In this document: positions 1 to 64,000 of the stretch, in pieces
How positions within the stretch are numbered: the stretch's first letter is position 1
Layout: each line of letters begins with the position of its first letter
Assembly (NCBI GenBank): GCA_904420555.1
Contig: CAJFVO010000002.1
Location: 124,001 to 188,000, forward strand
From: Candidatus Heritagella intestinalis
GTDB lineage: Bacteria > Bacillota > Clostridia > Oscillospirales > Acutalibacteraceae
Length of the DNA stretch: 64,000 bases
Reading direction: 5' to 3'
The notes under the pieces: generated by a model
What the model was told of the DNA's origin: nothing
The model's input: only the letters and a program-made list of their open reading frames with translations
The model's database searches: none
Translations under genes and position numbers: made by a program

Positions 1-494
1 GTGGCCAGCATCAGGTCCAGAGAAAGGTTGGAGAATCCGGCCCAACGGGCAGCGTCTATAGTGGCAAGGGCCTGCTCTGCCGTATGGCGGCGGCCCAGGG
101 CCTTCAGCTCGGTGTTATGGGTGGACTGCAAGCCAATGGAAACCCGGTTGGCCCCTGCCTGAAACACCTCCCGAAAGAAGTCATCCAGCTGGGAGGCGGG
201 GTTGACTTCCAAGGTGATTTCGGCCTTTTCCAAACCAAAACACTCCTGGGCCTTTCGGATGAGCCGGGACAGGCGGGAGGCTCCCAGAAGATTGGGGGTG
301 CCGCCGCCAAAGTAGAGGGTATCCGCCTTAGGGGGCGTACCTTCCTGGGCCAGCTTTTCCGCCCAAAAGGCCAGCTGTTTTTCCAGCACCTGGGTATATG
401 CCTCTTTCACAGAGTCATCCCCGGCCACAGAATAGAAGTCGCAGTAGGGGCATTTGCCGTTGCAGAATGGGACATGGATGTACAAACCGATCAT
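1..494 (-). CDS. hemW: HemW-like radical SAM protein, N-terminal part
   Basis: The visible 164 residues start at an ATG preceded by GGAGGG and run off the left edge, so the C-terminus is missing. The radical-SAM cluster motif is C11-x3-C15-x2-C18 followed by D-F. Phe at the position where true HemN has another Cys is the HemW pattern. A glycine-rich YFGGGTP motif lies at 61-67, and a conserved Glu-Val-Asn-Pro segment (SAM-binding side) follows. HemW family members are heme-binding proteins proposed to deliver heme and are often misnamed coproporphyrinogen oxidase. The position downstream of lepA is the usual Firmicutes order (spoIIP, lepA, hemW). It has its own extended -10 promoter, so it need not depend on lepA read-through. 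Confidence 0.93.
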   Translation of the reverse strand, partial: MIGLYIHVPFCNGKCPYCDFYSVAGDDSVKEAYTQVLEKQLAFWAEKLAQEGTPPKADTLYFGGGTPNLLGASRLSRLIRKAQECFGLEKAEITLEVNPASQLDDFFREVFQAGANRVSIGLQSTHNTELKALGRRHTAEQALATIDAARWAGFSNLSLDLMLA

Positions 495-525
495 GGGAAC
501 CAATCCCTCCTTTCCTATTAAGTTG

Positions 526-534
526 ATTATACCA
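526..534 (-). promoter_or_regulatory. extended -10 promoter of hemW
   Basis: On the minus strand TGG is followed directly by a perfect TATAAT, about 32 bases before the hemW start codon. No good -35 is seen at 17 bases, which fits an extended -10 sigma-A promoter. Confidence 0.5.
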
Positions 535-701
535 TATCTTGTTGATAATTTATAGTAGAAATCTTTAAAATCACCCCGAAAAAGGGTGCAACAAAGGACT
601 CTGGCAGGTAAGCAGATGAAAAGGGAATATACGCCGCCCTTGGCAGCTCTTGCTGTTCTGCAAGGCCGGAAGGGGCTCCCATGCTTTGGTCGATATGCTC
701 T

Positions 702-805
702 CAGGGCTTGCGCCGTCTTCGGCGGCTCTTGCTATTGCTGAGAACAGGTAGATGCCTTTTCTATGGCTTCGCTTTCTATGAGAGCTCTGCTCTCATACTT
801 CGGCC
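702..805. repeat. about 104-bp direct repeat, copy A
   Basis: This block recurs 128 bases further on (830-933). Shared landmarks are the palindrome-bearing GCGCCGtCTTCGGCGGC, TCTTGCTATTGCTG, GAACAGGTAGAT and a second palindrome around ATGAGaGCTCTGCtCTCAT. Copies differ at scattered positions, so the duplication is not recent. A fragment (CAGCTCTTGCTGTTCTG) lies just before, near 643. No gene is visible in 535-994, which lies between hemW and the duplicated lepA tail. Confidence 0.7.
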
Positions 806-829
806 AAAAAACGGAACCTCTCCGCCTCT

Positions 830-933
830 CAGGGCTCGCGCCGCCTTCGGCGGCTCTTGCTATTGCTGGGAACAGGTAGATTGCTTTTTATGGGCTTCGC
901 CTTTTATGAGGGCTCTGCCCTCATACTCCCGCC
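830..933. repeat. about 104-bp direct repeat, copy B
   Basis: Second copy of the block at 702-805, same orientation. Both hairpin-forming parts are kept (GCCGCCTTCGGCGGC and the ATGAGGGCTCTGCCCTCAT region), which suggests folding as RNA or cruciform DNA matters, or that the unit is a REP-like element. Confidence 0.7.
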
Positions 934-994
934 AGAGAGACTGAGTCTCTCTGGACTCTGCAATCGCTCCGCGCCAAATTTTACGCTTTCCTCT

Positions 995-1071
995 TTATTC
1001 ATCCAGCTTGAGCACGCTCATAAACGCCTCCTGGGGTACTTCCACCGTGCCCAATTGGCGCATCCGCTTCT
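995..1071 (-). pseudogene. diverged duplicate of the lepA 3' end
   Basis: Read on the minus strand, this encodes the last 25 residues of LepA (from [11 protein letters not shown] to VLKLDE and a stop), exactly as in the intact gene 119 bases away at 1114-1190. A 56-base core (1014-1069 against 1133-1188) is identical. Outside it the differences in the last codons are synonymous (for example CTG/TTG, GAA/GAG, TAA kept). Upstream of the shared part the two copies are unrelated. It has no start and cannot encode LepA. The pattern resembles an attachment-site copy left by an element that integrates into the 3' end of lepA, or an old partial duplication. Confidence 0.8.
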
Positions 1072-1113
1072 TTGCCTCCCGATTGGCAAAAAGCGGGCCT
1101 TCTTACAGTTTGC

Positions 1114-2916
1114 TTACTCATCCAACTTCAGAACGCTCATAAACGCCTCCTGGGGTACTTCCACCGTGCCCAATTGGCGCATCCGCTTTTTGCCCTCTTT
1201 CTGCTTCTCCAACAGCTTCTTCTTCCGGGTAATATCGCCGCCATAGCACTTGGCCAGCACGTCCTTACGCAGGGCCCGCACCGTTTCCCGGGCAATAATC
1301 CGCCCGCCGATACAAGCCTGAATGGGCACCTCAAAGAGCTGGCGCGGAATCTTCTCCGCCAGCTTTTCCGCCATCTTCCGGGCCCGGCCATAGGCCTTAT
1401 CTGCGTGGATGATAAAGGACAAAGCGTCCACCACTTCGCCGTTGAGCATAATGTCCAGCTTCACCAGGTTGGATTTCTGGTAGCCCATGAGCTCATAGTC
1501 AAAGGAAGCATAGCCCCGGGTGCGGGACTTCAGCGCGTCAAAGAAGTCGTAGATAATTTCGTTCAGGGGCAGCTCATAGTGGATGTCCACTCGGTCGGCA
1601 TCCAGATATTTCATATCCTTAAAGACGCCCCGGCGCTCCTGGCACAGCTCCATAATATTGCCCACATATTCACTGGGAGAATAGATATGGGCGTTGGCCA
1701 CCGGTTCCTCGGCCTTAGCAATGAGAGTGGGGTCCGGGTAGTTGGTGGGGTTGTCCACCGCAATCATTTCCCCGTCGGTCTTGGTGATGTGGTACACCAC
1801 GCTGGGGGCGGTGGTCACCAAATCCAGATTATATTCCCGCTCCAAACGCTCCTGCAAAATCTCCATGTGGAGCAGGCCCAAAAAGCCGCAGCGAAAACCA
1901 AAGCCCAGAGCCACCGAGGTCTCCGGCTCGAAGGTCAGGGCCGCGTCGTTAAGCTGCAGCTTCTCCAAAGCATCCCGCAAGTCGCTGTAGTGTGCGCCGT
2001 CAGCGGGATAAATGCCGCAGAACACCATAGGCTGCACAGCCCGATACCCCGGCAGGGGCTCAGCGGCGGGACGGCTGGCCAGGGTGACGGTGTCGCCTAC
2101 CCGGGCTTCCCGGACGTTCTTGATGGAAGCGGCGATGTAGCCCACCTCTCCGGCGGAAAGGCCGTCGGCGGATTCCAAAGAGGTGGCACGGAGATACCCG
2201 CACTCCACCACGGTGAACTCGCTGCCCACCGCCATCATGCGGATGGTGTCGCCGGGGTGTACCTGCCCCTCCTTAATGCGCACATAGACAATCACGCCTT
2301 TATACGCATCGTAATAGGAGTCGAAAATCAACGCCTGCAGCGGGGCCTCCGGGTCGCCCTGGGGGGCCGGGATGTCCTGCACAATGCGCTCCATGACCTG
2401 GTCGATGTTGATGCCCTGTTTGGCGGAGATTCGGGGCGCGTCCTGAGCCGGGATGCCGATGACGTCCTCCACTTCGTTGGCCACCCGCTCCGGGTCGGCG
2501 CTGGGCAGGTCGATTTTATTGATAACCGGCACCAGCTCCAGCCCGGCATCCACCGCCAGATAGGTGTTGGCCAGGGTCTGGGCCTCAATGCCCTGAGAGG
2601 CGTCCACCACCAGCACGGCCCCCTCGCAGGCCGCCAGGGAGCGGGAAACCTCGTAGTTGAAGTCCACATGGCCGGGGGTATCGATGAGGTTGAATACATA
2701 GTCCTCCCCATCCTGGGCACGATACACCAGAGTCACAGCGTGGGCCTTAATAGTAATGCCCCGCTCCCGCTCCAAGTCCATGTTGTCCAGGAGCTGATCC
2801 TCCATGTTCCGAAGGGCCACTGCCTGGGTCTGCTCTAAGATGCGGTCGGCCAGGGTGCTCTTCCCGTGGTCGATGTGGGCGATAATGCTGAAATTCCGAA
2901 TTTTATCCTGTGGCAC
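1114..2916 (-). CDS. lepA: elongation factor 4 (LepA)
   Basis: Ribosome-associated translational GTPase of about 600 residues, the normal family length. G1 (HIDHGKST), the switch-I segment with [10 protein letters not shown]3 (DTPGHVDF) and G4 (NKID) are all present near the N-terminus. EF-G-like domains and the LepA-specific C-terminal domain follow, ending in [15 protein letters not shown]. The GTG at 2916 is chosen because a GGAG lies seven bases before it; a TTG two codons earlier would leave no room for a ribosome site. A sigma-A promoter sits at 2984-3012 and a terminator separates it from the gene upstream, so it is transcribed alone or with hemW. LepA acts on stalled or mis-translocated ribosomes. 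Confidence 0.97.
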
Positions 2917-2983
2917 TGCCAATCTCCATCACCTGTTCTTTCCGGAAAAATCTATGAAAATACAGTTTTTTATAATCAGAGTC

Positions 2984-3012
2984 AGTATAGCACAGCCGGG
3001 CTTTTTAGGCAA
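2984..3012 (-). promoter_or_regulatory. sigma-A promoter of lepA
   Basis: Minus strand: TTGCCT (3012-3007), a 17-base spacer, and TATACT (2989-2984). The predicted leader is about 60 bases. Confidence 0.7.
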
Positions 3013-3061
3013 GACCAGGCTGCGGCGGGCGCGCCCGCTGCTTGCCGCCATGCGGTATGGC

Positions 3062-3088
3062 AATAAAAAAGGGCCGGAACACCGGCCC
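3062..3088 (-). terminator. rho-independent terminator after the Ser-rich protein gene
   Basis: GGGCCGG, a short loop, CCGGCCC, then TTTTTTATT on the minus strand, 27 bases after the stop at 3115. Confidence 0.85.
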
Positions 3089-3114
3089 AAAGATATTTTT
3101 TGGTAGGAAGGCAC

Positions 3115-3873
3115 TCAATAGCGATTGCGGTAGTAGCGGTCGCTGAGGAGACGCCCCTTGCGCTTCCTGCGGAAACCGCCGCTGCGGTAGCGTCTGCGTC
3201 CGCCGCCCCCTCTGGGGCCGTAGCGGTTGCTCAAAAGCACCAGGACGACTACCACTACGCCGATGCCAATGCACACCCAAGCCAGAATCCCAATAAAGTT
3301 CACCCGGGTGTTGTCCGTTTCCGAAACAGACACGGAAATATTGCTGTCATAGCTGCCAAGGCTGGAGGCATTGGCCCCTGCCAAGGGAGACTGGGAAGGG
3401 CTTGCGCTGGGGCTGGCAGACGGGCTGGCACTGGGCGTAGGAGACGCCGAAGGGGACGCGGAAGCGGTGTTCCCGCCGGTGGTCTGGGTGCGGGAGGCCG
3501 TGCTGGAAGAGCTGCTGGTCCGGCTGGAATTGGTGGAATTGCCGCTGGAAGGCCGGCTGGTGGTGCTGCTGGTATTGTGATTTCCGCCCCCGCCGGAAGG
3601 CCGGTTGTTAGAGGATGTACCGCCCTGATTCCCCCCAGAAGAGCTGCTGCTTTCCGAACTGGAACTCTGGCTGGAAGAGGGCTCCGGCGGCTCGGGTTCA
3701 GGCTCCGGTTCACTGGACGGAGGGTCTACCGGCTCTACAGGCTCCGAGGGCTCCGTAGCGCTCCCCTCGGTATAGGGAGTCACTCCCACTCCCTGGGCCG
3801 CCACAGAAAACGCCATACACATTGTCAACAGGATGCAAAGGCCGATGATCGCCCACTGCTTGTACTTCTTCAT
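3115..3873 (-). CDS. secreted/membrane protein with Ser/Pro-rich stalk
   Basis: A 252-residue protein of unknown function. The ATG at 3873 has GGAGG eight bases upstream; the frame stays open further upstream but without a ribosome site. Residues 1-30 form a signal peptide (MKKYKQWAIIGLC..., cleavage after VAA likely). Next comes a Pro/Glu/Ser stretch (EPVEPVDPPSSEPEPEPEPP), then about 120 residues of Ser, Thr, Asn and Gly with SPSASPTPSAS repeats. A transmembrane helix near 195-216 (GILAWVCIGIGVVVVVLVLLS) follows, then a very basic tail rich in Arg, Gly and Tyr. It looks like a wall-spanning stalk with a cytoplasmic basic tail. It lies between spoIIP and lepA, which are usually adjacent. No enzymatic domain is recognised. 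Confidence 0.75.
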   Translation of the reverse strand: MKKYKQWAIIGLCILLTMCMAFSVAAQGVGVTPYTEGSATEPSEPVEPVDPPSSEPEPEPEPPEPSSSQSSSSESSSSSGGNQGGTSSNNRPSGGGGNHNTSSTTSRPSSGNSTNSSRTSSSSSTASRTQTTGGNTASASPSASPTPSASPSASPSASPSQSPLAGANASSLGSYDSNISVSVSETDNTRVNFIGILAWVCIGIGVVVVVLVLLSNRYGPRGGGGRRRYRSGGFRRKRKGRLLSDRYYRNRY

Positions 3874-3954
3874 CCCGGCACCTCCAAAAATTCCATAAAC
3901 TCTCTTATTTTCAACCGGGCTGGCTCCCGGCGCATACATACTCATTATGGAATC

Positions 3955-3982
3955 ATTATACCAGATATTCGACAAAAAACAA
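3955..3982 (-). promoter_or_regulatory. sigma-A promoter upstream of 3873
   Basis: Minus strand: TTGTTT, 16 bases, TGG-TATAAT (extended -10). The leader would be about 75 bases. Confidence 0.6.
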
Positions 3983-4144
3983 CTATTCCCCTTCCCTCCC
4001 CAAGCCCCTTTTTGAAATTTTAAGAAACCTGTCATAATCCCGGGTGTTTCGTGGGGTTTTCCCTTCAAAATTCCCATAGGAAAGCCGGTTTTTAAGGCGT
4101 TTCCCCCTGATTCCCGGCCTTTCGAAAAAAAGGCTTGCAATCCC

Positions 4145-4450
4145 CTATTCTACGCCCTGTAATTTTTCTTCAACATATTCCACAAGGTTATCCACAAAAG
4201 TCAAGTCCAAGTCCCCTTCCCATCCCAGCAGGTCATAGTGGAGGAGGGTCCGGTTGCCGGTGACCGTGGAAAGCGCCAAGGGCGGAGTGTAATCCCCCAG
4301 GCCCATCTGGCGGCAGCGCACCTCTACCGTGACTAAACCCGCCAGCAGCACCAGCAGGCTCAGGGTCACGGCAAAGGGAATCCAGAACCAGGCCCGCTGG
4401 TCGTGGCGGCGCTTTTTCTCTTTCAATTCCCGTTGGCTTTTTCCATCCAT
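4145..4450 (-). CDS. small single-pass membrane protein, unknown
   Basis: A 101-residue protein. The ATG at 4450 follows AGAGGAAG; longer versions lack a ribosome site. The N-terminus is strongly charged (KSQRELKEKKRRHDQR), followed by one hydrophobic helix (FWIPFAVTLSLLVLLAGLVTV, about residues 22-42) and an extracellular part of about 55 residues ending in VDNLVEYVEEKLQGVE. It starts about 110 bases after the spoIIP stop and may be co-transcribed with it. No family recognised; a role in the sporulation envelope is only suggested by position. Confidence 0.7.
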   Translation of the reverse strand: MDGKSQRELKEKKRRHDQRAWFWIPFAVTLSLLVLLAGLVTVEVRCRQMGLGDYTPPLALSTVTGNRTLLHYDLLGWEGDLDLTFVDNLVEYVEEKLQGVE

Positions 4451-4560
4451 AACAGTCTTCCTCTTTTCACAAGCCCCTGCATTTCCGTTAACCGAAGGCA
4501 GGCTGTTTATTGGCTTCCAGCCGCATACGATGGACTTAGTATGCCGCAAATATATGCCCG

Positions 4561-5637
4561 CTATTCCATCAGGGACTGCATGGTCTTTACCAGCACTTCT
4601 CCAAAGAGGCTGCCGGCATAGGCGGCTTCTTCCAGGGAATTCACCTCGGTGCCGAACTCCACCAGCAGGGAGCCCGGCGTAAGATTTTCATTATACACGC
4701 TGTTTTTAAAGCTCAGGGGCCGGGCCAGGCCGGGATACAGCTGGGAAGCCGTTTGCTGTAATTGCAGGGCCAAGCGCAGGTTCTGCCGCCAGTTGGGGAA
4801 ATCCAGGGTGCCGCCGTCATCACAGCCGGAGAGAATCATAAACTGGGCGGCCTTTTTGCCGTTTACCGTGGCCGTGGGCTTAATGCGCTCCTCTTCTCCC
4901 CCAATGGCGTCCCGGTGAATGTCCAGGGTAATCTGGATGGTAGGGTATTTTTCCAGATTCTTTTTCATGGTTTCCGCCGAACGGGTATAGCCGCCTGTAT
5001 AGGCCGGATAGTCGTGGACCGTGGTATCGTGGACCACCCCAAACCCGGCGGCTTTGAGCTGGGCTTCAATGGCGTTGCCCACCATGACCACCGTTTCGTC
5101 TAAATTCTGGCTCCGGGTAGGGGTGCCTTCATAATACCAGGCGCTCTCCTGAGACAAATAGGACTCCGTGGTGTGGGTGTGGTAGAGCAGCACCATGGGA
5201 GTGCCGTCCGCCCGGATTTCCAGCTCCGGCCCCATTTCCAGCTCTTTGGCAAAATCCACATCCTCGCCGGCGTCGTTGCGGATAAAAAAGTCCCCCACCT
5301 GGGTGCCGCCGCCCATCTGGGTCTCGGTGATGGGAGTAGCTTTGGCACCGGGCTTGGGAGTGGGCGTGGGCGTAGGCTCCGGGGTCGGCGTCGGGGTGGG
5401 AGAGGGCGTGGCCTCTGCCTGGGAGACCGGCCCGTCCTCCTCAATGAGGCTGGAGCTTCCGGCCTGAGGGTCCGCGTAGAGCTCCCGAGCCGCCCGGGGC
5501 AGCAGCAGGTCTGCGGTAGCCAGGGCCGCCTGCTCCCCGCTGAACAGGGGAAAACACCGAACTGCAAAGCAGGCCGCCGCTGTGACAGCAGTCGCCGCTG
5601 CCGCCGCCCGGGTCAACCATTTGATTTTTGCCGCCAT
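4561..5637 (-). CDS. spoIIP: stage II sporulation protein P (SpoIIP)
   Basis: Peptidoglycan amidase/endopeptidase of the SpoIIDMP engulfment machinery, 358 residues. The ATG at 5637 has AAGGAGGAAG nine bases upstream. An N-terminal membrane anchor (about 8-30) is followed by a Pro/Thr linker (TPTPTPEPTPTPTPKP, about 81-96) and the catalytic domain. Metal ligands and catalytic residues fit the family: LLYHTHTTESY (150-160), DIHRDAIGG (239-247) and EFGTEVNS (327-334). Gene order spoIIP-lepA-hemW is conserved in spore-formers, though two extra genes sit in between here and no gpr is present upstream. It should be expressed in the mother cell, probably from a sigma-E promoter. Confidence 0.95.
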   Translation of the reverse strand: MAAKIKWLTRAAAAATAVTAAACFAVRCFPLFSGEQAALATADLLLPRAARELYADPQAGSSSLIEEDGPVSQAEATPSPTPTPTPEPTPTPTPKPGAKATPITETQMGGGTQVGDFFIRNDAGEDVDFAKELEMGPELEIRADGTPMVLLYHTHTTESYLSQESAWYYEGTPTRSQNLDETVVMVGNAIEAQLKAAGFGVVHDTTVHDYPAYTGGYTRSAETMKKNLEKYPTIQITLDIHRDAIGGEEERIKPTATVNGKKAAQFMILSGCDDGGTLDFPNWRQNLRLALQLQQTASQLYPGLARPLSFKNSVYNENLTPGSLLVEFGTEVNSLEEAAYAGSLFGEVLVKTMQSLME

Positions 5638-5682
5638 CCTGCTGCTTCCTCCTTCCGCCCTGGGGGCCCATATGCTGTATCC

Positions 5683-5711
5683 ATGGTATGCATCCCCAAG
5701 AAAAAATAGAA
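5683..5711 (-). promoter_or_regulatory. possible sigma-E promoter of spoIIP
   Basis: Minus strand: TTCTATT, 14 bases, CATACCAT. Known sigma-E promoters have an ATATT-like -35 and CATACANT -10; this matches the -10 at seven of eight positions. Suggested by the sporulation role of the gene. Confidence 0.35.
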
Positions 5712-5782
5712 CCGGGCAGTGTTCTCCGCTCCGGTCGGCGCCTTGTTTGTGTGCCACCGGCACACGGCGCCCGGTTCCAAGC

Positions 5783-5842
5783 CGCGAGACAGCGGCATCT
5801 ATGAGCGGGCTTTTCTCCCGCATAAACAGCCTGGGAGGGAAG
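5783..5842 (-). repeat. dispersed repeat, copy 1
   Basis: On the minus strand this matches the tandem units at 16783-16968: CCCAGGCTGTTTA, CGGGAGAAAAGCCCGCTCAT, AGATGCCGCTGTCTCGCGGC. The gap 5638-6304 has no convincing intact gene; it holds this repeat, a second partial copy and a short plus-strand remnant ORF. Confidence 0.75.
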
Positions 5843-5907
5843 CCCCCCTCCATGAGGGGGGTGTCTGCGAATGCAGACGGAGGGAGTAAAAGAGCGGCCT
5901 TTCTTCC

Positions 5908-5990
5908 CGCGCAAGGCTAAGCCTTGACGTAAGCCGCGAGATAGCGGCTTGGGAGCGCATCCTATGCGCCCGCGCCGCCGCAAAAAAACA
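5908..5990 (-). repeat. dispersed repeat, partial copy 2
   Basis: Contains on the minus strand the repeat's tail, CCGCTATCTCGCGGCTTACG followed by a palindrome-like AAGGCTtAGCCTT. It lies directly after copy 1 in the same orientation and ends near a GGGAAGGC/GCCCTCCC hairpin. Confidence 0.6.
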
Positions 5991-6031
5991 GGGAAGGCCA
6001 GCAGGCCCTCCCTGTGAGAGATTCATGTTAA

Positions 6032-6184
6032 AATTCGCACTTCATAGCACCGAGGAAAGGTCTCCACCTGGTCTCCGGATTCCGTCTCTTCCCAAACGGA
6101 ATTGACGAAGTAGCCAAAGGAATCATTCGTCTGGCAAATTCAAGTGAGGTCAGAGAAGATGAACTTTTATCAAAACGAGGTTGA
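6032..6184 (+). pseudogene. possible remnant of a longer ORF
   Basis: An open stretch of 50 codons without a plausible start, flanked by stops, with protein-like composition (ending in SSEVREDELLSKRG). Base composition is lower in GC than the surroundings. It could be the tail of a decayed transposase or phage gene, or chance. No family recognised. Confidence 0.25.
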
Positions 6185-6304
6185 GCCTTGATGTCCCCAC
6201 AAAATACCGGCATCCGCAATGCGACTTTTCACTCGCACAAGCTACTTTCGCAAAAATACAGGGCTGTTTTTAGCTGTCAGCTGCTCCACGAGTTGCGGCC
6301 AGGT

Positions 6305-7750
6305 TCAACCTGTAGGGACTGCTTCCAGGGCGGCGGCCTGGCGGGCCTTGGCGGTCTCTAAGTCGTCGAAGTCCCCTAAATCTGCAATGTCCACCGAGGA
6401 AGCGTCAATATAGAGGTCGGGGTTTTCGCTCTGGCCCCGGATGGTGGAGGGCACTTCCCCGTTGAGCTGGGCCCGGGCGCTCTGGGCCCGAAGCTGGCAG
6501 ATTTCTTCCAGGGTCTCCACCCCCAGCTGGTGGGATTCATAGGTGCAGAAGGCCGTGGGGTCCTGTTTCACATAGGGGGCGATCATTTGGGCGGTCTGGC
6601 GCAGCCGCACCTGGAATTCCCCGCTTTCAAAATAGCCGGAGAGCAGGGCGTCAAAATATTCGTGGTACTGGCGGAAATAGGCGTTTTGCTGCATGAGGGT
6701 GTGGTACAGGGGCCGGTTTAACATGACTTCCCCTTCCGCCGGGGTGTCGATGGGGTAGTTGATGAGCACGTTGGGGTCCCGGATGGGGTCGGTCATGCCC
6801 AGGGCGTAGGTGCCGAAGGCCAGGTTGTAGTCCCAGGGCAGAATCTGCAGCACCCCGTCCTCCTCATAGAGGAAGTAGTTGTGGCCTGTGGGGCCCAGAT
6901 AGCTGTCCCAGTTCATGACGAACACCTGCACGGTGAAATACCGCAGCACCTCGTCCACGTCAATGGCGCTTTCCAGGTTCTCCCCGGTGGAGAGGGTTTT
7001 CAAGGCCCCGATAAGCCGCTCCTGGTCCGTCTGGGAGGTCTTGAATTTGGCGTTGCGGAAGATGTTGTCGTAGCTCTGGGGGTCGTCGTCCACATACCGC
7101 AGGGCCACATCGGCGTTTTCGTCGTTGAGGGAGCGGTAGTCGGGCTTATACAGCTCCCCGTAATTGCTGCCGAAGTTCCGCTTGGCAAAGGATTCCTCGG
7201 GCTCCTCCACCGCCAGGAACAGCCCCCAGGGAGCGCCGTTGACGGTGACCCACACATAGCTGCACAGGGGCGTGGGCACCCCCATGTAGTCCATCATGTC
7301 GTAGACCAGCCAGGTTTTCAGATAGCTGTTGTCCTGGAAGGAGGAATCCAGAGACAGCTTATCCAGGCCGTAGTAGGTGTTCCCCCCGGTGTAGTGGTCG
7401 AATTCCAGCTTGAGGCTGTAGCGGGAGAGGCCGTATTCGTGGGTCAGCCGCCGGGAGTTGTTCCCCTTGGCCCGCAGCCCCACCTGCCGGAATTCCTCCC
7501 CGTCCACCACCACGGTGCAGGGGATGTACTCCTCCTCCGGGGCCTTTTCCTGGAGAAAAGCTTCCCAGTCCTCCACCTGGAGGTCAATGGTGTGAACCCG
7601 GCTGCCGTCAAAGAGCCGGGTGGCGTAGGCCGGGGAAGCGCTGGCTTTTTGAAGGCCCAGGCTCTCCCCGCAGAAGAGCAGTGCGGTGAGCCCCATGGCC
7701 AGCACCAGAGCGATGATGCAGATTTTGTCGATATGTTTGTGCCCAAGCAT
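6305..7750 (-). CDS. CotH-family extracytoplasmic kinase
   Basis: A 481-residue protein with an N-terminal membrane anchor (about 8-28) and a CotH kinase-like fold outside the membrane. Family landmarks are GLRAKGNNS (91-99), a conserved LDSSFQDNSYLKTWLVYD region, and the putative catalytic/metal block NWD (280-282), HNYFLY (290-295), PWDYN (305-309). In Bacillus, CotH phosphorylates Ser residues of spore-coat proteins. The ATG lies four bases after the DUF4956 stop, so translation is probably coupled. It is last in the run lipoprotein, VTC polymerase, DUF4956, CotH. VTC-DUF4956-CotH neighbourhoods are common in clostridia. The substrate is unknown; Ser/Asp-rich surface proteins nearby are candidates. 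Confidence 0.88.
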   Translation of the reverse strand: MLGHKHIDKICIIALVLAMGLTALLFCGESLGLQKASASPAYATRLFDGSRVHTIDLQVEDWEAFLQEKAPEEEYIPCTVVVDGEEFRQVGLRAKGNNSRRLTHEYGLSRYSLKLEFDHYTGGNTYYGLDKLSLDSSFQDNSYLKTWLVYDMMDYMGVPTPLCSYVWVTVNGAPWGLFLAVEEPEESFAKRNFGSNYGELYKPDYRSLNDENADVALRYVDDDPQSYDNIFRNAKFKTSQTDQERLIGALKTLSTGENLESAIDVDEVLRYFTVQVFVMNWDSYLGPTGHNYFLYEEDGVLQILPWDYNLAFGTYALGMTDPIRDPNVLINYPIDTPAEGEVMLNRPLYHTLMQQNAYFRQYHEYFDALLSGYFESGEFQVRLRQTAQMIAPYVKQDPTAFCTYESHQLGVETLEEICQLRAQSARAQLNGEVPSTIRGQSENPDLYIDASSVDIADLGDFDDLETAKARQAAALEAVPTG

Positions 7751-7754
7751 TGGT

Positions 7755-8429
7755 TTACCCCATGTAGTCCCCGTTGTAGGACACCAGCGTCACATGGCTC
7801 ACCCCGGGGATTTGGTCCAGGCCGTTGACAAAGCTGCTGTCGTCTTCTTTGAGCCGCACCTCATAGTGCAGTTCGATGCATCCCGGCTCCACGCTCTTGC
7901 TCTTCAGGTTCATGCGCTTTACCCGGGCCGAGACAAATTCCTTTATATCCTTTTCCGCCTGCTCCCCCTCGCAGTGGACCACCAGGATATAGGGGGAATC
8001 CACGGTTTTGCTCCGGGAGAAGAACCACAAAACCAGGCCGATAAAGGCGCTGCCGAATACCGCCAGGGGAATGAGCCCCGCCGCCAGCACAATGCCCACG
8101 GCAATGCTCCAGAACAGGAAGGCGATGTCCATGGGCTCCTTAATGGCGGTGCGGAACCGGACAATGGACAGGGCGCCCACCATGCCCAGAGACAGCACCA
8201 CGTTGCTCACCACGGTCAGTATCAGCAGGGTGGTGATGAGGGACAGGGCAATGAGGGTGACGCCAAAGCTGCGGGAATACATAATGCCCGTGTAGCTCTT
8301 TTTATAGATGAAAAAGATAAACAGCCCCAGCAGAAAGGCCAGCGCCAGGGCAATGGCCATATCCAGCATGGAGATGCTGGTGAGGTTCTCCAAAAAGCTG
8401 GACTTGAAAATATCCTGGAATGTGGTCAT
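7755..8429 (-). CDS. DUF4956 membrane protein
   Basis: A 224-residue protein. About four hydrophobic helices occupy residues 20-140, including the conserved block VLSLGMVGALSIVRFRTAIK. A soluble C-terminal domain of about 80 residues ends in YNGDYMG. The family has no known activity but is almost always beside VTC-domain and CotH genes, as here. AAGGAGAG precedes the ATG. It starts 35 bases after the VTC stop and ends four bases before cotH, so it is in one operon with both. A membrane partner of the polyphosphate polymerase is a reasonable guess. Confidence 0.88.
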   Translation of the reverse strand: MTTFQDIFKSSFLENLTSISMLDMAIALALAFLLGLFIFFIYKKSYTGIMYSRSFGVTLIALSLITTLLILTVVSNVVLSLGMVGALSIVRFRTAIKEPMDIAFLFWSIAVGIVLAAGLIPLAVFGSAFIGLVLWFFSRSKTVDSPYILVVHCEGEQAEKDIKEFVSARVKRMNLKSKSVEPGCIELHYEVRLKEDDSSFVNGLDQIPGVSHVTLVSYNGDYMG

Positions 8430-8464
8430 GAAAAGCTCTCCTTTATGGTTCTTCTGGCGGGGCC

Positions 8465-9157
8465 TTAGTCAAACCGGCGGCACAGGGCATATTTGGAGCA
8501 GGCCCCCGCCCGGCGGCCCGGCACCTGTACGGCCAAAGCCACTACCTCCGGCAAAAATTCATCGTATTTTACTTCCAGCACTGTTTCCTGCTCCATAGGC
8601 CGGAGCACCTGCTTTCCCGGGGGCAGGAAGGTTTCCGGCCCGCCCCCCCGCAGGGCCCGGTCCAGGGTGACGCGCACGTTCCCCGGGGCGTATAGAAAGG
8701 CTTCCCGGTCATAGCAGACCACAGTTTTGGGGGCCAGACCCCGGCGCAGCTTGGTGTAGAATTCCTGGAGCAGGGGGTTCCCGCTTTCCAGCAGGAAGGC
8801 CCAGTCACCACAAAGGAGCCTTTGGGCCTGCTCCAAGGTCAGCCGGGCGCTGCGCTTGCCGCACAGGCCGTTCATTTTATACTTCTTTTCCAGCCGCAGG
8901 AAGGAAGTGTCCGCCCCGTAATACCGCAGCCGGAACTTCTCCCGCCGGTTGACGCCGTCCAGCTTTTCCCGCAGGGCCGTGTCATAGGGGGTGTCGAAAT
9001 ACAGGCTGGTGACCCGGTAGGAGCCGTCGGGGCCGGCGTGGGGGTCGTGGGGGAATAAGCGCCGCAGTCTTGCGGAAAGCACCAGGTCTTCCCGCAGGTT
9101 GATCTGGTGCTTCCATTCATGGCGCAATTTTGGAGGGGCTGAGGGCTTAGTCGTCAT
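8465..9157 (-). CDS. VTC-domain polyphosphate polymerase
   Basis: About 230 residues, essentially only the VTC catalytic tunnel domain. Basic and acidic tunnel residues known from yeast Vtc4 have counterparts: K16 (EWKHQIN), the RREKFRLRYY block (71-80), LEKKYK (89-94), VRVTLDR (161-167), VLEVKYDE (193-200) and SKYAL near the end. The start overlaps the end of the upstream lipoprotein gene in another frame. Three ATGs (9175, 9166, 9157) arise from the GAT-GAC repeat of that gene; 9157 gives the shortest overlap with its stop. No clear ribosome site exists, so translation probably depends on the upstream gene. The product should make polyphosphate from nucleotide triphosphate at the membrane. 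Confidence 0.88.
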   Translation of the reverse strand: MTTKPSAPPKLRHEWKHQINLREDLVLSARLRRLFPHDPHAGPDGSYRVTSLYFDTPYDTALREKLDGVNRREKFRLRYYGADTSFLRLEKKYKMNGLCGKRSARLTLEQAQRLLCGDWAFLLESGNPLLQEFYTKLRRGLAPKTVVCYDREAFLYAPGNVRVTLDRALRGGGPETFLPPGKQVLRPMEQETVLEVKYDEFLPEVVALAVQVPGRRAGACSKYALCRRFD

Positions 9158-10310
9158 CGTCGTCATCGTCGTCATAGTCGGTATCGCCGCCATCGTCGTA
9201 GTTGGTATCGTTGCCGTAGTGGGTATCGCCGTAATCGGTGTCGTCGTTGTCATAGTCGGTGGTGCCGTTGTCGTCATAGTTGGTGTCGTTGTAGTCGGTG
9301 ACGCCGTCGTTGTTGGGGCCGTAGTCGGTGTCGTTGTAATCCGTCACACCGTCATTGTTGGGGCCATAGTCGGTGTCGTCGTAATCCGTCACACCGTCAT
9401 TGTTGGGGCCATAGTCGGTGTCGTTGTAGTCGGTGACGCCATCGTTGTTGGGGCCGTAGTCGGTGTCGTTGTAATCGGTAACGCCGTCGTTGTTGGGGCC
9501 GTAGTCCGTGTCGTCATAGTCGGTGGTTCCGCCGGTGCTGGGCTTGGAGGAGGGCTTGGTGGTGGGCTTGGGAGTAGCGCTGGACTGATAGTGGCTCCAA
9601 TCGTCGTTGCGGTCATAGTCGGCTTCGGTGATCTTGCCGGTGCGGGCGTCCACTTCTACCTCGTACTCTGCATTGCCAACGTGGATTTCCATCTCATAAA
9701 CGCCGTCGTCCAGCTCGTATTCCCGCTCCACAAAGGTGGCCTCGTCAGCGGAGAGCCCCAGCTGGGAGAGGGCCAGCTCCTTGGCCTTTTCCAGGCCGAT
9801 GTAGCCGTTGCTTTCCAGGTCGCCCTGGTCCACAGTCATGGTGGAGGCGTCCAGCTGGCGGGCCTTCACGGCTTCGCGAACGCTGTCGGCTACCTGCTCT
9901 AAGAAGTCGTCCCCAGGATACTTGGAGCCTTCTTCCAGCATCACCACGATGTTCTTGGTGTGGCCGTCAATTTTCTCATCGAAGTAGCCGCCTTCATAGA
10001 TTTCATCCACCAGGCCGCTGACCACGGTGCGGCAGTCCTGGCCTTCATAGCCTGCGTATCCGCTGACCACGGCCTTGCCGTCGTCGTTGACGCCCTGCAG
10101 GTCCACTACCTGGCCCCGGCTGTCGTAGTCGATTTCGATTTCGGGGTTGACGCTGAGGAGGAGGGTTCCCATGGCGGAGGTCTGGGTGCCGGAAGCGGCT
10201 GCTCCCGCGGAGGTGTTGTCAGCTGCGGAGGTGCATCCTGCCAGGAGGGCGAGACTCAGCACGGCGGCAGCAGCGGTCATCAGCTTGTTCTTCAAAGTCA
10301 GTTTTTTCAT
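9147..10310 (-). CDS. PepSY lipoprotein with RsgI-like region and Asp/Tyr repeats
   Basis: 387 residues. AAAGGAG precedes the ATG. A lipoprotein signal ends in LAGC (Cys26). Residues about 45-100 (LLLSVNPEIEIDYDSRGQVV...) resemble the conserved extracellular segment of RsgI anti-sigma factors. A PepSY-like domain follows at about 175-240 (YIGLEKAKELALSQLGL...). After a Thr/Pro/Ser linker come five 15-residue repeats (TDYNDTDYGPNNDGV type, 263-337), then an irregular Asp/Tyr tail ending in eight Asp. The Asp/Asn/Gly-rich repeats recall calcium-binding repeats of other families; binding is inference. First gene of the operon with VTC, DUF4956 and CotH, preceded by four copies of the motif also found before sigI. 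Confidence 0.85.
   Translation of the reverse strand: MKKLTLKNKLMTAAAAVLSLALLAGCTSAADNTSAGAAASGTQTSAMGTLLLSVNPEIEIDYDSRGQVVDLQGVNDDGKAVVSGYAGYEGQDCRTVVSGLVDEIYEGGYFDEKIDGHTKNIVVMLEEGSKYPGDDFLEQVADSVREAVKARQLDASTMTVDQGDLESNGYIGLEKAKELALSQLGLSADEATFVEREYELDDGVYEMEIHVGNAEYEVEVDARTGKITEADYDRNDDWSHYQSSATPKPTTKPSSKPSTGGTTDYDDTDYGPNNDGVTDYNDTDYGPNNDGVTDYNDTDYGPNNDGVTDYDDTDYGPNNDGVTDYNDTDYGPNNDGVTDYNDTNYDDNGTTDYDNDDTDYGDTHYGNDTNYDDGGDTDYDDDDDDDD
9300..9524 (-). repeat. five in-frame 45-bp coding repeats
   Basis: Encodes five units of the 15-residue TDY(N/D)DTDYGPNNDGV repeat in the lipoprotein. Units differ mostly at synonymous positions, so the repeats are maintained as protein rather than freshly amplified. 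Confidence 0.9.
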
Positions 10311-10373
10311 GGTATTCGTCTCCTTTTTATTGGTTTAGTGGCTTTGGGAAGCCTTGTTTGTTTTCTTGTATAC

Positions 10374-10735
10374 AGGATACGGAAGGCTGTTTTCGAAACC
10401 GGGGTTTGGGAAAAGATTTTTTGTTTTTCTTTTCTTCTCGTTTCCCTTTGCCCGGATGGCCTTTAGCCTTTCCGAACTGTTTGATGATAGGATACGGAGG
10501 GCGGTTTCCAAAACCGGGGTTTGGAAGAAGATTTTTTGTTTTTTCTTTTTCCGTTACCCGGAAGGCTGTGGGCCTTTCCGAATTCCTTGATTACAGAATA
10601 CGGAAGGCGGTTTCCAAAACCGGGGTTGGAAGAAGATTTTTTCTTTTTTCTTTTTCCGTTACCCGGAAGGCTGTGGGCCTTTCCGAATTCCTTGATTACA
10701 GAATACGGAGGGCGGTTTCCAAAACCGGGGTCGGG
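10374..10735 (-). promoter_or_regulatory. four tandem units with SigI-type promoter motifs
   Basis: Four repeated units begin at 10374, 10489, 10595 and 10700 (periods 115, 106, 105). Each holds, on the minus strand, CCCCGGTTT(T/C), exactly 13 bases, then CGTAT(T/C)CT. The elements are at 10374-10404, 10489-10519, 10595-10625 and 10700-10730. The same motif with the same spacing precedes sigI (13165-13195). Units 2 to 4 contain the inverted repeat CGGTTT-CCA-AAACCG across it. From memory, SigI promoters elsewhere have a C-rich -35 and a CGWA -10, which fits. The nearest unit would give the lipoprotein mRNA a leader of about 55 bases. The rest of the gap 10311-10829 is T-rich on the plus strand and holds no gene. 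Confidence 0.65.
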
Positions 10736-10763
10736 AGGAAAAGTTTTTCCAGGCTCAGCCTGG

Positions 10764-10792
10764 TTGCAAAAGCGCCGCTTTCTTGGTATACT
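10764..10792 (+). promoter_or_regulatory. sigma-A promoter of the 10830 lipoprotein gene
   Basis: TTGCAA, 17 bases, TATACT. The -35 overlaps the end of a palindrome CCAGGCTCAGCCTGG (10749-10763), which is also part of the dispersed repeats and might be a binding site. Confidence 0.75.
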
Positions 10793-10829
10793 TTGGATAC
10801 GACGCTTTGCAGAAGAGGAGGAATTCATC

Positions 10830-11375
10830 TTGAAAAAAATCATTTGCGCCCTGGGGCTTCTCATGCTCCTGACCCTTTCCGGATGCCAGAACAGCGGCGG
10901 CGAGACAGCCGGCCAGGAGTTTGAGAGCCTGGGGGCTTCCTTTGAAGACGGCAAAACCGTCACCGTGGACATGAACCGGGAGGAGGTCCTGGAAGAAATG
11001 GGCGGGGAACCTGACGATTGGGTTACGAAGTATGGATTGATTGCCTATTATGGAGCCCAGTCCCCCTATGAGGTGACATCCCTGCAATATGTGGGCCAGG
11101 AGGAGATGCCCTTTTCCACCAGCCTGGGCGTGGATATGGGGGACAGCGCGGACGACATAAAGGAAGCCCTGGGAGAGCCCGCCAGCGAATCGGCGGACCG
11201 GTACTCCTACGGCCTGGAGCGGGGAGAGGACGGATATACCCTGTTCACCGGCACCGAGGAGGAGTTCTACCAGTATGCCAGTGGGGAAGGGGACCCCTAC
11301 AACCTGTACATGGCCAATTTTACTCTGGAGGACGGGAAGGTCACGGAATTTTCCGTTTACGTCCTGCGGGAATAA
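10830..11375 (+). CDS. lipoprotein, unknown function
   Basis: 181 residues, started from TTG at 10830 with GAGGAGG nine bases upstream; the frame is open further upstream only across non-coding repeat DNA. A lipoprotein signal ends in LSGC. The mature part carries two similar segments, VDMNREEVLEEMGGEPDDW and VDMGDSADDIKEALGEPAS, each with the small helix-Gly-x-Pro pattern seen in SmpA/OmlA-like (BamE-fold) domains, which suggests a duplicated domain of that type. It lies opposite to and between rsgI and the repeat lipoprotein, so it may belong to the same envelope system, but it has its own sigma-A promoter. Confidence 0.8.
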   Translation: MKKIICALGLLMLLTLSGCQNSGGETAGQEFESLGASFEDGKTVTVDMNREEVLEEMGGEPDDWVTKYGLIAYYGAQSPYEVTSLQYVGQEEMPFSTSLGVDMGDSADDIKEALGEPASESADRYSYGLERGEDGYTLFTGTEEEFYQYASGEGDPYNLYMANFTLEDGKVTEFSVYVLRE

Positions 11376-11390
11376 TACAGAAAGACATAA

Positions 11391-11427
11391 AAAAGCCCGG
11401 GCTTCCAAAAGAAGCGCCGGGCCTTTT
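11391..11427. terminator. bidirectional terminator between lipoprotein and rsgI
   Basis: AGCCCGGGCTTC, loop, GAAGCGCCGGGC, CTTTTT on the plus strand; on the minus strand it is followed by TTTTTTATG. It serves both convergent genes. Confidence 0.85.
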
Positions 11428-11448
11428 TGCAGCCTTCAGGAGGCAGGC

Positions 11449-12411
11449 TCAATCGTCGTCATCGTCCTCATCCGGCTCGTTTTCATCGTCGCCGTCATCG
11501 TCGTCATCGTCTCCGTCATCGTCATCCCCATAATTGGTGGTGCCGTTGTCGTCATAGTTGGTATCCCCGTTGGTGTTCCCCGAGGGCCGGGAGGAGGCGC
11601 TGCTTTCAGAGGAGGAAGGCCGGGAAGCTGTGCTGGAAGATGCGCTGGAGGAGCCGCCGCCGGTATTGCTGGGCGACCCTTGATCGTCATCGTCCCCGCT
11701 GCTGCCGGGATTCCCACTGGACGCGCTGGAAGACGCCCCACCGGAAGAAGTGCTGGAAGAATCGTCCCCGCTGCTTTCAGAGGAGGAACTGGAGGAGGGC
11801 AGGTAGTCCTCCGGGGAAATCACAATGACGGATTGGGAGCTGTCTTCTTCCTCGGGAAGGGCCCCGTCTACCAGCTCCACTTTGCTGCCCAGATGGTTTT
11901 CCAGCTCTGCCAAAATGGCGTGGACGGTGTTGGCGTTCCAGTCATCGTTGTCGGATTCCGCCGTCAGGCCGATGGAGCCGCCGTCTGTGAGGAAGCCCAT
12001 CTCCATGGCCCGGTCCGCCAGGTCGTCAGAGACCTCTTCCACGCTCTTCCACCGGTACCCGTAGCCGTCAATCAAGTCGTTCCCGTCCTGGTTCAGGCCT
12101 TCCAGGCCGATTACCTGGTTCACCCGGTTGACCTCCATGCGGACCTCCGGGTTAATCTGCATCCGCACGCTGCCCACCGGCAGGAAGAAAAATTCCACGG
12201 AAACCAGCAGCATCAGGCACAGGCAGGCCGCCGCCGCCACCAGAGGCACCATCCTCTGCCGGAGGGTAGGCTGTTTCTTTTCTTCTAAGAGGAGGACGTG
12301 GTCCAAAGTCTGCCCCACCTGATACCCCAGGTTGGCCGCTTTGAGAAAGCGTCCCGCCTCGTCCAGTACCACGGCGTAGCTCAGGCCGCATTCCATTACC
12401 AGATAGCTCAT
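11449..12411 (-). CDS. rsgI: RsgI-family anti-sigma factor
   Basis: 320 residues. The cytoplasmic RsgI N-domain (about 2-45) should bind SigI. One transmembrane helix follows (about 54-77), then the conserved extracellular segment VRMQINPEVRMEVNRVNQVI. The rest is not a carbohydrate-binding module, as in cellulolytic clostridia, but about 130 residues of Ser/Gly/Asp low complexity ending in an acidic tail with TNYDDNGTTNY and long Asp runs. Its start codon overlaps the sigI stop by four bases, typical of sigI-rsgI operons. The acidic Ser-rich tail resembles what CotH-type kinases phosphorylate and shares TNYDDNGTT with the repeat lipoprotein. The signal sensed is unknown. Confidence 0.9.
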   Translation of the reverse strand: MSYLVMECGLSYAVVLDEAGRFLKAANLGYQVGQTLDHVLLLEEKKQPTLRQRMVPLVAAAACLCLMLLVSVEFFFLPVGSVRMQINPEVRMEVNRVNQVIGLEGLNQDGNDLIDGYGYRWKSVEEVSDDLADRAMEMGFLTDGGSIGLTAESDNDDWNANTVHAILAELENHLGSKVELVDGALPEEEDSSQSVIVISPEDYLPSSSSSSESSGDDSSSTSSGGASSSASSGNPGSSGDDDDQGSPSNTGGGSSSASSSTASRPSSSESSASSRPSGNTNGDTNYDDNGTTNYGDDDDGDDDDDDGDDENEPDEDDDDD

Positions 12412-13145
12412 TGGCTCCGTGCTCCTTTCTGGGGGGACATCTGGCGCAGGTGCCCCCGTATGATCTCAAATCCGTTGGTATAGGCCAGCAGCACGGCCAC
12501 CATGTATTTCCGATGGCGCTCCAGGGTTTTCAGCTCTACGCCGGAGCCGGTTGCCAGCCGGGAGAGGGGCAGCTTTTTGCTGGAGAGGAGCTTTTCCAGA
12601 ATTTCCGGGGTTTCCCGGGCATAGGCCAGGGCCCTGTGACAGGCCTCCAGGGTCCGCTTCTGCTTGGGACAGTTGTCCGCGATGTCCGTAAGGGACAGGC
12701 CGAATTCCGAAAGCTGCTCTGCAAAATGGGCGATTTCCGCCTGGGCGGCAGAGCGGCTCTCCCGCTCCTTTACCACATTGCGCTGGTCTTCCAGCCGGTC
12801 TCCCAAGGTGCGGTCATCCTCGTCCTCCCGGTCGGCCCGGTCCAGGGAAATCTGCCCCTGATGGCGCTTTTCCTTCCGGGCATAGTCGATGAGGCGGCTG
12901 CGGATGGTCATGGCGGCAAACTTCAGGAAGGCCCCCCGGGTGCGGTGATACTGCAATACCGCTTCGTGAAAGGCGAACATGGCGATGCTCAGCTCGTCAT
13001 CCTGGCCCTCCTCCGGGAACCGGTGGATAAATTTCGCTGTCTCTGATTTAATAAAGGGAAGGTACTGCCGCACCAGGCGGTCGGCTGCCAAGGTATCTTC
13101 TTTGGCCGCGTATACCTGCGCGACAAGCTCATGTTCCTGCTTCAA
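12408..13145 (-). CDS. sigI: RNA polymerase sigma factor SigI
   Basis: About 245 residues. Region 2 (RQYLPFIKSETAKFIHR..., DDELSIAMFAFHEAVLQYH, FLKFAAMTIRSRLIDYARKE) is clear. The C-terminal half is the SigI-specific domain instead of a normal sigma-70 region 4. The start is uncertain: an upstream GTG at 13181 would lie inside the promoter motif. The TTG at 13145 has AGGGGTG six bases upstream and leaves a leader of about 15 bases after the -10 element at 13165-13172. SigI in Bacillus answers heat or envelope stress and in Clostridium thermocellum extracellular polysaccharides; each partner RsgI holds it at the membrane. Confidence 0.92.
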   Translation of the reverse strand: MKQEHELVAQVYAAKEDTLAADRLVRQYLPFIKSETAKFIHRFPEEGQDDELSIAMFAFHEAVLQYHRTRGAFLKFAAMTIRSRLIDYARKEKRHQGQISLDRADREDEDDRTLGDRLEDQRNVVKERESRSAAQAEIAHFAEQLSEFGLSLTDIADNCPKQKRTLEACHRALAYARETPEILEKLLSSKKLPLSRLATGSGVELKTLERHRKYMVAVLLAYTNGFEIIRGHLRQMSPQKGARSQ

Positions 13146-13164
13146 CAATGACACCCCTGTCTGT

Positions 13165-13195
13165 AGAATACGAATGGGCACGGGAAAAACCGGGG
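13165..13195 (-). promoter_or_regulatory. SigI-type promoter motif before sigI
   Basis: Minus strand: CCCCGGTTTT, 13 bases, CGTATTCT, the same elements and spacing as the four units at 10374-10730. This suggests SigI drives its own operon. Confidence 0.6.
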
Positions 13196-13422
13196 CCGGC
13201 CCGGAAAAAAGTAATTTTTTTAATGGCTTCTGTTTATGCAGGCCTTTTCCGGCGTTTGGAAGTCCAGATAAAGCCTATTATATCAGTTTATCCGCGCATT
13301 GTAAAATCCCCGTCAGCTTTGGGAAAAGCCTATGTAAAATCCAAAGAATTTGCACCTGCCGGAAGGCGCGTTCCCAAAGCCCCCTTTTGCAGGATATTTT
13401 GATAAAATTCATGGAATTCCGG

Positions 13423-13463
13423 TTGATTTTCCCAGCGGCCTCTGTTATCATGGAAACGATTTC
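13423..13463 (+). promoter_or_regulatory. sigma-A promoter and possible LacI/CcpA-type operator before the GH3 gene
   Basis: TTGATT, 17 bases, TATCAT (13446-13451). Just downstream is the inverted repeat GAAACGATTTC (13453-13463), similar to operators of LacI-family repressors and to cre sites, with two mismatches. This fits carbon control of a glycosidase. Confidence 0.55.
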
Positions 13464-13524
13464 GGGCGGAGGCCTGTCCGCCCTGTTTCGATGAAAAATA
13501 TGTAAAGAGAGGAAGCATCTGCTT

Positions 13525-16134
13525 ATGTATCCCTACCAGGATTCCAACCGGCCCGCAGAAGAGCGGGTGGAGGACCTTTTGCAGCGCATGACCTTAGAGG
13601 AGAAGATCATGCAGACCGACCAATACGCCGCCCAGGATTTCGCCCAGGTAAACGCCGAGGGCTTTGTCACCCAGGTGGAGCCCCAGAAGTTAGAGGAGCT
13701 TTTGGGAGGCGTCAGCGTGGGCAGCATCCAGCTGAGGGGCTGCACCGCCGCCCAGGCCAACGAAATCCAGCGCTATGCCGTGGAAAAGACCCGTTTGGGC
13801 ATCCCCTTCCTGTTCAGCGAGGAGGCCCTCCACGGGTTTATGTCCAAAAAAGCCACCTGTTTCCCCGAGCAGATCGGCCTGGCCGCCACCTTCCGCCCGG
13901 AGCTGGGCTATGAGATGGGCCGCTGCATCGCCGCCGAAGCCTATGCCTGCGGCGTCCGGGAGACCTTCAGCCCGGTAATGGACCTGATCCGCGACCCCCG
14001 TTATGGCCGCGCAGAAGAGTCCTACGGCGAAGACGTGCACCTGTGCTCTGAATTTGCCCGGGAGACCGTTAAGGGCCTCCAGGGCGACGACCTGAAAGGC
14101 CCCGACACCGTGGCCGCCGAGCCCAAGCACTATGTGGGCTATGGCAACCCGGTAGCCGGCCTCAACTGCGCCCCCGCCACCATGGGCCGCCACCAGATTT
14201 TTGCAGAGTGCATGCCGGTGTTTGAGTCCGCTTTTGTAGACGGCAAGGCGGTCAACACCATGTGCTCCTATAACTCCATCGACGGCATTCCCGTTTCCAT
14301 GGACCGCGAAATCCTCACCGATGTGCTCCGGGACCAGTTCGGCATGCCCGGCTTTGTGCGCTCCGACATGACCGCCGTGGTGCGTCTCAACGACTGGCAC
14401 TTTGTGGCCCCCACCCGCAAGGAGGCCATGCGCCTGGGCCTTCAGGCCGGCGTGGATTTGCAGCTCTATGACTTCCCCCACGAGGAGTGGCAGGAAGGCG
14501 TTGCCCAGCTGGTGCGCGACGGCGAGATGGAGGAATCGGTGCTGGACGAGGCCTGCCGCCGGGTGCTGCGGGTGAAGTTCCTGCTGGGCCTTTTTGACAA
14601 CCCCTATGTCCCCGAGGGCCGGGAGGAGGCCGTCCTGCGCTGCCAGTCCCACAAGGAGGTGGCCCGGCGCATTGCCCGGGAATCCGTGGTCCTGCTGAAA
14701 AACCAGGGCAGCCTGCTGCCCCTTTCCAAGAACCTGAAGACCGTGGCCGTGCTGGGGCCTGCCGCTGACGAGCCCGCCCTGGGCGGCTACACCGCCCATC
14801 CCTACCGGGAGAACAGCGTTTCCGTGCTGGAGGGCGTCCGGGCAGCAGTTTCCCCGGAAACCCAGGTCCTCTATGAGCGGGGCTGCAACTTCCTGGGAGA
14901 TACCATCCACGCCTTTGACCAGGGCTTCCTCACCGGCGAGGACGGCAATATGGGCCTCACCGGCCGCTATTACAACAACCGCACCTGCTCCGGCGAGCCG
15001 GTGGCGGTGCGCAACGACCTGATGATTAACTTCAACTGGATTTATGCCAAGCCCCACCCGGCAGTGGACGGCAACTGCTTCAGCGTGGTGTGGACCGGCA
15101 AATTGAAAATGCCCCACGACCTGCAGGGCTGCATCGGCCTGAGCAGCCAGGACAGTATGCGCCTGTATATCGACGGGGAGCTCCTCATTGACGGCTGGGG
15201 CGAGGGCAAGGAATCCACCCAGCTTCTGCCCTTCCACTTTGAGGAAGGCCGCTTCTACGATGTGCGCATCGAGTACACCAACGATATGCGCGGCGCCCGG
15301 GTGATCTTCGGCTACAACGGCGGCATGGAGGACTACTCCAAAGCCCTGGAGGCCGCCCGGAAGGCCGATGTGGCCATTGTGTGCCTGGGCGACAACGAGG
15401 AGACCTCCGGCGAGAACTTCGACCGGGTGAGCCTGGACCTGCCCGGCAGCCAGCTGGAATTCCTCCAGGCGGTGTATGAAACCGGCACTCCGGTGGTGCT
15501 GGTAATCCAGGGCGGCCGCCCCGTCACCGCCAACTGGGAGCAGGCCCACATTCCGGCCATTCTGGAGGCGTGGCTCTCCGGCGAGCAGGGGGGCCCGGCC
15601 ATTGCGGAAATCCTCTTTGGCGACGCCAACCCCTCCGGCCGCCTGCCCATGACCTTCCCCCGTTCCGTGGGGCAGATTCCCTGCCACTACAGCCGTCTTC
15701 CCGGCGGCGGATGGCGCTATGTGGAGATGGACTGGATGCCCCTGTATCCCTTCGGCTACGGTCTCTCCTACACCTCCTTCGCCTATGACAACCTGGAACT
15801 GTCCGCTTCCTCCATCCGTCCCGGCGAGACCCTTCAGGTCTCCTTTGACGTGACCAATACCGGCAGCTGCGCCGGTGCGGACGTACCCCAGATTTACCTC
15901 AACGACAAGTTCAGCTCCACGGTGAAGCCGGTGATGGAGCTGGCCGCCTTTACCAAAATCCAGCTGGAGCCCGGCGAGACCCGCCGCGTCACCTTGGAAA
16001 TCGGGCCGCGCCAGATGCGCACCCTGGGCCCGGATTATGTGTGGCGGGTAGAGCCCGGCGACTTTGAAGTCACCCTGGGGGTCAACGCCGCCGATATGCG
16101 CCTGAAAGCCAGCTTCTCCGTTACGGAGGAATAA
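13525..16134 (+). CDS. GH3 beta-glycosidase with PA14 insertion
   Basis: 869 residues with no signal peptide, so it is probably cytoplasmic. GH3 N-terminal barrel: LFSEEALHGF near 100, DLIRDPRYGR near 155, KHYVGYG near 197, and the nucleophile Asp281 in FVRSDMTAV. The GH3 C-domain is split by a PA14 module at about 485-600 (GLTGRYYNN... to a calcium-type LYIDGELLIDGWG). A fibronectin type III-like domain closes the protein (VPQIYLND...VTLEIGPRQM). The family hydrolyses beta-linked gluco- or xylo-oligosaccharides; the exact sugar cannot be told. GAGAGGAA precedes the ATG. Monocistronic, with its own promoter, putative operator and terminator. Confidence 0.93.
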   Translation: MYPYQDSNRPAEERVEDLLQRMTLEEKIMQTDQYAAQDFAQVNAEGFVTQVEPQKLEELLGGVSVGSIQLRGCTAAQANEIQRYAVEKTRLGIPFLFSEEALHGFMSKKATCFPEQIGLAATFRPELGYEMGRCIAAEAYACGVRETFSPVMDLIRDPRYGRAEESYGEDVHLCSEFARETVKGLQGDDLKGPDTVAAEPKHYVGYGNPVAGLNCAPATMGRHQIFAECMPVFESAFVDGKAVNTMCSYNSIDGIPVSMDREILTDVLRDQFGMPGFVRSDMTAVVRLNDWHFVAPTRKEAMRLGLQAGVDLQLYDFPHEEWQEGVAQLVRDGEMEESVLDEACRRVLRVKFLLGLFDNPYVPEGREEAVLRCQSHKEVARRIARESVVLLKNQGSLLPLSKNLKTVAVLGPAADEPALGGYTAHPYRENSVSVLEGVRAAVSPETQVLYERGCNFLGDTIHAFDQGFLTGEDGNMGLTGRYYNNRTCSGEPVAVRNDLMINFNWIYAKPHPAVDGNCFSVVWTGKLKMPHDLQGCIGLSSQDSMRLYIDGELLIDGWGEGKESTQLLPFHFEEGRFYDVRIEYTNDMRGARVIFGYNGGMEDYSKALEAARKADVAIVCLGDNEETSGENFDRVSLDLPGSQLEFLQAVYETGTPVVLVIQGGRPVTANWEQAHIPAILEAWLSGEQGGPAIAEILFGDANPSGRLPMTFPRSVGQIPCHYSRLPGGGWRYVEMDWMPLYPFGYGLSYTSFAYDNLELSASSIRPGETLQVSFDVTNTGSCAGADVPQIYLNDKFSSTVKPVMELAAFTKIQLEPGETRRVTLEIGPRQMRTLGPDYVWRVEPGDFEVTLGVNAADMRLKASFSVTEE

Positions 16135-16184
16135 ATCCCTTGGCCGGTTCCCGGTTTCTTCTGGGAATGCGGAACCAAACAACA

Positions 16185-16223
16185 AACAGCCGTCAGCTTT
16201 TCAGAAGCCGGCGGCTGTTTTTG
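16185..16223 (+). terminator. terminator of the GH3 gene
   Basis: ACAGCCG, an inner TCAGCTT/AAGCCGG stem, CGGCTGT, then TTTTTG. Confidence 0.8.
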
Positions 16224-16302
16224 TGTGGGAACCCCATAGCGAAAGCAGATTCCCCGCAGGGGCCTTCGCAATGGATGAAACTCCATTGGTTCTCTTTCCA
16301 AG

Positions 16303-16331
16303 TTGACATTTCCCAAAAAGAATGCTATCAT
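16303..16331 (+). promoter_or_regulatory. strong sigma-A promoter of small RNA 1
   Basis: TTGACA, 17 bases, TATCAT, identical in layout to the promoter at 42050-42078. Homology between the two modules begins exactly at this -35. Confidence 0.8.
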
Positions 16332-16337
16332 AAATAT

Positions 16338-16430
16338 AGGAAAAGGCAGACCATCAACGGTTTGCCCCTCACTGTTAGCTAAAAGAAATAGCCGTCAACG
16401 TTTGGGGTGTTGGGCGGCTATTTCTTTTTT
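16338..16430 (+). ncRNA. small structured RNA, copy 1 (candidate antisense antitoxin)
   Basis: About 93 nt from the predicted start to the terminator T-run. The first stem is GGCAGACC/GGTTTGCC; copy 2 has GGCAGGCC/GGTTTGCC, which keeps pairing through a G-U. The terminator hairpin (16385-16430) pairs GAAATAGCCG with CGGCTATTTC and CAAC with GTTG, followed by TTTTTT. No ORF with a ribosome site is visible in it. Its 3' end overlaps the Lys codons and stop of a convergent micro-ORF, so it is antisense to that mRNA's 3' region. Confidence 0.65.
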
Positions 16431-16480
16431 ATGTGGGAAGCGGCTGCGATAAACAAACCAGCTAAACCGATTAACACCAA
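16418..16480 (-). CDS. hydrophobic Lys-tailed micro-ORF, copy 1 (toxin-like)
   Basis: Read from TTG (16480) or GTG (16477) it encodes a peptide of about 20 residues, VLIGLAGLFIAAASHIKKK: one membrane helix and a Lys tail. Copy 2 (42166-42225) gives VLIGIAGLFLAAASNIKKK. Over the shared codons from TGC/TGT onward, base differences fall at first or third codon positions and none at second, a coding signature. GGAGG lies 12 bases before the TTG but within a hairpin. No ATG start exists, so the gene may be decayed or start atypically. Small hydrophobic peptides with a convergent antisense RNA are typical type I toxins. Confidence 0.5.
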   Translation of the reverse strand: MVLIGLAGLFIAAASHIKKK

Positions 16481-16539
16481 GCAGGTGGAGTGCCTCCACA
16501 GGCGATTCGCGTTTTGGGCCTGGGGTAAATAACAGCCCG

Positions 16540-16968
16540 GTTCCACGCGGAGTGTGGATACATCAATAGGAAACTTGTTTTTCGCTCTCAGCTACCTTCG
16601 CGAGAAAATGGGCTGTTTTTCACGCCCGGCTTTCTCGCGGGTTGGGTGCGGACCCTGTCCGCTCGCCCTGGTGATGGACTGCCTTTTCGACATTTATTGT
16701 AACATATTTTATGCGGCCAGCAAGAGAGCCCTGTCTTTTACGCCCGGTTTCCCCGTGGATCGGGTGCGCATACGATGTGCCGCGCCCAGGCAGTTTACGC
16801 GGGAGAAAAGCCTGCTCATAGATACCGCTGCCTCGCGGCCTACGTCCAGGCTCAGCCTTGCGTGGGTTGGGTGCGCGCCCAGGCTGTTTACGCGGGAGAA
16901 AAGCCCGCTCATAGATGCCGCTATCCCGCGGCTTACGTCCAGGCTCAGCCTGGCGCAAAAAGGCTGTC
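16540..16968 (+). repeat. repeat accumulation with two tandem 93-bp units
   Basis: Two tandem units (16783-16875, 16876-16968) share CCCAGGC(A/T)GTTTACGCGG, GAGAAAAGCC(T/C)GCTCATAG, AT(A/G)CCGCT and ACGTCCAGGCTCAGCC. Degenerate pieces (CGCGAGAAAATGGGCTG, CGCCCGGCTTTCTCGCGGG) precede them. The same family occurs at 5783-5990 and, in part, at 52469-52500 and 10749-10763. No gene is visible in 16515-17020. Confidence 0.75.
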
Positions 16969-16992
16969 CGGCCACAAAAACCGGACAGCCTT
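16957..16992 (-). terminator. terminator of the aminotransferase gene
   Basis: AGGCTGTCCGG, loop, CCGGACAGCCT, TTTT on the minus strand, 28 bases after the stop at 17021. Confidence 0.85.
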
Positions 16993-17020
16993 TATTTATG
17001 CTATAGGATTCACAGAGGGG

Positions 17021-18211
17021 TTACAGCAGGGCCTTGGCGGTCTCCGCCAGAATCTCGATGCCCCTGACCAGCTGCTCGTCGGTGGGGGTGGAGAAGTTGA
17101 TGCGGAAGGACTGGCAGGGGGCGGTGTCGTCAGTGAGGAAGGCGTTGCCGGGCACTACGCACACCTTGTTCAGCACCGCAGCCTTGCAGAAGCCGGGCAT
17201 ATCCACACCCTGGGGCAGGGAGCACCACAGGAACAAACCGCCTTCAATGGGGTACCAGGTAATGCCCAGGGGCCGCAGGCACTCCTCCATTTTGTCCAGC
17301 ATAATGCCGCTCTTCTTCCGGTAAATGTCCTTGAGGCCGGCCAAATGGGCCTTGTAGTCGTACTGGGTCATAAACTCGTGGCAGATCATCTGGGAGAGCA
17401 TTCCCGTGTGGACGTCCTCGCCCTGCTTGCAGACGATCATCTTTTGGAGCACGGTCTTGGGGCCAATGGCATAGCCTACCCGCAGGCCGGGGGAAATCAC
17501 CTTGGAGAAGGTACCGGCATACATGACAATGCCCTCCTCGTCCAGGCTCTTAATGGCGGGAACGTGTTCCCCAGCGAACCGCAGGTCGCCATAGGGGTTG
17601 TCCTCCAGAATCATCACGCCGTATTTTTTGGCCAGGGCATACAGGGTCTGGCGCTTCTCCCAGCTCATGGTGATGCCGGAGGGGTTCTGGAAGTTGGGGA
17701 TGGTGTAGATGAACTTGGCGGTCTTTTCCTCCTGAAGGGCCTTTTCCAGGGCTTCCATGTCCATGCCGTCCTTTTCCATAGGAACGCCCCGGAGCCGGAC
17801 CTTGTAGGAGCGGAAGGAATTCAGGGAGCCGATAAAGCTGGGCTCCTCGCAGATGACCACGTCTCCCTCGTTGCACAGGGACTTGGTGAGCAAATCCATG
17901 ACCTGCTGGGCCCCGGAGGTAATGAGGACGTCGTCAAACTCCCGGCCCACGTTGTGGGTCTCCTTCATATAGGCGCCCACGGTCTGGCGCAGAGGGATGT
18001 AGCCCTCGGTCTGGCCATACTGCAAAGCGTCAATGGGGCGCTCCGCCATAATCCGGGAGGTAATCTCGGCAATAGCCTCCTTGGGGAAGGCCTCGGGGGC
18101 CGGATTCCCGGCGGACAGGGAAATCACGCTGGGATCGGCGGCATATTTGAAAATTTCGCGGATGGCAGAGGGCTTCAGGGCTTGCACCCTTTGGGAAAAT
18201 ACATATTCCAT
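17021..18211 (-). CDS. PLP-dependent aminotransferase (class I/II fold)
   Basis: 396 residues, fold type I. Landmarks are SAGNPAPEAFP (33-43), the cofactor stacking region TSGAQQVMDLL (98-108), PNFQNPSGIT (172-181), EDNPYGDLR (203-211) and the Schiff-base lysine K237 in GTFSKVISPGLRVGY. An Arg near the C-terminus (SFRINFS) should bind the substrate carboxylate. The sequence is closest in feel to 2-aminoadipate/aromatic-type enzymes without the GntR DNA-binding domain of MocR regulators. The substrate cannot be assigned. Single gene with an extended -10 promoter (TGA-TATGAT near 18274) and its own terminator. Confidence 0.9.
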   Translation of the reverse strand: MEYVFSQRVQALKPSAIREIFKYAADPSVISLSAGNPAPEAFPKEAIAEITSRIMAERPIDALQYGQTEGYIPLRQTVGAYMKETHNVGREFDDVLITSGAQQVMDLLTKSLCNEGDVVICEEPSFIGSLNSFRSYKVRLRGVPMEKDGMDMEALEKALQEEKTAKFIYTIPNFQNPSGITMSWEKRQTLYALAKKYGVMILEDNPYGDLRFAGEHVPAIKSLDEEGIVMYAGTFSKVISPGLRVGYAIGPKTVLQKMIVCKQGEDVHTGMLSQMICHEFMTQYDYKAHLAGLKDIYRKKSGIMLDKMEECLRPLGITWYPIEGGLFLWCSLPQGVDMPGFCKAAVLNKVCVVPGNAFLTDDTAPCQSFRINFSTPTDEQLVRGIEILAETAKALL

Positions 18212-18328
18212 GGTAGTAACAGATCCTTTCCTTTGAAATCCCGGAAAGATTCCCGGTTTCAGGCTATATGAGTATCATATCACAAAACAGAGGATTGGGA
18301 AAGTAGCGCATAGGGCGGGAAATAGAGA

Positions 18329-19333
18329 TTACCCCAGGTCAACAGTGCAGCCCTGGGCCGCCGAACGATAGGCCCCTGCAATGATTCGAGTCAGCTGGCA
18401 GCCAGCGTCCAAATCAAAGTCCGGCAGGCTCTTTTCTTCCGATTCCACCAGCCGGGCAAACTGGACAATGGGGTATTCCGCGTCCTGCCATTCCTGTTCC
18501 ACCGGGGAGAGGGTTTCAAACCCCGGCAGGTGGTCGGACTGGAGAAGCATCCGGTAATTTCCCGGGTCCGTGCCGGTAATCACCGCCATGCCCTCGGTGC
18601 CCAGGATTTCCAGAAGGTTCTCCATTTTCCCGCAGACAAAGGAGGTAAAGGCCGTGCCTATGGCCCCGGAGTCAAATTCCAGGATGGTGGAGGAAATCTC
18701 ATCGCTGCCGGTGCCATAGAGCTCTCCCATGCGGCTGGTCACCCGCACCGGCTCCCCGCAGAGCCAGGGAAGCAGATACAGCCCGTGGCAGCCCAGATCC
18801 AGGGTGACGCCGCCCCCGGTCTGGGATTTGTCAAACCAATAGGCCGGGAGCATGTTGGGGTCCAGAGCCGCCCCGTGGGCCCGGCGGAAATAGCCGGAGG
18901 TCACCCGCCCCAGCTTGCCTTCCTGGATGAGCTGGCGGAGATACCGGTAGGGGGCGGTGCTCTTTGCCTCCATGGATACGGCCAGCTTTACCCCCGCCGC
19001 CTCCACGGCTTCCCGGATAGCCTGGCTGTCCTCCTGGGTCAGTGCCAGGGCCTTATCGGTGAAAATGTGCTTTCCCGCCCGGGCCGCCGCCACAATCACT
19101 TCCCGATGCCGGGTGGTGGGGCACTCCACCATCACGGCGTCCACATCTTCCCGGCCCAAGGCCTCTTCCAGAGATGAGGTGTAGTCCGCGCCAAACTGCC
19201 GGGCATACTCCCTGCCGCGCTTTTCATCCTCGTCCCAGACCACCGCAAACTGTCCCAGGCCGCTTTTCAACAGCTCCCCGGCAAACCAACCGGTGTGGAC
19301 GTGCCAACCGCTTAATAATGCAAATCGAACCAT
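18329..19333 (-). CDS. Gfo/Idh/MocA family oxidoreductase
   Basis: 334 residues. The N-terminal Rossmann part (about 1-120) has a modified nucleotide loop (LLSGWHVHTGWFAGELL) and the family motif here as TDKALA in place of the common EKP. The C-terminal substrate domain contains GGGVTLDLGCHGLYLLPWL, with the conserved Asp and His of the catalytic site. Such enzymes oxidise or epimerise sugars or inositols using NAD(P); the substrate is unknown. AAGGAGG precedes the ATG. It is preceded by a TTGACA promoter and has no obvious operon partner. Confidence 0.9.
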   Translation of the reverse strand: MVRFALLSGWHVHTGWFAGELLKSGLGQFAVVWDEDEKRGREYARQFGADYTSSLEEALGREDVDAVMVECPTTRHREVIVAAARAGKHIFTDKALALTQEDSQAIREAVEAAGVKLAVSMEAKSTAPYRYLRQLIQEGKLGRVTSGYFRRAHGAALDPNMLPAYWFDKSQTGGGVTLDLGCHGLYLLPWLCGEPVRVTSRMGELYGTGSDEISSTILEFDSGAIGTAFTSFVCGKMENLLEILGTEGMAVITGTDPGNYRMLLQSDHLPGFETLSPVEQEWQDAEYPIVQFARLVESEEKSLPDFDLDAGCQLTRIIAGAYRSAAQGCTVDLG

Positions 19334-19387
19334 CCTACAATTTTCCTCCTTTATGGTACGCTCCGGCTACCGGAGCTTTTTCTCTTT

Positions 19388-19417
19388 ATTGTAGTATATC
19401 GTTGATTTTCCTGTCAA
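19388..19417 (-). promoter_or_regulatory. sigma-A promoter of the oxidoreductase gene
   Basis: Minus strand: TTGACA (19417-19412), 18 bases, TACAAT (19393-19388). Confidence 0.7.
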
Positions 19418-19602
19418 GGTGCGCAAGGCTAAGAGTCTCATCCGCCGGCAATCAACAACTTTCTTGGGGGAGGGCCATGGTTTTGCCTGGCTCTTTCACC
19501 GCGGGGAATCGGACTGCTGTACCTCTCCCCTATCCCCTAATGCGGATCGCACCGCAACTGTAAACAACGCGGCAATCCCGTTGAACCAGACCCTCACAAG
19601 CA

Positions 19603-19636
19603 AAAAAGCCGGAACCCGCAGCTCTCTGCGAATTCC
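19603..19636 (-). terminator. terminator at the end of the ribosomal operon
   Basis: AGCCGGAA, loop, TTCCGGCT, TTTTTT on the minus strand, about 25 bases after the rplQ stop. Confidence 0.85.
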
Positions 19637-19660
19637 GGCTCTTTACTTTCCTTATGGCTT

Positions 19661-20002
19661 TTACAGCAGCTCGATAATCGCCATCTCGGCAGCGTCGCCG
19701 CGGCGGGGCCCCAGCTTAGTGATGCGGGTGTAGCCGCCGTTGCGCTCCGCGTATTTGGGAGCGATCTCGGTGAACAGCTTGTGGGCTACTGCCTCTTTGG
19801 TGACAAAGCCGTTAACCAGGCGCTGGTTGTACACGGTGTTCTCCTTGGCGATGGTGATCATCTTCTCCGTCAGAGAACGGACTTCCTTGGCGCGGGTCAC
19901 GGTGGTCTCGATCTTGCCGTTCTCCAGCAGGAACGTCACCATAGCGCGCAGCATAGCGGTTCTATGAGCAGTGTCTCTTCCGAGCTTTCTTGTTCCGGGC
20001 AT
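19661..20002 (-). CDS. rplQ: ribosomal protein L17
   Basis: 113 residues, the usual bacterial length. The basic start ([19 protein letters not shown]) and the [20 protein letters not shown] end are typical. It is the last gene of the operon, 53 bases after rpoA, and is followed by a terminator. L17 sits near the peptide exit tunnel of the large subunit. Confidence 0.98.
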
Positions 20003-20055
20003 CGAAATTTCACTCCTTTACGTTAATCAATGTTCAGTTCCGGCAGGTTTGCCGT

Positions 20056-21009
20056 TTATTCCTCTTCCTTGCGCAGATTAAAGCCCAAGGAGGCCATCTT
20101 CCACACAACTTCTTCAAGGGATTTGCGGCCCAGGTTACGAACCTTCATCATGTCTTCCTCAGACTTGTTGATCAGGTCCTCCACGGTGTTAATGCCGGCA
20201 CGTTTCAAGCAGTTGAAGGAGCGAACCGAGAGATCCAGCTCTTCAATGGTCATTTCCAATACCTTTTCCTTGCCCTTGTCGTCCTTCTCCACCATGATCT
20301 CCGTGCTGCTGCCCTTGTCGGACAAATCCACAAAGAGGTTCAGGTGCTCCGTAAGGACCTTTGCGGCCAGGGATACAGCCTCCTGAGCGCTGATGACGCC
20401 GTTGGTCCACACCTCCAGGGTGAGCTTGTCATAGTCAATGCTCTGGCCCACACGGGTGCTCTCTACATTGAAATTCACCTTGAGGACAGGGGTATAAATG
20501 GAATCAATGGGCAGCTCGCCGATCACGCCGGCAGCCATGCTCTCCTTGTTCCGCTCGCCGCTGACGTAGCCACGGCCCTTATCCAGGGTCAGCTCCATCA
20601 CCAGCTTAGCACCCTCGCCCAGGGTGGCAATGTGCATTTCAGGATTCAGGATTTCGACCTCGCTGTCGCACTTGATAGAGTCTGCCGTAACCTCACAGGG
20701 ACCCTCGGCGTTGATCTCCACCGTCTTCGGGCCGTCGCAGTGCAGCTTGGCGGTTAATCCCTTGATATTGAGCACGATCTCGGTGACATCCTCTTTCACA
20801 CCGGGAATGGTGGAAAACTCATGCACAACGCCGTCGATCTTCATGGATTTTACGGCTGTGCCCGGCAGGCTGGAAAGCAGCACACGGCGCAGGCTGTTGC
20901 CCAGGGTAGTGCCGAAGCCTCTTTCCAAAGGCTCCACCACAAAACGCCCATAGGTCCCGTTGTTCGATAACTCTGCGGTTTCGATTCTGGGCTTTTCAAT
21001 CTCGATCAT
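20056..21009 (-). CDS. rpoA: RNA polymerase alpha subunit
   Basis: 317 residues. The ATG at 21009 has GGAGG six bases upstream; nine upstream codons in frame are not used. The alpha-NTD contains [22 protein letters not shown] (dimer and beta contacts). The alpha-CTD (about 250-310) shows helix-hairpin-helix residues [12 protein letters not shown] and [11 protein letters not shown] that bind UP elements and activators. Located after rpsD as in most Firmicutes. Confidence 0.98.
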
Positions 21010-21092
21010 TCGCGAACCTCCTTCACTCGATGGCAAACCGGGAATCCCCGGCCTGCCGTTCCATCAGCCAGCATACTACTGTACAGATGGGA

Positions 21093-21719
21093 TTACTTGG
21101 AGTACAACTCAACGATGAGAGTTTCATCCACTTCAAGGTCGATATCCTCACGAGCAGGAACGGCAACGATTTTGCCTTCCAGGTTCTCACGGTTCACTTC
21201 CAGCCACTTGGGGCAGGGACGGGATGCGTTCTCCTCCACCACTGCCTTGATCTTGGCGCTCTGACGGCTGTTCTCCCGGATGGAGATCACTTCACCCACG
21301 CGGGTCAGATAGGAAGGAATGTCAACGCGCTTGCCGTTGACGTTGAAATGGCCGTGGACCACCAGCTGGCGGGCTTCCGCACGGGAAGATGCCCAGCCCA
21401 GACGGTAAACAACGTTGTCCAGACGGCTCTCCAGGATTGCCAGCAGAGCGTCGCCGGTCTTGCCTTCCCGCTTGGTGGCCATCTCATAATAGCCGCGGAA
21501 CTGGCCTTCCAGCACGCCGTAGTAGCGGCGGGCAACCTGCTTGGCGCGCAGCTGCATACCGTACTCAGAGGTCTTCTTGCGGCCCTGGCCGTGCTGGCCG
21601 GGAGCATAGGCTCTGCGGTTGATCGCGCACTTATCCGTGTAGCATCTCTGGCCCTTCAGGAACAGCTTCTGGCCTTCCCGGCGGCACAGCTTGCATACAG
21701 CTTCTGTATATCTTGCCAT
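21093..21719 (-). CDS. rpsD: ribosomal protein S4
   Basis: 208 residues. The N-terminus carries four cysteines (CKLC...C...C, residues 9-36), the zinc-binding C+ form. An S4 RNA-binding domain follows ([20 protein letters not shown]). S4 starts 16S rRNA folding. It lies between rpsK and rpoA; in Bacillus rpsD is elsewhere, but in many clostridia it is here. Confidence 0.98.
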
Positions 21720-21755
21720 AGTGTACGTGGCACCTCCTAATACTCGATGTTGTAA

Positions 21756-22160
21756 TTATACGCGTCTTCTCTTGGGGGGGCGGCAACCGTTGTGAGGGAT
21801 GGGGGTCACGTCTTTGATCATGCTGACCTCCAGGCCGGCTCCCTGCAGTGCGCGGATCGCGGCTTCACGGCCGGCGCCGGGGCCCTTTACATAGACCTCG
21901 ACAGTCTTCATGCCGTGCTCCATCGCAATCTTGGCCGCAGTTTCGGCTGCGGTCTGGGCTGCGAAGGGGGTGGACTTCCGGCTGCCTCTGAAGCCCAGCT
22001 CACCGGAGCTGGCCCAGGAAACAGCGTTGCCCTGCATATCGGTAATGGTAACTATGGTGTTGTTAAAGGTGGACTGGATGTGCGCAGCACCGCGGTCGAT
22101 GTTCTTGCGCTCGCGGCGTCTGCGGACTGCGGTAACTTTCTTACCCTTTTGTGCTGCCAT
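21756..22160 (-). CDS. rpsK: ribosomal protein S11
   Basis: 134 residues with the conserved [14 protein letters not shown] and the basic C-terminus [14 protein letters not shown]. Part of the platform of the small subunit near the mRNA exit. Preceded by GGGAGGGAG. Confidence 0.98.
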
Positions 22161-22179
22161 CGTTTACTCCCTCCCTGTC

Positions 22180-22548
22180 TTATTTCTTCTTGTTGGCCAT
22201 GGTCTTTCTGGGGCCTTTGCGGGTGCGGGCATTGGTCTTGCTGCGCTGGCCTCTCACAGGCAGGCTCTTGCGGTGACGGATGCCGCGGTAGCAGCCGATT
22301 TCGATAAGCCGCTTGATGTCAAAGGCCACATCCCGGCGCAGGTCGCCTTCCACGTGGCAGTTGTGGTCGATATACTCTCTCAGCTTGGCTGCGTCGTCCT
22401 CGGAGAGGTCTCTCACCCGGATGTCCGGGTCAACGCCGGTAGCCTTGCAGATGTCGGTTGCGGTCTTGCGGCCGATGCCGTAAATATAGGTCAAAGCGAT
22501 TTCGATACGCTTGTCTCTGGGCAGGTCGATACCTGAAATACGCGCCAT
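22180..22548 (-). CDS. rpsM: ribosomal protein S13
   Basis: 122 residues. [26 protein letters not shown] and the C-terminal [14 protein letters not shown] are diagnostic. S13 bridges the two subunits and contacts the P-site tRNA. It is 19 bases before rpsK. Confidence 0.98.
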
Positions 22549-22585
22549 TTGGATAGCACCTCCATGTAGTTTCGGTTTGCGCCAA

Positions 22586-22699
22586 TCAGCCCTGGCGCTG
22601 CTTGTGCTTGGGGTTCTCGCAGATCACCATGATCTTGCCGTGACGCTTGATGATCTTGCACTTTTCGCACATCTTCTTCACAGAAGGTCTGACTTTCAT
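22586..22699 (-). CDS. rpmJ: ribosomal protein L36
   Basis: 37 residues, [20 protein letters not shown] at the start. The zinc ligands Cys11, Cys14, Cys27 and His32 mark the C+ form. Between infA and rpsM as usual. An AAGGAAGG site precedes the ATG. Confidence 0.97.
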
Positions 22700-22794
22700 A
22701 CTAATGCCTTCCTTTCTTTGCGTGGCCCCGGGATACGGGACCCGGTGCTCGAAAAAGTGATTCTATCGTAAGTTTGGTTGAGTCTTGGTTACTT

Positions 22795-23013
22795 TTATTT
22801 GGTACGCCAGGTGATGCGGCCTCTGGTCAGGTCATAGGGAGACATCTCCACAGTGACCTTATCCCCGGGAAGGATGCGGATGAAATTCATGCGCAGCTTG
22901 CCGGAAATGTGGGCCAGAATGGTGTGGCCGTTGGGCAGTTCCACCTGGAACATTGCATTGGGAAGAGCCTCTTTTACAACGCCCTCCAATTCGATAACAT
23001 CCTGCTTTGACAT
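22795..23013 (-). CDS. infA: translation initiation factor IF-1
   Basis: 72 residues, a single S1/OB-fold domain ([38 protein letters not shown]). Binds the A site of the small subunit during initiation. The position after map and the KOW protein is typical of Firmicutes. Confidence 0.98.
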
Positions 23014-23033
23014 GACTGAACCTCCTGGTAGCT

Positions 23034-23282
23034 TTAGCCCTTTTCCCGAAAGGGGCGAAGGGCGTTTCGCAGTTTGCGGTTGGTTTCCATCTGTTCCTCC
23101 GAAAGGGTAACCCCTGTTGGGGCCAGATGCATCTGCTTCTTCCGTTTGGGCTTTTCCAGAGGGCGGCCCTTGCCGTCCCCCACCAGCGCCCAGCCGTCCT
23201 CCGCCTGGAGAACCGCCAGGAAATCGCCTTTGTCGCGGCCCGCCCGGGAGCGCACTACCAAACCTCTTACATACTCTGTCAT
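23034..23282 (-). CDS. KOW-domain RNA-binding protein
   Basis: 82 residues. A KOW-like N-terminal half ([22 protein letters not shown]) resembles L14e/L27e-type proteins; the C-terminus is basic. A small gene of this kind sits between map and infA in many Firmicutes and is presumed ribosome-associated. Overlap-free, 10 bases after map. Confidence 0.85.
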
Positions 23283-23292
23283 AAGCCCCTCC

Positions 23293-24045
23293 TTATTCGG
23301 GCTTTGTCAAAATGACCGGCCCGTCGGGAGTAATGGCGACGGTATGCTCAAAGTGCGCCGAAAGCTTGCCGTCCCGGGTGACCGTAGTCCAGCCGTCCTT
23401 TTGGACCTGAACCTCATAGCCGCCCTGGTTTACCATGGGCTCGATGGCAATGGTCATGCCCGGCAGCAGGCGCACACCTCTTCCCGGTGTGCCGTAGTTG
23501 GGGACGCTGGGGTCTTCGTGGAGCTTCGCGCCTACTCCGTGGCCGACAAAATCCCGTACCACCGAGTAACCGCGCGCTTCGACATACCGCTGCACCGTAC
23601 TGCCGATGTCTCCCAGACGGTTCCCGGCCTTGGCCTGTTTGATTCCCTCATACAGGCTTTCCCGGGTGGCGTCCAAAAGCCGCTGGGCCTGGGGGGCAAT
23701 GTCCCCGCAGGGGAAGGTGTAGGCGTTGTCGCCGTGAAACCCTTCAAACATGGCTCCAATATCGATGCTTACGATGTCGCCAGCCTTCACGATCTGGCGC
23801 TTGGACGGTATGCCGTGGATGACCACATTGTTCACCGATATGCAGGCGCTGGCGGGGAAGCCGCCATATCCCAGAAAACTGGGGACGGCTCCCTGCGACT
23901 CGATATACTTCCGGGCGACGCGGTCGATTTCCCAGGTGGAAACCCCGGGCTCGACCGCCTCTCCCGCAACCTTCAGCGCCATTGCTGAAATCCGCCCGGC
24001 TTCCCGCATCACAGCGAGTTCCCGGCTGGTCTTCAATACAATCAT
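23293..24045 (-). CDS. map: type I methionine aminopeptidase
   Basis: 250 residues; the ATG at 24045 (MIVLKTSRE) has GAGG six bases upstream. Metal ligands are in order: Asp in SIDIGAMFEG, Asp in HGDNAYTF, His in GHGVGAKLHEDP, Glu in AIEPMV and Glu in FEHTVAIT. Removes the start Met from nascent chains. Begins 12 bases after the adk stop. Confidence 0.97.
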   Translation of the reverse strand: MIVLKTSRELAVMREAGRISAMALKVAGEAVEPGVSTWEIDRVARKYIESQGAVPSFLGYGGFPASACISVNNVVIHGIPSKRQIVKAGDIVSIDIGAMFEGFHGDNAYTFPCGDIAPQAQRLLDATRESLYEGIKQAKAGNRLGDIGSTVQRYVEARGYSVVRDFVGHGVGAKLHEDPSVPNYGTPGRGVRLLPGMTIAIEPMVNQGGYEVQVQKDGWTTVTRDGKLSAHFEHTVAITPDGPVILTKPE

Positions 24046-24057
24046 GCTCCGCCTCAA

Positions 24058-24690
24058 TTAAGCCTCAATGGCGGCCAGGGTCAGCTTAGTGGTGTCAGCC
24101 ACTTCTTCCTGTCCCTCTACGATCTTCAGCTTGCCCTGCTTCTCGTAGTAGGCCTTGAGGGGTTCGGTCTGCTCATGATACACGCGCAGACGCTCCTTGA
24201 CGGTATCGGGGTGGTCGTCCTTGCGCTGAACAAGGGTGCCTCCGCACTTGCCGCAGACGCCTTCCTCCTGGGGCTTCTTATAGAGCAGGTGGTAGCTGGC
24301 GCCGCACTTTTCGCAGACACGGCGGCCGGACATCCGGGTGACGATCTTGTCGTCCGGGACCTCAATGTCGATGACCCGGTCGATGACCACGCCCATAGCG
24401 TCCAGCGCCTCGGCCTGAGGGATGGTGCGGGGGAAGCCGTCCAGGATGAAACCGTTTTTGCAGTCATCCTGAGCCAGGCGGTCCTTGATGATGCCGATGA
24501 CGACCTCATCGGGGACCAGCTTGCCCTCGTCCATATAGGACTTGGCCCGCTTGCCCATCTCCGTGCCGCTTTTCAGCGCTTCGCGGATAATGTTTCCCGT
24601 CGAAATGGCGGGAATGGAGAGTTTTTCGCAGATAACCTCTGCCTGTGTGCCTTTGCCGGCGCCGGGGGCGCCAAGAAGAATCAGCTTCAT
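24058..24690 (-). CDS. adk: adenylate kinase
   Basis: 210 residues. P-loop [10 protein letters not shown] (7-16); NMP site ([10 protein letters not shown]); [11 protein letters not shown]. The lid carries a zinc-finger pattern C-x2-C...C-x2-C (CEKCGASYH... CGKCGG), the Gram-positive form. Interconverts AMP and ATP with ADP. 24 bases after secY. Confidence 0.98.
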
Positions 24691-24714
24691 AATCCTTTTG
24701 CTCCTTCCAGTTTA

Positions 24715-26034
24715 TTAATCCAGGAAGCCCTTATAATGACGCATCATCATCTGGGATTCCATCTGCTTCACTGTGTCAAGAGCAACGCCCACCATAATGA
24801 TAACGGAAGTACCGCCCATGGACAGGCGTCCCAGCTCTGAAATGTTGCCGTAAATGATGGGGATAATTGCGATAAACGCCAAGAACAGGGCGCCGATCAT
24901 GGTGACCTTTGCCAAAATCTTGCTGATGTAGTCAGAAGTGGGCCGGCCGGGGCGCACGCCCGGGATGGTCCCGTTGTTCTGGCGCAGATTGTTGGCCATC
25001 TCAATGGGGTTGTACTGGATGGTCATGTAGAAATACGCAAATGCCAGGATCAGGATAAAGTACAGGATGCAATAGAGCCAGCCGGTAGGGGAGAAAGCAT
25101 CAAAGAACGCAGCCCAGAAGCCTTCTGCCACATTGCTGCCCATAAAGAGCTGGATCGTGCTGGGGATGGAGAGGATGGAGCTGGCGAAGATAATGGGCAT
25201 CACGCCGCTCATCCCCACCTTAATGGGCATGTGGGTGGACTGCCCGCCGTACATTTTCCGGCCAACCACGCGCTTTGCGTACTGGATGGGGATACGGCGC
25301 TCAGCGTCGTTCATGAAGATGATGACCCAGATAATGGCCAGGAACAGCACAATCCACAGGGGAGCCAGGGCATAGTACTTGCCATAGGTCTCCGGGGCGG
25401 AGTTGGCCATTTCAATGTAGCTCCAAAGCTGCTGCGCGGTGCTGGGCAGACGGGCCAGAATACCTGCAAACAGCAGGATGGAGATACCGTTGCCGATACC
25501 CTTCTGGTTGATCTGCTCGCCCAGCCACATCATCAACGCCGTGCCAGCCGTAAAGGCCAGAATAATCACGATAGCGGCAAACACCTGGGCTGCGCCGTCG
25601 TTGTACAGGGTGATGTTGTTGTTGCGCAGATAGAAGAAGTACGCGGTGCCCTGAATCAGGCCCAGGACTACCGTTACATAACGGGTGATGGCGCCAATGC
25701 GCTTTCTGCCCTCTTCTCCCTCTCTTGCCATGCGCTCCAGGGGCGGGATTGCCACGGTCAGGAGCTGCATGATAATGGAGGAGTTAATATACGGGGTAAT
25801 ACCCATGGCAAACAGGGTGGCCTGGGCGAAGGCGCCGCCGGTCATCATGTTCACCATGCTCAGCGCGTTGTTGGTGCTGTCTACATAGCTCATCAGCTCG
25901 TTCAGCGCGCTCATATCCAGGAACGGCACAGGCACAATGGAGCCGAACCGGAACACAATAATGATAAACAGGGTAAAGAGGATCTTCTTGCGAAGGTCGG
26001 GGATTTTCCAAGCGTTCTTAATGGTGTTGAACAA
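24715..26034 (-). CDS. secY: protein translocase subunit SecY
   Basis: 439 residues and ten transmembrane helices, with the plug/pore segment near GSIVPVPFLD and the cytoplasmic loops VVGRKMYGGQSTHMPIKV and RPGRPTSDYI. Starts at TTG with a strong GGAGGTGAT that overlaps the rplO stop, so translation is coupled. Channel for Sec-dependent export and membrane insertion. Confidence 0.98.
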   Translation of the reverse strand: MFNTIKNAWKIPDLRKKILFTLFIIIVFRFGSIVPVPFLDMSALNELMSYVDSTNNALSMVNMMTGGAFAQATLFAMGITPYINSSIIMQLLTVAIPPLERMAREGEEGRKRIGAITRYVTVVLGLIQGTAYFFYLRNNNITLYNDGAAQVFAAIVIILAFTAGTALMMWLGEQINQKGIGNGISILLFAGILARLPSTAQQLWSYIEMANSAPETYGKYYALAPLWIVLFLAIIWVIIFMNDAERRIPIQYAKRVVGRKMYGGQSTHMPIKVGMSGVMPIIFASSILSIPSTIQLFMGSNVAEGFWAAFFDAFSPTGWLYCILYFILILAFAYFYMTIQYNPIEMANNLRQNNGTIPGVRPGRPTSDYISKILAKVTMIGALFLAFIAIIPIIYGNISELGRLSMGGTSVIIMVGVALDTVKQMESQMMMRHYKGFLD

Positions 26035-26035
26035 C

Positions 26036-26476
26036 TCAGATCACCTCCGCTTTCCCGCCTGCAGCTTCGATCTTCTCTTTCGCAGCAGCAGAGAAAGCGT
26101 TCACCTTCACGGTCAGGCTTTTGCTCAGCTTACCATTGGACAGGATCTTCACACCGTCGCAGACGGTCTTTACCAGACCTGCGTCGATGAGCGCCTGGGT
26201 ATCAACAACAGCGCCGTTCTCGAAGCACTCCAGGGCGCCGACATTGATGGAAACAATCTTCTTGGCGAAGATGTTGTTGAATCCTCTCTTGGGGATTCTT
26301 CTCTGCAGGGGCATCTGGCCGCCTTCAAAACCAGCACGGAAACCGCGGCCGGCACGGGCCTTCTGGCCCTTATGTCCTTTGCCTGCGGTCTTGCCCTGGC
26401 CGGAGCCATGGCCTCTGCCGATGCGCTTGGCCTCTTTGGTAGAGCCGGGCACCGCAGTCAGTTCATGCAACTTCAT
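26036..26476 (-). CDS. rplO: ribosomal protein L15
   Basis: 146 residues. [20 protein letters not shown] is followed by the Gly/Lys-rich [20 protein letters not shown] extension that penetrates 23S rRNA. Ends one base before the secY start. Confidence 0.98.
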
Positions 26477-26507
26477 AATACTCGCACCTCCTTGTTCGTT
26501 CTGCCGA

Positions 26508-26684
26508 TCACTTGCTCACTTCGACGAGGTGGATGATCTTTGCCACCTTGCCCTGGGTCTGGGCGTTGTCGGGCTGCACGGAGCAGTCGCCGATCTTCTT
26601 CAGGCCCAAGGAGTGGGCGGTTGCAATCTGGTCCTTCTTGCAGCCGATCAGGCTCTTGACCAGCTTTACATTGATCTGTTCCAT
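26508..26684 (-). CDS. rpmD: ribosomal protein L30
   Basis: 58 residues: [20 protein letters not shown] at the start, SLGLKKIGD in the middle, [10 protein letters not shown] at the end. Short ORF between rpsE and rplO, the expected place. GGGAGG precedes the ATG. Confidence 0.97.
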
Positions 26685-26698
26685 ACTGCGAACCTCCC

Positions 26699-27196
26699 TT
26701 ACAGAATGTCTTTCACGGACTTACCGCGGACAGCCGCAACTTCCTCGGCGGTGCGCAGCTGAGCAAGGCCGGCCAGCGTGGCGCGGACGACGTTGCACGG
26801 ATTGTTGGAACGCAGGGCCTTGGTACGGATGTCCTTAATGCCCACGCTCTCAACCACAGCACGCACCGGGCCGCCGGCGATAACGCCGGTACCGGGAGCA
26901 GCGGGCTTGAGCAGGACGCGGCCTGCGCCGAAAGCACCCAGCACCTCGTGGGGGATGGTGCTTCCCCGCAGGGAAACCTTCATCAGGTTCTTCTTGGCAT
27001 CCTCAATGCCCTTGCGGATGGCGTCCGGAACTTCGCCGGCCTTGCCGATGCCGAAGCCGACAATGCCGTTGCCGTCGCCAACGACGACCAGCGCGGCGAA
27101 CTTGAAGATACGGCCGCCCTTTACGGTCTTAGATACGCGGTTGATGGCAACCACGCGCTCTTTCAATTCCATGGTGGAAGCGTCAATTCTAGCCAA
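26699..27196 (-). CDS. rpsE: ribosomal protein S5
   Basis: 165 residues, TTG start with AAGGAGG seven bases upstream. Has the S5 RNA-binding motif ([19 protein letters not shown]) and the C-terminal [21 protein letters not shown]. Involved in decoding accuracy and 30S assembly. Confidence 0.98.
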
Positions 27197-27211
27197 AAGT
27201 ATTCCTCCTTA

Positions 27212-27571
27212 TCAGAACTTGAGGCCGCCCTCGCGGGCGCCTTCGGCCAGCTCTTTGACGCGGCCGTGGAAAATATAGCCGCCGCGGTCAAAAACGACCT
27301 CGGTGATTCCTTTTTCTGCGGCACGCTTTGCGATCATCTCGCCGACCTTGCGTGCGGCTTCCTTGTTTCCGCCGTTACCGGTAAACTCCTTATCCAAAGT
27401 GGACGCAGCGCACAGGGTAACGCCCTTCACATCGTCGATGATCTGGGCATAGATGTTGCTGCTGGAGCGGAACACGTTCAGGCGGGGGCGGGAAGCGGTG
27501 CCCGAAATCTTGCCGCGCACTCTCTTGTGGCGGTTCAGTCTGGCCTTGTTGCTATCAGCCTTATTCACCAT
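27212..27571 (-). CDS. rplR: ribosomal protein L18
   Basis: 119 residues: [21 protein letters not shown] (5S rRNA contact) and the C-terminal [24 protein letters not shown]. Binds 5S rRNA with L5. Confidence 0.98.
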
Positions 27572-27585
27572 TTGTCATTCACTCC

Positions 27586-28134
27586 TTACTTCTTAGAGCC
27601 CTTACCGGCCTTGCCTTCCTTGCGGCGGATTACTTCGCCGGCGTACTTAATGCCCTTGCCCTTATACGGCTCCGGCGGACGCTTCTCGCGGACTTCCGCG
27701 GCAAACTGGCCAACCTTCTGCTTATCGGGCCCCAGAATCACGATGGAGTTGGGATTGGGCACTTCAATGGTGATGCCGTCCTTCTCGCTCATGATGACCT
27801 GATGGGAATAGCCCAGGTTCATGACCAGGTTCTTGCCCTGCTTCTGCACACGATAGCCCACGCCGTTGACTTCCAGCTCCTTCTTGAAGCCTTCGGTAAC
27901 GCCCAGGATCATGTTGTGGATCAGGGTCCGGGTCAGGCCGTGGAGGGAGCGGTTCTCCTTCTCGTCGTTGGGCCGGGTTACGATTACTTCGTTGTTTTCC
28001 ACCGCAATGTTCATGTTCGGGTGGAAAGCCTGGGTCAGGGCGCCCTTGGGGCCCTTGACCGTCACTTCACTGCCGTTGACCTTTACCTCAACGCCAGCGG
28101 GAATATTTATGGGTTTTCTTCCAATTCGCGACAT
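27586..28134 (-). CDS. rplF: ribosomal protein L6
   Basis: 182 residues with two L6 folds; MSRIGRKPINIP at the start and the conserved KGKGIKYAGEVIRRKEGKAG at the end. Lies near the GTPase-associated centre. Confidence 0.98.
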   Translation of the reverse strand: MSRIGRKPINIPAGVEVKVNGSEVTVKGPKGALTQAFHPNMNIAVENNEVIVTRPNDEKENRSLHGLTRTLIHNMILGVTEGFKKELEVNGVGYRVQKQGKNLVMNLGYSHQVIMSEKDGITIEVPNPNSIVILGPDKQKVGQFAAEVREKRPPEPYKGKGIKYAGEVIRRKEGKAGKGSKK

Positions 28135-28150
28135 AGTTGCACCCCTTATC

Positions 28151-28549
28151 TTACCAAATAAACGCCAGCACTTCGCCGCCCACGTTTTCCTTGCGGGCCT
28201 GACGGTCGGTCATGACGCCCTTGGAAGTGGAGATGATGGCGATGCCCAGGCCCTTCATGACCTTGGGCAGGTCTTCTACGTTGGAATAAATGCGCAGGCC
28301 GGGCTTGGAAACACGGCGCAGCCCCTTGATGACGGGGGTCTTGCCTTCGCCGTACTTGAGTACGACCTTGATCATGCCCTGCTTGCCGTCTTCAGTCACG
28401 CTGAAGCTCTTGATATAGCCCTCGTCCACGAGGATCTGGCAGATAGCCTTCTTCATGTTGGACGCGGGGATCTCAACGGTGTCGTGCTTAGCAGAAGCCG
28501 CGTTGCGGATTCTGGTCAGCAGGTCCGCGATGGTATCAGTGATCTGCAT
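28151..28549 (-). CDS. rpsH: ribosomal protein S8
   Basis: 132 residues: [15 protein letters not shown] and the C-terminal [26 protein letters not shown]. Central 16S rRNA-binding protein. Confidence 0.98.
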
Positions 28550-28579
28550 GGTGTTACCTCCTTCTCTTCGGCTGTTGTG

Positions 28580-28765
28580 TTACCAGCTTGCCTTTTTCAC
28601 GCCGGGAATCTCGCCCTTGTAGGCCAGCTCACGGAAGCAAATACGGCAGATACCGAACTTGCGAAGGTAGGCATGGGGCCGTCCGCAGATCTTGCAGCGG
28701 TTGTACTTACGGGAAGAGAACTTGGCTTCCCGCTGCTGCTTCAGTTTCATAGAAGTCTTGGCCAC
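28580..28765 (-). CDS. rpsN: ribosomal protein S14, zinc type
   Basis: 61 residues, GTG start with AAGGAGGGA. Zinc motif [20 protein letters not shown] (C-x2-C...C-x2-C). The short C+ form (rpsZ type) typical of Gram-positives. Confidence 0.97.
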
Positions 28766-28777
28766 AATAATCCCTCC

Positions 28778-29317
28778 TTATTTCGCAAACGGGGCGCCCA
28801 TGAGCGTCAGCAGCTCCCGGGACTCCTCGTCGGTGTTAGCAGTGGTCACAAAGCAGATGTCCATTCCGCGGACCTTGTCGATCTTGTCATACTCGATCTC
28901 GGGGAAGATCAGCTGCTCCTTGATGCCCATGTTGTAGTTGCCGCGGCCGTCGAAAGAGTTGGGGTTGATGCCGCGGAAGTCACGCACACGGGGAAGCGCA
29001 ACGTTGAACAGTCTGTCCATAAACTCATACATCCGGTCGCCGCGCAGGGTTACCTTCACGCCGATGTTCATGCCGGCGCGGAGCTTGAAGTTTGCCACAG
29101 ACTTCTTGGCCTTGCAGACCATGGGCTTCTGGCCGGTGATGGCGGCCAGGTCGGCGCTGATGCTGTCGATGACCTTGGCGTTGTCCTTGGCCTCGCCGGC
29201 GCCCACATTGATCACAATCTTGTCAAGCTTGGGGATCTGCATTACGCTCTGGTAGCCGAATTTCTTCATCAGGGCGGGAGCGACCTCCTGCTTGTAGAAT
29301 TCCTTCAATCTTGCCAT
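28778..29317 (-). CDS. rplE: ribosomal protein L5
   Basis: 179 residues; the ATG at 29317 ([12 protein letters not shown]) follows GGGAGGAAAG. Contains [18 protein letters not shown] and [16 protein letters not shown]. Binds 5S rRNA. Confidence 0.98.
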
Positions 29318-29331
29318 TCGTCTTTCCTCCC

Positions 29332-29649
29332 TTACAGCGACTCGCCGCACTTCTTGCAGACGCGGCCCTTGGTGCCGTCCTCATAGAGCTTGTGGCCCAC
29401 GCGGGTCGGCTTGTTGCAGTGGGGGCAGACGACCTGCACCTTGCAGGCATACAGAGCGCCTTCGGCCTTTACGATGCCGCCCTGCTCGCCCATTCTGCGG
29501 GGCTTCACATGCTTGGTCACCATGTTGCAGCCCTCTACGATCACTTTGCCCTCTTTGGGGCTGACTTCCAGCACCTTGCCCTTGCTGCCGCGGCTCTTGC
29601 CGCTCAGGATGACCACGGTGTCACCGGTTTTGACATGAAGTTTATTCAT
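29332..29649 (-). CDS. rplX: ribosomal protein L24
   Basis: 105 residues. KOW motif ([21 protein letters not shown]) near the start. The C-terminal half carries C-x2-C pairs ([13 protein letters not shown] ... CKKCGESL), a possible zinc site seen in some clostridial L24 proteins. Early assembly protein of the large subunit. Confidence 0.98.
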
Positions 29650-29664
29650 TCGTGAGCACCTCCA

Positions 29665-30033
29665 TTACAGCACTTCCGGGGCCAGGCTCAGAATCTTCAG
29701 GTAATCCTTGTCGCGCAGCTCTCTGGCAACAGGCCCAAAGATACGGGTGCCCCTGGGGTTTTTGTCGTCACGGATGATGACGGCGGCATTTTCATCAAAG
29801 CGGATGTAGGTGCCGTCCTCGCGGCGAACGCCGGAAGCGGAACGCACGATTACCGCCTTCACAACGTCGCCCTTTTTAACAACGCCGCCGGGTGCTGCTT
29901 TTTTAACAGAAGCTACCACGACGTCGCCAATATTGGCATACCTCCGGCCGGTGCCGCCCAGGACGCGGATGCACATAAGCTCCTTTGCGCCGGTGTTGTC
30001 GGCTACCTTGAGGTAAGTCTGCTGCTGAATCAC
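29665..30033 (-). CDS. rplN: ribosomal protein L14
   Basis: 122 residues, GTG start with [27 protein letters not shown] and [14 protein letters not shown] are diagnostic. The 92-base gap to rpsQ is the longest between neighbours in this part of the operon and contains a weak CCTTTG/CAAAGG inverted repeat. Confidence 0.98.
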
Positions 30034-30125
30034 AGTTCGTTCCTCCTTTACATTGGCTGGGGTTTCCTTCTGACAGGACCCTTTGCCAAAAAAGCCATTT
30101 TCTTATCTGAGTGCCAAAGGCTGGA

Positions 30126-30383
30126 TTATTTCGCCTTCTCGATGATCTCCACCAGGCGCCATCTCTTGTCCTTGGAAAGGGGACGGGTCTCCATGACGCG
30201 CACGCGGTCGCCGACTCTGCACTCGTTGTTCTCATCGTGCGCCTTCAGCTTCACAGTGCGCTTGATGATCTTTTTGTAAAGCGGGTGACGAACGCTGTCC
30301 TCGATGGCCACGACGATGGTCTTGTCCATCTTGTCGCTGACAACGCGGCCCACGTTGGTTTTTCTCAAATTTCTCTCACTCAC
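30126..30383 (-). CDS. rpsQ: ribosomal protein S17
   Basis: 85 residues, GTG start. [20 protein letters not shown] and the C-terminal [20 protein letters not shown] are typical of this OB-fold primary binding protein. Confidence 0.98.
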
Positions 30384-30401
30384 AGCTTAACCCTCCCTTT
30401 C

Positions 30402-30608
30402 TTACGCGTTGACGCTGTTCTTCAGCTCGTTCTCCCGGATAATGGTCTTGACCCGGGCGATGTCCTTCTTCACAGCGCTGATACGCATGGGGTTATCCAG
30501 CTGGTTGATTGCAAGCTGGAACCGCAGGTTGAAAAGCTCGGCCTTGAGGTCCTTCAGCTTTGCTTCCAGCTCTTCCTGCTTCATCTCTCTGATCTCTGCA
30601 GCCTTCAT
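30402..30608 (-). CDS. rpmC: ribosomal protein L29
   Basis: 68 residues, a helical hairpin ([29 protein letters not shown]). Its ATG overlaps the rplP stop (TAATG), indicating coupled translation. Near the exit tunnel. Confidence 0.98.
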
Positions 30609-31030
30609 TACTCTTCACACCCCGTTTCCTTTTTCACAAACTTGCACTTGATGGGCAGCTTGTTGGCAGCCAGACGCAGTGCCTCGCGGGCGGTTGCCTC
30701 CGGAACGTCTGCAATCTCAAACATAACGCGGCCGGGCTTTACCACGGCCACCCAGTACTCGGGAGAACCTTTACCGGAACCCATTCGGGTTTCAGCGGGC
30801 TTCTCGGTGATGGGCTTATCGGGGAAGATCTTAATCCAGACCTTACCAAAACGCTTGCAGTAACGGGTCATGGCAATACGGGCAGCCTCGATCTGGTTGG
30901 AAGTGATCCAGGAGGGCTCCAGGGCCTGCAGGCCAAACTCGCCGTAAGTCACCTTATTGCCGCGATAGGCCTTGCCGGTCAGGCGGCCGCGGTGCACTCT
31001 GCGGTATTTCACTCTCTTAGGCAGCAACAT
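30608..31030 (-). CDS. rplP: ribosomal protein L16
   Basis: 140 residues: [20 protein letters not shown], the conserved [20 protein letters not shown]. Its start overlaps the rpsC stop (TAATG). Organises the A-site region of the large subunit. Confidence 0.98.
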
Positions 31031-31695
31031 TATTGTTTGCCTCCTTCCTTGCGGGGCTTGCGGTTGTCATGCAGCACTTCGCCGCGATACAGCCACACCT
31101 TTACGCCAATGCGGCCATAGGTGGTGGCAGCCTCGGCAAAGCCGTAATCGATGTCTGCGCGCAGGGTCTGCAGCGGGATGGTACCGTCGTGGTACTGCTC
31201 GGTGCGGGCGATTTCTGCGCCGCCCAGACGGCCGGAAACCTGGGTCTTGATACCCTTGGCGCCCAGCTTCATGCTGCGGCCGATGCACAGCTTCATAGCG
31301 CGGCGGAAGGAAACTCTCTTTTCCAGCTGCTGCGCAATATTCTCAGCCACCAGCTGCGCGTTCAGGTCGGGCTGGCGGACTTCCACTACGTTGATGGTGA
31401 CGGGCTTCTTCAGGAAAGCCTCGCACTGGGTGCGGATCTTCTCGATCTCGCTGCCCTTGGGTCCAATGACCATGCCGGGCCGTGCGCAGTGGATGTGAAT
31501 GCGAACCTTAGAGGCGTCGCGCTCGATTTCAATCTTCGGAACACCCGCGGCGGCAAGCTGCTTCTTCAGCATCTTGCGGAGGTTGTAGTCCTCTACCAGC
31601 GTGTCGCCGAAAACGTCCTTTCTGGCGAACCAGCGGGAATCCCAGTCTTTAATTACGCCCACACGGAGTCCGTGGGGATTTACTTTTTGACCCAT
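31030..31695 (-). CDS. rpsC: ribosomal protein S3
   Basis: 221 residues. [20 protein letters not shown], a KH domain ([19 protein letters not shown]) and the C-terminal [20 protein letters not shown]. At the mRNA entry channel. Confidence 0.98.
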
Positions 31696-31716
31696 TAGTA
31701 TAACCTCCTCTTCCGC

Positions 31717-32052
31717 TTATTCCTTTTCCTTCAGCACCAGGGTGATGTGCGAGGTTCTCTTCAGAATTCTGAATGCACGACCCTGCGCTCTCGGACGGAT
31801 GCGCTTCAGGATCGGTCCCGGGGCAACGGAGCACTCGGCTACATACAGCTTCGTAGCGTCCATATTGTGGTTATTCTCAGCATTCGCCATAGCAGACTTC
31901 AGCAGCTTCTCCAAGTCCTCACATGCGGCCTTGGGCGTATGCTTCAGGATGGCCATCGCCATATCGGCGGGCTTGTTCCGGATCAGATCCAGAACGATCT
32001 GCACCTTGCGGGGCGAAATGCGGGCGTATCTCAAAACGGCCCTTGCTTCCAT
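31717..32052 (-). CDS. rplV: ribosomal protein L22
   Basis: 111 residues. The ATG at 32052 ([20 protein letters not shown]) has AAAGGAG six bases upstream and is preferred to a GTG three codons before. The C-terminal hairpin [20 protein letters not shown] lines the exit tunnel. Confidence 0.98.
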
Positions 32053-32073
32053 GCTATACACTCCTTTCGGCCT

Positions 32074-32346
32074 TTACTTCGTGGTCTTGGAACCGGCGTG
32101 CCCTCTAAAGGTACGGGTGGGGGCGAACTCGCCCAGCTTGTGGCCAACCATATCCTCAGTGACATATACCGGAACGTGCTTGCGGCCATCGTGTACGGCG
32201 ATGGTGTGGCCGACGAAGTCCGGGAAGATTACGGAGGCGCGGCTCCAGGTCTTCACGATCTTCTTCTCGCCGGCTGCGTTCATTTCCTGAATCCTTTTCA
32301 GCAGCACGGGCTGTACATAAGGACCCTTTTTGATGCTTCTGCTCAT
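32074..32346 (-). CDS. rpsS: ribosomal protein S19
   Basis: 90 residues: [52 protein letters not shown]. Head of the small subunit. Confidence 0.98.
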
Positions 32347-32375
32347 AAAAAATCAACAGCTCCTTTCTGTACGCC

Positions 32376-33209
32376 TTATTTGCCGTTTCTGCGGCGGACA
32401 ATAAACTTGTCGCTGCGGTTGTGATGCTTGCGGGTCTTGTAACCCAGGGCGGGCTTGCCCCAGGGGGTAACAGGGCCGGGACGGCCGATGGGGCTCTTGC
32501 CCTCACCACCGCCGTGGGGGTGGTCATTGGGGTTCATAACAGAACCGCGAACGGTGGGTCTCCAACCCATGTGGCGCTTGCGGCCAGCCTTACCGATCTT
32601 CACGTTCTCGTGGTCGATGTTGCTGACCTGGCCGATGGTAGCCATGCAGCTGTCGGGCACGTTGCGCAGCTCGCCGGAGGGCAGGCGGAGAAGGGCCATG
32701 CCGTTTTCCTTAGCCATGAGCTGGGCCAGGATGCCGGCGGCTCTTGCCAGCTGAGCGCCCTTGCCGGGATACAGCTCCACGTTGTGGATGAAGGTACCGG
32801 TGGGGATAGCGGACAGGGGCAGGGCGTTGCCGGGCTTAATGTCGGCCTGGGCGCCGGAGACCACCTTGTCCCCGACCTTCAGGCCGTTGGGAGCGATGAT
32901 GTATCTCTTCTCGCCGTCCTCATACTGCACCAGAGCGATGAAAGCGGAACGGTTGGGATCGTACTCAATGGTGAGGACGGTAGCTTCCATGCCGTGCTTC
33001 TGACGCTTGAAGTCGATGATGCGGTACTTGGTGCGGTTTCCGCCGCCTCTGTGGCGGACGGTGATGCGGCCGTAGCTGTTGCGGCCGGATTTATGCTTCA
33101 TGGGAGCCAGCAGGCTCTTCTCCGGCGCCACCTTGGACAGGGAGGAATAATCAGTAACGGACATATTCCGCCGTGCCGGGGTCGTCGGCTTATAGTTGAT
33201 GATTGGCAT
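32376..33209 (-). CDS. rplB: ribosomal protein L2
   Basis: 277 residues. Peptidyl-transferase-proximal motif [20 protein letters not shown] with the conserved His, and [18 protein letters not shown]. One of the most conserved 50S proteins. Confidence 0.98.
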
Positions 33210-33302
33210 TCGGTTTCACACTCCTCATGTTGGCTTTGCGGGAAGGCTGCCACCTCTTCCCATATCTGCCTCTTGGGCTCGGGCTGAAACAGGGGAAATC
33301 CC

Positions 33303-33593
33303 TTAGATCATGCCCTCGAAGAATTCGATGGTCTTGCTGTCGTCCGTCAGGGTAACGATAGCCTTCTTCCAGGCCTTGGTGTAACCCATGTAACGGCCCT
33401 GGCGGCGCATCTGGCCTCTCACGTGAAGGGTGTTGACCTTCTTCACCTTCACGCCGAACAGCTCTTCAACTGCTCTGGCAATCTCAATCTTACCGGCCTT
33501 GGGGGCAACTTCGAAGGTGTACTTCTTCATGCCCATGCCGGCCATGGACTTTTCGGTGATAATGGGGCGGATCACAATGTCCTGTGCAATCAT
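33303..33593 (-). CDS. rplW: ribosomal protein L23
   Basis: 96 residues: IRPIITEKSMAGMGMKKYTF, VKKVNTLHVRGQMRRQGRYM. Docking site for signal recognition particle and trigger factor. Start overlaps the rplD stop. Confidence 0.98.
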   Translation of the reverse strand: MIAQDIVIRPIITEKSMAGMGMKKYTFEVAPKAGKIEIARAVEELFGVKVKKVNTLHVRGQMRRQGRYMGYTKAWKKAIVTLTDDSKTIEFFEGMI

Positions 33594-34216
33594 TATGCGT
33601 ACACCTCCTCGATCTTGGAAACGGCGCCCTTGGCAACGACGAACATGTCGGCGTTGAGGATGTCGTAAACATTCAGGGTGTTCACCTGGGCGGTCTTGAC
33701 CCCCGGGATGTTGTTGGCGGAGGCGATGACCTTCTTGTCCACCTCAGGCAGGACAATCAGGGCCTTCTTCTCGGCGCCCACGGCCTTGAGCATAGCCGCG
33801 ATGGTCTTGGTCTTGTAATCCTCGGCAGCGATATTGTCGATAACCACCATCTGGTTGTCGGCAACCTTGCTGGAGAGGGCGCTCAGCATGGCCAAGCGGC
33901 GGACCTTCTTGTTCAGTGTATAACGATAGCAGCGGGGCTTCGGGGCAAAGACGATACCGCCGTGGGTCCACTGGGGAGCACGGGTGCTGCCCTGACGGGC
34001 GTGGCCGGTACCCTTCTGTCTCCAGGGCTTCTTGCCGCCGCCGGAAACCTCCGCACGGGTCAGGGCGCTCTGGGTGCCCTGGCGGCGGTTGGCCAGATGG
34101 TTCTTCACCACGTCGTGCATCACTGCAACGTTGGGTTCAATTCCGAATACGGCGTCGTTGAGCTCGATCTTCTCGACTTCCTGACCAGCCATATTGAAAA
34201 CTGCTACTGTAGGCAT
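33593..34216 (-). CDS. rplD: ribosomal protein L4
   Basis: 207 residues; the tunnel loop [20 protein letters not shown] is clear. In E. coli L4 represses the S10 operon through its leader; whether it acts on the leader hairpin here is not known. Confidence 0.98.
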
Positions 34217-34233
34217 ATCTGTTCCTCCTTCCC

Positions 34234-34866
34234 TTACGCTTTCACGCTGTCGCGGATAACCACGATGCCGCCGTTGGGGCCGGGCACGGCGCCCTTGACG
34301 GCGATGAGGTTGTTCTCAGCGTCCACCTTGGCAACCAGCAGGTTCAGCACGGTCACCTGCTCAGCGCCCATGTGGCCGGGCAGCTTCTTGCCCTTAAACA
34401 CGCGGGAGGGGGAGGAGGTGGAGCCGTTGGAGCCGGCGTGGCGAGCCACAGGGCCGGAGCCGTGGGTTTCCTTCAGGCGGTGCAGACCCCAGCGCTTGAT
34501 GCCGCCGGCATAGCCCTTACCTTTGCTGGTGCCGGTCACATCGACCTTGTCGCCCTCGGCAAAGATGTCCGCCTTAATCAGGTCGCCCACATTATAGCCG
34601 TCCGTGCTTTCCAGGCGGAACTCACGAAGGGTTCTCTTGGGAGCCACATTGCCCTTGGCAAAATGGCCCTTCATGGGCTTGTTTACGTGATGCGCCTTCA
34701 GGTCGCCGTAGCCTACCTGAATGGCATCATAGCCATCGTTTTCAACGGTCTTCTTCTGGGAAACCACGCAGGGGCCGGCTTCCAGAACCGTTACGGGGAT
34801 GACGTTCCCGCTCGCGTCGAAGATCTGGGTCATGCCGATCTTCTTGCCGATGATTCCTTTTTGCAT
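34234..34866 (-). CDS. rplC: ribosomal protein L3
   Basis: 210 residues: [36 protein letters not shown] and [20 protein letters not shown]. Early assembly protein near the peptidyl transferase centre. Confidence 0.98.
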
Positions 34867-34948
34867 GAAATATACCTCCTATGCAGGTTATTGGTTGACC
34901 CTTTCGGGCCAACTTGACCCCAGCCGTCCGGTTGGTTGAGGAAAAGCC

Positions 34949-35260
34949 TTACAGCTTAATCTCGATCTCAACGCCGGCGGGGAGTTCCAGGCCCATCAAA
35001 GACTCAACGGTCTTGTTGGAGGGCCGCAGAATGTCGATCAGTCTCTTGTGGGTCCGCATTTCGAACTGCTCACGGCTGTCCTTATACTTGTGAACAGCGC
35101 GCAGGATGGTGATTACCTGCTTCTCGGTGGGCAGCGGGACAGGGCCGGATACCCGAGCGCCTGTGCGCTTTGCGGTTGCAACGATCTTCTCGGCGGACTG
35201 GTCCACCAGCTGATGATCGTACCCCTTGATGCGAATTCTGATTTTTTCCTTGACTGCCAC
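34949..35260 (-). CDS. rpsJ: ribosomal protein S10
   Basis: 103 residues from the GTG at 35260 (read as [20 protein letters not shown]), with GGAGG eight bases upstream. An ATG two codons earlier is only two bases from the same site, too close to be used. This start also gives the family's usual length. First gene of the operon; S10 (NusE) also acts in transcription antitermination with NusB. Confidence 0.97.
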
Positions 35261-35342
35261 TATCATCGCCTCCTTGATCGTAGTTGGCGGGCGGCGCCTT
35301 TATTTTTTCACACCTTGCCGGGTGTTTCGCACCCTGACATTC

Positions 35343-35374
35343 AAAAACCGGATTCAGTTTTGCACAGAATCCGG
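35343..35374 (-). terminator. terminator-like hairpin in the S10 leader (attenuator candidate)
   Basis: Minus strand: CCGGATTC, an 11-base loop, GAATCCGG, then TTTTTG. It lies about 85 bases before rpsJ and 240 after the predicted promoter, so it would stop the operon unless prevented. This points to regulated read-through. Confidence 0.6.
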
Positions 35375-35614
35375 GTGTGGACAAATAAAAAACGTCTGAG
35401 GGCTGTAGAGCCATTTCCCAAGCCGGAGATCCGGCGCCGGAGGTTCCGGCATGGCGCACCCCTGCGGTGAGTAACAGGCCGCATAGGCGCGTGGCGCAGC
35501 GCACTCATATTCTTGTCGCCCGGTTTAAAATCGGACATACTCCACGGAAAAACCGGCTGAAACCAGCCGCAACCTCCCGCTTCATCGCATATCGTGTTGC
35601 AGTCTTGCCTGAAT

Positions 35615-35643
35615 ATTGTACCATACTCAAGGCCAAAAGGCAA
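35615..35643 (-). promoter_or_regulatory. sigma-A promoter of the S10 operon
   Basis: Minus strand: TTGCCT, 17 bases, TACAAT. The leader to rpsJ is about 350 nt and rich in hairpins (for example GCCGGAACCTCCGGC and GCCGGATCTCCGGC). The rest of the gap, 35645-35959, is AT-rich and holds no gene. Confidence 0.65.
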
Positions 35644-35959
35644 GCTGTTTTTTCGCTCTATTGCAAGAATTTTTCGGTTGATTTCTGTGCAGAATGGCGG
35701 AGCCTTGGGGACCTAAACTCTTCCAATTTCTGTTGGTTTTGTATTGCCCATCCGGGGCCTTTTCCTCCCGGTTGTTCAGAATATATAAAACGAAGAATTG
35801 AGTTTCGGTTTACATTTTACTAACCGATAATAAATTATAGAAGTTTTGCTTTATTGGCCTTTTGTTTTGTGTTATAATTTACATAGAAGAAGCGGAACCC
35901 CATGAGCAAACCGTAAAAGCCAGTAAAATTATCATCGATTTATGTTAGGAGGTGCCGTG

Positions 35960-36646
35960 ATGACTGCGAAATCCCGCAGCAAGAAAATCATTTTGGCCTG
36001 CCTTGCCTGCATTCTGGCAACCGTATTTCTTGCCATGGCAGGATGCAGCGCTCCCCAGGAGGCCGCCCAGCTCCCTGACCCGGAACCACAGACTTGGGAA
36101 CAGACGATGGAGGAAGCCGGTTCCGCCGCCGGCTATGGATGGAAGCTCCCACAGACTGTGGACACCTTTTACAGTGTGGAAGACGCTGTAAAAGACGCCG
36201 AAGCCATTGTGTACGGCAGAATCGTTGGAGAACCCTCCGCTTGGGAAGAAACGGAGGACGGGAGTTACCTCCCCTGCGATCTGAGTTCCGCCCAGGCCGA
36301 CTGCTTCCAGTACTCTGTGGAAGTCCTGGCCGACGGCCTGGGGCATTTCTCCCCCGGCGAAAAGATTTCCGTAAGCGTGCGGACTTCCCATCTGATGGAA
36401 ACGAGCCATCCCGCTGCCGGCACGGAGATTATCGTTCCCCTGCTCTCCTGGGAGGAAGACGGGAAATTGGGGATGCTCATGGGCGATGTGCCTACCTGCT
36501 TCCTGGTAACAGACAGCGGCCATATCCTCTCCATCGGGAACCAGGGCTACCTTTTCTCCGGTCTGGGGGCTAATGCCCTCTGGGAAGAAATGCTCCGCTG
36601 TCACGAGGATCCCTCGCAGGAAATGGTTGGCAATCCGCTGCTCTGA
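35960..36646 (+). CDS. lipoprotein, unknown function
   Basis: 228 residues; the ATG at 35960 has AGGAGG eight bases upstream. A basic start (MTAKSRSKK), hydrophobic helix and lipobox LAMAGC give an acylated Cys near residue 30. The mature protein is acidic, with a beta-rich middle (AIVYGRIVGEPSAWEE..., KISVSVRTSHLME, GTEIIVPLLSW) and no recognised enzyme motif. Monocistronic, followed by a perfect terminator. The AT-rich upstream region has a TATAAT-like element near 35872 (TGTTATAAT, extended -10 type). Confidence 0.85.
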   Translation: MTAKSRSKKIILACLACILATVFLAMAGCSAPQEAAQLPDPEPQTWEQTMEEAGSAAGYGWKLPQTVDTFYSVEDAVKDAEAIVYGRIVGEPSAWEETEDGSYLPCDLSSAQADCFQYSVEVLADGLGHFSPGEKISVSVRTSHLMETSHPAAGTEIIVPLLSWEEDGKLGMLMGDVPTCFLVTDSGHILSIGNQGYLFSGLGANALWEEMLRCHEDPSQEMVGNPLL

Positions 36647-36660
36647 CGCTGTTTCTCATG

Positions 36661-36702
36661 TAAAATTCCCCGGCGGCTCCGAAAGCTGCCGGGGAATTTT
36701 CT
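36661..36702 (+). terminator. terminator of the 35960 lipoprotein gene
   Basis: AAAATTCCCCGGC, loop, GCCGGGGAATTTT, TCTG; the flanking A and T runs make it usable in both directions, also for the convergent PlsY-like gene at 36741. Confidence 0.85.
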
Positions 36703-36740
36703 GCCCTTTGATGGCCGTTTCTTCTTTGTGAGGCACTGCC

Positions 36741-37412
36741 TTATTGGTGGTTCTGATCCCGGTACGGATCCTGAGCCGCCGGAGTCCCCTTCTTCTTCGG
36801 GGCCCATCCCAGCCGGACATGGGCCTTTTCCCCGTGGTACTGCTTCAGATGCTTGCCCACCACAACCAAGGAAATAATGGCGGCCCCCAGCACCAGAGAG
36901 CGCTCAGAAATCAGGGAAAAGCACAATAGGGTCAAACAGCCATAGGTGACAATGGAGCGGTGCAGGTGGGGCTGGATCACCACCACCAAGGAAAACAGCA
37001 GGTAACAGCCCACCAGAATACCCAGGGCCCGCAAATCCGGCCAAAGGCCCAGCAGAACCCCAAAGGAAACCGCAATGGCCTTGCCGCCCCGGCGGATACG
37101 CCAGAAGGGGAAGGCGTGGCCCAGCACCGGAGCCGCCAGCACTGCCGCAAACCAGAGGTTCTCCCGGTCCAGCACTCTCCCTGCCGCCCAGACCGGCAGA
37201 AAGCCCTTGGCCAGCTCCAAAAGCAGTACAAACAATCCCATAGCGGCCCCGGTCTTTTCAAAGGCATGGAAAGTGCCGGGGTTCTGGTCGTCGGTGCCCT
37301 GGGTCACATCAGTGTGCAGCAGGTATTTGGGCACCAGATAGGCAAACAGGATGCTCCCGCTGGCGTATCCCAGCAGGGCATACCAAAAATAAGGGGCATT
37401 CAGCGCTTTCAT
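36741..37412 (-). CDS. PlsY-like glycerol-3-phosphate acyltransferase, divergent
   Basis: 223 residues and about six membrane helices. PlsY motifs are recognisable but altered. GSILFAYLV stands for GSI(P/N)xAYL, QGTDDQNPGTFHAF replaces the usual GSGNxGATN, and LGHAFPFWRIRRGGKAIAV replaces GHxxPxFxxFKGGKG. The ATG at 37412 has AAAGGAG; an ATG eight codons earlier is possible. It follows a diacylglycerol glucosyltransferase gene by 45 bases, so both should act on membrane lipids. It may be a true acyltransferase with another substrate or a degenerate paralogue. Confidence 0.8.
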   Translation of the reverse strand: MKALNAPYFWYALLGYASGSILFAYLVPKYLLHTDVTQGTDDQNPGTFHAFEKTGAAMGLFVLLLELAKGFLPVWAAGRVLDRENLWFAAVLAAPVLGHAFPFWRIRRGGKAIAVSFGVLLGLWPDLRALGILVGCYLLFSLVVVIQPHLHRSIVTYGCLTLLCFSLISERSLVLGAAIISLVVVGKHLKQYHGEKAHVRLGWAPKKKGTPAAQDPYRDQNHQ

Positions 37413-37457
37413 AGCGGTCTCCTTTCCTTCATTCATTTCCTTCTCTCATACAAGAAC

Positions 37458-38567
37458 TTAAAACCGGCCGGACTCCGCCAAGCGGATGAGCTTCACCGCC
37501 GCCTGGGGGTCGATGTTGTCCCGCTGGGCCTTGCGCATCTTCTCCCGCTCCGAGGCTTCTAACAGGCGCTTGCCCGCCTCCACCTGTTCCTGGATTTTCC
37601 GGGCCGGCAGGGACATGCCCCGGCTCCCGAAGAACTCCAGATTGGCGGTTTCGCAGCCGGGAATGGGGTTGGTGTGGACAATGGGGATGCGCCGCACCGC
37701 CGCCTCTGTAGAGGTGAGGCCTCCGGGCTTGGTGAAAATCACATCGCAGGCGGCCATATACCGGTGAACCTCCCGGGTAAACCCCAGAATGTGTACCCGC
37801 TCCGAAGCCCCGAAGAGCTTCTTCAGGGTCTTTTCCAAGCTCTGGTTGCTGCCGCAGATAATCACCACCGAGTCTCCCGGCTCCCGCTGGCGCAGGAGCT
37901 CCGACACAAACAGATGAATTTTGCCAAAACCCATGCTGCCTCCCATGACCAGATAGGCTTTGCCGTCCTGGGGCAGGCCGCACTTCTGCCGGGCTTCTTC
38001 CCGGGTTTCCGGCTCCGAAAAGGCCGGCCGCACCGGGATTCCCAGGGGAAAGAGCTTTTCGGCAGGGATGCCCCGGTGGACATACTCCTCCATTAAATCC
38101 GGATGGGGCAGGATATACCCGTCGCACCGGGTCTCCTCCCAAAAGGGGATGCAGGTGTAGTCTGTGCCCACTGCCAGCACGGGAATGTCCGTCATGCCCC
38201 GGCGCTTCATATAGGTGAGGGTTTCCGCCGGGAACAGATGGGGCGTGACAATGACGTCGGCAGGGTGCTTTTCCAGATAGCGGGCCAGAGGCTTCGCCAA
38301 AAAATGATTGGCGTAGTACACCGGGGACTGGCGCTTGGCGGAAGAGAGCTTCCCGCCCGCCTGATACAGCATATGAAAGGCCCCGGGGGCGTGTTTCACC
38401 ATGCCCACATAAGAGCCCCCCACCATCCGGGAAACCCGCTGGCCCGCCAGCAGCATCATGTCTTCCATCCGGGCCTCGTGACCCATGCGCTGGGCCCACT
38501 CCATTACCGCCCGTCCGGCGGCGTTGTGGCCCTCTCCTGTATTGCAGGACAGTATCAAAAATTTCAT
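37458..38567 (-). CDS. diacylglycerol glucosyltransferase (UgtP/MGDG synthase family)
   Basis: 369 residues, GT28-type fold. The N-terminal MGDG-synthase domain begins LILSCNTGEGHNAAG. The C-terminal nucleotide-sugar domain has VMGGSMGFGK near 210 and the conserved DVIFTKPGGLTSTEA with the GG-(L/T)-T-x-(A/S)-E motif, then PIPGCETANLEFF. Adds glucose (or galactose) from UDP-sugar to diacylglycerol, giving glycolipids and lipoteichoic-acid anchors. AAGGAGAGG precedes the ATG. First gene of a two-gene lipid operon. Confidence 0.93.
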   Translation of the reverse strand: MKFLILSCNTGEGHNAAGRAVMEWAQRMGHEARMEDMMLLAGQRVSRMVGGSYVGMVKHAPGAFHMLYQAGGKLSSAKRQSPVYYANHFLAKPLARYLEKHPADVIVTPHLFPAETLTYMKRRGMTDIPVLAVGTDYTCIPFWEETRCDGYILPHPDLMEEYVHRGIPAEKLFPLGIPVRPAFSEPETREEARQKCGLPQDGKAYLVMGGSMGFGKIHLFVSELLRQREPGDSVVIICGSNQSLEKTLKKLFGASERVHILGFTREVHRYMAACDVIFTKPGGLTSTEAAVRRIPIVHTNPIPGCETANLEFFGSRGMSLPARKIQEQVEAGKRLLEASEREKMRKAQRDNIDPQAAVKLIRLAESGRF

Positions 38568-38749
38568 AGCCCTCTCCTTTTCCCTATTTTTAGAAATCCC
38601 TTTCCTATTGAAACGCCCGCCTTCTCTTCCCGCAGGCGATTCCGGAAGTTTTTCTGTTATTGAGCATCATAGCACGGTTTCGACAGAAAATAAAGCCCTT
38701 CCCCAACAAGATTCTTTTTCCCCAAGCCTTTTGCCGCCGGAAAGCAAAT

Positions 38750-38781
38750 CTCCCCCACTGCGGAGGGCCGCGGCGGGGGAG
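38750..38781 (-). terminator. hairpin after the transketolase genes
   Basis: CTCCCCC, loop, GGGGGAG, then ATTTGCTTT on the minus strand, shortly after the stop at 38794. The T-run is weak. Confidence 0.5.
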
Positions 38782-38793
38782 AAAAACAGGGAA

Positions 38794-39741
38794 TTATGCT
38801 TTGTGAAGGACTTCCTTCACCACTTCTTCAATGTGCTCCGCAGAGAGGCCGAACTCCTTGAGCAGGTCCACGGCCGGGCCGGAATGACCAAACACATCGT
38901 TGACGCCGATGCGGGTGACGGGAACCGGGCATTCCTCGCAGACCACAGCGCTGACAGCCTCGCCCAGGCCGCCGATGATGTTGTGCTCTTCCACGGTGAC
39001 AATGCGGCCGGTTTCCTTGGCGGCCTTGACGATGATCTCCCGGTCAATGGGCTTGATGGTGTGGATGTTGATGACCCGGGCGTCGATGCCGGCGGCCTCC
39101 AATGCCTTGGCGGCCTTGACGGCCTCGCCCACCATGAGGCCCGTGGCCACAATGGTGATGTCCTTGCCGTCCCGGAGGGTAATGCCCTTGCCCAGCTCAA
39201 AATGATAGTCGTCGTTATTGTTGATGCTTTCCACTGCCAGGCGGCCCAGACGGATATACACCGGGCCCTGGTGGGCGGCAGCGGCCTTGACGGCGGCCAG
39301 CATCTCATAGTGGTCGCTGGGGTTGAGGACCACCATGCCGGGGATGGTGCGCATCAGGGCGATGTCCTCGCAGCACTGGTGGGTAGCGCCGTCCTCACCG
39401 GTGGAGATGCCCGCGTGGGAGCCGGCAATCTTCACGTTCAGGTGGGGATAGCCCACGGAGTTGCGCACCTGCTCAAAGGCGCGGCCTGCGGAGAACATGG
39501 CAAAGGACGCTGCAAAGGGGATCTTGCCGCAGGTGGCCAGGCCGGCGGCGATACCGATCATGTTGCACTCGGCAATGCCGCAGTCGATAAAGCGGTGGGG
39601 ATATGCCTTTTTAAAGGTACCGGTCTTGGTGGCCGCAGCCAGGTCCGCGTCCAGCACCACTACATCGGGGTTCTCCTGGGCCAGCTGCACCAGGGCCTCG
39701 CCGAAGCTCTCTCTTGTTGCCTTTTTCACCATCTCAGCCAT
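38794..39741 (-). CDS. transketolase, C-terminal subunit
   Basis: 315 residues: pyrimidine-binding and C-terminal domains of a split transketolase. The conserved Glu region ADLAAATKTGTF and the DIALMRTIPGMVV segment are typical; GQT/H-type contacts include AGSHAGISTGEDGATHQ. The ATG lies one base after the partner's stop. Acts with the 39743 product in the non-oxidative pentose phosphate pathway. Confidence 0.96.
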   Translation of the reverse strand: MAEMVKKATRESFGEALVQLAQENPDVVVLDADLAAATKTGTFKKAYPHRFIDCGIAECNMIGIAAGLATCGKIPFAASFAMFSAGRAFEQVRNSVGYPHLNVKIAGSHAGISTGEDGATHQCCEDIALMRTIPGMVVLNPSDHYEMLAAVKAAAAHQGPVYIRLGRLAVESINNNDDYHFELGKGITLRDGKDITIVATGLMVGEAVKAAKALEAAGIDARVINIHTIKPIDREIIVKAAKETGRIVTVEEHNIIGGLGEAVSAVVCEECPVPVTRIGVNDVFGHSGPAVDLLKEFGLSAEHIEEVVKEVLHKA

Positions 39742-39742
39742 T

Positions 39743-40588
39743 TTATTCCGCCTCCAATTCCGCCAGAGCCTTGCGCAGCTCCTGCATGGCAATTTCATAC
39801 TGTTCCGCGTTGGGAGCCGTTCCGTGCCAGCCCACCTGGTTCTCCATGAAGGAAACGCCCTTGCCCTTGACGGTCTTGGCAATAATGGCGCAGGGCTTGC
39901 CCTTCACCGTCTTGGCGTGCTCAAACGCCGCCTCGATTTCGTCAAAGCAGTGGCCGTTGATGGTGGTCACGTCAAAGCCAAAGGCCTCAAACTTCTTGTC
40001 GATGGGTTCCGGGCCGGCAACCTCGCTGACAGGGCCGTCAATCTGCAGGCCGTTGTAGTCCACGATGACGCACAGGTTGTCCAGCTTCTGATGACCGGCG
40101 AACATAGCGGCCTCCCACACCTGGCCTTCCTCGATCTCGCCGTCTCCCAGCAGGGTGTATACCCGGTAGTCCTTGTTGTCCATCTTGCCGGCCTTGGCCA
40201 TGCCGCAGGCAGCGGAGATGCCCTGGCCCAGGGAGCCGGAGCTCATGTCAACGCCGGGGGTGCCCTTCATGTCCGGGTGGCCCTGGAGCATAGCGCCGAT
40301 GTGGCGGAGCTTTTTCAGCTCGTCCATGGGGAAATAGCCCCGGAGAGCCAGGGCTGCATACAGGCCGGGAGCACAATGGCCCTTGGAGAGCACAAAGCGG
40401 TCACGGTCCGGGTCCTTGGGGTTCTCCGGGTCAATGTGCATCTCCTGAAAGTAGAGATAGGTATACAGGTCTGCTGCGGAAAGGGACCCGCCCGGATGAC
40501 CTGATTTGGCGTGGAATACGCCCTCGATTGCGCCCATGCGCACCTTACAGGCAGCAATTTTCAGCTGTTTTTTTTCACTGCTGTTCAT
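39743..40588 (-). CDS. transketolase, N-terminal subunit
   Basis: 281 residues: thiamine-diphosphate-binding domain. Motif GDGEIEEGQVWEA...N is the metal/cofactor site; HSGHPGGS-like KSGHPGGSLSAADL and SLGQGISAACGMA are diagnostic. AGGAGG precedes the ATG. Split enzymes are frequent in clostridia. Confidence 0.96.
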   Translation of the reverse strand: MNSSEKKQLKIAACKVRMGAIEGVFHAKSGHPGGSLSAADLYTYLYFQEMHIDPENPKDPDRDRFVLSKGHCAPGLYAALALRGYFPMDELKKLRHIGAMLQGHPDMKGTPGVDMSSGSLGQGISAACGMAKAGKMDNKDYRVYTLLGDGEIEEGQVWEAAMFAGHQKLDNLCVIVDYNGLQIDGPVSEVAGPEPIDKKFEAFGFDVTTINGHCFDEIEAAFEHAKTVKGKPCAIIAKTVKGKGVSFMENQVGWHGTAPNAEQYEIAMQELRKALAELEAE

Positions 40589-40673
40589 TTTCTGACCTCC
40601 TGTTTTCGGTTTTCAGCCTGACGCCGGCCTTCCTTGGTACTCTTTTCGGAAGCAGCGGCTTTGTTTCAAAAAT

Positions 40674-40702
40674 ATCATACCATAATTCCCTCTAATGTGC
40701 AA
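40674..40702 (-). promoter_or_regulatory. sigma-A promoter of the transketolase operon
   Basis: Minus strand: TTGCAC, 17 bases, TATGAT. Confidence 0.65.
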
Positions 40703-40797
40703 ACCGGGAGCCATAGGATTTCCACAAAAGAGCGGGAATTTTTTTGTGCCGGGTGACACTTGCCTGCCAGGGTTTGATTGTGCTTCCCGGCAAAAAC

Positions 40798-40806
40798 TGT
40801 TATACT
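40798..40806 (+). promoter_or_regulatory. extended -10 promoter of coaBC
   Basis: TGT-TATACT, about 40 bases before the coaBC start; the best upstream -35-like hexamer (TTGATT) is 21 bases away, so the extended -10 probably compensates. Confidence 0.5.
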
Positions 40807-40844
40807 AAATCTATCGACCTCTAAAAAAGGAAGGAGCACCAACC

Positions 40845-42035
40845 ATGCTGAAAGGAAAGACCGTTCTGCTGGGCGTTTCCAGCAGCATTGCCGCTTATAA
40901 AGCCGCCTCCCTGGCGTCTTTGCTGGTGAAGCAGCACGCCAACGTTCATGTGCTCATGACCCAAAACGCCACCCGCTTTATCTCCCCCATGGTATTTGAG
41001 ACCCTCACCGGCAACAAGGCCCCGGTGGACACCTTTGACCGGTGCTTCCAGTTCGACGTGGAGCACATCTCCCTGGCCAAGCAGGCGGACGTGGTCATGG
41101 TGGCCCCGGCTACCGCCAACGTAGCCGCCAAGCTGGCCCACGGCATTGCCGACGATATGCTCACCACTACGGTGCTGGCCTGCAAGTGCCCCAAGCTCCT
41201 CTCCCCGGCCATGAACACCCAGATGTACGAAAACCCCGTGACCCAGGACAACCTGCGGATTCTCCGGGAATACGGCTGGCAGGTGGTGGAGCCCGCCAGC
41301 GGCCATCTGGCCTGCGGGGACAGCGGCAAGGGCAAGCTCCCGGAGCCGGAGGTGCTGCTGGACTGGATTTTGCAGACCATTGCCCGGGAAAAGGACATGG
41401 CCGGCCTAAAGGTGCTGGTCACTGCCGGCCCCACCCAGGAGGCCCTGGACCCGGTGCGGTATCTCACCAACCACTCCTCCGGGAAAATGGGCTACGCCAT
41501 TGCCAAGGCTGCCGCCCGCCGGGGCGCCCAGGTAACGCTGGTCACCGGCCCCACCGCTTTGGAGCGTCCCCGGTTTGTGGAGACCGTGGAGATTGTTTCA
41601 GCGGAGGATATGTTCCGGGAAGTGACCACCCGGGCCCCGGAGCAGGACATCATCATCAAGGCGGCGGCGGTGGCGGACTACACCCCTGTCCAGGTGGCCC
41701 AGGACAAGGTGAAGAAATCCGACAACGACCTGAGCATCCCTCTGAAACGCACCCAGGACATCCTCCAATATCTGGGGGACCACCGCCGGGAAGGCCAGTT
41801 CCTCTGCGGCTTTTCCATGGAGACCCGGGATATGATAGAGAACTCCCGGAAAAAGCTGGAGAAAAAACATGTGGACATGATTGCCGCCAATAACCTAAAG
41901 GAAGCCGGGGCGGGCTTTGCCGTGGACACCAACCTGCTGACCCTCATCACCCGGGACGGGGAAAAAGCCCTGCCCCTGATGAGCAAGGAGGAAGCCGCCG
42001 ACGCCCTGCTGACGGAGATTCTGGCCCGCCGGTAA
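40845..42035 (+). CDS. coaBC: bifunctional CoaBC (PPC synthetase/decarboxylase)
   Basis: 396 residues. The N-terminal flavin decarboxylase (CoaC, about 1-180) has GVSSSIAAYKA, the catalytic His in EHISLA, the FMN-binding APATANVAAKLA and PAMNTQMYENP, and the Cys in HLACGDSGKG. The C-terminal CoaB synthetase starts near 190 (VLVTAGPTQEALDPVRYLTN) with NHSSGKMGYAIA and KAAAVADYTP. Converts 4'-phosphopantothenate and cysteine to phosphopantetheine for CoA. AAGGAAGGAG precedes the ATG. Confidence 0.97.
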   Translation: MLKGKTVLLGVSSSIAAYKAASLASLLVKQHANVHVLMTQNATRFISPMVFETLTGNKAPVDTFDRCFQFDVEHISLAKQADVVMVAPATANVAAKLAHGIADDMLTTTVLACKCPKLLSPAMNTQMYENPVTQDNLRILREYGWQVVEPASGHLACGDSGKGKLPEPEVLLDWILQTIAREKDMAGLKVLVTAGPTQEALDPVRYLTNHSSGKMGYAIAKAAARRGAQVTLVTGPTALERPRFVETVEIVSAEDMFREVTTRAPEQDIIIKAAAVADYTPVQVAQDKVKKSDNDLSIPLKRTQDILQYLGDHRREGQFLCGFSMETRDMIENSRKKLEKKHVDMIAANNLKEAGAGFAVDTNLLTLITRDGEKALPLMSKEEAADALLTEILARR

Positions 42036-42049
42036 ACGCCAAAGCGATA

Positions 42050-42078
42050 TTGACATTTTCAAAAGCAAGTGCTATCAT
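42050..42078 (+). promoter_or_regulatory. strong sigma-A promoter of small RNA 2
   Basis: TTGACA, 17 bases, TATCAT, the same as at 16303-16331. Confidence 0.8.
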
Positions 42079-42084
42079 AAAAAC

Positions 42085-42178
42085 AGAAAAGGCAGGCCAT
42101 CACATTGGTTTGCCCTTCCGGTTTTGTGCTAAGAAATAGCCGTCAACTTTTGGAGGGTTGGGCGGCTATTTCTTTTTT
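42085..42178 (+). ncRNA. small structured RNA, copy 2 (candidate antisense antitoxin)
   Basis: About 94 nt, with a GGCAGGCC/GGTTTGCC stem and the terminator hairpin GAAATAGCCG/CGGCTATTTC (42133-42178) ending in TTTTTT. The linker between the two stems differs in sequence from copy 1, while the stems are kept. Confidence 0.65.
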
Positions 42179-42225
42179 ATGTTAGAAGCGGCTGCCAAAA
42201 ACAAACCGGCTATTCCGATGAGCAC
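42166..42225 (-). CDS. hydrophobic Lys-tailed micro-ORF, copy 2 (toxin-like)
   Basis: From GTG (42225) it would encode a 19-residue peptide (VLIGIAGLFLAAASNIKKK). The frame is closed by TGA seven codons upstream. No ribosome site precedes the GTG; it begins 17 bases after the sbcC stop, so re-initiation is conceivable. The three residue changes from copy 1 are L/I, I/L and H/N. Confidence 0.45.
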   Translation of the reverse strand: MLIGIAGLFLAAASNIKKK

Positions 42226-42242
42226 TAAACAGGCGATTCACG

Positions 42243-45005
42243 TTATTCCGCGGCGACCACCTTTGCGTCGGCGCTGCCGTCGGGCAGTCGGGAGACCTCA
42301 ATGCGGTTGCCAATGCGGCTGCGCAGCTCACTGACGTGGGAGATAATGCCGATGGTGCGCCCGCCCTGATGGAGCATGGCCAGGGCCTTCATGGCGGTGT
42401 CCAATGTCTCCTGGTCCAGGGAGCCGAAGCCCTCGTCGATAAACAGGGCCTCCAGCTCCACGCAGCCGGACTGGTTCTGCACCGTCTCCGAAAGGCCCAA
42501 CGCCAGGGAGAGGGAGGCCAGGAACTGCTCCCCGCCGGAGAGGGTGTCCACAGACCGCTCGTGGCCGGTCATGCCGTCCAGCACCACCAAATCCAGCCCG
42601 CCGTAGGCATTATGGGCGGCCCGCTCCTGGCTGCGCCACAGGGTATAGCGGTCCCGGCTGAACCGGGTGAGAAACCGGTTGGCGCAGGCCAAAATTTCCT
42701 CCAGCATGATGCTCAGAACGTATTTGTCCATGGGCACCCGCCGGGGATTGCTCCCGGAAAGGAGCTTGTACAGCCGGGCCGCCTGGCAATACTGCTTTTG
42801 CAGCCCGGAAAATTCTTCTTCCAGGGCTTCCAGCCGCTTCACGGCCTGGGCGCTGGATTTCTTTTGCTGGGATTTTTCGCCCCGGCCCCGGTTCAGGCCG
42901 TCCAGCCGGGCCTTGGCCTCCTGATACTGCTGGGAAACCGCTTCCTCCGGAGGGATTTCCCCCTGCCAGGCAGCTTCCCGCTGACGGCAATCCGCTTCGG
43001 CCTGTTCCCAGCGGAGACGGGCCTCTTCCCGGGACGCTCTGGCCCCGGCTGCCCGGCTTTGCAGGGAAGCCCAATCCTTTTCCAGGGCGTCCGCCTTTTC
43101 CGAAGAAGTCCGGGAACGGGCCTGAGCCTGCTCCCATTCCCGGCGCAGGGAGTCCGGCTTGGGAGCCTCTCCCTGCCACCGGGACAAAAGCTCCTTTTGA
43201 CGGGCCTGCTGCTCTTCCAGCCGGGCGGAGAGGCTCTTTTGACGGCCCAATGCCTCTTCCCCCTGCTTTCTGGCAGCTTCCAGCTCCTGCTGCAAAGCGT
43301 CCAGCCGCTTCTGGGCGGCGGCCCGCTTGCCGGCAATCCCTTGTACCTCTGCCAGCTCTTTGGCCAGGCTCTGCCGCTTCCGGGCCAGCTCCTCCCGAGG
43401 GCCGAAGGCCGCGGCCTGCGTTTCCCGCTGGGCAGATTCCGCTTTCGCCTGCTCCCACTGGGCTTCCAAGGCCCGGAGCTTTCCTTCCCCGGCGCTCACA
43501 GCCTGCCGGGCCTGGTTCTCCTGCCGGCGCAGCTCTTCCAGCTCTCCCTTTTCCATGGCCCCCTCTCCCGGGCAAGCCGGCGCGGGATGGTTCCGGGAAC
43601 CGCACACCGGACAGGGCTCCCCTTCTTCCAGCCCTGCCGCCAAAAAGGCGGCCCGGTCCGCCCGGAACAGGGCTTCCTGCCGGGACAGGCTTTCCGTGAG
43701 GCTCCGGGCGGTGACGGCCAGACGAGCACAGGCCGCTTTCTGTGTATCCACTTCTTTTTCCTGCCGGCGGGCTTTTTCCCGGGCGGCGTCCCACTCCTGA
43801 TACGCCTGCTCTCCCCGGGCCAAATTGGCCTCCCGCTCCCGGAGGGCCGGCAGCTTCTCCACTGCCGCCATCACCTCCTTCATAAAGGCTTCCCCTGTCT
43901 CCAGACGGCCGACAATCTCCTGCCGGGCCTTTTGGGATTGCTCCACCCCAGCACGGGCAGTCTGGAGGGCTTTCTCCGTTTCCCGGAGCCGGTCACCCAC
44001 CTGGGCCAGGGTCTGGGCCTGCTGAAGCTCCTCTTCCAGCCGGGCTGCCCGAGCGGCCTCTTTCCGAGATTCCTCCCGCAAGTGCGGAACTTCCTCCATA
44101 GCGGCTTTCTGTCCCGCCAGAGCCGCCTCCGCCTTCTTTCCCTCTTCCTCCCAGCGGGAAAGGTTCTCCCGCTCCTGCCGGGCTGTCAGCCGGACGCGGG
44201 TCAGCTCTCGCCGTGCGGCAAGGGTCTGCTCCGCTTTTTGGAGGGCTTCCCCGGCCGTTCTCGCCTGTTCTTCCAGGGTTTTTTCCTCCTCTTCCAGCCG
44301 GAGGGCCTTTTCCCGCAGGCCGGAAAGGGTTTCTTCTCCCTCCTGCCGGAGCACCGCATCCCGGGCGGCGTCGGCCTCGCTGAGCTGCTTTTCCAACGCT
44401 TTGGACTGTTCCCCCAACGCGTTCTGAATCTTCACCCACTCGGTCATGGAAAACAGGGTGCGCAGCATCTCCGCTTTTTCCCGGGAGCTGGCCCGGAGCA
44501 GCCGCAAAAAATCCCCCTGAGGCAGCACAATCACCTGGGAAAACTGCTCCGCTGTCAGGCCCAGGAGCTTTTCCGCGTACCGGCGCACCTGGCTTTCACT
44601 GCCGCTTTCCAGTTCTCTCCACATATCACGCTGGAAATCCGGGTCCCACTGCAAAACCTTGCAATAATGCTCCTCCCGGAACTCCCGCCGGCCGCTGCCC
44701 CGGACAAAATGCACCCGGCGGCTCCGGACAAAACGGTATACCTCCCCTCCCAGCCGGAACTGGAACTCCACAAAGGTGCTCACATCGTCCGAGGCGCTGT
44801 CACAGCGCATTTCCTCCCAGCTCCGCCGGCCGCCGGTGGCCCGGCAATAGAGAGCAAAGCTCATGGCGTCCAAAATGGAGGTTTTCCCGCCGCCGGTGGC
44901 GCCGGTGATGAGGAACAGGGAATCCATCCCCAGCTTGGTAAAGTCAATTTTGGTCTGGTGCAAATAGGGGCCGAAAGCCTGCATATCCAGCAAAATGGGG
45001 GTCAT
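42243..45005 (-). CDS. sbcC: exonuclease subunit SbcC (Rad50-like ATPase)
   Basis: 920 residues. N-terminal ATPase half with Walker A GATGGGKTSILDAMSFALY. Long coiled coils rich in Glu, Ala and Arg (about 180-450 and 510-720) flank a zinc hook, CPVCGSRNHPAPA near 455. The C-terminal half has the ABC signature LSGGEQFLASLSLALGL, Walker B ALFIDEGFGSLD and an H-loop His in GIISHVSEL. With SbcD it cleaves hairpins and protein-blocked DNA ends. Its ATG overlaps the sbcD stop by four bases. Confidence 0.96.
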   Translation of the reverse strand: MTPILLDMQAFGPYLHQTKIDFTKLGMDSLFLITGATGGGKTSILDAMSFALYCRATGGRRSWEEMRCDSASDDVSTFVEFQFRLGGEVYRFVRSRRVHFVRGSGRREFREEHYCKVLQWDPDFQRDMWRELESGSESQVRRYAEKLLGLTAEQFSQVIVLPQGDFLRLLRASSREKAEMLRTLFSMTEWVKIQNALGEQSKALEKQLSEADAARDAVLRQEGEETLSGLREKALRLEEEEKTLEEQARTAGEALQKAEQTLAARRELTRVRLTARQERENLSRWEEEGKKAEAALAGQKAAMEEVPHLREESRKEAARAARLEEELQQAQTLAQVGDRLRETEKALQTARAGVEQSQKARQEIVGRLETGEAFMKEVMAAVEKLPALREREANLARGEQAYQEWDAAREKARRQEKEVDTQKAACARLAVTARSLTESLSRQEALFRADRAAFLAAGLEEGEPCPVCGSRNHPAPACPGEGAMEKGELEELRRQENQARQAVSAGEGKLRALEAQWEQAKAESAQRETQAAAFGPREELARKRQSLAKELAEVQGIAGKRAAAQKRLDALQQELEAARKQGEEALGRQKSLSARLEEQQARQKELLSRWQGEAPKPDSLRREWEQAQARSRTSSEKADALEKDWASLQSRAAGARASREEARLRWEQAEADCRQREAAWQGEIPPEEAVSQQYQEAKARLDGLNRGRGEKSQQKKSSAQAVKRLEALEEEFSGLQKQYCQAARLYKLLSGSNPRRVPMDKYVLSIMLEEILACANRFLTRFSRDRYTLWRSQERAAHNAYGGLDLVVLDGMTGHERSVDTLSGGEQFLASLSLALGLSETVQNQSGCVELEALFIDEGFGSLDQETLDTAMKALAMLHQGGRTIGIISHVSELRSRIGNRIEVSRLPDGSADAKVVAAE

Positions 45006-46156
45006 GGCTGTTTCGCTCCTTCCTGTAAATCCAGCTGCCGGAGGGTCTCGGCAAAGAGGGCCTCGTCCTCCGGGGTCATTTCCGTGTCGCAGACGTCCTG
45101 CAAAAACCGGGAGAGCACCTCTGTCCGGGAGACCCGGCGGGCGTCGGCGGCCTGAATTTCAGATTCCTCCTGACGGCGCATCATCCACTGGCTGTGGATG
45201 GAGAGGAGGTTGGGATAATAGGGCCGCAGCTGCTTAGCGGGCAGATACACCGGCCCTTCGTCGGTGAGGGTGATGTCCACCAGATCCTCCGAGGGGGAAG
45301 CCTCCCCAGCTTCCAGCAGCTCCTGGAATTTCCCGGAAATCCGCCGCACCCGGCGCAGGGGGACTACCGGCTCCTCCTCCAGGGAGAACCCTCCGGGCCG
45401 CACCTCTATAATGGAAAGGGATTTTTTGTGCTTTTCCTCGTCCACGGAATACCACAGCGGGGAACCGGAATACCGGCCTTTTTCCCCGGCCCGCTGGGGG
45501 GCGTGGAGGTGCCCCAGAGCCACATAGTCAAAGGGGGCGAAAATGTCGGCCGGGGTCTGGTCGCCGCCCCCTACAAACACCGTGCTTTCGGAATCGGACA
45601 GCATACTCCCCGCCACAAAGCAGTGGGAAACCAGCACATGGGCCGCCCCGGGAAGGAACATCCCCGCCATTTTGTCCACAATGGCCTGGGCGCACTGGCC
45701 CCAGGTTCGCAGGTCTTTCCCCTTTTCTCCCAGCAGCTGACGGGCGCTGGGGGCGTCCAGCCAGGGTAGGGTGAAAAGCTGGACCGTCTCCCCGGCCTTT
45801 TCCAGCACATAGGGGGAGAACGCATCCTGGGGCCGGGCGGCAATGACCACTCCATTTTTCCGCAGGAGCTGCGCTCCCACTGCCAGCCGGTCGGCGCCGT
45901 CGTGGTTGCCGGCAATGGCGATGAGGGGCACGCCCCGCTGGGCTAAGGCCTCCACGGTCCGGTCAAAGAGCCGGATGGCCGCCGCTGGGGCCACGGAACG
46001 GTCGTAAATGTCCCCGGCCAGAATCACCCCGTCAGGCTGTTCCCGGTCCACCAGGGGCAGCAGGGTGTTTTCGATAAAATGCTCCTGATCCGGCAGAAGG
46101 GAGCGGCCATAGAGCATCCGCCCCAGGTGCCAGTCGGAGGTATGGATGAATTTCAA
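45002..46156 (-). CDS. sbcD: exonuclease subunit SbcD (Mre11-like nuclease)
   Basis: 384 residues, TTG start with AAGGAGGAG. Phosphoesterase motifs are in order: HTSDWHLGR, LAGDIYDRS, AGNHDGADRL, SHCFVAG and ALGHLHAPQ. The C-terminus is the capping/partner domain. The start overlaps the stop of the AraC-type regulator gene, so all three genes are translationally linked. Confidence 0.96.
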   Translation of the reverse strand: MKFIHTSDWHLGRMLYGRSLLPDQEHFIENTLLPLVDREQPDGVILAGDIYDRSVAPAAAIRLFDRTVEALAQRGVPLIAIAGNHDGADRLAVGAQLLRKNGVVIAARPQDAFSPYVLEKAGETVQLFTLPWLDAPSARQLLGEKGKDLRTWGQCAQAIVDKMAGMFLPGAAHVLVSHCFVAGSMLSDSESTVFVGGGDQTPADIFAPFDYVALGHLHAPQRAGEKGRYSGSPLWYSVDEEKHKKSLSIIEVRPGGFSLEEEPVVPLRRVRRISGKFQELLEAGEASPSEDLVDITLTDEGPVYLPAKQLRPYYPNLLSIHSQWMMRRQEESEIQAADARRVSRTEVLSRFLQDVCDTEMTPEDEALFAETLRQLDLQEGAKQP

Positions 46157-46941
46157 AGGGACTCCTCCTTTTCCGTTTGTCGTCTGCTGTATTCCCGGGG
46201 CGAGACGCCGAAGCGTTTTTTGAACATCCGGGAAAAGCTAAAAATGTCCGGATACCCGGTGGACAAGGCGGCCTCCCCCGGAGAATACCCGTGCTCTGTC
46301 ATGAGCTGGCAGGCCCGCTCCATCCGGTAATCCGTCAGGTACTGCTGGGGGGATTTCCCCGTCTTTTTCCGGAACAGGGCGCTGAAATAGGAGCGGTTCA
46401 GGTTCAGCTTCCCCGCCAGCTCCCCAATGGACACGTCCCGCATATAGTTGGCTTCCAGATAGGTTCTAGCCTGCTCCACATAGTCCTCACCGCCGGTGGG
46501 CTTCTCCTCCAGGGCCGCCAGCAGCTGGAACACCTTTCCGCAGAGAAACAGCTCCCGGCCATCCGTCTGGTTCTCCGCCTCCAACATAGAGCTAAAAATG
46601 CTCCCGCACCGGGAGGCGTTTACCACCGCCTCCTGCAAAAGGCACTCCGGCAGGGAGATGCCGCAGGTAAAGCCAATCCAAATATATTCCCAGGGCTCCC
46701 GACGGTCGGCCTCATAATAGGTGACTTCAAAGGGCCGGATGACGAACATCTGCCCGGCCCGCACCGGGGTTTCCTTTCCTCCGGCGGTAAAGGTGCCCCG
46801 GCCCTGAACCACATAATGCAAAAGCCAGTAAAACCGCGCCGCCGGGCCGAAGGCGTGGCCGGGCTCACAGGCTTCCCAGCCGCAGTCCACGGGGTTTACG
46901 TCGTGCCAGTGGCGGTTCACCAGCAGAATCTGCTTCTCCAT
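46153..46941 (-). CDS. AraC-family transcriptional regulator
   Basis: 262 residues; the ATG at 46941 (MEKQILLVNRHWHDVNP) follows GGGAGGG. N-terminal cupin-like sensor (WLLHYVVQGRGTFTAGGKET, then FVIRPFEVTYY). The C-terminal double helix-turn-helix (about 165-255) includes SIGELAGKLNLNRSYFSALF and the second-helix motif FSFSRMFKKRFGVSPREYS. Divergent from a GH4 alpha-galactosidase gene 155 bases away, which it probably activates in response to a galactoside. Unusually, it runs straight into sbcD. Confidence 0.92.
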   Translation of the reverse strand: MEKQILLVNRHWHDVNPVDCGWEACEPGHAFGPAARFYWLLHYVVQGRGTFTAGGKETPVRAGQMFVIRPFEVTYYEADRREPWEYIWIGFTCGISLPECLLQEAVVNASRCGSIFSSMLEAENQTDGRELFLCGKVFQLLAALEEKPTGGEDYVEQARTYLEANYMRDVSIGELAGKLNLNRSYFSALFRKKTGKSPQQYLTDYRMERACQLMTEHGYSPGEAALSTGYPDIFSFSRMFKKRFGVSPREYSRRQTEKEESL

Positions 46942-47025
46942 TCTGCGCCCTCCCTTTCGCAAGAATACTGCTAACATTTTACCAAAGAAACCACACACCG
47001 TGCAATAGGATTTTCCCCGGCCCGG

Positions 47026-47034
47026 TGGTATCAT
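47026..47034 (+). promoter_or_regulatory. possible extended -10 promoter of the GH4 gene
   Basis: TGG-TATCAT without a good -35, as expected if the divergent AraC-type protein activates it. Confidence 0.4.
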
Positions 47035-47096
47035 AAGGGCAGGAAATCCCCCTGGAAAATCAGGGGACGGAATCATCATAAGCAGGAGGATGCTAT

Positions 47097-48461
47097 ATGA
47101 ACAAGATTACTTTTATGGGCGCGGGCAGCACTGTGTTTGTCCGCAATGTGCTGGGAGACTGCATGTGTACGGAGTCTCTCCGGGACTGGGAATTCGCCCT
47201 GTACGACATCGACCCTGTCCGCTTGCAGGAGAGCTTCGAGATTATCTCCGCCATGAACGAGACCAAGGGCGGCCACGGGAAGGTCACCGCCTATCTGGGC
47301 GTAGAAAACCGGAAGGAAGCCCTCCGGGGGGCCCGGTTCGTGGTCAACGCCATCCAGGTGGGGCTCTATGACCCCTGCACCATCATCGACTTTGAAGTGC
47401 CCAAGAAGTACGGCCTGCGCCAGACCATCGGCGACACTCTGGGCATTGGCGGCATTATGCGGGCCCTGCGCACCATTCCCGTCATGGACGACTTTGCCCG
47501 GGATATGCAGGAAGTCTGCCCGGATGCGTTGTTCCTCAACTACACCAACCCCATGGCCATGCTCTCCGGCTACATGCAGCGGTATACGGGCATCGAGACC
47601 GTGGGCCTGTGCCACAGTGTCCAGGTGTGTTCGGAATTCCTGCTGAAGGAGCTGGGCATGGAGGACAAGCTGGAGGGCCGCCGGGAGCGCATTGCCGGCA
47701 TCAACCACATGGGCTGGCTGTTGGAGCTGCGGGACAAGGACGGCAACGACCTGTACCCGGAAATCCGCCGCCGGACCAAGCTGGCTCTGGACGCCCACCT
47801 CTATGGGAAAACCCAGGACGCCCCCGACTGGGTGGAGAAAACCCGCCATGATTTGGTGCGTCTGGACTACATCCGCCGCTTTGGCTACTACTGCACCGAG
47901 TCCAGCGAGCACAACTCCGAATACAATATGTTCTACATCAAATCCAAGTATCCGGAGCTCATTGACCGCTACCATATCCCCTTGGACGAATACCCCCGCC
48001 GCTGCGTAGAGCAGATTGCCGGCTGGGAAAAGGAACGGGACGAGCTGCGCACCCAGAAGAAGCTGGACCACGAGCGCTCCCGGGAATACGCTTCCTATAT
48101 TATGGAGTCCATTGTCACGGGCACGCCCTACAAAATCGGCGGCAACGTGCTGAACACCGGGAACCTCATTGAGAACCTGCCCGCCGACGCCTGCGTAGAG
48201 GTGCCCTGCCTCATTGACGGCATGGGGGTACATCCCTGCCGGGCGGGCCGCCTGCCGGTGCAGTGCGCCGCCATGAACATGACCAACGTCAATGTGCAGC
48301 TGCTGACTATCGAGGCCGCCGTGACCCGGAAGAAAGAGCACATCTATCAGGCCGCCATGCTGGACCCCCACACTGGCAGCGAATTGGACCCGGACACCAT
48401 CGTCAAGCTGGTGGACGACCTCATTGAGACCCACGGGGATTGGCTGCCCGCGTATCATTGA
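47097..48461 (+). CDS. GH4 alpha-galactosidase (MelA-like)
   Basis: 454 residues. The NAD-binding start ITFMGAGSTVFVRNVLGD and the metal-site motifs NYTNPMAM and LCHSVQ (Cys and His ligands of Mn) match the MelA branch of family GH4, which uses NAD and Mn with an oxidation-elimination mechanism. GINHMGW follows at about 200. No phospho-sugar feature was judged, so activity on free alpha-galactosides such as melibiose is the best guess. AGGAGG precedes the ATG. The divergent AraC-type gene is the likely regulator. Confidence 0.92.
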   Translation: MNKITFMGAGSTVFVRNVLGDCMCTESLRDWEFALYDIDPVRLQESFEIISAMNETKGGHGKVTAYLGVENRKEALRGARFVVNAIQVGLYDPCTIIDFEVPKKYGLRQTIGDTLGIGGIMRALRTIPVMDDFARDMQEVCPDALFLNYTNPMAMLSGYMQRYTGIETVGLCHSVQVCSEFLLKELGMEDKLEGRRERIAGINHMGWLLELRDKDGNDLYPEIRRRTKLALDAHLYGKTQDAPDWVEKTRHDLVRLDYIRRFGYYCTESSEHNSEYNMFYIKSKYPELIDRYHIPLDEYPRRCVEQIAGWEKERDELRTQKKLDHERSREYASYIMESIVTGTPYKIGGNVLNTGNLIENLPADACVEVPCLIDGMGVHPCRAGRLPVQCAAMNMTNVNVQLLTIEAAVTRKKEHIYQAAMLDPHTGSELDPDTIVKLVDDLIETHGDWLPAYH

Positions 48462-48473
48462 GCCCAGTCTCTC

Positions 48474-48508
48474 CAAGCCCTCTCCCTTTTTGGGAGGGGG
48501 CTTTTTTA
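48474..48508 (+). terminator. terminator of the GH4 gene
   Basis: AAGCCCTCTCCC, loop, GGGAGGGGGCTT, TTTTAT. Confidence 0.85.
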
Positions 48509-48559
48509 TGCCGCTTTGACAGCAATGTCTGGTATAAAACCTGTCTTTTTCCTTTATTC

Positions 48560-48588
48560 TTGTTTCACAGGCCGGGTTATGATACAAT
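48560..48588 (+). promoter_or_regulatory. sigma-A promoter of purL
   Basis: TTGTTT, 17 bases, TACAAT. The leader of about 115 nt forms a strong hairpin (CCGCGCC/GGCGCGG at about 48612-48638). It shows no purine-riboswitch core that I can recognise. Confidence 0.55.
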
Positions 48589-48712
48589 GGTACCATAGGA
48601 AATCTACGAGCCGCGCCTGCCGCAGCAGCCGGCGCGGAGGCGTTCTGTCTGCTGCGAGCCCTTTCCCGGTCTTTTTCCGCCCGGGATAACGCAAGAAAGG
48701 AATGGACATCGA

Positions 48713-51700
48713 ATGGTAATCAGAGTATTTGTGGAAAAGAAGCCCGGCTTCGACGTGGAAGCCCGGCACATGAAAGCCGACCTGCGGGAAAACCTGGGCC
48801 TCACTGCCATTGAGGACCTGCGCCTGTTCAACCGCTATGACGTGGACGGCCTCTCCCCCGAGGAGTTCGACGCCGCCCGGGGCACCATCTTCTCCGAGCC
48901 CAACGTGGACAACGTGTATGGAGAGGATTTCGCCTTCCCCGCAGACTATCAGGTGTTTGCCATGGAGTACCTCCCCGGCCAGTATGACCAGCGGGCCGAC
49001 TCCGCCGCCCAGTGCGTCCAGCTTCTGACCCAGAAGGAGCGCCCCCAGGTCCTCACCGCCCGGGTGGTGGCCATCAAGGGCAGCCTCTCCCTGGAAGAGA
49101 TGGACAAAATCAAGTCCTATCTGGTGAACCCGGTGGAATCCCGCTTGGCCTCTATGGACAAGCCCCAGAGCCTGGATATGAAGGCCGACGTCCCCGCCGA
49201 TGTGGCCCGCGTCACCGGCTTTATCCAGTGGGACGACGCGGAAATGAAAGCCTATTTCGACTCCATGGGCTTTGCCATGACCCTCTCCGACCTGCTGTTC
49301 TGCCGGGATTACTTCCGGGATCAGGAGCACCGGGACCCCACCGTCACCGAGCTGCGGGTCATCGACACCTATTGGAGCGACCACTGCCGTCACACCACCT
49401 TCCTCACCCGCCTGAACCAAATTGAAATTGAAAAGAGCGCCATCTCCACCGCCATTGAGGACGCTTTGCAGGCCTACTACGACGCTCGGGACGAGGTCTA
49501 CGGCGAAACCGACCGGCCTGTTTCCCTCATGGACATGGCGGTTATGGGCATGAAGGTGCTGAAAAAGCGGGGCCTGATTCCCGATTTGGACGAGAGCAAG
49601 GAAATCAACGCCTGCTCCATTAAGGTGCCTGTGACTATCGACGGTCAGACCGAGGAATGGCTGGTACAGTTTAAGAACGAGACCCACAACCATCCCACGG
49701 AAATCGAGCCCTTCGGCGGCGCGGCCACCTGTCTGGGCGGCGCCATCCGCGACCCCCTTTCCGGCCGGGCCTATGTGTACCAGGCCATGCGCGTCACCGG
49801 CAGCGGCGACCCCACCCTGCCCTTTGCCGAGACCATGCACGGCAAGCTCCCCAGCCGGAAAATCACCACCGGGGCCGCTCAGGGCTACTCCTCCTACGGC
49901 AACCAGATTGGCCTGGCTACCGGCCAGGTCACTGAGCTCTATGACCCCGGCTATGTGGCCAAGCGTCTGGAAATCGGCGCGGTAGTGGGCGCTTCCCCCA
50001 GCGCTAATGTCCGGCGCGCTGACCCGGAAGAGGGCGACGTGATTGTCCTGCTGGGCGGCGCTACCGGCCGTGACGGCTGCGGCGGAGCTACCGGCTCCAG
50101 CAAGGCCCACACCGAGGAATCCATTGAGACCTGCGGCGCGGAAGTCCAGAAGGGCAACCCCCCCACCGAGCGGAAAATCCAGCGGCTGTTCCGTGACCCG
50201 GCCGTGTCCACCCTCATCAAGCGCTGTAACGACTTTGGCGCAGGCGGCGTGTGCGTAGCCATCGGCGAGCTGGCGGATGGCCTACAAATCGATTTGAACA
50301 AGGTTCCCAAGAAGTACGAGGGCCTGGACGGCACCGAGCTGGCCATTTCCGAATCCCAGGAGCGCATGGCCGTGGTGCTGGCCCCCGAGGATGTAGCCGC
50401 CTTTACCGCTGCGGCGGACAAGGAAAACCTGGACGCTACGGTGGTGGCCGTGGTCACCAAGGAGCCCCGCCTGCGCATGAAGTGGCGCGACGATACCATC
50501 GTGAATATCACCCGGGCATTCCTGGACACCAACGGCGTGACCCAGAACGCCGATGCTTATATTGAAGCCCCGGACGCAGAAAAGGATTACCGCCACCTGG
50601 TGCCGGAGTGCCTCCAGAACAAGCCCCTCAGCGAAGCCTTCTCCGACAACCTGAAGCGGCTGGAAGTCTGCTGCCAGAAGGGCCTGTCCGAGCGCTTTGA
50701 CGCCTCCATCGGCGCGGCCACGGTGCTCATGCCCTTTGCCGGCAAGTATCAGCTCACCCCCGAAGACGCCATGGTAGCCAAGCTGCCGGTGCTCCACGGA
50801 GAGACCGATGACGCCACTGCCATGAGCTACGGCTACATTCCCGGCATCGCCAAGTTCTCCCCCTTCCACGGGGCGGCCTATGCGGTGGTGGAGAGCCTGT
50901 CCAAGCTGTGCGCTGTGGGCGCCGACCCCATGAAGGCCCGCCTCACCTTCCAGGAGTACTTCGAGCGTCTCCGGAATGTTCCCTCCCGTTGGGGCAAGCC
51001 AGCCGCTGCCCTGCTGGGCGCTCTCACCGCGCAGCTGAAGCTGGGCCTGCCCTCCATTGGCGGCAAGGACAGCATGAGCGGCAGCTTTGAGGACCTGGAC
51101 GTGCCTCCCACCCTGGTGAGCTTCGCCATCACCATGACCAAGGCCAGCAAGACCGTTTCCGCTGCCCTGCGCCAGGCAGGCAGCCAGGTGGTGCTGTTCA
51201 AGCTCCCCGAGAACCAGGAGACCCATCTCCCCGACTGGGACGCCCTGCCCGGCTGGTATGAGAACCTCCTCTCCATGATGGAAGCCGGCGACATCCTCTC
51301 CGCCTCTGTGGTCAAGGAGGGCGGCGTGGCCGCTGCTGCCGCCAAGATGGCATTCGGCAATAAGCTGGGTATTTCCTTTGACCGGAACATGGAGGACGCC
51401 GAGACTCTGTTCGCCCCCATTTCCGGCTCCATTGTGGCGGAGCTGCGCCCCGGCGCCGCCTTCCCGAAAGAGGCTGTGGCTGTGGGCGTCACCACCGAAG
51501 AACCGGTGCTGGTGCTGGGCGGCGCCAAGATGCCCATTGACCAGCTGATTTCTGTATGGAGCGGCAAGCTGGAAAAGATTTTCCCCAGCTTTGCCCCGGC
51601 CGTGGAAGTGGAAAAGGATGTGCCTCTGTATACGGAGCGCTTTGCCGGTTCCCCCGCTATCAAGGCGGCTAAGCCCCGGGTATTCATCCCCGTATTCCCC

Positions 51701-52468
51701 GGCACCAACTGTGAAATCGACACGGCCCGGGCCTTTGAAAAGGCCGGCGCAGAGCCCCAGGTGCTGGTGGTCCGCAACCTGACCCCCTCCGCCATTGAGG
51801 AGACCATCGAGGCCATGGAAAAGGCCATCCGCCAGTCCCAGATCATCATGCTCCCCGGCGGCTTCTCCGGCGGCGACGAGCCCGACGGCTCCGGCAAGTT
51901 CATTGCCACCACCTTCCGCAATCCCCGGATTGCCCAGGCGGTCACCGACCTGCTGGAAGCTCGCGACGGCCTGATGCTGGGCATCTGCAACGGTTTCCAG
52001 GCTCTCATCAAGCTGGGCCTGGTGCCCTTCGGCAAGATCACCGAGCCCTCCGAGGACGCCCCCACCCTGACCTTCAACACCCTGGGCCGCCACGTCTCCC
52101 GGATGGTCTACACTCGGGTGACCAGCGTCAAGTCTCCCTGGTTTGCCGGGGTCAACGCCGGCGACATTTTCGCCATCCCGGTTTCTCACGGCGAGGGCCG
52201 CTTTGTGGCAGACGAGGCCCATCTGGAGCAGCTCATTGCCAACGGCCAGGTGGCTACCCAGTACGTGACCCCCTGCGGCAAGCCCAGCGGCTCCATTGAG
52301 TGGAACCCCAACGGCTCCGTGTGCGCCATTGAGGGCATCACCAGCCCCGACGGCCGCGTCCTGGGCAAGATGGGTCACAGCGAGCGCAAGGGCCAGAACC
52401 TCTACGACAACGTGCCCGGCGAGAAAGACCAGAAGCTCTTCGAATCCGGCGTCGCCTACTTCAAATAA
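48713..52468 (+). CDS. purL: phosphoribosylformylglycinamidine synthase, single-chain
   Basis: 1251 residues, the fused large form with PurS-like, synthetase and glutaminase parts. The synthetase active-site motif SDHCRHTTF begins at about 222. Next come the nucleotide-binding NETHNHPTEIEPFGGAAT and GSGDPTLPF, and a repeat of the AIR-synthase fold (GGKDSMSGSFED). The glutaminase domain starts near PGTNCEIDTARAF, with nucleophile Cys1092 (GICNGFQ) and His1159/Glu1161 (SHGEGRF). Catalyses step 4 of purine synthesis. Many Firmicutes use split PurSQL instead. It stands alone here, not in a pur operon. Confidence 0.97.
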   Translation: MVIRVFVEKKPGFDVEARHMKADLRENLGLTAIEDLRLFNRYDVDGLSPEEFDAARGTIFSEPNVDNVYGEDFAFPADYQVFAMEYLPGQYDQRADSAAQCVQLLTQKERPQVLTARVVAIKGSLSLEEMDKIKSYLVNPVESRLASMDKPQSLDMKADVPADVARVTGFIQWDDAEMKAYFDSMGFAMTLSDLLFCRDYFRDQEHRDPTVTELRVIDTYWSDHCRHTTFLTRLNQIEIEKSAISTAIEDALQAYYDARDEVYGETDRPVSLMDMAVMGMKVLKKRGLIPDLDESKEINACSIKVPVTIDGQTEEWLVQFKNETHNHPTEIEPFGGAATCLGGAIRDPLSGRAYVYQAMRVTGSGDPTLPFAETMHGKLPSRKITTGAAQGYSSYGNQIGLATGQVTELYDPGYVAKRLEIGAVVGASPSANVRRADPEEGDVIVLLGGATGRDGCGGATGSSKAHTEESIETCGAEVQKGNPPTERKIQRLFRDPAVSTLIKRCNDFGAGGVCVAIGELADGLQIDLNKVPKKYEGLDGTELAISESQERMAVVLAPEDVAAFTAAADKENLDATVVAVVTKEPRLRMKWRDDTIVNITRAFLDTNGVTQNADAYIEAPDAEKDYRHLVPECLQNKPLSEAFSDNLKRLEVCCQKGLSERFDASIGAATVLMPFAGKYQLTPEDAMVAKLPVLHGETDDATAMSYGYIPGIAKFSPFHGAAYAVVESLSKLCAVGADPMKARLTFQEYFERLRNVPSRWGKPAAALLGALTAQLKLGLPSIGGKDSMSGSFEDLDVPPTLVSFAITMTKASKTVSAALRQAGSQVVLFKLPENQETHLPDWDALPGWYENLLSMMEAGDILSASVVKEGGVAAAAAKMAFGNKLGISFDRNMEDAETLFAPISGSIVAELRPGAAFPKEAVAVGVTTEEPVLVLGGAKMPIDQLISVWSGKLEKIFPSFAPAVEVEKDVPLYTERFAGSPAIKAAKPRVFIPVFPGTNCEIDTARAFEKAGAEPQVLVVRNLTPSAIEETIEAMEKAIRQSQIIMLPGGFSGGDEPDGSGKFIATTFRNPRIAQAVTDLLEARDGLMLGICNGFQALIKLGLVPFGKITEPSEDAPTLTFNTLGRHVSRMVYTRVTSVKSPWFAGVNAGDIFAIPVSHGEGRFVADEAHLEQLIANGQVATQYVTPCGKPSGSIEWNPNGSVCAIEGITSPDGRVLGKMGHSERKGQNLYDNVPGEKDQKLFESGVAYFK

Positions 52469-52500
52469 TCAGGCTAAGCCTGGACGTAATCCGCGCCGCA
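52469..52500 (+). repeat. fragment of the dispersed repeat
   Basis: CAGGCTaAGCCTGGACGTAA, close to the ACGTCCAGGCTCAGCC part of the units at 16783-16968, directly after the purL stop. Confidence 0.5.
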
Positions 52501-52580
52501 CAGAGTGTACGGTGCCAGTCCGCGTTTGGGGCGAGATGGAAGCACCCACCTGCTACCACGCGTAATATAGATCAGGCTAC
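52475..52580 (+). ncRNA. candidate structured RNA downstream of purL
   Basis: AGCCTG (about 52477) can pair with CAGGCT (about 52573), and CGCG elements near 52519 and 52558 can pair inside it. The core contains GGTGCCAGTCCGCG and GAAGCACCCACCTGCTACC. The latter reminds me of the 3' part of 6S RNA from other bacteria, from memory only. A terminator follows directly. It could be a processed RNA from the purL transcript or a fortuitous fold. Confidence 0.35.
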
Positions 52581-52581
52581 C

Positions 52582-52614
52582 AAAGGCCCCCTCTTTGAGG
52601 GGGCCTTATTGTTT
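52582..52614 (+). terminator. terminator of purL
   Basis: AAGGCCCCCTC, TTTG, AGGGGGCCTT, ATTGTTTT. Confidence 0.85.
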
Positions 52615-52759
52615 TGTGGGGCCATTGGTTTTTTACAATTTTCCCCTTTACCGCTACTGGATTTTACCTGAATTTTTCTGATTTGTGGTTTTTTAATTTT
52701 TAATAACGCTCTAAAATGGGAGGGTAAATCAAGCGTTAAAGTGCTTAAAGGAGGAAATT

Positions 52760-55342
52760 ATGAAGAAAAGAAAAGCCGCAAAAAAATGGCTCTGTATCCT
52801 GACAGCCGGCCTGATCGCCACCGGCGGATGCTTGGCCGCTGTTCCTGCCTTTGCTGCCGACACGGCAGAAGCGGAAATCGTGGCCGACTGGAAGTTCGAT
52901 TCCGACTACTTTGCTTCTGGTTCCCTGGAAACCGGCGACCTGGTAATTCAGGATGCTTCCGGCAATGGGAATAACCTGGAGCTGAACACGGAACGGGTAG
53001 AATCCGGGAAAACCGCCGCAGACTATATGTCCTTCCCCGAGGACAGCATCCAAGGGGAGTCGGGTACGGAAAGCTTGTCTATGAACCCGAAAAGCCCCAG
53101 CGAGAAAAAAATCGGCGCTTTCTTTGAGACCGTCTCCGGCGCTCCTATGAACACCGAGGAATTCAAAGAGGGCTACACCATTGAAGCCATTATCAAAATC
53201 CCCGATGACAGCACCCTGTCCGCCTGGTCCTCTGTATTTGGCCAGAAGGGCACTGGCAAGCTGGCAGGCATGACCGGCGGCGAGGTGGAGGCCAACGGCG
53301 GCCTGAACATCTCCTCTTCCGGAGAGCTGCAGTGGAACCCCTGGACCACCAACAATGCGGAAATCCAAACCAACCCCACCACCTGGTCCGATGCCGGCGG
53401 CATCCAGCGCAACAAGTGGCACCACATTGTCATCAAGAACGACGGCCACAGCACGGTCATGGTGGTGGACGGCATCCAGGTCCAGCGCTGCAACACCTTT
53501 GAGGAGCAGGTGGGCATTGCCACCCTGGGCCAGGGAGAAAATGCCGGATGGGTGGTTGGCACCGCCTATTGGAGCGGCGCCGACACCTTCTCTGAAGCAG
53601 CCTGCGGCGACGCCATTTTCAGTGGATACATCCAAGAAATCCGCATGGCCAAAGGCGCTGTGGACCCGGAAGATTACTTGGTAACGAAATACACCATTGA
53701 CGACCGGTACAACATTTCCGGCAACAACGACCCCTATCAAGGGCTGGCCAGCCGTGACAACTACACCTTTGCAGTAATTCCCGACCCGCAGTACCAGACC
53801 CAGTACAAGCCGGAAATCGTAGACGCTCAGCTGGAATGGATCCGGGACAACATGGAAAATTACAACATTGCCATGTCTATCTGCGTGGGAGACCTGACCC
53901 AGGACGGCACCCAGCGGGAATTCAATCTGGCGGATCAGGCTTTCTCCATTTTGGATGAAGCCAATCTTCCCTATTTGATTACGGACGGCAATCATGATGG
54001 AGAGCTGTTCAAGACCCTGTTCAGCGGTGAGCGCTATGAGGGCGACCGGGGATACCAGGGCACTGGCCCTTCCGGCATCTCCAGCTACTTTATTATCCGG
54101 GCTGGCTCCTATGAATACCTGTTCCTCTCCCTGCCCTGGAATGACGCCGACCTCCAGGCGGATCGGGACTGGATTCTCAACGTCCTGGATACACATCGCC
54201 AGTACCCCACCATTGTCCTTTCCCACTACAACACGGACACCGCCACTTTTGTGGAGCCCTTTGACCAGGTGTTTATGACAGTCCGGGGCCATATTACAGA
54301 CCGGTGGGTTTCCAGCTTCCAGAACGATTACGGCCATGAAGTCATTGACCTGGTTTCCAACTTCCAGTTTGATCTCTATGGCGGCAACGGCTGGATGACC
54401 GGCGTGGAGTTTGACGAATCCGCCAACACCATCTCCTTCCAGTCCTATTCCCCCTGGGTGGAAAAGAAGATGAAAATCCTCAACGGAGACCTGGAAAACA
54501 ACGGCATCCTTCTTCCGGATGAAATGCAGCTTTTCCCCTTTGATAAGCTCCACAACACCCTGAAGGATACAGACAACACCCAAATTTCCTTTGACTTTGC
54601 CCAGCGCTTTGCCGGCCTGCAAAAAGTAGACACCCAGCCTGCTGACCAGCAAGCTGCCACCCTGCAGGAGACGATCCAGTCCGCTCAGGCTCTGCTGGAA
54701 AGCGCCAATCGTCTCCAATATGCCGACAGCGATTGGAACGCCTTCTCCGAATCCATCGCCTCTGCTGAAGAAGCCTATGCAGCATTTGAAAACAACGGCG
54801 CTATCCTTCCTGTGGAAGAGCTGGAATCCCAGCTGTCCCAGGCAAACAACGCCCTTCTGCAGGCGGTGGACGCCTTCAAAAACGCTGCCAAGCCAGTAAC
54901 GGGGATTCAGCTTTCTCAGGAATCCCTGACCCTGCGGCCCGGTGAAACTGCCCAACTGGAAGCCACCATTACTCCGGAAGACGCTGTCACCTCTGCCCTT
55001 CACTGGACCTCTTCTGATGAAAGCGTGGCTACTGTTGACCAAAACGGCCTTGTTACCGCTTTGAAGGAAGGAACTGTAACCATTACCGCCGCTTCTACAG
55101 ATGGCAGCCAGGTAACGGCCAGCGCCCAGATTACCGTGGTTCCTAAGGATTCCTCCAGCCAGGAGCCCGGAGGCGGCAGTGAGACCCCCGGCAGCAACCA
55201 GGACAGCGGTTCTTCCAGCGGGAATAACAATGTCGCCACTGGTGACTACAGCGGAATTTTCCTGGCCGTTGGCGCTGTCATTCTGGTATTGGCTTTGGCT
55301 GCTTTGATGGTGCTGAAAAAGCAGCGCGCTATTAAGCTGTAA
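52760..55342 (+). CDS. surface-anchored metallophosphoesterase with LamG and Big2 domains
   Basis: 860 residues. AAAGGAGG precedes the ATG. Signal peptide ends at AFAA (about 32). A LamG/concanavalin-like domain covers about 40-300 (WKFDSDYFASG, DASGNGNNLEL, GYIQEIRMAKG). The calcineurin-like phosphoesterase follows (about 335-580) with FAVIPDPQYQTQY, VGDLTQDGT, TDGNHDGE and LSHYNTD as metal-site motifs. A helical segment of about 80 residues precedes a Big2 Ig-like domain (VTGIQLSQESLTLRPGETAQ). A Ser/Gly linker, a possible sorting motif NVATGD, a hydrophobic helix and a basic tail close the protein, suggesting wall anchoring. The substrate, perhaps an extracellular nucleotide or phosphoglycan, is unknown. 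Confidence 0.88.
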   Translation: MKKRKAAKKWLCILTAGLIATGGCLAAVPAFAADTAEAEIVADWKFDSDYFASGSLETGDLVIQDASGNGNNLELNTERVESGKTAADYMSFPEDSIQGESGTESLSMNPKSPSEKKIGAFFETVSGAPMNTEEFKEGYTIEAIIKIPDDSTLSAWSSVFGQKGTGKLAGMTGGEVEANGGLNISSSGELQWNPWTTNNAEIQTNPTTWSDAGGIQRNKWHHIVIKNDGHSTVMVVDGIQVQRCNTFEEQVGIATLGQGENAGWVVGTAYWSGADTFSEAACGDAIFSGYIQEIRMAKGAVDPEDYLVTKYTIDDRYNISGNNDPYQGLASRDNYTFAVIPDPQYQTQYKPEIVDAQLEWIRDNMENYNIAMSICVGDLTQDGTQREFNLADQAFSILDEANLPYLITDGNHDGELFKTLFSGERYEGDRGYQGTGPSGISSYFIIRAGSYEYLFLSLPWNDADLQADRDWILNVLDTHRQYPTIVLSHYNTDTATFVEPFDQVFMTVRGHITDRWVSSFQNDYGHEVIDLVSNFQFDLYGGNGWMTGVEFDESANTISFQSYSPWVEKKMKILNGDLENNGILLPDEMQLFPFDKLHNTLKDTDNTQISFDFAQRFAGLQKVDTQPADQQAATLQETIQSAQALLESANRLQYADSDWNAFSESIASAEEAYAAFENNGAILPVEELESQLSQANNALLQAVDAFKNAAKPVTGIQLSQESLTLRPGETAQLEATITPEDAVTSALHWTSSDESVATVDQNGLVTALKEGTVTITAASTDGSQVTASAQITVVPKDSSSQEPGGGSETPGSNQDSGSSSGNNNVATGDYSGIFLAVGAVILVLALAALMVLKKQRAIKL

Positions 55343-55395
55343 TCCGGCTGCATCCCCAGAAAGCAGACCTTCTTAAAACTGAAACCTTTCCACAG

Positions 55396-55442
55396 ACCCG
55401 GCCTTCCCTGTTGAAAATGGGAGCGGCCGGGTTTTTATTTTT
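55396..55442 (+). terminator. terminator of the surface phosphoesterase gene
   Basis: ACCCGGCC, loop, GGCCGGGT, TTTTATTTTT. The following gap to 55792 is AT-rich. It contains a GGCCCCGA/TCGGGCC hairpin near 55620 and the next operon's promoter, and no convincing gene. Confidence 0.85.
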
Positions 55443-55715
55443 CTGACTAAGCCCACGACTCATGGTATGAATAAATTGGAATAAATTTCCTAATTCTGTT
55501 TTTTCGGCTGGAAAGCATTAAGATTTTGTTAAATTTGCATAATAAATCAAAAGTAAAATCTATTGCCACTTTGGATTTGTTCACCTTGCTATCACATAAC
55601 GCCGGTATAATGAGATTCGGCCCCGATTTCGGGCCCGCCGCTTATCAAATGTATCATTGGCATGGACCTATCCTGGTTTTTACAGGAGTTGCCATCCGGT
55701 TTCTCAAGAAAGGTC

Positions 55716-55744
55716 TTGCAAAAAATAGATAAATGAGATATGAT
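55716..55744 (+). promoter_or_regulatory. sigma-A promoter of the Gld-type ABC operon
   Basis: TTGCAA, 17 bases, TATGAT, about 50 bases before the first start codon. Confidence 0.7.
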
Positions 55745-55792
55745 ATTGTGGCATCTGTTTTATCAGAATCTACCAAGTAGGAGGGAAATGAG

Positions 55793-56770
55793 ATGATAGA
55801 GGTCAAAAACCTCACCAAGCGCTATGGCAACAACCTGGCGCTGGATAACGTAAGCTTCTCAATAGAAGAAGGAACCATCGTGGGTTTCCTGGGCCCCAAC
55901 GGCGCCGGTAAATCCACTACCATGAACATTGTCACCGGATATCTGTCCTCAACAGAGGGCACCGTTACCGTGAGCGGCTACGACATTCTGGAAAACCCCA
56001 ATGAGGCCAAAAAGCTCATTGGCTATCTGCCGGAAATCCCGCCCCTGTATATGGACATGACGGTAAAGGAATACCTGAACTTCATGTATGACCTGAAAAA
56101 GGTGACTTTGCCCCGGGAGCAGCACATCCGGGAAATCTGCCGGCTGGTGAAAATCAGCGACGTCTATAAACGCCTCATCGGCAACCTGTCCAAGGGCTAT
56201 AAGCAGCGCGTGGGCATTGCACAGGCCCTGCTGGGAAATCCCCCTGTGCTGATCCTGGACGAGCCCACCGTGGGCCTGGACCCCAAGCAGATTATTGAAA
56301 TCCGTCGCCTGATTAAGGATTTGGGACGGCGGCACACCGTCATCCTCAGCTCTCACATCCTGTCGGAAGTGCAGGCCATCTGCGAGCGGATTATCATCAT
56401 CAACAACGGCCAGGTTGTAGCCGACGGCGCTACCGACCGGCTGGCCCATGACCTCTCTGCCGACCACCGGCTGATTGTCCGGATAGACGGCCCCGAAAAC
56501 GAGGTGCGCCATGCCCTGGCTTCTATGGGCCATGTGAAGGAAGTCCTTTCCTATGGGGAAAAGGAGCGGGGCGTTTACGAATTCTCCGTGGAGACCGACG
56601 TGGATTACGACCTGCGCCGCGACCTCTTTGCCCTGCTGGCCCGCAACGGCTGGCCCCTGCTTTCCCTGCGCAACACCGACCTGACTCTGGAAGACGTCTT
56701 CCTGCAGCTGACCAGCGGGGATCATTCCCGGATTTCCAAGAAAAAAATGAAAGGAGCTGAGCGGGCATGA
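55793..56770 (+). CDS. ABC transporter ATP-binding protein (GldA-like)
   Basis: 325 residues. Walker A GPNGAGKST (34-42), Q-loop near LPEIPPLYMDM, signature LSKGYKQRVGIAQAL, Walker B VLILDEPTVGLDP, H-loop SSHIL. A C-terminal extension of about 90 residues is typical of ABC-2 drug/lipid-type ATPases. AGGAGGG precedes the ATG. First of four overlapping or closely spaced genes; the closest known arrangement is GldA-GldF-GldG. Confidence 0.95.
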   Translation: MIEVKNLTKRYGNNLALDNVSFSIEEGTIVGFLGPNGAGKSTTMNIVTGYLSSTEGTVTVSGYDILENPNEAKKLIGYLPEIPPLYMDMTVKEYLNFMYDLKKVTLPREQHIREICRLVKISDVYKRLIGNLSKGYKQRVGIAQALLGNPPVLILDEPTVGLDPKQIIEIRRLIKDLGRRHTVILSSHILSEVQAICERIIIINNGQVVADGATDRLAHDLSADHRLIVRIDGPENEVRHALASMGHVKEVLSYGEKERGVYEFSVETDVDYDLRRDLFALLARNGWPLLSLRNTDLTLEDVFLQLTSGDHSRISKKKMKGAERA

Positions 56771-57471
56771 GAGCGATCCTGAAGCGTGAGATGAAGTCCT
56801 ATTTTTCCGGCCCCATCGGCTATGTCTGCATTGCTGTGCTGCTGGCCCTGAGCGGCCTGCTGTATTGGCAGATCATGTACACCGGGTCTTCTTCCTATAT
56901 TTATATGGTGTACAGCAACATGTTTACTTACTGTATGATGGTCATCCCCATCATTACCATGAAGAGCCTCAGCGACGAGCAGCGCAATAAAACCGACCAA
57001 GCCCTGCTCACCGCCCCGGTCAGCGTTACCGCTATTGTCCTGGGCAAATTCCTGGCAGCCTTTATCGTGTACGCTATTGCCATGACCGGCACCCTGCTTC
57101 CCTGCGTGGCCATCTCCCTGTTTGGCCAGCCCAGCTGGGGCGAGGTCTTCGGCTACTATCTGGGCTCCCTGTTTTATGGGGCCGCCATGATCTCCATCGG
57201 CGTGTTTATTTCCAGCCTGACGGTGAGCCAGGTGATTGCGGCTATCGCCACCTTTGCCGTCTCCATCTTCATCCTGATGATGGGGCAGATCTCCTCCCTG
57301 GCCAGCGGCACCTTTATCGCCCAGGTAGTGGAATGGCTGTCCTTTGACTCCCGGTACAGCTACTTTACCCAAGGTATATTCAACATTTCCAGCGCTGTGT
57401 TCTTTATCAGTGTGGTGGCTGTTTTTGTCTTCCTCACTGCCCGCCGTCTGGAAAGCAAGAGATGGAGCTAA
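56767..57471 (+). CDS. ABC-2 permease (GldF-like)
   Basis: 234 residues and six membrane helices. MRAILKREMKSYFSGPIGY at the start and the KSLSDEQRNKTDQALLTAPVS loop are common to GldF-type permeases. Its ATG overlaps the ATPase stop by four bases. Forms the membrane part of the exporter with the 55793 product. Confidence 0.93.
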   Translation: MRAILKREMKSYFSGPIGYVCIAVLLALSGLLYWQIMYTGSSSYIYMVYSNMFTYCMMVIPIITMKSLSDEQRNKTDQALLTAPVSVTAIVLGKFLAAFIVYAIAMTGTLLPCVAISLFGQPSWGEVFGYYLGSLFYGAAMISIGVFISSLTVSQVIAAIATFAVSIFILMMGQISSLASGTFIAQVVEWLSFDSRYSYFTQGIFNISSAVFFISVVAVFVFLTARRLESKRWS

Positions 57472-57486
57472 GGAGGATTGACGACC

Positions 57487-59220
57487 ATGAATAACGATAA
57501 GAAAACTCCCCAGGAGGAGCTCCTGGAAGAGGTAAAGAAGGAGGAAGCCGCCGGCGGCAAGCCCCAGGAAGAGAAGGGCAAAGCCTCCCAAGCCCCCGAA
57601 GCTTCCCCCGAAAACGCCAAAGCAGAAGACGCCAAGGCAAAAGATGCCTCCCAGCCGGAAAATCCGGAAGAGAAAAAGGCCGGCAAAAAGAAAAAAATCA
57701 AGATGCCTTCTTCTCTGAAAAAGGCCCTGAAGAGCCGTAGGTTCCAGCGGGGCGGTATTGCCACTGCCTTCACCGCCATCTTTATCGTGGTGGTCATCCT
57801 GGTCAACGTAGTGGTTTCCCTGCTTTCTGACCGGTTCCCCTCCATGAACATCGACCTCACCGCCAATCAGGTGAACACCCTGTCGGAAGAGGCCCTGGAC
57901 GTGGCCAAGGATGTCCAGTATGAAACCAACATCTACATCATTGCCAGCGACGGCTGGATTGATTATGCCGAGTCCTACGGCTATCCCTACTCCACTTTGA
58001 TCTCCATTACGGACCGTTTGGTAGAAGCCAACTCCAAAATCCATGTGGAGACCATCGACTTGGAAACTAACCCCACCTTTGCCAACGAATATGCCGATGA
58101 AAGTCTGACTAACGGATGCGTGGTAGTAGAAACTGAAAAACGTTATCGTGTTCTCACCACCAACGACCTGTTCCCCTCGGAGCAGAACAGCCAGACTGGT
58201 TCTACCGCCCTTTATAACGACGTCAACAGCGCGGTGGCCAGCGCCCTGCAGCAGGTAAACCTGGAAAAAGTCCCTTTGATCTCCATCGCTACCGGCCATA
58301 GCGAGATGCTCCAGTCCACCGATCTGGATATGATCACCTCCTTCTTTAACGATTACGCTTTTGACGTCCAGCAGTTCGATATCCTCACCGAGGACATCCC
58401 TGAGGACACCCGAATCCTCTATATCCCCACTCCCGGCACTGACTACACAGAAGCGGAGCTGGAAAAGCTGGACACCTATCTCTCTGAAGACCCCAACGGG
58501 GACAGCCGTTCCATCCTGTTCACCGCGAACCCCGGCCAGGCTACCCTGCCCAATCTGCAGGCCTTCCTGGAAGAATGGGGCATCTCCTATGACTCTTCTT
58601 CTATTGTCATGGAGAGCGACACCAGCCGTACCATGGGCGGCACTCCCTATGCCTTTATTGCTGACGTGGACAACTCTGAATCTATGATTCCCAGCGGCGA
58701 CACCTATTCCCTGCTGCTGACCCCCATGTCTGTGCCGGTAGAAGGCCTCTTTAACGACAGCAGCGTCAACGGCGTAGGTACTTACACCCTGTTCTCCTCC
58801 TCCGAGAGTTCTTATCTCGCAAAGGCGGAGGATCTGAACACCGAGGACGCCGATTCCGGAAATACCGAGCAGGCCTCTTATGAGCTGGGCGTCATGGCCC
58901 GGAAGTCCCTGGCTAGCGACGGCTTGGGCGCTTCTGCCAACGTGGTGGTCCTGGGCAGCACCTACATGATTTCCCCCGCTTATACCAGCACCAACACCTT
59001 CAGCAACAGCGACTACTTTGCCGACCTGCTCCGGTATATGACCGATACCACCGACAGCAACAATACCGTGTATTCTCCCAGCGTACAGGTAGGCACTGCG
59101 GATATGACCGCCACCACTGCGGTGATTAACGTGCTGGGCCTGGGCGTGTTCACCATCGCCATTCCGGTAGTAGTCCTTCTGGTGGGGCTGGTGATCTACT
59201 TCAAGAGGAGGCACCTGTAA
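57487..59220 (+). CDS. GldG-family membrane protein
   Basis: 577 residues; the ATG at 57487 has AAGGAGG ten bases upstream. A highly charged cytoplasmic N-terminus of about 80 residues (Lys, Glu, Ala, Pro) precedes one helix (about 92-112). The long extracellular ABC_transp_aux/GldG region follows (LTANQVNTLSEEALDV, IDLETNPTFANEYAD, ILYIPTPGTDYTEAE), and a second helix and short basic tail (YFKRRHL) end the protein. In Bacteroidetes the homologue assists gliding or export; its job in clostridia is unknown. Confidence 0.88.
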   Translation: MNNDKKTPQEELLEEVKKEEAAGGKPQEEKGKASQAPEASPENAKAEDAKAKDASQPENPEEKKAGKKKKIKMPSSLKKALKSRRFQRGGIATAFTAIFIVVVILVNVVVSLLSDRFPSMNIDLTANQVNTLSEEALDVAKDVQYETNIYIIASDGWIDYAESYGYPYSTLISITDRLVEANSKIHVETIDLETNPTFANEYADESLTNGCVVVETEKRYRVLTTNDLFPSEQNSQTGSTALYNDVNSAVASALQQVNLEKVPLISIATGHSEMLQSTDLDMITSFFNDYAFDVQQFDILTEDIPEDTRILYIPTPGTDYTEAELEKLDTYLSEDPNGDSRSILFTANPGQATLPNLQAFLEEWGISYDSSSIVMESDTSRTMGGTPYAFIADVDNSESMIPSGDTYSLLLTPMSVPVEGLFNDSSVNGVGTYTLFSSSESSYLAKAEDLNTEDADSGNTEQASYELGVMARKSLASDGLGASANVVVLGSTYMISPAYTSTNTFSNSDYFADLLRYMTDTTDSNNTVYSPSVQVGTADMTATTAVINVLGLGVFTIAIPVVVLLVGLVIYFKRRHL

Positions 59221-59223
59221 TCT

Positions 59224-60786
59224 ATGAAACGAAACACTCGCTATATCCTGATTACCCTGGCCGCAGCTGTGGTTTTGGGCGGGGCCATCACTGCCCTGCT
59301 CCTGACCCAGCCCGCCGCCAGTGCGGAAGAGGACAGCTCCTCTTCTATGGCTTCTTCTTCCACGGAGGAAATTTCCCTGTACTCCCATGAAGGGGAAGAC
59401 GTGGCCTCTATCGACGTCACTAACGCCGAGGGCGGCTATCGGATTCTCACCAATGTGGAGATTATTGAAAACTCCAGTTCCAGTTCGGATTCAGAGTCCG
59501 ACTCCAGCTCCAGCGAACCCCAGACTTTTGTGACCTATTATCTGGACGGCATTGATCAGGACTTACAGAACACCAGCAGCGTCAGCACTGCCGCTGGATA
59601 CTGCACCTCCCTTTCAGCGACCCGTGAGATTGGCGCAGCCGAGGATCTGAACCTGGAAGAATACGGCCTGGACGACCCCCAGCTTTCCGTTACCACCACT
59701 TTGTCGGATGGAGAAGAAAGCAGCTATTCCGTGGGTGATGAAGGCCCGGTATCCGGATACTATGTCCTGTATGACGACAAGGTTTATGTTTCTGAATCCG
59801 TAGGCGATTCCCTGTTTAACAACCGCCTGGACTTTGTGAACACCACCATCCTCAGTATTACCCCGCCGGAAGATACCGATGACAGCAGCAGTGATTCCAG
59901 CAGCGTCAACGAGGAAGCTACCAACGAATTTACTAAATTCACCTTTACCGGGACTAACTTCCCCCAGGAAGTGCAGATCGTCCCCCAGACTGAATCTCTG
60001 AATTCGGACTATAAACTCAGCGTACCCTATGAGGTAGACGCCGATCAGGAGTCCATGACCTCTATTACCAGTGGCGTTGCTTCTCTGACGGCTACTTCCG
60101 TGGCTGCGGTGGAGCCCACTGAAGAACAGCTGGCTGAGTTTGGCTTGGCAGAGCCCACGGTGCGTTTGGATTTTGCTGTTAACGGCAATTCTTATACCCT
60201 GCTTTCCGGCGGCACCTCCGAAGACGGCGGCCGGTATGTCATGCTGGACGGCGTGGATGTGGTTTACATCTGCGATGACAGCACGGTAGGGGTTTGGGCC
60301 AATGCCACTCTCTTCTCCCTGCGTGACAGCTTTGTGCTGATGCAGAACATCGCCAACATCAACCGCCTGACAGTGGAGACCCCCAACGGCACCGATGTTT
60401 TCAATCTGACTCGTACCGAAAATGAAGAGAGCAGCACGGAAGATAACATCGTGTATGACTACAGCGTAAAGGGAACCGACGGGCAGGATATTACTTATAA
60501 AGGCGTGTTCACCGCTTACTATCAGACCATTATCGGAATCCAGCTCCTGGACGAAACTACCGAAACCGAGCCTTCCGGCGAGCCTATGCTCACGGTAACC
60601 TACGACTACTACGATGGCAGAGACCCTCATACGGTCAGCTACTATGACATCGGCGACCGCCGTTGCCTGGTAGAGGTAGACGGCACAGTAGTGGGCGTGG
60701 TTTCCCAGAGCGTGGTGCAGAGTGTCATTGACAACACCGAGGTCGTTCTCCAAAACAAGAGCGTCAACGGTGACGAAGAAGAATAA
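59224..60786 (+). CDS. DUF4340 surface protein
   Basis: 520 residues. One N-terminal helix (about 7-28), then a Ser-rich stretch and repeated DUF4340-type units (AAEDLNLEEYGLDDPQLSVT..., EEQLAEFGLAEPTVRLDFAV). Each contains the Leu-Ala-x-Tyr-Gly-Leu-x-x-Pro pattern. Ser/Asp-rich insertions (SSSSSDSESDSSSSE; DSSSDSSSVNEE) resemble acidic-kinase targets. Begins four bases after the GldG-like stop, so it is the fourth component of the complex. Such proteins regularly accompany GldG in Firmicutes. Confidence 0.87.
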   Translation: MKRNTRYILITLAAAVVLGGAITALLLTQPAASAEEDSSSSMASSSTEEISLYSHEGEDVASIDVTNAEGGYRILTNVEIIENSSSSSDSESDSSSSEPQTFVTYYLDGIDQDLQNTSSVSTAAGYCTSLSATREIGAAEDLNLEEYGLDDPQLSVTTTLSDGEESSYSVGDEGPVSGYYVLYDDKVYVSESVGDSLFNNRLDFVNTTILSITPPEDTDDSSSDSSSVNEEATNEFTKFTFTGTNFPQEVQIVPQTESLNSDYKLSVPYEVDADQESMTSITSGVASLTATSVAAVEPTEEQLAEFGLAEPTVRLDFAVNGNSYTLLSGGTSEDGGRYVMLDGVDVVYICDDSTVGVWANATLFSLRDSFVLMQNIANINRLTVETPNGTDVFNLTRTENEESSTEDNIVYDYSVKGTDGQDITYKGVFTAYYQTIIGIQLLDETTETEPSGEPMLTVTYDYYDGRDPHTVSYYDIGDRRCLVEVDGTVVGVVSQSVVQSVIDNTEVVLQNKSVNGDEEE

Positions 60787-60800
60787 AACTCTTTGATGCA

Positions 60801-60834
60801 AAAGCCCTTCGGGAATTTCCCGGAGGGCTTTTTT
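60801..60834 (+). terminator. terminator of the Gld-type operon
   Basis: AAGCCCTTCGGG, loop, CCCGGAGGGCTT, TTTTGC. Confidence 0.85.
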
Positions 60835-60925
60835 GCGGGTTTCATTCTTTTAAAGAAATTTGCGCTTTTCCAGATGCTTTATACTGGAAACAACAGATAT
60901 TTAAGTTGGAACGGAGGGGCCGCCG

Positions 60926-62230
60926 ATGCCAAGACCCAAACTGATCTCCACCTGTATGTCCGGGGCCGTCACCCTGCTGGACTACCTGAAAAAAACGCTG
61001 CTTTCAGATTTTGGCTCCTTTTTTAAATGGCTGCTCCTGTCCCTGATAGCGGGCGGGAGTATCGGCCTGGCGGGAACCGCCTTCCACCTGGCGGTATCCT
61101 GGGGCGAAGGGATGCGGGAAGCCCATTGGTGGCTGCCGCTGCTGTTGCCTCTTGGCGGCCTGGCCATTGCCTTCCTCTATGGAAAGTGCGGCATGGAGAG
61201 GGACCCGGGCACGGATATGGTGCTGTTTTCCGTGCGCTCCCGGGAAACGGTTTCCTGGAAGACCGCCCCCCTGATTTTTACAACCACGGTAATTACCCAC
61301 CTGCTAGGCGGCTCTGCCGGGCGGGAGGGCGCGGCCTTGCAGCTGGGCGGCAGCTTGGGCCAGACCCTGGGGCGGCTTTTCCGGCTGGACATCAAAGATA
61401 TGCACATTATCACCCTCTGCGGCATGAGCGCCGGATTTGCGGCCCTTTTCGGCACACCCATTGCGGCGGCGATTTTCGCCATGGAGGTGGTGAGTGTGGG
61501 GGTCATGTACTATGCGGCCCTGGTGCCCTGTGTGGTGGCCGCTGTTACCGCTTCCCAAATTTCCGCCGCTTTCGGCATTGCCCCTACAACCTTTTTCCTG
61601 GCAGCAGAAGCGGTTCCCGCCCTCTCGCCTTTCACGGCGGCTCAAGTGGCGGGCTTAGCGGTTCTCTGTGCCCTGGTGAGCATTTTGGTCTGCCTGAGCT
61701 TCCACAAAATCTCCCTGCTGTACCGGAAATACCTTCCCAACCCCTACCTGCGGGCCGTCACAGGCGGTGTGCTGGTAATCCTGCTGGCCCTGGCGGTAGG
61801 TTCCCGGGACTACCTGGGAGCCGGAATGCCGGTGATTCAGCAAGCCATTGGGGGCCAGGCCCGGCCGGAGGCCTTCCTGCTGAAACTCCTCTTTACCGCC
61901 GTAACCCTGGGCGCCGGCTTTAAGGGCGGCGAAATCGTCCCCTCCTTCTTCATCGGGGCCACCTTTGGCTGTGTGGCCGCCGGGCTGCTGGGGCTTCCTC
62001 CAGAATTTGCCGCCGCCATTGGCCTCATCTGCGTTTTCTGCGGCGTCACCAACTGCCCCCTGACCTCCTTTGTCCTGAGTATGGAGCTCTTCGGCGGACA
62101 AGCGCCCCTGCTGTTTTTACTGGCAGCGGCCGTGAGCTATATGCTCTCCGGGTATTACGGCCTCTACAGCAAGCAGAAAATCCTCTATTCCAAAACCAAG
62201 CCGGTATTCATCGACCGTGAAGCCGAATAA
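60926..62230 (+). CDS. ClC-family anion transporter
   Basis: 434 residues and about ten membrane helices. The gating-glutamate motif GGSAGREGAALQLGG (about 133-147) and GGEIVPSFFIGATFG (the GxFxP-type pore segment) are clear. FGTPIAAAIFAMEVV is also conserved. The canonical GSGIP at the first pore loop is replaced by a segment with RDPGTDMVLFSV, as in the branch that includes fluoride/proton antiporters, so chloride or fluoride transport are both possible. No fluoride riboswitch is seen upstream. GGAGGGG precedes the ATG. Confidence 0.9.
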   Translation: MPRPKLISTCMSGAVTLLDYLKKTLLSDFGSFFKWLLLSLIAGGSIGLAGTAFHLAVSWGEGMREAHWWLPLLLPLGGLAIAFLYGKCGMERDPGTDMVLFSVRSRETVSWKTAPLIFTTTVITHLLGGSAGREGAALQLGGSLGQTLGRLFRLDIKDMHIITLCGMSAGFAALFGTPIAAAIFAMEVVSVGVMYYAALVPCVVAAVTASQISAAFGIAPTTFFLAAEAVPALSPFTAAQVAGLAVLCALVSILVCLSFHKISLLYRKYLPNPYLRAVTGGVLVILLALAVGSRDYLGAGMPVIQQAIGGQARPEAFLLKLLFTAVTLGAGFKGGEIVPSFFIGATFGCVAAGLLGLPPEFAAAIGLICVFCGVTNCPLTSFVLSMELFGGQAPLLFLLAAAVSYMLSGYYGLYSKQKILYSKTKPVFIDREAE

Positions 62231-62273
62231 AAAGCAGCGGGCCTTCTCTTTTCCGGGAGAAGCCCGCTGCTTT
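62231..62273. terminator. bidirectional terminator between ClC and patatin genes
   Basis: AAAGCAGCGGGC and TTCTC, loop, GAGAA and GCCCGCTGCTTT; convergent genes share it. Confidence 0.85.
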
Positions 62274-62279
62274 CTATTC

Positions 62280-63131
62280 TTACAAAGTGACAAATTCCTT
62301 GATTTCTGCCAGCCGGGCGGCGGTGTCCTGCTCTCCCATGGCGTAGAGCTCCATAAGCTGGCTGGGGTCCCGGCAGAAGGCACTGACGGTAATGGGCCGG
62401 CTGGGACGGATGACAATGGCTCTTCCCGCCCCTTCCCTTTCCAGACATTCCCGGCGCAGCTGGTTGTAGACCTGGCCTCGGCGGCAGAGGGCCTGGGCAA
62501 AGTCCGGGTAGCGCCAATACCGGGCGCGGATGACGGCCCGGGGATACTCGGGCTTTTCCGGCTTCCGGTAGCTGTCGTCCCGGGTGAGGACCACCAGGTT
62601 CCGCAGGCTGCCATCCTCCTCTGCCCGCCGCAGGGGGATGGCCTGGGCCACGCTGCCGTCCAGCAAGCGCCTCCCGCCATAGCGGATAGGGTGGGCCAAA
62701 AAGGGCTGGGCAGAAGAAGCCCGGACAGCCTCCATGCCTGGCCCCAGCTCTTTCTTGCTGAAAAACACCGCTTTGCCGGTGGCCAAATCCGTAGCCCCGG
62801 CCTGCAGGTCTGTGGGATTTTGGAAAAAGGCCTCATAGTCAAAGGGCAGCAGCTCGTGGAACAGGGGGCCAAAGATAAAATCAAACCCGAACATAGAGCC
62901 GCAGCGCAGCAGGTTTCCCGCGCTGACATAGCGTTTATCCGGGAGATATTGGGCAAAGATTTCCCGGTTGCGGCCAATCTGGCCGGAAAGAAAACTCAGG
63001 GCGTTGCAGGCTCCGGCGGAAATCGCGTATACGGTGGAAAAATGGAGGTTTTCCCGGGCCAGGACATCCAGCACCCCGGCGGTATACGCGCCCCGGACGC
63101 CGCCGCCCTCCAATACCAGCCCGCAAGACAT
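62280..63131 (-). CDS. patatin-like phospholipase
   Basis: 283 residues. Oxyanion loop GLVLEGGGVRGAYTAGVLD (4-22), nucleophile Ser in YAISAGACNAL (GxSxG variant with Ala before Ser), and catalytic Asp in the DGS motif (LLDGSVAQAIPL, about 157-168). The C-terminal part resembles YjjU-type bacterial patatins. Hydrolyses acyl esters of membrane lipids; cytoplasmic, no signal peptide. Confidence 0.93.
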   Translation of the reverse strand: MSCGLVLEGGGVRGAYTAGVLDVLARENLHFSTVYAISAGACNALSFLSGQIGRNREIFAQYLPDKRYVSAGNLLRCGSMFGFDFIFGPLFHELLPFDYEAFFQNPTDLQAGATDLATGKAVFFSKKELGPGMEAVRASSAQPFLAHPIRYGGRRLLDGSVAQAIPLRRAEEDGSLRNLVVLTRDDSYRKPEKPEYPRAVIRARYWRYPDFAQALCRRGQVYNQLRRECLEREGAGRAIVIRPSRPITVSAFCRDPSQLMELYAMGEQDTAARLAEIKEFVTL

Positions 63132-63209
63132 GGCGATCCACTCCTCTCAAAGGGTTTTGCTCTGTCCAGTATACGGAATTTTGAGCCAAGACGCAAGCAC
63201 CAGCAGCGC

Positions 63210-64000
63210 CTATCCCGCACTTTTTTCTCCTGGGATTTCCCTCTGTGGGCGGCTCATCAGCCAGGTAAAGGGTTTTGAAAAAATAGGAAGCGATAGAAAA
63301 AAGGTCAGAGCCACGGAAATCCCCAGCAAGAGCAAGGTATGGGGAACCGGGACGGATTTCTGCAAAAAGGCCGCCAAGCCCGACTGGGTAAAAATCATCT
63401 GCAAGGGAACGTGCCAAAAGTAAATAGAAAGGGTCCGCTGCCCGATTTTTGAAACCGGGAGCTTCCGGCTGGGAACCAGGGCGAGAAGCGCCAAAGATAC
63501 CAGTGATACCAGGGCATACCAGACCAGGCGATACAGGGCCCCAGCCTCCGGCCAGGGGAGCTTCCGGTATACGCCCGGGGTGGAGAGTACCAGCAGGGGC
63601 TGGAAGTGGCGTTCATACCAGGAGGTTTGGAACCATATAAACAGGGTAAACCCCACCAAAATAGCAACTGCTATCCCCTTCACGGCCCTTCTTTGGAGAC
63701 GGGCCTGGAGCTTCTGGGGGTCTATGTAATAGCCTGCGGCGAAAAAGGGAAAGAACGAAATCATTTTGGATAAACAGAGCCCATTCCCGATCGCCGTCTC
63801 GTAGCCTGCAAAGCAGGATAGCACTATCCCGAAGAAAAGTACCATTCCCATGGATCGATGGCGCAGCCCATACATGAGCACCAGAAATGCCGCCATGACA
63901 AACATATACCACTGGACGTGATAGGTCCCTAAAAACTCCGGTTCCGCCTTCCTGCCATAGAAGAGTTTGAGCAGATACGTGAAAGCGGCCAATATCACAT
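63210..64000 (-). CDS. acyltransferase family 3 membrane protein, C-terminal part
   Basis: About 263 visible residues; the frame continues past the right edge, so the start and the catalytic His of the first helix are missing. Seven or eight helices are visible, with short loops such as FAAGYYIDPQKLQARLQRR and the late motif SIYFWHVPLQMIF, typical of acyltransferase 3 proteins that acylate surface sugars. The end (RPQREIPGEKSAG) is polar. Target unknown. Confidence 0.85.
   Translation of the reverse strand, partial: VILAAFTYLLKLFYGRKAEPEFLGTYHVQWYMFVMAAFLVLMYGLRHRSMGMVLFFGIVLSCFAGYETAIGNGLCLSKMISFFPFFAAGYYIDPQKLQARLQRRAVKGIAVAILVGFTLFIWFQTSWYERHFQPLLVLSTPGVYRKLPWPEAGALYRLVWYALVSLVSLALLALVPSRKLPVSKIGQRTLSIYFWHVPLQMIFTQSGLAAFLQKSVPVPHTLLLLGISVALTFFLSLPIFSKPFTWLMSRPQREIPGEKSAG

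Follow-up and report, generated by a model that had tools for sequence, protein, structure and literature searches.

In the 64 000-nt stretch of Candidatus Heritagella intestinalis DNA analysed here (the window), a two-block element with fixed spacing lies on the minus strand before sigI and, in four copies, before an operon headed by a lipoprotein gene; computation shows the motif, its spacing, its conservation at both places in relatives and its absence elsewhere. It is highly probable that the element is a SigI-dependent promoter and that it serves a circuit: SigI would be autoregulated, would drive a lipoprotein-VTC-DUF4956-CotH operon through a duplicated promoter, and would itself be controlled by RsgI. 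Within this proposal, we infer SigI as the reader, the transcript start sites, the extent of the operon, the control by RsgI and the higher output from the duplicated promoter. Heat shock in Bacillus and the cellulosomes of Clostridium thermocellum are the main settings in which SigI is known; the circuit would add a third role among gut bacteria, one that is widely conserved.

The element in the window and in the genome

A pattern search of the window returned five exact minus-strand matches to CCCCGGTTTYN13CGTATYCT, at 13165–13195, 10700–10730, 10595–10625, 10489–10519 and 10374–10404, to the base where an earlier note on this DNA had placed them. Shuffled windows gave a mean of 0.14 matches to this pattern even with three mismatches tolerated, and a chance origin of the five sites is very unlikely.

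The first site (13165..13195; CCCCGGTTTTTCCCGTGCCCATTCGTATTCT), which is conserved before sigI in relatives, is the predicted SigI promoter of sigI-rsgI. Its spacer is unrelated to those of the tandem units before the lipoprotein operon while both ends and their distance are kept, just as the earlier note had read it. With CGWA placed at −14 to −11, the sigI-rsgI transcript would begin at about 13158 and carry a leader of ~13 nt to the TTG at 13145. This copy is without the conserved A ahead of CCCC and scores 24.5 bits with a scoring matrix, against 36–42 for the lipoprotein copies. A sigma-A-like sequence (TTTACA-17-TATAAT; 13277..13305, minus strand), which also stands before sigI, agrees with 11 of 12 consensus positions, has TG before the second hexamer and is possibly a basal sigI promoter. 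The idea of a conserved sigma-A promoter before sigI was rejected, a score of at least 10 being reached in only 9 of 75 relatives (shuffled, 2.7).

The enrichment of the motif before other genes that the earlier note had anticipated was not found genome-wide. In the 2.2-Mb genome, CCCCGNWWW-N14-CGTA occurs at just the five window sites (reversed control pattern, 2 matches), and CCCCGG-N17-CGTAT has seven exact matches, five of which are the window sites. When one mismatch was allowed in the latter pattern, the whole genome gave 56 matches versus 44 for the reversed control, that is, no enrichment; since this is chance level, the looser forms are unusable for counting the regulon. These whole-genome searches used patterns, and the scoring matrix was applied to the loci of relatives. 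The regulon predicted from sequence comprises two transcripts only, sigI-rsgI and the lipoprotein operon.

Two further sites were considered as regulon members and discarded. The site G000:C12:30716 (CCCCGGTTTTTCGCGGAAATTTACGTTT), before an ABC-transporter-like lipoprotein gene, does not keep its CCCCGG in relatives: the orthologous sites in G002 and G003 retain the adjoining sequence without CCCCGG, and G001 retains neither. The other, C4:283012, has one mismatch and falls within the reading frame of a tilS-like gene. Within the window there is also a weak match at 63430–63460, with three mismatches and 9 bits.

Conservation in relatives and likeness to published SigI promoters

Six related genomes (three of the same genus, two of the same family and one of another family of the order) have the element at both places, ahead of sigI and ahead of the lipoprotein gene, with its spacing unchanged. 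With one genome taken per species, a scan yielded 80 loci in which a related SigI is encoded; the organisms bear Oscillospirales, Lachnospirales or Christensenellaceae names or are Olsenella and other Atopobiaceae. Judged by these loci, the two-signal circuit appears to recur in about 80 other gut bacteria, another phylum included. Before sigI, CCCC stands 19 bases from CG[TAC]A in 76 of the 80 loci and 20 bases in three (reversed control, 0/80; other spacings, 0–4), and with 18–20 bases permitted the element is present in 78. Before the lipoprotein gene, the distance is 19 bases in 63 of the 67 loci with that gene on the contig and 20 bases in L146 and L160, giving 65/67. One base of CCCCG is changed in L172 (before sigI) and in L138 and L140 (before the lipoprotein gene), and L150 is the only locus that departs by more than one. 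A lack of enrichment in the sigI regions of relatives, which the earlier note had named as evidence against its reading, is the opposite of what these counts show, and the autoregulation of SigI that it predicted is strongly supported by the comparison. Elsewhere in the 2.16 Mb-strands of the relatives' loci, the scoring matrix found nothing that reached 15 bits; as the matrix was built from the same sites, re-finding them is no new evidence, but the empty remainder is.

The joint consensus consists of ACCCCG-N-TTTT, about 13 poorly conserved bases, CGTA and TCTAT. Most sigI sites read CGTATTCTATA; most lipoprotein sites read CGTAATCTATG and are followed by a conserved leader. The T-tract is replaced by an A-tract in ~28% of sigI sites. 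In the Atopobiaceae CGCA is found, mostly at both promoters, and L160 has the 20-base spacing at both. Such joint changes would be the trace expected of one shared reader, left by few evolutionary events.

A dimeric DNA-binding regulator might likewise contact two short conserved blocks separated by about two helical turns, in which case the element would be a binding site for it and not a sigma-factor promoter. We consider this very improbable: (i) the blocks are neither inverted nor direct repeats of one another, (ii) the first of them fits the −35 region of SigI promoters and the second is CGWA, at the published distance, (iii) in nearly all loci 13–60 nt separate the element from the start codon of the sigma gene or of its neighbour and (iv) it accompanies sigI genes across phyla.

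Published SigI promoters combine an A-tract, with an upstream region of specificity, and CGWA (C-----AAA 13-14(N) CGWA). SigI3 of C. thermocellum prefers CCCYYAAA and CGWA, and binds CGTA (PMC4711584, PMC6056542). The SigI3-RsgI3 system described there resembles the present one in its upstream C-triad, its CGTA −10, its autoregulated sigI-rsgI and its short leader, the ~13 nt predicted here being comparable with the 13–22 nt of most C. thermocellum sigI genes. First C and last A span 27 nt, the same as in the C. thermocellum sigI2 and sigI3 promoters; the fit to SigI promoters that the earlier note had pointed out is borne out for the C-rich block and the CGTA. All five elements (5/5) carry CGTA as the CGWA −10, and none of the five closes its −35 element with an A-tract, TTT taking that place; SigI3 promoters have AAA, whereas TTTT is found in most promoters of the window's genome and its relatives. 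The T-tract therefore points to a variant SigI promoter class, not the C. thermocellum class, and with AAAA in the sigI promoters of G001–G003 a single sigma would need to tolerate either tract. The targets also differ, SigI3 serving pectin-degrading cellulosome genes, whereas the target here is a lipoprotein operon and nothing in it points to a cellulosome. The Bacillales SigI consensus (ACCCCC--AA-N15-CGAA; PMC4711584, after Tseng and Shaw) shares the ACCCC and CG.A blocks, a nearly equal distance and autoregulation, but has CGAA and AA in place of CGTA and the T-tract. The T-tract class and the CGCA class of the Atopobiaceae may be useful for understanding how SigI distinguishes promoters.

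The predicted promoter array before the lipoprotein operon

The four other sites lie in a minus-strand tandem array (10371..10749; ~3.5 units with a period of 105, Tandem Repeats Finder), each being an exact match: U1, the fourth and most upstream copy (10700..10730), U2, the third (10595..10625), U3, the second (10489..10519), and U4 (10374..10404; CCCCGGTTTCGAAAACAGCCTTCCGTATCCT), from which transcription is predicted to start at ~10367 with a leader of ~57 nt. Successive copies are 105, 106 and 115 bp apart. These steps are near whole helical turns, which may be an accident.

Outside the named positions of the pattern, U1 and U2 are identical at 85/87 positions (98%), U2 and U3 at 83% and U3 and U4 at 45/72 aligned positions (62%). 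The position of U4 and its ensuing leader (GTATACA...) resemble those of the single copy in G001–G003; U4 is therefore most likely the ancestral promoter, and the array one ancestral promoter plus three duplications (U1–U3). Because the copies at 10489–10730 are near-identical tandem duplications, the window holds two independent occurrences of the element, not five, and independent replication comes from conservation in relatives. The statement of the earlier note that the motif occurs four times before the lipoprotein operon is accurate as a count of exact copies, but these go back to one promoter and are not independent.

A single lipoprotein promoter was found by the same scan in 66 of the 67 relatives, and the array is therefore no conserved feature of the circuit. 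The only relative with two copies is L158, where they are 106 bp apart and of dissimilar sequence; an apparent second promoter in L156 vanishes under the scoring matrix. The absence of the array from relatives, together with the long common non-promoter sequence in the 105-bp units of U1–U3, would be compatible with a selfish or structural DNA repeat in which U4 alone, or none of the copies, is a promoter. We regard this as unlikely, given that U4 corresponds to the conserved single promoter of relatives, that an independent 106-bp duplication exists in L158 and that U3 and U4 agree at 17/18 named positions (as do U3 and U2, the sole difference being the permitted T/C) against 45/72 others; the firing of U1–U3 stays a prediction. 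Promoter letters that outlast the drift of other letters suggest that the U copies are functional, and the three duplications probably raise the output of the operon; the strong amplification named in the earlier note is a prediction. Improbable to a similar degree is that the role of the array is that of an RNA leader or of an adjustable copy-number switch and not simply to add transcription. Long upstream transcripts would traverse the repeats, and near-identical units such as U1 and U2 are prone to changes in copy number, but a simple scan of the array found no terminator-like site on the sense strand.

SigI, RsgI and the predicted target operon

On the minus strand the genes follow the order sigI, rsgI, [plus-strand gene], array, lipoprotein, VTC, DUF4956 and CotH; the plus-strand gene, divergently oriented between rsgI and the array, encodes a lipoprotein (10830–11375). 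The mechanical open reading frame of sigI begins at a GTG (13181) within the promoter, and the start is most likely the TTG at 13145, opposite which the alignment places the initial ATG of relatives. The gene so defined (12408..13145) is best matched by NCBIfam SigI models (up to 168.9 bits), although below curated cut-offs (TIGR02895, 165 bits against 185; other SigI models likewise), so that the product is to be taken as a divergent SigI and not as an NCBI equivalog. Its profile matches SigI6 (PDB 8i24) and SigI1 (PDB 8i23) across both domains (residues 20–233), and Pfam recognizes Sigma70_r2 only; the protein has sigma region 2 and the SigI C-terminal domain, with no sigma region 4. The CG-contacting residues R98, D101 and R104 (SigI6 numbering) are kept as S-R-L-I-D-Y-x-R; at R97, itself conserved only in part, S, N or H is found.

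The next gene, rsgI (11449..12411, minus strand), encodes a membrane anti-sigma factor with a periplasmic RsgI_M domain (PF23750, 70.8 bits, above the cut-off), an NP site and an acidic C-tail; its RsgI_N match is weak (PF12791, 14.5 bits, 24.7 in G003; cut-off 25). PDB RsgI chains that start at P, that is, cleaved chains, align from P88 of INPEV (INP motif). Autocleavage at the NP site is predicted from this alignment and PMC12203970.

The first gene of the predicted target operon (9147..10310, minus strand) encodes a lipoprotein with a lipobox (LLAGC), RsgI_M and PepSY domains (PF23750, 59.9 bits; PF03413, 39.4 bits) and a tail built of DTDYGPNNDGVTDYN repeats, with D8 at its end. The protein matches an RsgI structure (8t9n), its sequence has an NP site as RsgI does, and both proteins end in acidic repeats; in effect, it is an RsgI ectodomain in which a lipid anchor replaces the anti-sigma part. 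It is followed on the same strand by genes for a VTC-domain (polyphosphate polymerase-like) protein (8465..9277; PF09359, 105 bits), whose true start is probably downstream of 9277 as this position overlaps the lipoprotein tail, for a DUF4956 membrane protein (7755..8429; PF16316, 49.9 bits) and, last, for a CotH kinase-family protein (6305..7750; PF08757, 209 bits), the sole CotH of the genome.

In the mechanism that we propose, the SigI C-terminal domain would bind ACCCCG and the T- or A-tract as a −35 element and the N-terminal domain CGTA as a −10 element, and transcription would begin ~11 bases past the last A of CGTA. SigI would thereby transcribe sigI-rsgI, in positive autoregulation, and the lipoprotein-VTC-DUF4956-CotH operon, and RsgI would retain SigI at the membrane as long as no trigger acts on the RsgI ectodomain, in which the NP autocleavage site is kept. 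In C. thermocellum, SigI is freed by autocleavage in the periplasmic domain of RsgI, RseP cleavage and ClpXP degradation.

The type of tail goes with the presence of CotH. Many [ST]-[DGN]-Y motifs are found in the lipoprotein tail in 29/29 loci with CotH and in 0/16 with no CotH in at least 6.5 kb downstream, and in the RsgI tail in 27/27 and 0/16, respectively (an exception outside the set is G054); the motif threshold was set after the tails had been viewed, so that these counts describe and do not test. In the window's own genus, three genomes are without any CotH (86–99% complete), and the two readable tails there are without the motif. Five changes of CotH can be placed on the SigI tree, and the lipoprotein tail follows each time, just two of the pairs being independent on well-supported branches. 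As one recombination within the lipoprotein gene could join tail and CotH, functional coupling is suggested by the lipoprotein; the RsgI tail lies apart and is a better hint of it. The lipoprotein is a likely client of CotH-VTC-DUF4956; the circuit would give this set a defined regulator, shared with the likely client, whose tail type follows CotH. As a tentative and somewhat doubtful explanation, RsgI and the lipoprotein may share ectodomain and tail type because CotH, with VTC and DUF4956, works on both tails; RsgI would then be a sampling copy that reports modification or binding of the tail and frees SigI for more lipoprotein and CotH until the need is met.

In the open-access literature searched, no link of SigI to the lipoprotein-VTC-DUF4956-CotH set was found. 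Kindred clusters are described. NELoc-2 of Clostridium perfringens (PMC2879425) has a sigI-annotated gene followed by genes for a hypothetical surface protein, a VTC-domain protein, a tubulin/FtsZ-annotated protein where DUF4956 stands here, and CotH; it differs in the duplication of VTC and its neighbour around a resolvase, and in being larger, with a glycosyltransferase. Gram-positive Pel clusters contain CotH-polyphosphate polymerase-DUF4956 as one contiguous set, which adjoins pelDEADAFG there (PMC7112168) and sigI-rsgI and the lipoprotein gene here. A precedent for control of a CotH protein by SigI is cseP, which encodes a CotH-dockerin protein and is a SigI6 target in a heterologous system.

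The module in another phylum

Olsenella, Thermophilibacter and other Atopobiaceae, which belong to another phylum, also carry the sigI-rsgI-lipoprotein module (loci L119, L130, L133-L135, L137, L139, L145, L147, L152, L153 and L168). In most of their promoters CGCA replaces CGTA. This suggests that the module has moved between phyla. A published table for NELoc-2 of C. perfringens lists VTC and CotH genes adjoining a gene annotated as sigI (PMC2879425).

Promoter copies and neighbouring promoters

A doubled promoter precedes the lipoprotein gene at a further locus (L158:10696-10840), with the copies 106 bp apart; it is apparently a second case, independent of that in the window. A weak match to the motif at window 63430-63460 (minus strand; three mismatches, 9 bits) is probably due to chance. 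Before sigI there is also a sigma-A-like promoter, TTTACA-17-TATAAT (window 13277-13305), which is not generally conserved among relatives. Another such sequence, TTGCAA-17-TATACT, accompanies a small divergent lipoprotein gene without a Pfam match (window 10764-11375, plus strand), placed between rsgI and the lipoprotein operon.

Protein tails and a third RsgI_M protein

Similar acidic repeats were observed at the C-terminal ends of RsgI (window 11449-12411) and of the target lipoprotein (window 9147-10310) among loci L096-L175. In the same loci, [ST][DGN]Y motifs, counted against a threshold set after the tails had been seen, occur in the lipoprotein tail at 29/29 loci with CotH versus 0/16 without it. 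The third RsgI_M protein of the window's genome (locus L031, G000:C8:64424) has three PepSY-like repeats, as judged by eye, and its gene directly follows that of an ECF-type sigma factor, not SigI.
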